In this document: one piece after another, positions 1-21,612 of the stretch
Numbering within the stretch: position 1 is the stretch's first letter
Layout of the letters: each line of letters opens with the position of its first letter
Source: a virus
Reading direction: 5' to 3' (one strand)
DNA length: 21,612 nt
Virus record (IMG/VR): IMGVR_UViG_3300024346_000593
Location: 1 to 21,612 of that record
The notes under the pieces: generated by a model
What the model saw: only the letters and a program-made list of their open reading frames with translations
Told to the model about the DNA's origin: nothing
Databases searched by the model: none
Translations under genes and position numbers: made by a program

Positions 1-958
1 TTTCTGCTTTAACAATAAGTTTACTTTTGTATTGTCTAAAACTTATGCCTTTAAAACCTGTAGTGTTATTAGATTTTAAAGATTCCTGCAACATTTGATT
101 TATTTGAATATCGTTATATTTATCTAGTATTGGTAATCTCTTATACTCACCAACGTGTCTTTCTGTATAAGGTTCTCCATTCAACACAAGTTTCTTCATA
201 CACATGTGACGATATTCTACAGCCAGTGCTAACGCGAGTTCTTTACCATATTTGACAACAGAAAAATGTTTAGAAATAACTTTCCCATTTAATCTGTAAT
301 TTGCTGTAAATATATTGTTATTAAAAGATACACCTTTATAACCTGTTAGATTATTCTTATTGAGTGTCTTAGTGTTCTTAGAATTGCACTCTTGAGTAAC
401 TTTTCTAAGATTATTTATGTTGTTATTTAAAGAATCACCGTCTATGTGATCTATAACAAATCCAATAGGGTCTTCGTTGTTTAGTAGGAACCAAACAACT
501 CTGTGAACTTTTCTATTTGAGTTATTAACTTTAACCACATACCTACCTTGAGATAAATGACCAGCAATATCCCCTGCACTTCTTTTTAATGATCCTCTTT
601 GGTTGTTACCTACCTTATAGCGTAAGCAAGTAGGACTCGTAGTATCATAATAATATTTTGAGCGAAGAAGTTCAGAGTCCACTTCTAAAGACTTGGCTTC
701 AATAGTTGTTTGATGAACATTTCCTACAGATTTATATAACTTAATCAAATCAACTTCTAATTTTTGTGCCTCTTTTTGCGTCATATTTTCCTTTACAACG
801 CAGTAGTACCACAGATTATTATTTACAATTTCTTTCCAGAATTTTGATCTGTTTCTAGTTGACTTCATTCTTTGACCACAACCTGAGCCGACATTAAACA
901 CTTCATTAGTTCCGACTACTCTGTGTAAGTACACATAATATTTATCTTCTTTACTCAT
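1..958 (-). CDS. Homing-type endonuclease, GIY-YIG plus HNH plus AP2-like (C-terminus beyond window)
   Basis: Partial gene: an ATG at 958 opens a frame with no stop to the left edge (at least 317 residues). A GAGGG motif lies about eight bases before the ATG. Residues 7-30 resemble a GIY-YIG core (YYVYLH, then FNVGSG) with the conserved arginine at 30 and a Glu in an ExxLI motif at 68. Residues 100-114 (TSPTCLRYK) and 128-190 form the common phage HNH domain, with HR at 152-153, DHIDGD at 170-175 and NNLRKVT at 182-188. An AP2-like DNA-binding segment covers about 202-250 (TGYKGVSF), and a second one starts at about 298 (TGFKGISF) and runs off the edge. The protein is a paralogue of the one encoded at 6050-6877. 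It probably cuts DNA to spread its own gene, and lies where the tape measure gene would normally follow the tail chaperones. Family assignment is confident; activity is inferred. Confidence 0.85.
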   Translation of the reverse strand, partial: MSKEDKYYVYLHRVVGTNEVFNVGSGCGQRMKSTRNRSKFWKEIVNNNLWYYCVVKENMTQKEAQKLEVDLIKLYKSVGNVHQTTIEAKSLEVDSELLRSKYYYDTTSPTCLRYKVGNNQRGSLKRSAGDIAGHLSQGRYVVKVNNSNRKVHRVVWFLLNNEDPIGFVIDHIDGDSLNNNINNLRKVTQECNSKNTKTLNKNNLTGYKGVSFNNNIFTANYRLNGKVISKHFSVVKYGKELALALAVEYRHMCMKKLVLNGEPYTERHVGEYKRLPILDKYNDIQINQMLQESLKSNNTTGFKGISFRQYKSKLIVKAE

Positions 959-1080
959 TAATTATCCCTCTTATGATACTCTATAAGAACGTAAGGCAGG
1001 TGCTAGAGGAAACACTGTTCAATTAGGGTAATTAGTCCTAATCTAGCCTCCGTTTATTTCTTTAAAAGAACTATAATAAC

Positions 1081-1111
1081 TCACTTAAAGAAACAGCTTC
1101 CGAAGAAGCTG
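1081..1111 (-). terminator. Rho-independent terminator with UUCG loop
   Basis: Reading the minus strand, CAGCTTC-TTCG-GAAGCTG (1111 to 1094) makes a perfect 7-bp stem closed by a C(UUCG)G tetraloop, followed by TTTCTTT. It starts four bases after the stop codon of the second chaperone frame, so it ends the tail-chaperone transcript before the endonuclease gene. Confidence 0.8.
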
Positions 1112-1115
1112 GAAT

Positions 1116-1487
1116 TTACTTTTTCTTTTGTTTATCTTCTTTTTCTTGTTGTTGTTTTCTAGCAAAACTCATGGCAATGTTGTCAAACATTTTAATTATG
1201 TCTATTTCCCATTGTTCAGGTTCTATTCCTTGAAGATTAAAATAACACCATATTTCTTGATATGTAATCGGGGATGCACCGAAACCAGAAGCTCTGGTGT
1301 TATTTAAAGAAAGAAACCACTGCCAACACTCTCGCATCGAATCTGGGAGTTCAATTTGAGAGTCTAGTTGTTCTGGTCTCTTTTTAGTTAGTCTTTCAAC
1401 TGCTTCCAAGTGCTCACGAAGAGTTCTACCATCAGGTTGAATTTCGGATAATCCGAATTCCTGTTCAGCATACTCTCTTGCTTGCAC
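1116..1487 (-). CDS. Tail assembly chaperone, second (gpT-like) frame
   Basis: This 123-residue frame begins with a GTG at 1487, but the frame is open upstream to a TGA at 1511-1509, so it overlaps the end of the preceding chaperone gene. The central part (PDSMRECWQWFLSLNNTRASG, then GFGASPITYQEIWCYFNL) resembles the second half of phage tail assembly chaperones, with a Lys/Gln-rich charged tail. In lambda-like phages this part is made only as a fusion to the first frame by programmed frameshifting. It lies in the +1 frame relative to the upstream gene, and a UUU-C slip at 1506-1503 would join them. An AGAGG motif five bases before the GTG is an alternative explanation. The fused or free protein would hold the tape measure while the tail tube polymerises. 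Confidence 0.7.
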   Translation of the reverse strand: MQAREYAEQEFGLSEIQPDGRTLREHLEAVERLTKKRPEQLDSQIELPDSMRECWQWFLSLNNTRASGFGASPITYQEIWCYFNLQGIEPEQWEIDIIKMFDNIAMSFARKQQQEKEDKQKKK

Positions 1488-1497
1488 TACATCCTCT

Positions 1498-1899
1498 TTA
1501 TTGAAAATTCAAAAGTTCATCAGAGGCGTTCATCACTTCTGTGCGAATCCAAGAATGTTCACGTAAAATACGTTCAGCATTTTCCTTGGTAAATGGAACC
1601 TCTGTCCCAGCTTCACCTAACCCACGCCATGAAATAATACGAGTAATACAGGATTCAATTGCCATATCTTCAGCATCTTCTAAGGACATTTCTTCTTCGC
1701 GTCCCTTGCGTTTAGCTGTGATTTCCTTTTGTCGATACTCTGTATACTTTTTACGGGCATATGCGCGAGCTACTTTAGATTCGGCACCACGTACTTTTAC
1801 GAAAGCACCTGTACGTTCACCAGTCGGAGGCCAAACTAGTTCAAACTCGTAACCAGCTTCGGAGGTTTCAGATAGATTTTTTACTTTAAGATCAAGCAT
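1498..1899 (-). CDS. Tail assembly chaperone, first (gpG-like) frame
   Basis: A 133-residue acidic/basic protein whose C-terminal half (LGEAGTEVPFTKENAERILRE, then HSWIRTEVMNASDELLNF) matches the pattern of phage tail assembly chaperones. I start it at the ATG at 1899 because AAAGGA precedes it by six bases; an in-frame ATG at 1914 has no good ribosome binding site. It is the first gene behind the promoter at 1999-2027. Its stop TAA at 1500-1498 overlaps the following frame, the usual layout for a G/GT pair. The role is to chaperone the tape measure protein during tail assembly. The assignment rests on motif and position: after the tail tube gene and before where the tape measure is expected. 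Confidence 0.75.
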   Translation of the reverse strand: MLDLKVKNLSETSEAGYEFELVWPPTGERTGAFVKVRGAESKVARAYARKKYTEYRQKEITAKRKGREEEMSLEDAEDMAIESCITRIISWRGLGEAGTEVPFTKENAERILREHSWIRTEVMNASDELLNFQ

Positions 1900-1998
1900 T
1901 GTATTTCCTTTCATTCATCCAATAGTATTCCTTCATGGTTTATTTGGATTGGTTAATTAATCGATTAATATGTAGTGACATAATCAGAACATAAATCA

Positions 1999-2027
1999 AT
2001 TATAACATACAAGGTCTAAATAATCAA
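1999..2027 (-). promoter_or_regulatory. Sigma70-type promoter for the tail chaperone genes
   Basis: On the minus strand TTGATT (2027-2022), a 17-base spacer and TATAAT (2004-1999), with an extended -10 TG one base upstream (TGTTATAAT). It faces the chaperone gene starting at 1899 and restarts rightward-to-leftward transcription after the bidirectional terminator at 2980-3013. Confidence 0.75.
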
Positions 2028-2036
2028 GTTAAATCG

Positions 2037-2068
2037 TGCTATAATAGACGGTTAATTCAGAAGGAGGT
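2037..2068 (+). promoter_or_regulatory. Extended -10 promoter and strong RBS for the plus-strand nuclease
   Basis: TGCTATAAT at 2037-2045 is an extended -10 element with no clear -35. A perfect Shine-Dalgarno AAGGAGGT at 2061-2068 precedes the GTG start at 2074. The promoter lies back to back with the minus-strand promoter at 1999-2027, so their upstream regions overlap. Confidence 0.65.
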
Positions 2069-2073
2069 CTACA

Positions 2074-2970
2074 GTGATACGGAGTGGAATAAATTTCATA
2101 TTGAATTTTGAACATAAACCCTCAGGCACTTACATTTATTTGCACAAAAAGGCAACATGTGGTACTGTGTTCTATATTGGTAAGGGACAATCGGACAGAT
2201 ATATTTCAACAAACAGAACAGACTATTGGAAAAGAGTTGCGACAAAACATGGGGTGATTGTTGAAATAGTACATGAGGATTTACAAGAGTGGTACGCTAT
2301 GGAGATTGAATGCCTGCTTATCTCGTATTATGGTAGAAAAGACATAAAACAAGGTCTCCTAGTTAACCTCACAGATGGTGGTGATGGCGCTAAAGGTGCC
2401 ATAGACACTGAAATATGTACAATAACTAATTACAAGACAAATGAAGAATTTAAAGGGACAAGGCAAGATGTTAAAAATAAAATAGGATGTTCATATGCTT
2501 CTTTGTACAGAACATCTAAAGGCTCTGCTATTTTTAGAAAAGGATGGTATATCCCGTCGGAAGTTACTTCCGAAGAATTAGCTTTACGACTTAATGCTGA
2601 AAATGGTTCTTATTATGCTTGCACTGATACATCCATAAAGGAACTCATAAATATTGACACCCTCGAAACATTTAAAGGTACTCGAAAAGAGTTTTACAAG
2701 TATACTAACATTGACGCAAGTGTCTTATTTAATGGGATAAATAAAGTAAGAAAAAGATGGACATTAATGGAAACTTATAAAACCATTAACACAGCTAAGT
2801 TGAAACATCAGAACCACGACTGTAACCAGTATGTATTGTTGAATATTACTACTGGTGAAATATTTAAAGGAAGAAGAGATGAATTCAAAAACAAATTTCA
2901 AATTAATATACAAGGTTTATTTGGTAATCAAAGAGCTAAAGTTTGCTTAGGGTGGTGTATTGTAGAGTAA
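2074..2970 (+). CDS. GIY-YIG homing endonuclease with three C-terminal repeats
   Basis: The only convincing plus-strand gene (298 residues, GTG start, AAGGAGGT six bases upstream). Residues 20-105 form a GIY-YIG nuclease domain: YIYLHK at 20-25, VFYIGKG at 32-38, Arg42 and a probable catalytic Glu79 (ECLLI). The rest is three diverged copies of a DNA-binding-type module, each built as a beta pair ending in FKGxR followed by a short helical stretch and an aromatic end (about 113-161, 188-236 and 252-298; FKG at 126, 200 and 264). This looks like the NUMOD1/helix-turn-helix type of specificity repeat found in homing endonucleases. It has its own promoter and terminator and lies opposite to the structural operon, as expected for a mobile free-standing nuclease. 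Target sequence unknown. Confidence 0.85.
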   Translation: MIRSGINFILNFEHKPSGTYIYLHKKATCGTVFYIGKGQSDRYISTNRTDYWKRVATKHGVIVEIVHEDLQEWYAMEIECLLISYYGRKDIKQGLLVNLTDGGDGAKGAIDTEICTITNYKTNEEFKGTRQDVKNKIGCSYASLYRTSKGSAIFRKGWYIPSEVTSEELALRLNAENGSYYACTDTSIKELINIDTLETFKGTRKEFYKYTNIDASVLFNGINKVRKRWTLMETYKTINTAKLKHQNHDCNQYVLLNITTGEIFKGRRDEFKNKFQINIQGLFGNQRAKVCLGWCIVE

Positions 2971-2979
2971 ACAATAAGA

Positions 2980-3013
2980 AAACCCCAAGAACCAATGAAG
3001 GAACTTGGGGTTT
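2980..3013. terminator. Bidirectional terminator between convergent genes
   Basis: AAACCCCAAG at 2980-2989 and CTTGGGGTTT at 3004-3013 form a perfect 10-bp stem. It is followed by TATTTT on the plus strand and by TTCTT on the minus strand. It lies between the stop of the plus-strand nuclease (2970) and the stop of the tail tube gene (3030), so it can end both transcripts. Confidence 0.9.
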
Positions 3014-3029
3014 ATTTTAGATTAACTAA

Positions 3030-4250
3030 TTAGGCTGCAGCAGTATCAACTACTTGGATTGTACTTGCAGGTAGACCAGTAGAAGTAACATCGTTTAGAA
3101 CAGCAGTAAACGCAGCAGTTGCTACGATACCCATGTCAGTATCAGACTTAGAGAAACTAGACAGTTTAGCCTTAGGAATAACGAAAGACATAACACCGGC
3201 AGTTTTTTCTTCACCTGTTGCTAGAGCTAGAACTAAAGTAGTGTTTGTTTCGTTTTCAAACAGATCACGAACAACAGCATCTTCAAAGTACATACTTAGG
3301 TTACCAGTAACGGTTAATGTACCAGTGAAAATAGCTTCAGCACTTTCAGAACCGATACATTGTGAAGGTTCCATCGCACGGTCAACTGAGAAATCAAACG
3401 CTGTTACGCAAGCTGTAGTAGTAGAACCATTGATAATAACAGCACCATTAACAGCAGCTACAATACCAGTAGTGCTTAGAGCAGTTGGTGTTGTGAAATA
3501 TTGAGAAGTGCCAGTTTGTGCTAAACCTTTACCCATTAGAGTGAAGTCAGTAGTAACTAGACCAGTAGCAGGAACAGAAACATTCCAAGTGCCAACCTTA
3601 ACACCAGTATGAACTTCAGACTGGGCAATATCAGCATACCATTCCTCTACTGTGAAGCTTTGATCAGTATGACCAGATAAAGGAATAATACTTTCTTTAC
3701 CAACAGAAGCAACTGCAACAGTAGCAATTGGACCTTCAGCAACTAGTGCAGTACCACTTAATGGACGAACACTCATTGTCAGAGCAGCAACACTAACTAC
3801 TAGTAAGTTATTACCTACGTTAGCAGCATTAAGGCCACCACCAGTCAAACGAATAACTTCACCTACTTTAAATAGATCAGTAAGGAAGCTACCAGAAGCA
3901 CGAGTTAAAGTGTGTAGACCAGCAGATAAAGCTGAAATAGTAATTGAAGCACTAGCAGTAGTACCACCAACAGCAAAATCCTTAGCTAGAACAGCTTGGA
4001 TTAATTCACTATAAGAACCGGGAGATAATTCACCAGATAAAGAACCGTCTGTACTCTTAGTACCTAAACGGAAATCAGCTACTTGTTGATCTGTACGAAT
4101 CTCTGCGGATTGGTATGACTCACGAGTACTGTTAAAATCAGCAGAAGTTCTGCGGAGTAATTTAGCACCAGTATCGCCAGCTAATACACCGAAAGTTGTT
4201 TCTTTCTTAATAGCTACTTGCTTACTAACGCCTTTTGCTTTTGTTGCCAT
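3030..4250 (-). CDS. Major tail tube protein
   Basis: A 406-residue protein with the N-terminal signature of the Phage_tube_2 type tail tube family: KKETTFGVLAG near residue 15, LLRRTSADFN, then SAEIRTDQQVADFRLG and GSLSGELSPGSYSELIQAVL. Residues about 98-185 look like an inserted beta-rich domain (GLHTLTRASGSFLTDLFKVG), common in long-tailed phage tube proteins. The C-terminus returns to tube-type beta strands. It would polymerise into the tail tube through which DNA passes. AAGGA precedes the ATG by nine bases, and a palindrome and likely promoter lie just upstream. No sheath gene is next to it, which favours a siphovirus tail. It is the last gene before the bidirectional terminator. Confidence 0.85.
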   Translation of the reverse strand: MATKAKGVSKQVAIKKETTFGVLAGDTGAKLLRRTSADFNSTRESYQSAEIRTDQQVADFRLGTKSTDGSLSGELSPGSYSELIQAVLAKDFAVGGTTASASITISALSAGLHTLTRASGSFLTDLFKVGEVIRLTGGGLNAANVGNNLLVVSVAALTMSVRPLSGTALVAEGPIATVAVASVGKESIIPLSGHTDQSFTVEEWYADIAQSEVHTGVKVGTWNVSVPATGLVTTDFTLMGKGLAQTGTSQYFTTPTALSTTGIVAAVNGAVIINGSTTTACVTAFDFSVDRAMEPSQCIGSESAEAIFTGTLTVTGNLSMYFEDAVVRDLFENETNTTLVLALATGEEKTAGVMSFVIPKAKLSSFSKSDTDMGIVATAAFTAVLNDVTSTGLPASTIQVVDTAAA

Positions 4251-4266
4251 AATTTAATTTCCTTAT

Positions 4267-4309
4267 ATATTTTGCAAAATATGCTATTCAGGCATAGCTG
4301 CCATATCAA
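4267..4309 (-). promoter_or_regulatory. Candidate promoter and 16-bp palindrome before the tail tube gene
   Basis: TTGATA (4309-4304), a 17-base spacer and TAGCAT (4286-4281) make a plausible promoter on the minus strand. The perfect palindrome ATATTTTGCAAAATAT at 4267-4282 overlaps the end of the -10 and would lie near the transcript start. It could be an operator or a 5' stabilising hairpin. Confidence 0.4.
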
Positions 4310-4327
4310 TCCGCGAGTTATTAAGTA

Positions 4328-4347
4328 TTAACTTTAAATAAAGTTAA
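4328..4347 (-). terminator. AT-rich hairpin after the tail terminator gene
   Basis: TTAACTTT at 4328-4335 and AAAGTTAA at 4340-4347 pair over 8 bp with a four-base loop. It starts right after the stop codon of the gene ending at 4350. The stem is weak, with no clear T run after it, so it may attenuate or protect RNA ends rather than stop transcription fully. Confidence 0.35.
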
Positions 4348-4349
4348 AT

Positions 4350-4760
4350 CTAGGTATTAACTTCGCAAGTTAAATCGATTAACACTGGTACAACTACTCT
4401 ATCATTGGTGATAAATACAGAACCAATTTTTGGAGTTTCCAGTGATCTAATTAAGACATTACCTTCGGTTGTACTCCAACCTTTATGGAATGTTGTTCTC
4501 AACAGTTCAGCACGAGTAAGTGCTGCAGCAGTACCTTTACCTTTAATGTCGCAAATAAAGATTTGAAACTGCAGGTTTTCTCTGTGATATCCAATAGGAA
4601 AACTAGGGTCTTGTAGGTTGTTAAACACTAGTTGTGTACGCTGATACATTGCGTTGACTGGTGGGGTAAACTCTATACCTTCATGTGCAGTTGGTACTGA
4701 ACCTGCTACTTGGGATAACTTACGCTCTACTGCTTTTTTAATATTTAATATTTCTGCCAT
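4350..4760 (-). CDS. Tail terminator / tail completion protein
   Basis: A 136-residue protein placed directly before the tail tube gene, where siphophages encode the tail terminator. It begins with a helix (ILNIKKAVERKLSQVAG), has GIEFTPPVNAMYQRTQLVFNN, and ends in alternating hydrophobic strands (RVVVPVLIDLTCEV). This resembles the DUF4128-type minor tail family, which folds like lambda gpU. Such proteins cap the tail tube and provide the head-joining face. AAAAGGA lies six bases before the ATG. Family recognition is moderate, helped strongly by position. Confidence 0.65.
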   Translation of the reverse strand: MAEILNIKKAVERKLSQVAGSVPTAHEGIEFTPPVNAMYQRTQLVFNNLQDPSFPIGYHRENLQFQIFICDIKGKGTAAALTRAELLRTTFHKGWSTTEGNVLIRSLETPKIGSVFITNDRVVVPVLIDLTCEVNT

Positions 4761-4767
4761 GAGCGTC

Positions 4768-4800
4768 CTTTTATTCTTCTTTTATTCTTCTTTTATTGTT
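4768..4800. repeat. 11-bp tandem repeat, three copies, at a ribosome binding site
   Basis: CTTTTATTCTT occurs at 4768-4778 and 4779-4789, with a third copy carrying one change at 4790-4800. On the minus strand this gives three spaced AATAAAAG units. The last becomes the AAAAGGA ribosome binding site of the gene starting at 4760, and the first contains the stop codon of the upstream gene. Confidence 0.8.
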
Positions 4801-5257
4801 TATAATATCTCACCAGATTGATCTTGTAAGCATTCATCACTTGGTCTACTGTTGGTTTAACAATACCTGTTGGAGCTTGGTCAGAATAACCATTCTCAAG
4901 CATATTAATATAAGGACCAGTATTACCTATGGTAAACGATTGTCCTAGTTTGTATGATTGCATTTTAGACTTCACAATACTTAATGCTTCAGACCCTGAA
5001 TAAACGTCCTGCATCTGTAGTGATCCTACGTAGCTAACTTGCCAGCTACCTTGAGCAAAACCAGCCTCAGGTTGTAGATAAGTACGAGCTTTATATAATG
5101 ATTCATATTTTACATCATCACCCAGTGGAGTATTACTTATAGCTGTCATTGCAAACTCATAAGCAAACCCACGAACCATATTCTCCATTCGCCTTACAAT
5201 TTCAGCGTGAGCTTTCTTTAGACTCTCCAGAGTTTTACTTACATCAGCACTGATCAT
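4793..5257 (-). CDS. Neck / tail completion protein, HK97 gp10-like
   Basis: A 154-residue protein with a long N-terminal helix (about 1-45, ending GFAYEFAMTAI) followed by strands. The diagnostic part is GPYINMLENGYSDQAPTGIV at about 114-133, matching the NxxPYxxxLExGxSxQAPxGhv pattern of HK97 gp10-like head-tail joining or tail completion proteins. It starts only three bases after the stop of the previous gene and is followed by the tail terminator gene, the usual head-to-tail connection order. It likely works at the junction of capsid vertex and tail. Confidence 0.7.
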   Translation of the reverse strand: MISADVSKTLESLKKAHAEIVRRMENMVRGFAYEFAMTAISNTPLGDDVKYESLYKARTYLQPEAGFAQGSWQVSYVGSLQMQDVYSGSEALSIVKSKMQSYKLGQSFTIGNTGPYINMLENGYSDQAPTGIVKPTVDQVMNAYKINLVRYYKQ

Positions 5258-5260
5258 AAA

Positions 5261-5614
5261 TTAGCCCTTTACAGCGATTATTCTATAAAGTGTTACCGTA
5301 CTACTAGCGACATGTTCCTGATAGCTCTGAACGCGATATACGCTGTTCTTGTAGGCTATTTCGTCGTTGAGTTTAGGGGTAAATGCTAACGGAGGGTTAG
5401 CTAAGTAGAACATGATCACTTCTTTACCAACGAGAGCAGGGTAGTTATAATTATTTATAGTCATCTGTTTAGGATACATCCGTAAGGTGTAATCAACAGA
5501 AGTGTTTGTTGTACTTCCTGTTTCAACGTTATAAGCACCTGTAGTAACTGAGGAATAAACTAAGTCTAAACCGTGACGTTGTAGCGCACCTTGTGTAGCT
5601 GTTAGAAAACTCAT
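5261..5614 (-). CDS. Head closure / head-tail adaptor protein
   Basis: A 117-residue, mostly beta protein (YTLRMYPKQMTI, GKEVIMFYLANPPLAFTPKLND, then VYRVQSYQEHVASSTVTLYR). Its size, strand content and location between the gp6-like connector and the gp10-like protein fit a head closure protein that plugs the portal after packaging. No sharp motif proves this. Spacing to both neighbours is three bases, so it is tightly translationally linked. Confidence 0.55.
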   Translation of the reverse strand: MSFLTATQGALQRHGLDLVYSSVTTGAYNVETGSTTNTSVDYTLRMYPKQMTINNYNYPALVGKEVIMFYLANPPLAFTPKLNDEIAYKNSVYRVQSYQEHVASSTVTLYRIIAVKG

Positions 5615-5617
5615 GGT

Positions 5618-6037
5618 TTATACCTCAAATGGTTTACTAGGGAAGCTAGACAGGTTCTCAGTGTAAGGATTGTTTACTCTGTTGTTATCAACGTTAGCAT
5701 TATTGGTTTGCATTTCGGATAATGAGATACCACCGAAGTAAGCTTGAGTATTGTTTAACAGAGGATTCAGGTTAGGATTAGCTAAGTACATCTGTAGAGC
5801 TAGTCTATATTGTTCTGCAGCTTTTGACCCACGTAGAGCAAATATATCGACTGTCTCGTCACCTCGTTGAGACAACATTAGTAATATTGTTCTAGCTGCA
5901 TCTAATGATGCCTTGGTGATATTGTTGCTGTTTTTTTCTAGGTAATAAGCGTAAGTATCATCTGAGAGTAAAGGAAATGACTGGTCAAGATCAGCTACCT
6001 CAATTCTGCACTTTTGTATATCTGTCCATACTGGCAT
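5618..6037 (-). CDS. Head-tail connector (gp6-like adaptor)
   Basis: A 139-residue protein, mainly helical: an N-terminal segment with LSDDTYAYYLEKN, then a long helix KASLDAARTILLMLSQRG and a second with KAAEQYRLALQMYL. This is the pattern of small connector adaptors such as HK97 gp6 or SPP1 gp15, which bind under the portal ring. The polar C-terminus (NNTQAYFGG, then NPYTENLSSFPSKPFEV) is low in structure. Its ribosome binding site AAAAGGA overlaps the stop codon of the endonuclease gene in front of it, so an ancestral capsid-connector pair seems to have been separated by that insertion. Confidence 0.6.
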   Translation of the reverse strand: MPVWTDIQKCRIEVADLDQSFPLLSDDTYAYYLEKNSNNITKASLDAARTILLMLSQRGDETVDIFALRGSKAAEQYRLALQMYLANPNLNPLLNNTQAYFGGISLSEMQTNNANVDNNRVNNPYTENLSSFPSKPFEV

Positions 6038-6049
6038 TTAATTATCCTT

Positions 6050-6877
6050 TTATGTTCCGTGCCGGTCAGTATAACCTGCGCCTTGTTCGTTTAATAGTTT
6101 GATTTGCTCTTTGCGCCATTCACAGGCTAAACGGAAGGCTTCTTGTTCACCGTATTTAGAAACTGAAAATGAACGAGCTATCCTACAAACATCAGAACTT
6201 ATTGAAGCCCTATATGTTTTATTATTAGATGCATACGATACTCCAGTTACACTGGTAACACTTCGTTTATCTACTTTAGTATTTCTACGATTGGTAGTGT
6301 GGTCTACTTGTCTTAAATTAGAAGGTAAATTATTGTAATGATTACCGTCTATATGGTCAATTACTTTATCTTCTGAAATACCACCATTAGTTAATAAGTA
6401 GACAATGCGATGCACTCTGTAATTTTTACCTTTTAAGCAGACCTGCCAACCAGAGGTTCCTTTATTACCAGCAACATCACCTTGTTTATGAATGATGGAA
6501 TATTTAATATCTCCATAATCATGAGCATATACGTTTTGTTTATATCGTAAACAAGTTTTACTTGTAACATCAACATAGTACATGTTATTAAATGTATCAA
6601 AATCTAAGGTTTTGACTTTTGATGACGATGTAGATAAATTAACTATTTTAGGACCATATTCTAGAATTAGTTTTTCTTCTAATTCCAACGCTTCATCTTT
6701 AGTTAAATTATCTTTTAGAATTTCATGAATAAATCCACAAGCATCCTCTACTACTTTATTCCAAGTTTTCAATTTACGAATTGTACATTTAGCTCTAATC
6801 AAAGTACCTTGGCCTATATAGAAAATTTCTCCGTTATCTTTTCTATAATGTGCATATACACAGTATTTATTTTTCAT
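6050..6877 (-). CDS. Homing-type endonuclease, GIY-YIG plus HNH plus AP2-like
   Basis: 275 residues. A GIY-YIG domain covers about 5-85: CVYAH at 6-10, IFYIGQG at 18-24, Arg28, and Glu67 or Glu68 in LEEKLI. A linker with TSKTCLRYK at 105-113 leads into the phage HNH domain: HR at 156-157, DHIDG at 174-178, NNLPSNLR at 182-189. An AP2-like segment follows (SVTGVSY, about 209-255). The protein ends (GYTDRHGT) where the paralogue at 1-958 continues into a second AP2-like repeat. ATG start with AAGGAG six bases upstream. It sits between the major capsid and connector genes, has its own promoter (6962-6991), and leaves the connector's ribosome binding site intact. It most likely nicks or cuts the same site in phages lacking it. 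Confidence 0.85.
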   Translation of the reverse strand: MKNKYCVYAHYRKDNGEIFYIGQGTLIRAKCTIRKLKTWNKVVEDACGFIHEILKDNLTKDEALELEEKLILEYGPKIVNLSTSSSKVKTLDFDTFNNMYYVDVTSKTCLRYKQNVYAHDYGDIKYSIIHKQGDVAGNKGTSGWQVCLKGKNYRVHRIVYLLTNGGISEDKVIDHIDGNHYNNLPSNLRQVDHTTNRRNTKVDKRSVTSVTGVSYASNNKTYRASISSDVCRIARSFSVSKYGEQEAFRLACEWRKEQIKLLNEQGAGYTDRHGT

Positions 6878-6915
6878 TGTTTCTCCTTAACAACTCCGTT
6901 TGATAATAAAGGCAG

Positions 6916-6932
6916 GAAGGTGGAGAACCTTC
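6916..6932 (-). promoter_or_regulatory. Leader hairpin that could mask the endonuclease RBS
   Basis: In the roughly 80-base leader of the endonuclease mRNA, GAAGGT-TCTCC-ACCTTC forms a 6-bp stem. The loop region UUCUCC is complementary to GGAGAA, which overlaps the Shine-Dalgarno at 6888-6883. A loop-to-RBS contact could lower translation. This is inference from complementarity only. Confidence 0.35.
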
Positions 6933-6961
6933 TTTTCCCTCCGTCGAGGTAGCCAATATAT

Positions 6962-6991
6962 ATTCTAACACAGGATACTGAACTTAATCAA
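6962..6991 (-). promoter_or_regulatory. Promoter for the 6050-6877 endonuclease
   Basis: TTGATT (6991-6986), an 18-base spacer and TAGAAT (6967-6962) with extended TGT just upstream. It closely resembles the promoter at 1999-2027 and lies just past the hairpin that follows the capsid gene. Confidence 0.65.
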
Positions 6992-7006
6992 TACCCTGCA
7001 GTAGAA

Positions 7007-7024
7007 AGCCTCAATCAAGAGGCT
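7007..7024 (-). terminator. Hairpin after the major capsid gene
   Basis: On the minus strand AGCCTC-TTGATT-GAGGCT (6 bp), then TTCT, 17 bases after the capsid stop codon. The T tract is short, so it may be a partial terminator that raises capsid over downstream gene expression. Confidence 0.5.
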
Positions 7025-7040
7025 ATTTAATCAATTAAGA

Positions 7041-8069
7041 TTAGTTAGAAGTTGTACCTTTTACAACTAACTGAGGGCGACGAATAACGTGAGTAACGTT
7101 GAATTCACCGTCAATATCAATTCCGTTCCCCTTTGGATCACGATATGTCCATAGGTAACCACGTTCTGCGATAGTATTAGTAAAATCTAATTTGTTAGCA
7201 GGACCAAAATAAGACATAAAGGTGTCAGTAGTACCAGTAGGAACGAACACAACTTCACCAGCAGGGATTAAACGCTGACCAGCTAGAACAGTACGAACTT
7301 CAATGAAGCGAATACCTGCGTAGGTAAACTCACGGTATAGACCGTTGTTACCACCAGCACGATTACGCTGAATCATCTGACCTTCAGTAGCACTGAAGTA
7401 TTGATAAGCAGTTTGAATCTTAGCATGAGCGATTAGTTTAGCGAACCACTCAGGGCTGCAATAAGCGATAATACCAGTGATAACATCACCTGTATTTGCG
7501 TTATCTTGCATGTGAGCAATAACTTCTTCAACCTTAGCTACAACATCAGTACCAGCAGTGCCAAGAACGAAGTCAACTGACTTTTGGGTAATACCAAAAT
7601 CTGTTGCTAAGTTACCAACGATAGTACCATTTGGAGCGTACAGGTTCAAGGTAGTTAATGTACTAAAACGTCCAACTTCCATAGTGATATCCATATTGCG
7701 ACGGATACGTTCCATTTTACGAGCTAGAACAGCAGCTTCAGTTTCAGCCATATCGGTAGAGCCATAAGCGCGTTTACCTTGGATATCTTCAGGCTTGATT
7801 GCGTCAACAACGGGCCAGTGACCGATAGGGTAAGAACGAATCTTACGGTTGTCATCCTTGTTAGCTTGTGGTTTAGCACCACGGAATTGGTCACCGATTA
7901 GACCAAGCGTTTGAGATTGTTCTTCAAAGGTAACAGTATTGGTGCTTAGGAATTCTTCAGAGAATAAACCTGAATCATTTAGTAAAGTCCATGAGTTTGG
8001 AATTAGTTGTAGTTCTTGTGTTACGTCTACTACTTCAAAAGCATTAGTATAAGAGCGAATAGTTGCCAT
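7041..8069 (-). CDS. Major capsid protein, lambda gpE family
   Basis: 342 residues, almost the same length as lambda gpE (341). The start (MATIRSYTNAFEVVDVTQEL), LFSEEFLSTNTVTFEEQSQT, the central ERIRRNMDITMEVGRF and the end FNVTHVIRRPQLVVKG follow the family pattern of phage major capsid protein E. It forms the icosahedral shell after proteolytic maturation of the prohead. Its order after protease, scaffold and gpD-like decoration protein is the lambda order. The translation start region (AAGGAAAATATAAAATG) is identical to that of the decoration gene, consistent with strong, matched synthesis. A hairpin follows the gene. Confidence 0.92.
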   Translation of the reverse strand: MATIRSYTNAFEVVDVTQELQLIPNSWTLLNDSGLFSEEFLSTNTVTFEEQSQTLGLIGDQFRGAKPQANKDDNRKIRSYPIGHWPVVDAIKPEDIQGKRAYGSTDMAETEAAVLARKMERIRRNMDITMEVGRFSTLTTLNLYAPNGTIVGNLATDFGITQKSVDFVLGTAGTDVVAKVEEVIAHMQDNANTGDVITGIIAYCSPEWFAKLIAHAKIQTAYQYFSATEGQMIQRNRAGGNNGLYREFTYAGIRFIEVRTVLAGQRLIPAGEVVFVPTGTTDTFMSYFGPANKLDFTNTIAERGYLWTYRDPKGNGIDIDGEFNVTHVIRRPQLVVKGTTSN

Positions 8070-8100
8070 TTTATATTTTCCTTGTTATTGTTATGTTAGA

Positions 8101-8775
8101 TTAAGCAGCTTCAAGAACTTGAATACCGAGAGCAGCTAAGGATGCATAGATAGCTTCTTTTTCAGCGTCTGTATTGTGAGTAGCATCTAGAACTAGAGCA
8201 GTCTTGCTAATAGTAGCTGGACCACGAACAATTACTGCCATTTTAGTGTCAGTAGTAGCTGGAATAGCTTTATCTTCTAGAACAAGAGCAGCAGCAACTT
8301 GTGAACCATCAGTAGCGGTTTGAACGCAGATTTTGTACTTGTAAGTACCTAGAACAGTAACCTTAAAGCCATCGCCAATAGCGAAGTCGGTGGCACCGTC
8401 AGCGATAGTGAAAGCTAAACCACCCTTAGAGAATGCTACAGCTACAGTACCAGTACCAACAGCAACACCATCAGGGTCAACTACTAGGAATGTACCAGCG
8501 TTTGCAGAAGCTGCAGTGAATACTACAGAATATACACCTACTTTAGCTGGAGCAGTTACAGTTACAGCACCGAAAGTACCATTACCTGTGTTACCTGCGT
8601 TAGCAGCAGCAGAAGCAGTGCCAGAAGTGATTGTTTTACCTAGAACAGTACCTACTGCGTATGTAGAAGCTGCGTCATTTACGATAACAGCGTCGCGGCA
8701 GAAGTTTAGTTCTTTCTTGTATTCGTGCTTAACTAGATTAGAAAGACGATATGTATCAGTTGCAATTACGGTCAT
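8101..8775 (-). CDS. Head decoration protein, lambda gpD-like with inserted beta domain
   Basis: 224 residues, about twice lambda gpD (110). Residues 1-60 (YRLSNLVKHEYKKELNF, AVIVNDAASTYAVGTVLG) and 143-224 (YKYKICVQTATDGSQVAAAL, MAVIVRGPATISKTAL) match the two halves of gpD-like decoration proteins. Between them, about 62-142, is an extra alternating-strand segment (GTFGAVTV, GTFLVVDPDGVAVGTGTV, FTIADGATDFAIGDGFKVTV) seen in many prophage gpD homologues. Trimers on the capsid surface would stabilise the expanded shell, with the insert probably exposed. It lies directly upstream of the capsid gene with the same ribosome binding site block. Confidence 0.85.
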   Translation of the reverse strand: MTVIATDTYRLSNLVKHEYKKELNFCRDAVIVNDAASTYAVGTVLGKTITSGTASAAANAGNTGNGTFGAVTVTAPAKVGVYSVVFTAASANAGTFLVVDPDGVAVGTGTVAVAFSKGGLAFTIADGATDFAIGDGFKVTVLGTYKYKICVQTATDGSQVAAALVLEDKAIPATTDTKMAVIVRGPATISKTALVLDATHNTDAEKEAIYASLAALGIQVLEAA

Positions 8776-8793
8776 TTTATATTTTCCTTAAAA

Positions 8794-9219
8794 TTATTGT
8801 TTAGCTTGTTTAGCTTTTAGGACTCGCGCTAATGCGCTTTCCTGTGGTTTTTCATCTTCAGATACTGATGCACCTTTTTCTTGGAATAGATCAGATTTCT
8901 CTAGTGTTTCTTTTGATTTCTCAACAGCTACTTGCATGGAAGTAATAGCACCTAAAAATGCAGTAAAATCTTCATCAGATTCTAGAGCTAGGGCAGCTTT
9001 TACGATTGGAGCAACTAACTTTTCGTCTTTAACAACAGCAGTAAACTGTGCAGTCTTGGACTTGGTAATTTGTTCTTGTTTTTCTTTTTGGAATACTGCG
9101 ATAGAATCGAGTGCTTTCTGGAGTTCAACAGATTTATCTTCTAGAGATTTCTGTAGATCAACCAAAACAGACTTCTCAACCATTTCAACAGTAGCTTCTG
9201 TAGTAACAGGTTTTGTCAT
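8794..9219 (-). CDS. Candidate nested scaffold protein (Nu3-like internal start)
   Basis: Codon 193 of the 333-residue gene is an ATG (9219-9217) preceded by AAAGGAAAAACAC, an AAGGA core seven bases away, the same form as the other starts in this phage. Starting here would give a 141-residue protein made of the coiled-coil segment and the basic C-terminus, without the protease-like N-terminus. Lambda does the same with Nu3 inside gene C. Expression is inferred, not proven. Confidence 0.5.
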   Translation of the reverse strand: MTKPVTTEATVEMVEKSVLVDLQKSLEDKSVELQKALDSIAVFQKEKQEQITKSKTAQFTAVVKDEKLVAPIVKAALALESDEDFTAFLGAITSMQVAVEKSKETLEKSDLFQEKGASVSEDEKPQESALARVLKAKQAKQ

Positions 9220-9795
9220 GTGTTTTTCCTTTGACTTCTTGGTAATAACTGAGGTTTTACCCTCACTAACCTCGTGCACGATATGTGAGGTATCTGACTC
9301 AGCAGCCTTAGCCACTTCTTCGGATTCTTTTTTAGCTAATGCTTTTTCAATCAGTACTTGATCGTTTAGCATTGCTAGGTATTGTTTTTCATCTAACACA
9401 GATAAAACATCTGCAATATTTTTAGATTCGTTCAGAGATTTAAGTACCGTAAATGAATCTAGTTTTTCTTGGATATAATTTTCGTACCAGTCTTCAGGTT
9501 CTGATTCATCGGTATCTTCTGGTTTAACATATCCCATTAATCGTGCTAGAACTTCAGCATCTTCATAGTACACTGAAAAGAACTTACGCAGAAAATCAGG
9601 TAATTCCATTGTTACTTGGACCTGTTGCATTTTCTCAATAGCTTCTTTACTGAACTTATTAGCTTTTAGAACCAGTGCATAATCTGCACCATTTGCTGGT
9701 CCACCAACTTCAGGAGAAACTAAAGCAATATGACTAGTCTCTGAACTAAAATCAATATTGGTTAGTTTCCTTTTTGTTTTTCTTACTGTTGTCAT
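8794..9795 (-). CDS. Scaffold protein with N-terminal remnant or second half of the head protease fold
   Basis: 333 residues. The N-terminal 45 residues (KLTNIDFSSETSHIALVSPE then ANGADYALVLKA) look like the strand pair that normally ends an XkdF/HK97-type protease domain (the 'evSLVdxPAnG' segment). A helical, acidic middle and a long coiled-coil-like part (about 200-250, VDLQKSLEDKSVELQKALD) with a basic C-terminus (ALARVLKAKQAKQ) are typical of scaffolds. The frame is the same as the preceding protease gene, with only stop plus three codons between them, and AAAGGA just before this ATG. An internal ATG at codon 193 has its own ribosome binding site. The protein should fill the prohead and direct capsid assembly. 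Confidence 0.7.
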   Translation of the reverse strand: MTTVRKTKRKLTNIDFSSETSHIALVSPEVGGPANGADYALVLKANKFSKEAIEKMQQVQVTMELPDFLRKFFSVYYEDAEVLARLMGYVKPEDTDESEPEDWYENYIQEKLDSFTVLKSLNESKNIADVLSVLDEKQYLAMLNDQVLIEKALAKKESEEVAKAAESDTSHIVHEVSEGKTSVITKKSKEKHMTKPVTTEATVEMVEKSVLVDLQKSLEDKSVELQKALDSIAVFQKEKQEQITKSKTAQFTAVVKDEKLVAPIVKAALALESDEDFTAFLGAITSMQVAVEKSKETLEKSDLFQEKGASVSEDEKPQESALARVLKAKQAKQ

Positions 9796-9804
9796 TTGAT
9801 TCCT

Positions 9805-10197
9805 TTATTCTGTGTCATCTAGTTCTTCTACTTCAGCCATAGCTCCAATAGAAATACCATTAACTTGACCTGATTTGACCATCTCCCAAAGATTATCATC
9901 TTTAACTTGAAGTGTCATCAACCAAGTACCTTTGGTTACAGCCTGAGAATTTAGTACCATATCAGCAGGAGCAATATACGATTCGATTACCTCGAAAGTA
10001 TCTGTCATTGCCATGTGGAATAGATTTGCTCGTTGCAAAGAAGAATTAAAAGATTCTTTAGCTTTACGGACTTCTTCTGCTGATGTATAATCACCGTGAA
10101 GGTCAGTTGAATCTGGAAGCATAGCAACATAAGTTACTTGCTTCAATTCTTCGTTTAATGCTTTGGCGACTTGGACCTTAGTATTTGTTTTATTCAT
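9805..10197 (-). CDS. Head maturation protease, XkdF-like (N-terminal part)
   Basis: 130 residues. SYIAPADMVLNSQAVTKGTW, then LMTLQVKDDNLWEMVKSG and VNGISIGAMAEVEEL match the XkdF-type prohead protease core, where VKKGTWhhxhkVxdxxhWxxhKxGxhxGhSIGG is the family pattern. Candidate catalytic residues are His61 (LFHMA) and Ser116 (GISIG). It is shorter than typical family members: the last strands of the fold appear to be encoded by the next gene, in the same frame. First gene of the head block, behind the promoter at 10227-10241. It would cleave scaffold and capsid termini during head maturation. Confidence 0.7.
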   Translation of the reverse strand: MNKTNTKVQVAKALNEELKQVTYVAMLPDSTDLHGDYTSAEEVRKAKESFNSSLQRANLFHMAMTDTFEVIESYIAPADMVLNSQAVTKGTWLMTLQVKDDNLWEMVKSGQVNGISIGAMAEVEELDDTE

Positions 10198-10226
10198 AAT
10201 ATCCTTTTAATATACGCCTTGTAGTA

Positions 10227-10241
10227 ATTATACCATACAAT
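10227..10241 (-). promoter_or_regulatory. Extended -10 promoter for the head genes
   Basis: On the minus strand ATTGTATGGTATAAT contains TGG-TATAAT, a consensus extended -10 with the TATAAT at 10232-10227, and no good -35. The transcript would start about 20 bases before the protease gene's ribosome binding site (AAAAGGA at 10208-10202). Confidence 0.6.
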
Positions 10242-10290
10242 TTACAGAAATACTAGTTAAATATTAATATAACGGTAACATTGTATGGTA
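10231..10290. repeat. Inverted repeat overlapping the head promoter
   Basis: TACCATACAAT at 10231-10241 and ATTGTATGGTA at 10280-10290 are perfect 11-bp inverted copies, 38 bases apart. Similarity continues outward (AATTA on both sides) with one base inserted. One arm is part of the promoter, so the pair could be a two-site operator or a long-loop hairpin after the spike gene. Confidence 0.65.
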
Positions 10291-10295
10291 ATTAT

Positions 10296-12353
10296 TTAAG
10301 TTACAGTAATAGGAGTTAGTATTGGAAATACTGCAACAGTAACAGAACCCGGTAAAGTACCAGTAGCTATACTTGTTTCATCATAATTTGGAGGGGCAAA
10401 GCTTCTGACTTTAACAGTACCACTAGGTACAGATGATAATGTAATGACAATTTGATTACTAGTTACTGTTGCTGAACTTTGGGTTAGCAATGTAGTAAAA
10501 TTATCATTACTGACTTCGTAACCTGTCAATGCTGAACCTGTTATACCTGATGTACCGTTTAGATCAATACTCAAAGTTATTACGGCACCTACTCTTGACG
10601 CTCCAGTCACCAGTGGTCCTCTACCATCATAGGCTATGGAACCAAAAGCTCTTCGTGCAATTGTCAATCCTGATAAATATGACCATTTAGTACTACCTGC
10701 TGCAGTAAAATGCAACGAATCAGTCATCGGTATACCAACAGAGTGAGTAGCTGTCCAAACATCTGTCCCATTCTCTAAGTCATTTAATAATTTACGAACA
10801 GTAGAAGACCTTAGCGTTGTAGTTGAGTTATTTGTAGCAGCAGTATCTTTACCAACAATACGATTAAATGTTTTTACATCAGTATTACCACCAATAGATT
10901 TAAATCCAGCTACAAGCGAAGCATAATCAGTTACATAGTTTGTATAACTACTAGATGATAATGCCTCGGCCTCACCTTGACTCCATAGGACAATCTCAAA
11001 GTAACCACCTATTTCCGTCACAAACGCTGTGAATGTAGTCCAATTTGCAGTTCCGGGTTTAAGAGTATCAAGTGAATTTGATGCAAAACCAGCAGCAGCA
11101 ACACCAACAGGAATACCTGTAGCATCACTCAAACTCTTTGCCAATCCCACCATATTAGGTTGTAGTGCCAATGCCTGTGGTGTAAGTTCATTCATCCATC
11201 GTCTAAAGGTCGATCCTACATATAACGCAAATCCATTAAACCCAGATATTTTATCGTTACCACCGTAACCTGCACTACCACCGTTACCGCTGAGATTAAC
11301 AGCGTTAGATTGACCGTATGCTACAACAAGAATACCAACGGAGAAATGATTAGGTGTAAACACCCGAGTTTCATTATCTACACCAGTCCACCCAATATCA
11401 ATATAGTAAGGACCACCAGTAGCTACCGTTATATCTCCTGAGAATGTGCCAGAACCAAATGTAGGATTGTAAACTGCCCAATCTTTTACAACAGCACCAG
11501 TACTTCTTGTTCTTAATCTATAAGCCCAAGATACAGGTGTACCTGTATATGTACCTGTGAATGTAATTGTTCTATTATTAGTAGCTGTGTTACGACCATA
11601 AAATTCTAACGGATCATTTACGTAAACATTTATATCTTCAACTTTTATAGAACCTGCTAGTATTAATGGATAAAAACAGTGACGTAATCCAGCAGGGCCA
11701 GTTCTAATAGCAATTGAGCCTACTGCAAATTTCTTATCAGGGAATAATGCGGTTGCATCAGTGTATAACTGGTCAGGAACTCTTAGAAGCATTGTTGCTT
11801 CAGTTGCACCAACCTTACAACGTACACGATCACCTACGATTTCAAAACTAGCAAAACCAGAGACTGGTAATCCTACATATCTGAAGATTTCAATATCAGA
11901 CCCTGAGTTGGTTCTGTATATACGAAATTGCATAACACCACCGGATATACTGAAGGCAGATACAGATAAATAGTTAGTCGTATCTTGCCATGCTAACAGT
12001 ACTCTCTGATCATACCACTGATAAGGTGTGGCACTGTTTGATAAAGAACCACCTTGTTGACTATAATCATATTCAAAAGTAATCTTTCGTGGTGTTGATG
12101 GTGTAGGTGTTAACTGAAAACCATAAGGGGCTTCACCGTTACTTCCTGTATTCATTCTAAACATACCATCTGCAGATTTTACCTTATCAGCTTTGACAGT
12201 ATCTCCTGCTCTTGTCCAACCAGATCGTCCAGTTAAACTAGTATTTGTACTATCTGCAGTATCAAAGAACAACGGTGATAATTCTGTTACTGATAAAGAC
12301 GTTATACCACTGCTCTTTGATATATTTAAACCTAAGTTAATACCTAGTTTCAT
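10296..12353 (-). CDS. Spike/fibre with sialate O-acetylesterase-like (SGNH) domain
   Basis: 685 residues. The N-terminal half is beta-rich with no catalytic motif; residues about 60-235 resemble a concanavalin-like surface domain. From about 340 an SGNH/SASA-type hydrolase is visible: YGQSN at 346-350 (nucleophile Ser349), an oxyanion-type segment near AAAGFASNSLD at 419-429, WSQGEAEAL at 457-465, and the catalytic dyad DSLHF at 545-549 (Asp545, His548). The C-terminal ~110 residues look like a fibronectin-like beta domain. In phages such domains remove acetyl groups from surface polysaccharide. The gene directly follows a small spike-base gene. Its site on the virion, tail tip or capsid/neck, cannot be told from sequence. 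Confidence 0.75.
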   Translation of the reverse strand: MKLGINLGLNISKSSGITSLSVTELSPLFFDTADSTNTSLTGRSGWTRAGDTVKADKVKSADGMFRMNTGSNGEAPYGFQLTPTPSTPRKITFEYDYSQQGGSLSNSATPYQWYDQRVLLAWQDTTNYLSVSAFSISGGVMQFRIYRTNSGSDIEIFRYVGLPVSGFASFEIVGDRVRCKVGATEATMLLRVPDQLYTDATALFPDKKFAVGSIAIRTGPAGLRHCFYPLILAGSIKVEDINVYVNDPLEFYGRNTATNNRTITFTGTYTGTPVSWAYRLRTRSTGAVVKDWAVYNPTFGSGTFSGDITVATGGPYYIDIGWTGVDNETRVFTPNHFSVGILVVAYGQSNAVNLSGNGGSAGYGGNDKISGFNGFALYVGSTFRRWMNELTPQALALQPNMVGLAKSLSDATGIPVGVAAAGFASNSLDTLKPGTANWTTFTAFVTEIGGYFEIVLWSQGEAEALSSSSYTNYVTDYASLVAGFKSIGGNTDVKTFNRIVGKDTAATNNSTTTLRSSTVRKLLNDLENGTDVWTATHSVGIPMTDSLHFTAAGSTKWSYLSGLTIARRAFGSIAYDGRGPLVTGASRVGAVITLSIDLNGTSGITGSALTGYEVSNDNFTTLLTQSSATVTSNQIVITLSSVPSGTVKVRSFAPPNYDETSIATGTLPGSVTVAVFPILTPITVT

Positions 12354-12363
12354 ATAATAACCT

Positions 12364-12609
12364 TTAAATAAAAGCTACAATATTACTAGCAGTAGTACCG
12401 ACAGCGTTTACACGTTTAATATAAAATGGACCTAGAGTGCTACCTGCATTGACATTACTGAAAGTAACAACAGAATCATCAACGTTTACAACAGCTACAT
12501 TTCCGGCAGTACCTACATATAATTGCCTTACTTCTTGTGAGAAGTTGTTACTTGCGTGAGGTGTTACCGCAAATACTAAAGGAGAAGGTGATTGATCTTG
12601 AGTTGACAT
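12364..12609 (-). CDS. Small spike base protein (RCAP_Rcc01079-like)
   Basis: 81 residues. LVFAVTPHASNNFSQEVRQL, YVGTAGNVAVVNVDDSVVTF and FYIKRVNAVGTTASNIVAFI match the pattern of the short spike base protein family known from gene transfer agents and many phages ('raLyvGtaGdvtvvt...hvkrVxatgTTAtnIva'). In gene transfer agents this protein anchors surface spikes on the capsid. Being just upstream of the esterase spike gene, it may be the adaptor that mounts that spike. AAGGA lies eight bases before the ATG. Confidence 0.7.
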   Translation of the reverse strand: MSTQDQSPSPLVFAVTPHASNNFSQEVRQLYVGTAGNVAVVNVDDSVVTFSNVNAGSTLGPFYIKRVNAVGTTASNIVAFI

Positions 12610-12637
12610 ATTATTTCCTTGTTTATAATTTAATTGA

Positions 12638-12655
12638 AGCCTGATAATTCAGGCT
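12638..12655 (-). terminator. Hairpin between structural genes
   Basis: On the minus strand AGCCTGA-ATTA-TCAGGCT, a perfect 7-bp stem, then TCAATTAAATTA. It lies between the 497-residue gene and the spike base gene. A weak terminator or an RNA processing/stability element is possible. Confidence 0.5.
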
Positions 12656-12676
12656 CCGTTCACTTAGTAGTAACTA

Positions 12677-14170
12677 TTATTCAAAACCATAAATAGGTTG
12701 ATAAGTAAATTGAATAACTTGAGAAGCAGTAGCAGTACCTACTAAGAACTTACCAACTAATGCAACAAATTCTCCGGGATTTACAAAAATAGGAGCATCA
12801 CCTAGGTCTAGGAAAATTGAACCTGATTGTGGTTGTTGACCAATAGCTGCACCTACGGGCCATGTCATAAAACCTAATGATAATCTTCGTGGAGCCTTAG
12901 CAGCAGCACCTTCAGCAGTAGCCAGTGAAACTGCACTGTGACCGTATGCTAATGAGAATTGAATTGTTGTAGCTGTAGTAGCAACTGCAGCACCAATATT
13001 AACCGCATCTAATCTGATACCTCGTAGAACTAGTCTACGCCCTTGAACGTTAACTGTACCTAATGGAACTTGATAACTAGACCAAATACCATCAGTAGCG
13101 GCGGCTACTGCTGCAATTACTGCACCTTGACCACCTAGGCCACCCGGTAAGTTAGCTGTTAAAGCAGTATTAGAAGGTGCTGCTGCTGTAGGATTGGTAC
13201 TGTTTACATAGGTAGCTAAACTACCCATTGTACCACCACTTAAACCTTGGTAAGAACCCATTAAACGGCTTCCGTTTGTACTAGGAGTTGTACTTAGATT
13301 AGTACCACCTAGTCTGATGTTATAGGCCCCTGCCGTACATTGTAGAATACCACCCGCCGCACCACCAACAATACGATGTTTAATGAAAGCATTACCTGAT
13401 GCTGCCATAAACATTCTACTCTGGGCAGCAGGTTGTGGTAATGTTCCTAAGCAAACAGCACCAGTTCCATCATTTACCCAAAATTGTGCATCTACTGTAC
13501 TTGAATAGCAAATAAATTGATAACGTTTAGAGTTATCATAAAGCCACGTACCCGTTCCATTAGCCAATGGAAAAATACCAGTAGTTACTTCCGCACCGTT
13601 AAACGATGCAACACCTTGTAATCCTGCAGAGCTTAATCTAAAGAAAACACCGTCTGTAGGAGCAACTAAAGCTGTGCTAGGTATACCTACACCAAACTCA
13701 ACAAAAGAATTAGCTTGTGGTTGTGCGGAAAAACCTAATTCGAAATCAGCACTCAGTGTGGTAGTACCAAACATCGGAAATGCTGCCCAAGTGCTGAATA
13801 CACTACCTGAATTAACAGTAGTAGTAGAACCGGAGTTAGTAGTAAGCTGTCCCGCTGTCCAAGCGTTTGTTAATGTTGTGGTTAAATATTGGTGTTTACC
13901 TGTGTTTTGTGCGGTGTAGTTAAATACTTCATCATCCAATAGGATATCTTGACTTACTCGTGATCTGTAATCTACATCTACTTCAGGGGAACGTAGTAAC
14001 ACTTGACCAGTCAGTGAACCATCATCATTTTCACCAAAAGTCTTTACTGCACCCACATTACCGGGGTTTGTTGCACTATCAGTTTCGGTAATTACTTTAG
14101 CAAAACCACCTGTTAATACTTCTTGTTTTAGGCCAGATACACCGCCTACTGCTGTTACTTCCATTGACAT
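12677..14170 (-). CDS. Virion structural protein, probable fibre or surface protein
   Basis: 497 residues, rich in Gly, Ala, Thr and Ser, without signal peptide or membrane segment. The N-terminus (MEVTAVGGVSGLKQEVLTGG, then GAVKTFGENDDGSLTGQVLL and SPEVDVDYRSRVSQDILLDD) resembles a conserved attachment region found in phage structural proteins. The centre (FELGFSAQPQANSFVEFGVG, RYQFICYSSTVDAQFWVNDG) looks like a concanavalin/lectin-type beta sandwich. The C-terminal third has alternating strands (QGRRLVLRGIRLDAVNIGAA). I do not recognise a named family with certainty. It lies in the fibre cassette between portal and head protease, so a capsid- or neck-bound surface protein is likely. Confidence 0.6.
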   Translation of the reverse strand: MSMEVTAVGGVSGLKQEVLTGGFAKVITETDSATNPGNVGAVKTFGENDDGSLTGQVLLRSPEVDVDYRSRVSQDILLDDEVFNYTAQNTGKHQYLTTTLTNAWTAGQLTTNSGSTTTVNSGSVFSTWAAFPMFGTTTLSADFELGFSAQPQANSFVEFGVGIPSTALVAPTDGVFFRLSSAGLQGVASFNGAEVTTGIFPLANGTGTWLYDNSKRYQFICYSSTVDAQFWVNDGTGAVCLGTLPQPAAQSRMFMAASGNAFIKHRIVGGAAGGILQCTAGAYNIRLGGTNLSTTPSTNGSRLMGSYQGLSGGTMGSLATYVNSTNPTAAAPSNTALTANLPGGLGGQGAVIAAVAAATDGIWSSYQVPLGTVNVQGRRLVLRGIRLDAVNIGAAVATTATTIQFSLAYGHSAVSLATAEGAAAKAPRRLSLGFMTWPVGAAIGQQPQSGSIFLDLGDAPIFVNPGEFVALVGKFLVGTATASQVIQFTYQPIYGFE

Positions 14171-14198
14171 ATATTATTCCTTTAATTATTTAGTATGA

Positions 14199-14666
14199 TT
14201 AATCTGTCCATACCCAATTGAGAGTGTACGTTCCTTGTAGTTTATGAATACTACGTACATAAATAGTAAACCCTGTACTAGGTGTAGGGGTCGATGTGCT
14301 AATACCTATGAAAGTACTTAAGTATCTGTGGTCACTTGCAGTATGATCTGAACTTGTTGCATCTGCACTAATAAATACATTAACTTTACTTGTATTTAAA
14401 ATACTACCTTGACCTGTTACGGTAATAGAGGCTTCATTGTTACCGGGGAAACTTCCGAAGTTAACCAATGCTGTTCCTGAATAAGTTGGTGATCCAGAAC
14501 CACCTCCAGAACTTACAGAAGTCCATGTAGAACCGTTCCAGTACATTGGTTTACCTAGACTAGTACTCCAACACCAAGCTCCTGTAACCCCCGGATCGGG
14601 GGAAGTAGCAGCCTCAGCTACAGCAAGGTTAGGCAACTGTTTGAATGATAGTTCTTTAGTTGCCAT
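14199..14666 (-). CDS. Small fibre-like structural protein
   Basis: 155 residues. The N-terminus (MATKELSFKQLPNLAVAEAA, then TGAWCWSTSLGKPMYWNGSTW) has the short repeat common at the base of phage fibres. A Gly/Ser linker (SSGGGSGS, about 52-59) leads to a beta domain (LVNFGSFPGNNEASITVTGQG, ending TYTLNWVWTD) of a type seen in phage tail and head fibre tips. Function unknown; probably part of a surface fibre. It lies four bases after the stop of the 328-residue fibre gene, so the two are likely co-translated. Confidence 0.55.
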   Translation of the reverse strand: MATKELSFKQLPNLAVAEAATSPDPGVTGAWCWSTSLGKPMYWNGSTWTSVSSGGGSGSPTYSGTALVNFGSFPGNNEASITVTGQGSILNTSKVNVFISADATSSDHTASDHRYLSTFIGISTSTPTPSTGFTIYVRSIHKLQGTYTLNWVWTD

Positions 14667-14670
14667 TTAG

Positions 14671-15657
14671 TTATCCTTGTACTAGAACACGCAATGCATT
14701 ACTAGTTGGAGCTACAGCAAAACCTAAAGTAACTTGAGAAGTGCTATTTCTAGTCACATCGCATTCTACAGTTGCACCAGTTGCATTTTCAAATACTTGA
14801 ACTTGAACATCAAGTGTAGATAACCCATGAGATACTGCAATACTAGTAGCAGAACCGTCACCGATGCTAGTTGCGTATTTTCTAACAACAACTGCAGTGT
14901 CAATTGAAATAACACTACCACCGATAGAAATACCTGTACCTTGTGAATATGAAGTACCAGCACCAATTTGTGTAAATGATAATGAAGTAGTACCAACTAC
15001 GATAGGATCATTTGTAACTAATCTCCACTGAGTATCTGCTAGAGTAGTACCTTCTGTAATCATCACAGAAAGGCCAGCAGTTACCTCTGCATTTACATCG
15101 GCATCTGTACTTCGTGACCAAGCACCAGCAGCAGCTACATAGATACCGTTAGCTGAACCAGTACTTTGATCTTTTACTAAAACACGATCATTTGCTACTA
15201 GAGTAACACCGTCGATTGTTAGTAAACCAGACAAAGCACCTAAGTTAGCTGTTGTACCTACACGAACTGACTGTTTCCAATCTGTACCGTTTACAGCAGC
15301 ATCAACATATCCCTTAGTTGCAGCATCTGAATCAACAGTAGGAGTTGCTAAACCTGTAATCTTCTGTGAGTTAAGGGACACAGAAGCTGTAGGAGCAGCC
15401 ATTTGGTCTAATCGACTAGTTTGTACTGCTGTGTTAAAATCACTGATTGTAGATGCTGGTTGAGTACCTGTGTGGTTAGCTCGTGCAGTTGGATCAATCC
15501 AAGTTGAAGCGTTTCTGAACTCTAGTCTACCTGATGTACTATTGTAGTAAATCTGACCGGGAGAAGGTGTAGAAGGAGCAGAAGCTAATACTTGTACTAC
15601 AGCATTTTGAATTTCATTTTTACTAAAATCAACTGCTGTTAAAAATTTACGTGCCAT
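14671..15657 (-). CDS. Fibre protein with tail-fibre collar repeat
   Basis: 328 residues. MARKFLTAVDFSKNEIQNAV and PGQIYYNSTSGRLEFRNAST are typical of the N-terminal attachment end of phage fibres. SLNSQKITGLATPTVDSDAA followed by TKGYVDA (about 94-120) is the well-known phage tail-fibre repeat. The middle (TIDGVTLVANDRVLVKDQST, then GSANGIYVAAAGAWSRSTDA) is a beta domain also seen in such fibres. The last ~60 residues share a domain with the neighbouring 119-residue protein. Likely a trimeric virion fibre. Confidence 0.7.
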   Translation of the reverse strand: MARKFLTAVDFSKNEIQNAVVQVLASAPSTPSPGQIYYNSTSGRLEFRNASTWIDPTARANHTGTQPASTISDFNTAVQTSRLDQMAAPTASVSLNSQKITGLATPTVDSDAATKGYVDAAVNGTDWKQSVRVGTTANLGALSGLLTIDGVTLVANDRVLVKDQSTGSANGIYVAAAGAWSRSTDADVNAEVTAGLSVMITEGTTLADTQWRLVTNDPIVVGTTSLSFTQIGAGTSYSQGTGISIGGSVISIDTAVVVRKYATSIGDGSATSIAVSHGLSTLDVQVQVFENATGATVECDVTRNSTSQVTLGFAVAPTSNALRVLVQG

Positions 15658-15669
15658 AATTTATCCTAA

Positions 15670-16029
15670 TTAATTTAAATATGCTGTACCGGAAAATGAA
15701 GCAGAAAACGTAATTATTAGCTGCTGATTGTTGACGTAATTAACGTCACCTTCAACCTCGTCACCTGATGAATCAATAACAGTATAGTTAGGGAATTTAC
15801 CTAAATTATGAGTTATGGTCCAAACAGCACTTGCTGGAGATTGAACATGTAGAAAGTTTGCATCAGAACCCGCTGTAGCTGGAATATTAACCCACTTACC
15901 GCTTGAGTACTTTAACACATCTTCATCTACTGGAGACTGGATATCCACATCTGTCAATGATGCTAAAGCACTAACAGATGTATCTGCAATAGTAACAGTA
16001 TTTGGTTTTGGAGCTACTACTACAATCAT
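15670..16029 (-). CDS. Short fibre-like protein
   Basis: 119 residues. ALASLTDVDIQSPVDEDVLK then YSSGKWVNIP (about 21-50) is the common fibre segment 'LsDvdxxxPxdgdvLkYxsgkWvN'. The rest, with ITHNLGKFPNYTVIDSSGDE and GDVNYVNNQQLIITFSASFS then GTAYLN, is a compact beta domain found at fibre ends. Its start codon overlaps the stop of the upstream gene by four bases (ATGA type), so translation is coupled. Role in the virion inferred. Confidence 0.6.
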   Translation of the reverse strand: MIVVVAPKPNTVTIADTSVSALASLTDVDIQSPVDEDVLKYSSGKWVNIPATAGSDANFLHVQSPASAVWTITHNLGKFPNYTVIDSSGDEVEGDVNYVNNQQLIITFSASFSGTAYLN

Positions 16030-16370
16030 GTTCTACTCACAGTCGGATTAATAGTAACTGAACCGGAAATAATTTTTACTTTATCTCCGGTTGGTGTAGT
16101 TTGTATTAAATCATAAGAACCAATGTTCATTACTAACTTACTAGTTTCAGTTGGTGGTAGTTTGATATCCACAATACCAAGTAAAGGAGTAACTGCCAAT
16201 AAACCATTTGAGTTTGTTGCATTGATTCTATAATCCGTAGAGAACACATGATCGCGGATTTGAAGTAGAAAAGAGCTTCCAGTTAAATCCAAGGGAGAAT
16301 TATCATCGTTCTTAAGTTGAACTGTTTCAACAAAACTAAGACCTCTATTTATACTTAAGTTATATTCCAT
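16026..16370 (-). CDS. Baseplate/fibre adaptor-like protein
   Basis: 114 residues. A beta protein with LSFVETVQLKNDDNSPLDLT, SSFLLQIRDHVFSTDYRIN and the end VKIISGSVTINPTVSR. The pattern 'Dltgxsfxxqird...G.vxhxlpxxxt..h...xYdhhxxxxxG.hxxhhxGxhxh.p.vtr' is that of small beta-sandwich proteins found next to fibre genes (BppU N-terminal-like). It sits two bases after the portal gene and overlaps the next fibre gene, so it may link fibres to the portal or neck. Family call is tentative. Confidence 0.55.
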   Translation of the reverse strand: MEYNLSINRGLSFVETVQLKNDDNSPLDLTGSSFLLQIRDHVFSTDYRINATNSNGLLAVTPLLGIVDIKLPPTETSKLVMNIGSYDLIQTTPTGDKVKIISGSVTINPTVSRT

Positions 16371-16372
16371 AT

Positions 16373-17839
16373 TTAACCTGTGTTCTCTACGTTGTTACTA
16401 GAAGTGTCGTTACCACTCGGAGATAATGCAGTACCTTCACCAGCAGTTTTCATTCCTTCACCAGATTTAGAAGTATTACCTGTCAAGATTTCAGTCTGCG
16501 GTGCAAGATCAACAGGAAGTTCATCAATACCAAGCGAGTTACGTACTGAGTTAAGTACTTCACGATCAAGCTCAAGTAAACCTGTACTAGAATAACGCTG
16601 AAATGCTTTACTAACTGATTCTAAATCTGTATCATCAATACCATCATAATCTAAAGTACCTGCGCGTGATACATTCCATCCGTTGAGTTCATATGTTTGC
16701 TCAATTAGTTCTTTGTTAAGAACCTCAGCAATAACCTTAATCATTGTTTCGGCAGCAATACCTGTCATACTGTTCTTTAACGAACCAAGAGCAAAGGAAC
16801 CAACTTGAGTTTGTCCCATTGATGTTACTTCAGAGAAAAGTGATGTTACAATTAGGTTCTTGTAGTAATCTTTAATCTTGTTTAGATCAAAAGCTTTCTT
16901 ACCATCCATTGAAAGTAATTCAAGTTTAAATAAAGGTTGCTTAGACACTTCATCGTAAGCTAACGGAAGTAGAAACGCTGTCTGCTGATTCATTTGAAGA
17001 TTACGCAGAGCATTCTCGTAATAAACCTTGATAGCTTTCTGAGAAGGACTAGCATCTTCACTTAGATACTGCGGAGGAATACTCAGTACTGGAATACCAG
17101 ATACATCCTTAGATACGGAGGTAGCTTCTAGGTCTTCTAGGGCTGTTAGGAAGCGCCAAGCAAGATAAGCATCCCTTAGTGGTGATTTACCGAAAGGATC
17201 ACCTCTGTGCTTACCTGATCGAAACAGCATAATCTTTGATCTAGGTAAAACAACTTCTTTACTTTCTCTACCACTGAATCGGTTGTATTGATCAGAGATG
17301 CCAGAAAGATTTTGCTTTACACCAAGGATATCATTACCATCTGGACTGAAGATAAACTTTTCAATAGTTTCTTGAGCACGAATAGGTAGTTTCTTCCAAC
17401 CAATAATACCATCATTATACTTACTACCATTTGAAGTATAACGCTTACGATATACTTTCTCATGTACAGAGAAACCAAACATATTCATTGATAATACATC
17501 ACGAATAAACTCAGGCCATGTACCTTCCATGTCATGCATCATTTCTTCAACAATTTTACACTGCCGTTTTTCTTCTTCAGATGCATCTTTTGGAGGAACC
17601 ATGTTCCACTTGGCTTTGCCTACGATATTATCGAACAATGTAAGCGCAGAATTAATTGCGCTATGTGCGCTCATAGTTTTATAGGTTTTAATGCTATGAG
17701 GAAAGTTCAGTTCTGACCGTAGTTCAGAGTCCGTTACCCCACCAAAGACGCTTAGACCTAAGTTACCCATTTCGGACAACTTAAACCTATCTGGTTGATC
17801 CACCTGAGTTTGCATTGATTGTAATTTTTTTGTTGCCAC
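16373..17839 (-). CDS. Portal protein
   Basis: 488 residues, GTG start with AAAGGAG six bases upstream. Features of the portal fold: HSAINSALTLFDNIVGKAKW at about 59-78, the clip/stem segment FGFSVHEKVYRKR, PRSKIMLFRSGKHRGDPFGK then SPLRDAYLAWRFLTALEDLE (about 200-238), and a C-terminal region with MGQTQVGSFALGSLKNSMTG. This pattern is closest to the DUF935/Mu gp29-like portals. The C-terminal ~35 residues are Ser/Gly/Asn-rich and probably disordered. Twelve copies would form the ring through which terminase packages DNA. The gene lies 34 bases after the large terminase gene. Confidence 0.85.
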   Translation of the reverse strand: MATKKLQSMQTQVDQPDRFKLSEMGNLGLSVFGGVTDSELRSELNFPHSIKTYKTMSAHSAINSALTLFDNIVGKAKWNMVPPKDASEEEKRQCKIVEEMMHDMEGTWPEFIRDVLSMNMFGFSVHEKVYRKRYTSNGSKYNDGIIGWKKLPIRAQETIEKFIFSPDGNDILGVKQNLSGISDQYNRFSGRESKEVVLPRSKIMLFRSGKHRGDPFGKSPLRDAYLAWRFLTALEDLEATSVSKDVSGIPVLSIPPQYLSEDASPSQKAIKVYYENALRNLQMNQQTAFLLPLAYDEVSKQPLFKLELLSMDGKKAFDLNKIKDYYKNLIVTSLFSEVTSMGQTQVGSFALGSLKNSMTGIAAETMIKVIAEVLNKELIEQTYELNGWNVSRAGTLDYDGIDDTDLESVSKAFQRYSSTGLLELDREVLNSVRNSLGIDELPVDLAPQTEILTGNTSKSGEGMKTAGEGTALSPSGNDTSSNNVENTG

Positions 17840-17873
17840 TACAGGCTCCTTTATGGGTTATAATTTGCTATAA

Positions 17874-19355
17874 TTAAAATGTGAACGAAGGTAAAGACTG
17901 AAAGGATTGCATTGGAACAGAACTTTGATTAAAGTTTACATTCATCATTGGAGCGGAGGATACATTATTGAAAGTACCTAGCGTAAAATCAGGAATAACT
18001 TGAATGTTGTTTAGAACATAAAAAGCGTCTGAAGTAGCATCTGCTCTATCGTCGAATGTTTTATTAGTAAACTCTGTTTGCTCTAATTCGTTGATATAAT
18101 CTTCAGTCCAATCTGCTCTAACTACACTAACAAAGCCTGCTTCTGCTACTGAAGCAAAAGGAAGGAATCGTTGTAGCTTACCTTTATTTGGACGGATCAT
18201 CTTTACGGTAAATCCACGTTCACCTAGTTCTCGTGCAAGGTTTCTGCAGTAAGCACCAGCAGTAGCTCCCGGATCAAGTGGTAAACCAATGATACAATCT
18301 CTACCATCTTGTTCAGCACATTGAAAGATAGCACGTTCAACTTCATGAACACGTTTACGTAAAGTAATAACGTTCTCTACTGTGTACTTATTTGTTTTAT
18401 CATCCTTGGATAACAACACACCAGCAGTTGCATCAACCTTTGGATTAGCTTCAGATGCTTCTGAGAAAGCTAAATCCCATGCTCTACATCTACGTTTTGC
18501 TTGTGCATTAGCATATAATGTAAAATCAACCCATTCTCTTTTAAAGAATCCACTACGTTGTTCTCTGACCCATGCACCATACAGTAATCGTCTAGATTCA
18601 ACTGGAGGTAATGCTTTTAGTGTAGAAATGTAGTCTTTATTTTGTTCAAGACCAATTGGGTTATCGTAGATTGTACCGGGAATATACTTATATGATTTAA
18701 CTGGATTTTCTTTACCACTACCATGAATTCTATGTGCTTCGTCTTTATCATCGTAGAATACAATACCTGAAGAATCTTTTACGAAGTATCTTTCATCGTA
18801 TTTTTCCTTACGAACAGGTACTAGATTTTCATCTAACATATGTTCCACGAATTGCATCAAGAAAGATGATGGATCAGGGTTACATGTTGCGTGTGCTTGT
18901 AAAGGATAGGTTACGCGAGTAGAGCGCAAGCGAGACAAAGCATAAAACACGTTGTCACCGTCTAATTGCTGGCACTCATCGAATGCCATGCGGGAGTATT
19001 CCCGGCCTTGCAAGTTCATTCTATCTGCAGGTTTATCTAAGTAAGTAAACTGCAGTTCTGCACCGGATGAAAACACGATAGTTAAATCTCGGCTCTTGAT
19101 CCGCATCTTTGGATCAATTTTGGAATAAAGATTTATTGCTGCATCAAACAAACCGCCCGATCCAGATAACATCTTTGTTGATTTACGAATAATAACAGCA
19201 CGAGTTCCCGGATCGCTTATAATAGGGAGCATACTTCCAAGTAAACACATTGACTTACCCGCGAAAGCTGCACCTCCGTATATTGTGAACCAACTATCAC
19301 TTGTTAAAAACTGGGATTGTGGTTCGGATGCTGGAGCGAATACTATATTACTCAT
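17874..19355 (-). CDS. terL: Terminase large subunit
   Basis: 493 residues with both activities visible. ATPase: Walker A GGAAFAGKS at 27-35 (Lys34), Walker B SRMAFDE at 121-127 (Asp126, Glu127), and the coupling motif ATCNP at 156-160. RNase H-like nuclease: AWDLAF with Asp294, LPLDPGA with Asp361, and FDDRADATSD at 434-443 with acidic residues at 435, 436, 439 and 443. The protein pumps DNA into the prohead and cuts concatemers. It follows the small subunit with a seven-base gap. The C-terminal ~40 residues (Asn/Ser/Phe-rich) are likely flexible. One of the two surest calls in the window. Confidence 0.95.
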   Translation of the reverse strand: MSNIVFAPASEPQSQFLTSDSWFTIYGGAAFAGKSMCLLGSMLPIISDPGTRAVIIRKSTKMLSGSGGLFDAAINLYSKIDPKMRIKSRDLTIVFSSGAELQFTYLDKPADRMNLQGREYSRMAFDECQQLDGDNVFYALSRLRSTRVTYPLQAHATCNPDPSSFLMQFVEHMLDENLVPVRKEKYDERYFVKDSSGIVFYDDKDEAHRIHGSGKENPVKSYKYIPGTIYDNPIGLEQNKDYISTLKALPPVESRRLLYGAWVREQRSGFFKREWVDFTLYANAQAKRRCRAWDLAFSEASEANPKVDATAGVLLSKDDKTNKYTVENVITLRKRVHEVERAIFQCAEQDGRDCIIGLPLDPGATAGAYCRNLARELGERGFTVKMIRPNKGKLQRFLPFASVAEAGFVSVVRADWTEDYINELEQTEFTNKTFDDRADATSDAFYVLNNIQVIPDFTLGTFNNVSSAPMMNVNFNQSSVPMQSFQSLPSFTF

Positions 19356-19362
19356 TTTACTC

Positions 19363-19719
19363 CTATTCTGAAGGTTTAATCATTGTTAGTGAGAAGCTTG
19401 GTGCGTTAGGTTGAACTTCAGTTCCTTCGCTGTCTTCATCACCACCTTCATATGCATCTTTTAGTAAGTCTTTGTATAAAGAAATAAGTAAAGCTGCAGA
19501 TTTTAGTTTGTTACTATCATTTGCATCATCACGTTTCATAATCCTACTAGCTGTCATTACACTGTCAGCAATATGTGGTTTAATCTTACGTAGTAGACTT
19601 AATAATTCTTGTTCTTTAATTTCTCTACGTGTTTTTTCACGGTTAGGTTTGATTGTTCCTAGTCGATTAATTCTGCTATCCGGTACGCCACCGTTATCTA
19701 TTGTTTTTTTGAAGACCAT
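19363..19719 (-). CDS. terS: Terminase small subunit
   Basis: 118 residues directly upstream of the large subunit. The helical core (NREKTRREIKEQELLSLLRK, then IKPHIADSVMTASRIMKRDD and LKSAALLISLYKDLLKDAYE) is followed by an acidic stretch and a C-terminal strand (NAPSFSLTMIKPSE). This fits small terminases that recognise the packaging site and form a ring. There is no obvious helix-turn-helix, so the call relies on position and helix pattern. Its ribosome binding site (AAAGGA) is contained in the last codons of the HNH endonuclease gene, whose stop lies one base before this ATG. Confidence 0.75.
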   Translation of the reverse strand: MVFKKTIDNGGVPDSRINRLGTIKPNREKTRREIKEQELLSLLRKIKPHIADSVMTASRIMKRDDANDSNKLKSAALLISLYKDLLKDAYEGGDEDSEGTEVQPNAPSFSLTMIKPSE

Positions 19720-19720
19720 T

Positions 19721-20383
19721 TTATTCCTTTACATATCCGTGATATTTTTGTTCAAGTTCCATTCTGGAATAGATAGCATCCCATAGATAATCATAAAACT
19801 CTACTATTTCTACTTTAGTTTCTGGCTCTATAAACTTTACTCTCCACCGTTTAGTAGTTTTATGCCATGAAACTCCAGTTTTACCAGACTTATTCTTAGA
19901 AGACATTCTTTGGTTATAGGCTTGTGTTGAATCATCAGCCCATCTACAATTTTCTTTACAGTATCCAATATTATTATCTATCCTGTCAATTGAATAATCT
20001 TTAATATAACTTGAACCCATGTCATCAAAAAATCCAGCAAAAGATAACCATTTATCACAAACAGAAATACCTCTTTCACCATAATTTTTGTACATAGCAT
20101 TTTTAGTATCCATGCAACGAGATTTCATAGCAAACCAAGATTGATATATTTGAGTCCCATAATGTTTATGTCTTTCATGAATTGTTCCATCCTTTGTGCG
20201 AATAATACAACCACAAGATACAACTCTGCTACTTTTAAGTTGGCTTTTTCTAGCAAAAACAAAGTTTCCACATTCACATTGACATTTATACCTTAAGTAT
20301 GGATATCCACCTTCTGTTATAAAATTACTCTCGTCCTCAACAACTGTGAGTTTGCCAAATTTATGCCCAATTTGATATTTCAA
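19721..20383 (-). CDS. HNH homing endonuclease with zinc ribbon and AP2-like domain
   Basis: 220 residues, TTG start at 20383 with AGGGGA six bases upstream. N-terminal zinc ribbon: Cys34, Cys36 and Cys38 (CQCECG), with Cys57 and Cys59 (SCGC). HNH core of the phage type: HYGTQIYQSWFAMKSRC at 74-90, NYGERGISVC at 100-109, SIDRIDNN at 131-138, CRWADDSTQAYNQR at 146-159. AP2-like DNA-binding segment at about 166-215 (GKTGVSWHKTTKRWRVKF). Unlike the other three nucleases here it has no GIY-YIG domain. It is inserted just before the small terminase gene and behind a 14-bp inverted repeat. A free-standing homing enzyme, target unknown. Confidence 0.9.
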   Translation of the reverse strand: MKYQIGHKFGKLTVVEDESNFITEGGYPYLRYKCQCECGNFVFARKSQLKSSRVVSCGCIIRTKDGTIHERHKHYGTQIYQSWFAMKSRCMDTKNAMYKNYGERGISVCDKWLSFAGFFDDMGSSYIKDYSIDRIDNNIGYCKENCRWADDSTQAYNQRMSSKNKSGKTGVSWHKTTKRWRVKFIEPETKVEIVEFYDYLWDAIYSRMELEQKYHGYVKE

Positions 20384-20394
20384 AATAATCCCCT

Positions 20395-20460
20395 AAAGTT
20401 AAGTTACTGATATTTGCAACAGGGTGCAAAGCAGAACCCTAATAAGAGTAACTTAACTTT
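20395..20460. repeat. 14-bp inverted repeat (large hairpin) before the HNH gene
   Basis: AAAGTTAAGTTACT at 20395-20408 and AGTAACTTAACTTT at 20447-20460 are perfect inverted copies enclosing 38 bases. Inside, AGGGT/ACCCT (20421-20425, 20436-20440) or TTTGCA/TGCAAA (20413-20418, 20425-20430) can pair alternatively. The structure ends two bases before the AGGGGA ribosome binding site of the HNH gene, so it could control that start or mark an insertion boundary. Confidence 0.85.
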
Positions 20461-20894
20461 AACGAACTACCTATTGCTTTGCTTTTATCCGTTGCATGGA
20501 TATGATTTACTTACCCGCGCAGAAACGCGAATAGCTCCCTGAAGGAGCTTGAAATAAGTACTGGTTATGCTTATCCAGTGTTGACTTGAGGCGCAACCAA
20601 ATCATGCCTTCGTGGTTATTTCAGTATAACCAGTATTAGGGCAGGTTACATAATCCTGCGGTTGAATTTTCGTACCAACTGTTTATCTGATCACGCTAAT
20701 ATTTATCTGTAGCTTTGGCAAACTATATCAGTAGGAGTTAGATAGACTCCTTGTTACGTGACTTTAGTTATCACGGACGCCTAGAACTTTCGTTCTTAAC
20801 CGCAGCATCAACGGACCCTAAGGAGGTTAGGTTTGTACAAAATGTACATTATAGTAGACATTTGATAGTAAACGTATATTATAAGATACACTAT
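20461..20894. other. Structured noncoding spacer between tRNA-Thr and the HNH gene
   Basis: No convincing gene in 434 bases. On the minus strand there are several small hairpins: AGAAC-GAAA-GTTCT (about 20796-20783), AGGAGT-CTATCTA-ACTCCT (about 20750-20732), TGGTTAT-ACTGAA-ATAACCA (about 20632-20613), and AGCTCC-TTCAG-GGAGCT (about 20550-20534). No complete tRNA cloverleaf or known riboswitch is recognisable. Degenerate RNA genes or a leader for the terminase operon are possible. Confidence 0.5.
20848..20853 (-). promoter_or_regulatory. Possible -10 element upstream of the HNH-terminase genes
   Basis: TATAAT at 20853-20848, 41 bases beyond the tRNA-Thr 3' end, with no good -35. It would start a transcript running through the structured spacer towards the HNH and terminase genes. 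Weak. Confidence 0.3.
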
Positions 20895-20970
20895 TGGTGC
20901 TTTGTGAATGTTTCGAACACTCTACCTACTGCTTACAAGGCAGTTGCTCTACCGATTGAGCTAACAAAGC
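20895..20970 (-). tRNA. tRNA-Thr (anticodon UGU), CCA encoded
   Basis: A full 76-base cloverleaf on the minus strand: acceptor GCTTTGT/ACAAAGC, D-stem GCTC/GAGC with GG in the loop, anticodon stem ACTGC/GCAGT with loop CTTGTAA (anticodon TGT), T-arm GAGTG-TTCGAAA-CATTC, discriminator A and CCA. All stems pair (one G-T). It probably supplements host tRNA for ACA codons, common in AT-rich phage genes. Confidence 0.95.
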
Positions 20971-20995
20971 ATGTATTTTAAATAATTGTCAGATT

Positions 20996-21067
20996 AGGCT
21001 CCCAATCCCTCGATGATTAAACACCGTTAGGACCGCCGTGTATTCCTCGCACTGACTTGCGGAGCTT
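20996..21067 (-). pseudogene. Possible degenerate tRNA (Arg CCU-like)
   Basis: Four bases after tRNA-Glu, 72 bases can fold roughly as a tRNA: acceptor AAGCTCC/GGAGCCT (6 of 7 pairs) and T-arm TAATC-ATCGAGG-GATTG. The anticodon arm ACAC(GG)CG-GTCCTAA-CGGTGT has a two-base bulge and a CCT anticodon-like loop. The D-arm is atypical, the variable loop is almost absent and no CCA is encoded. It may be a decayed third tRNA or chance. Confidence 0.3.
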
Positions 21068-21071
21068 ATTT

Positions 21072-21146
21072 TGGTACGATGTAACAGAATTGAACTGTTA
21101 TTGACTGGTTGAAAACCAGTTGTCCTAACCATTAGACGAACACCGT
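21072..21146 (-). tRNA. tRNA-Glu (anticodon UUC), CCA encoded
   Basis: A 75-base cloverleaf: acceptor ACGGTGT/ACATCGT (one G-T pair), D-arm starting GTCTAATGGTTAGGAC as in bacterial tRNA-Glu, anticodon stem ACTGG/CCAGT with loop TTTTCAA (anticodon TTC), T-arm AACAG-TTCAATT-CTGTT, then A and CCA. Likely helps translate GAA, a frequent codon in AT-rich phages. Confidence 0.95.
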
Positions 21147-21394
21147 GTATTATTCTTCCAAAGTATCCATGCCTCACGATTATGGAATACGTGATATTTT
21201 CAGGACTGGCAGAAGTGTGTTCTATAATGGCGCACGACATTTCCATTTTATTCTTTAATAGATTCTGTTTCTTGGTTCTATTATACCTCAGTGAGATTAG
21301 ATTAACCCACGGAGCTTCCGCTTATGCTTGGACAGGCTTTTCACCTGATAGATAACTTCCGTTACTGGCTTCCCATCCCTTTGAGAATTCTTAC
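21147..21394. other. Intergenic region between the Cys-rich gene and tRNA-Glu
   Basis: No supported gene. On the minus strand a TATAAT at 21285-21280, without a clear -35, could be a -10 for the tRNA transcript. Small hairpins such as CAGG-TGAAAAG-CCTG (about 21345-21331) and TCACG/CGTGA around 21172-21194 are present. An 85-codon frame here runs through the tRNA and is not credible. Confidence 0.4.
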
Positions 21395-21574
21395 CTAATC
21401 ATAAAACACAGCCTGCGTTACACCCGTAGGATTCATCAGCATATCAACTTCCACCTGATCCTCCGCATCATATATTGGCTCATCCAATGTATCTACGCAG
21501 TTCTCACAGGCTTTTCCTTCTGAATTCCAAGGACTCACTCTGAAGTATTCCCCGCAATGTACGCATGTTGCCAT
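21395..21574 (-). CDS. Small protein with two CxxC motifs
   Basis: 59 residues from ATG at 21574 to TAG at 21395; GGGAG lies ten bases upstream, and a TATAAT (21596-21591) sits just before that. Cys4/Cys7 (CVHC) and Cys23/Cys26 (CENC) would form a small zinc ribbon at the N-terminus. The rest is acidic (DTLDEPIYDAEDQVEVDMLM) and ends in a short conserved-looking tail (NPTGVTQAVFYD). Similar tiny zinc-ribbon proteins with an acidic middle are common in large phages; their function is unknown. A role as a transcription or DNA-binding adaptor would be a guess. Confidence 0.7.
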   Translation of the reverse strand: MATCVHCGEYFRVSPWNSEGKACENCVDTLDEPIYDAEDQVEVDMLMNPTGVTQAVFYD

Positions 21575-21612
21575 ATTAGTTAGGCTCCCTATTATAACCT
21601 GTTATTCAGGCT

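Follow-up and report, generated by a model that had tools for sequence, protein, structure and literature searches.

A phage gene that joins GIY-YIG, HNH and AP2 domains probably encodes a free-standing homing endonuclease

A four-part reading frame beside a phage tail gene

The DNA analysed is IMG/VR record IMGVR_UViG_3300024346_000593, a window of 21,612 bases that derives from a P26059A-like freshwater phage. At one end of the window lies a reading frame, here called HEG1, that begins with ATG and runs open into the contig edge, by which it is truncated; its downstream neighbour in this phage lies off the contig, and an exact-DNA scan found no other contigs extending past that edge. A tail assembly chaperone gene (Phage_TAC_18, E 5e-18) is located just upstream, and the hairpin between the two genes is assigned by a consensus match only. 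The features discussed below are as follows.

2..958, minus strand: HEG1, a GIY-YIG/HNH/AP2 fusion open reading frame of 319 codons
707..946, minus strand: GIY-YIG domain, residues 5-84
893..895, minus strand: codon 22, AAT (Asn), replacing the YIG tyrosine
869-871, minus strand: GIY-YIG catalytic R30
755-757, minus strand: GIY-YIG catalytic E68
374..679, minus strand: HNH module, residues 94-195
446-451, minus strand: HNH D170-H171
383-385, minus strand: HNH N192
179..364, minus strand: first AP2 domain, residues about 199-260
2..70, minus strand: start of a second AP2-like domain, residues 297-319, an internal repeat cut by the contig edge
1094..1111, minus strand: terminator-like hairpin
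1116..1487, minus strand: tail assembly chaperone gene
6050..6877, minus strand: second GIY-YIG/HNH/AP2 fusion, 275 aa, with an intact FYIG motif
20895-20970 and 21072-21146, minus strand: tRNA-Thr and tRNA-Glu genes, also found with Rfam

The HEG1 frame, read from 958 to 2, has four recognisable parts: a GIY-YIG fold, an I-HmuI-like HNH module, an AP2 domain and the beginning of another AP2 domain. A first-pass annotation had placed a GIY-YIG-like N-terminus, a full HNH domain and AP2-like segments in this one frame, and this arrangement was confirmed by profile searches and by an AlphaFold2 model (mean pLDDT 83, with 22 family sequences included in the input).

The HNH domain is indeed complete. 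Pfam HNH_3 matches residues 149-193 with E 5.6e-11 and 42.3 bits (curated cut-off 24.8), and residues 94-193 of the model share the fold of I-HmuI (PDB 1u3e; Z 7.7 over 85 residues). When a profile of the whole family was compared with PDB sequences, I-HmuI was matched clearly (E 3e-10) and GIY-YIG enzymes weakly. Residues D170, H171 and N192, which we take to be the metal ligands and the general base, presumably correspond to D74, H75 and N96 of I-HmuI.

Like HNH-AP2 homing endonucleases, HEG1 carries a C-terminal AP2 domain. Pfam AP2 matches residues 205-251 with E 2e-7 and 31.6 bits, slightly under the curated cut-off of 33.3 bits that the fusion at 6050..6877 exceeds, and known AP2 structures match this domain with Z 5-7. 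The annotation had proposed at least two AP2-like segments, of which the second stands only as a domain start: the C-terminal LKSNNTTGFKGISF repeats the first AP2 start LNKNNLTGYKGVSF with a score that was reached by 0 of 5000 shuffles, and this segment comprises the last 22 residues, for which pLDDT is below 50. A proposal that SUSP2-type HNH proteins share the second AP2 domain was rejected, as the tblastn match crossed a stop codon.

Profile searches with the N-terminus gave mixed results. The Pfam GIY-YIG model scored below threshold, and the 84 residues searched alone matched Tox-URI2, a family of the URI/GIY-YIG fold, at E 3.8e-4, just over the cut-off. A profile built from the N-termini of the related fusions described below recovers stand-alone phage GIY-YIG endonucleases (for example, that of Rhizobium phage L139 at E 2.3e-22), and, among PDB sequences, a restriction enzyme of the GIY-YIG type (E 2e-4). 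The predicted structure has the GIY-YIG fold: residues 6-84 superpose on the catalytic domain of I-TevI (Z 9.0, 77 residues, rmsd 2.1 A) and residues 5-85 on the GIY-YIG domain of UvrC (Z 7.6). The top structural match (Z 9.8) is PD-T4-3/CMoRE, a bacterial restriction enzyme that acts against modified phage DNA (PMC12923530). Both the fold and the catalytic Arg and Glu of the superfamily are present in HEG1. The YIG tyrosine is absent; its position is occupied by Asn22, and the motif reads FNVGSG where FYIGxG is usual, as had been pointed out.

The fusion recurs in relatives of phage P26059A

Fourteen distinct GIY-YIG/HNH/AP2 fusions were collected, comprising the two in the window, ORF15 and ORF58 of Curvibacter phage P26059A (KY981271; PMC5964084) and others from IMG/VR contigs. 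The second fusion in the window immediately follows the major capsid gene (7041-8069); it lies 6 kb from HEG1, to which it is 38% identical. Leaving out the L186 fusion, every fusion whose neighbours were examined belongs to a relative of P26059A. The fusion is thus a family trait that recurs in related phages and not a one-off.

Scanning viral contigs with the single HEG1 protein gave no matches, whereas an alignment of family members did find relatives. Among 50,697 phage records searched by tblastn, which more divergent fusions could escape, 80% query coverage was reached by P26059A alone. The 80 loci listed for bacterial and archaeal genomes contained just the HNH-AP2 half, plasmids yielded the HNH half and not the full fusion, and no NCBIfam model matches the fusion. 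Both halves exist as stand-alone proteins, and the stand-alone HNH-AP2 relatives start at about residue 95-105.

ORF15 and ORF58 have the GIY-YIG and HNH architecture in common with HEG1. ORF15 immediately follows the capsid gene, and its alignment with HEG1 spans residues 1-268 (37.5%). Both ORFs keep the YIG tyrosine but lack the C-terminal extension of HEG1 that carries the second AP2 start. In the report on P26059A, ORFs 15 and 58 appear among both the HNH_3 and the GIY-YIG proteins, and the fusion goes unremarked (Moon et al. 2018, PMC5964084). Therefore, this architecture is already in print, though not discussed.

Two further genes are recorded here as separate observations. P26059A ORF56 (L136, 14825-15736, minus strand) encodes a protein with two HNH_3 stretches, the first of which looks degenerate at the DH motif. 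A GIY-YIG endonuclease of Synechococcus phage S-SRM01 (L144, 701-1459), found also in phage B23, is labelled 'translation initiation factor 2', which is probably a misannotation.

Both nuclease domains are conserved, and HEG1 has lost one tyrosine

GIY-YIG residues R30 and E68 and HNH residues D170, H171 and N192 are invariant among 11 aligned full-length fusions and one 5'-truncated copy, even though the full-length relatives are only about 35% identical to HEG1. In three close pairs, dN/dS is about 0.05-0.18 for the GIY-YIG domain and 0.06-0.15 for the HNH domain; these per-domain values are rough, with some synonymous distances large. Comparisons of HEG1 with its relatives are saturated, and the selection estimate rests on close pairs that do not include it. 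In these pairs both domains are under purifying selection. Because the catalytic residues are invariant and both domains are constrained, the family does not appear to be losing either nuclease, and an earlier suggestion that one domain now serves only for DNA binding is unsupported as a general reading. The HNH Asp site does vary beyond the aligned set, since the more distant ORF58 carries Asn at this position (NHID).

The YIG tyrosine is retained in 13 of the 14 fusions, with Asn found solely in HEG1. In ANKLE1, the equivalent Tyr-to-Phe change makes the enzyme 3500-fold slower (PMC10287932), and none of the CMoRE active-site mutants, those at Y31 among them, retained activity in vitro (PMC12923530). 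Against these examples, R.Hpy188I has Lys at the YIG tyrosine position and is still classed in the GIY-YIG superfamily (PMC2630997), and another GIY-YIG protein found here (L041) likewise reads FNVG. As R.Hpy188I illustrates, Asn22 says more about activity than about whether the protein belongs to the superfamily. By extrapolation from Phe and Ala mutants of other GIY-YIG enzymes, the GIY-YIG activity of HEG1 is probably weak, although not certainly absent, and its HNH domain looks intact. The first-pass proposal that the GIY-YIG domain is losing activity beside an intact HNH domain therefore seems apt for HEG1 but does not extend to the family, in which R30 and E68 are invariant and dN/dS is low.

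Origin of the fusion and occupancy of its insertion sites

In their GIY-YIG domains, the fusions cluster together, apart from stand-alone GIY-YIG proteins (support 97/96). The tree of the HNH half does not by itself group the fusions and is poorly resolved, and the AU test does not reject a topology that unites their HNH-AP2 halves (p-AU 0.30). Together with the stand-alone relatives of each half, these results suggest one fusion event followed by spread. HEG1 is best read as an HNH-AP2 homing nickase that acquired a GIY-YIG nuclease.

The fusions are positioned between conserved virion genes and outside introns, at sites that hold a fusion in some relatives and none in others. Eight distinct phages, among them P26059A and the phage of the window, carry a fusion at the post-capsid site, which is empty in the related phage G002. 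The gap between the chaperone and tape measure genes is occupied in G002, in G009 (just upstream of the tape measure gene) and, as far as the contig goes, in the window; it is empty in G003, G004, G005 and P26059A. A third gap holds a fusion in G002 and is empty in the other related phages. These comparisons are between divergent phages, at about 50% protein identity, and not between near-isogenic pairs. The third-gap copy of G002 clusters with the copies that G003 and G005 carry after the capsid gene, and one subfamily has thus used different sites. Genomes also carry several fusion copies. Free-standing homing genes, T4 seg and mob among them, are distributed in this way (PMC2988022). A group I intron origin was considered and rejected, as the Rfam search detected only two tRNAs and no intron RNA families overlapping the fusions.

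Other genes of the window were noted in passing. One (2074-2970, plus strand) is of GIY-YIG homing type, encodes a repetitive C-terminal region and runs opposite to the tail genes. The homologue in contig L177 (4504-6048, about 514 aa), which it matches three times along the length, occupies the same gap and is co-directional; the shared gap and opposite orientation suggest independent insertion. A further HNH endonuclease (19721-20383, minus strand; phrog_374, E 1e-58) adjoins the terminase genes. The 224-aa head decoration protein (8101-8775, minus strand) aligns twice with the shorter decoration protein of relatives (roughly 131 aa), which would fit a tandem duplication.

Comparison with known endonucleases

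HNH-AP2 homing endonucleases (PMC10448857) have HNH_3 followed by AP2, as in HEG1, but no GIY-YIG domain. HEG1 would work most like such an enzyme with an extra GIY-YIG nuclease. With I-TevI and the NUMOD3-bearing GIY-YIG homing endonucleases of phages, HEG1 has in common the GIY-YIG fold and the catalytic Arg and Glu, and free-standing phage relatives adjoin structural genes, as the fusions do. However, enzymes of the I-TevI/NUMOD3 type have one nuclease domain, with a NUMOD-type tail where HEG1 has HNH-AP2.

T4 SegF (224 aa) is, like HEG1, a free-standing phage enzyme of the GIY-YIG family, and a figure legend calls it a hybrid endonuclease (PMC2988022). It was rejected as an example of the same architecture, as neither Pfam nor reading of the SegF sequence revealed an HNH motif; SegF gives no meaningful alignment to HEG1. 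The nearest dual-nuclease design to HEG1 is MegaTev (PMC5751168), in which a GIY-YIG nuclease is likewise N-terminal to a second independent endonuclease and two cuts are made. MegaTev is an engineered fusion of the I-TevI nuclease with a meganuclease, and the partner is LAGLIDADG rather than HNH-AP2.

Proposed function and alternative explanations

We hypothesize that HEG1 is a free-standing homing endonuclease, probably a selfish DNA-cutting enzyme, in which the HNH domain nicks DNA and, in most family members, the GIY-YIG domain most likely contributes a further cut. We assign this reading a probability of about two in three. The AP2 domain or domains would bind an extended target, probably in a neighbouring conserved virion gene, and the I-HmuI-type HNH domain would nick co-infecting phage genomes that lack the gene. 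Recombination repair of the nicked genome would then copy the gene in. A second cut by GIY-YIG, on the second strand or at a second site, is most likely because both active sites are kept in most members. In the HEG1 copy, the change of Tyr22 to Asn probably leaves mainly HNH activity.

A bolder version of this proposal, which we advance only tentatively, is that the fusions are natural single-chain dual nucleases. The first-pass annotation had likewise considered that two different nicks might be made. The HNH nick and a GIY-YIG cut in the other strand or at a second site would together make a recombinogenic break, and copies like HEG1 would drift back to a single nuclease. Its converse, that GIY-YIG has ceased to act as a nuclease throughout the family and serves in DNA binding or positioning while HNH does all the cutting, seems unlikely to us. 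HEG1 does lack the YIG tyrosine, and stand-alone HNH-AP2 relatives manage without GIY-YIG, yet a binding role would not readily account for R30 and E68 staying invariant at such divergence, for the tyrosine in all other fusions, or for a GIY-YIG dN/dS as low as that of HNH.

Two further explanations are each given still less credence. Decay after fixation is known for homing genes, and the loss of Tyr22 could mark HEG1 as a decaying pseudogene heading for loss, with both domains dispensable; however, the frame runs without a stop through at least 319 codons, the HNH residues are intact, and HEG1 has an extra AP2 start that is absent from aligned relatives. It is equally improbable that the fusion is a resident phage nuclease that is not mobile and acts, for example, in host DNA degradation or against co-infecting phages. 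Host DNA cleavage has been proposed for the GIY-YIG genes of P26059A (PMC5964084), and the closest structural match of the GIY-YIG domain is the restriction enzyme PD-T4-3/CMoRE. Residence is at odds with presence and absence at several sites, with multiple copies per genome and with the spread of one subfamily across different sites, and the combination of AP2 and HNH_3 is typical of homing endonucleases (PMC10448857).

The GIY-YIG/HNH/AP2 architecture is unusual and conserved, but it is present in the already annotated genome of P26059A and does not constitute a new system. A natural HNH enzyme with a second conserved nuclease would parallel engineered dual nucleases, MegaTev among them. HEG1, with its tyrosine lost, and the intact paralogue form a ready comparison within one phage. 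How an HNH nick promotes recombination has been described as an outstanding question (PMC2988022), to which a second nuclease, conserved and joined to the HNH domain in one protein, would offer one directly testable answer.
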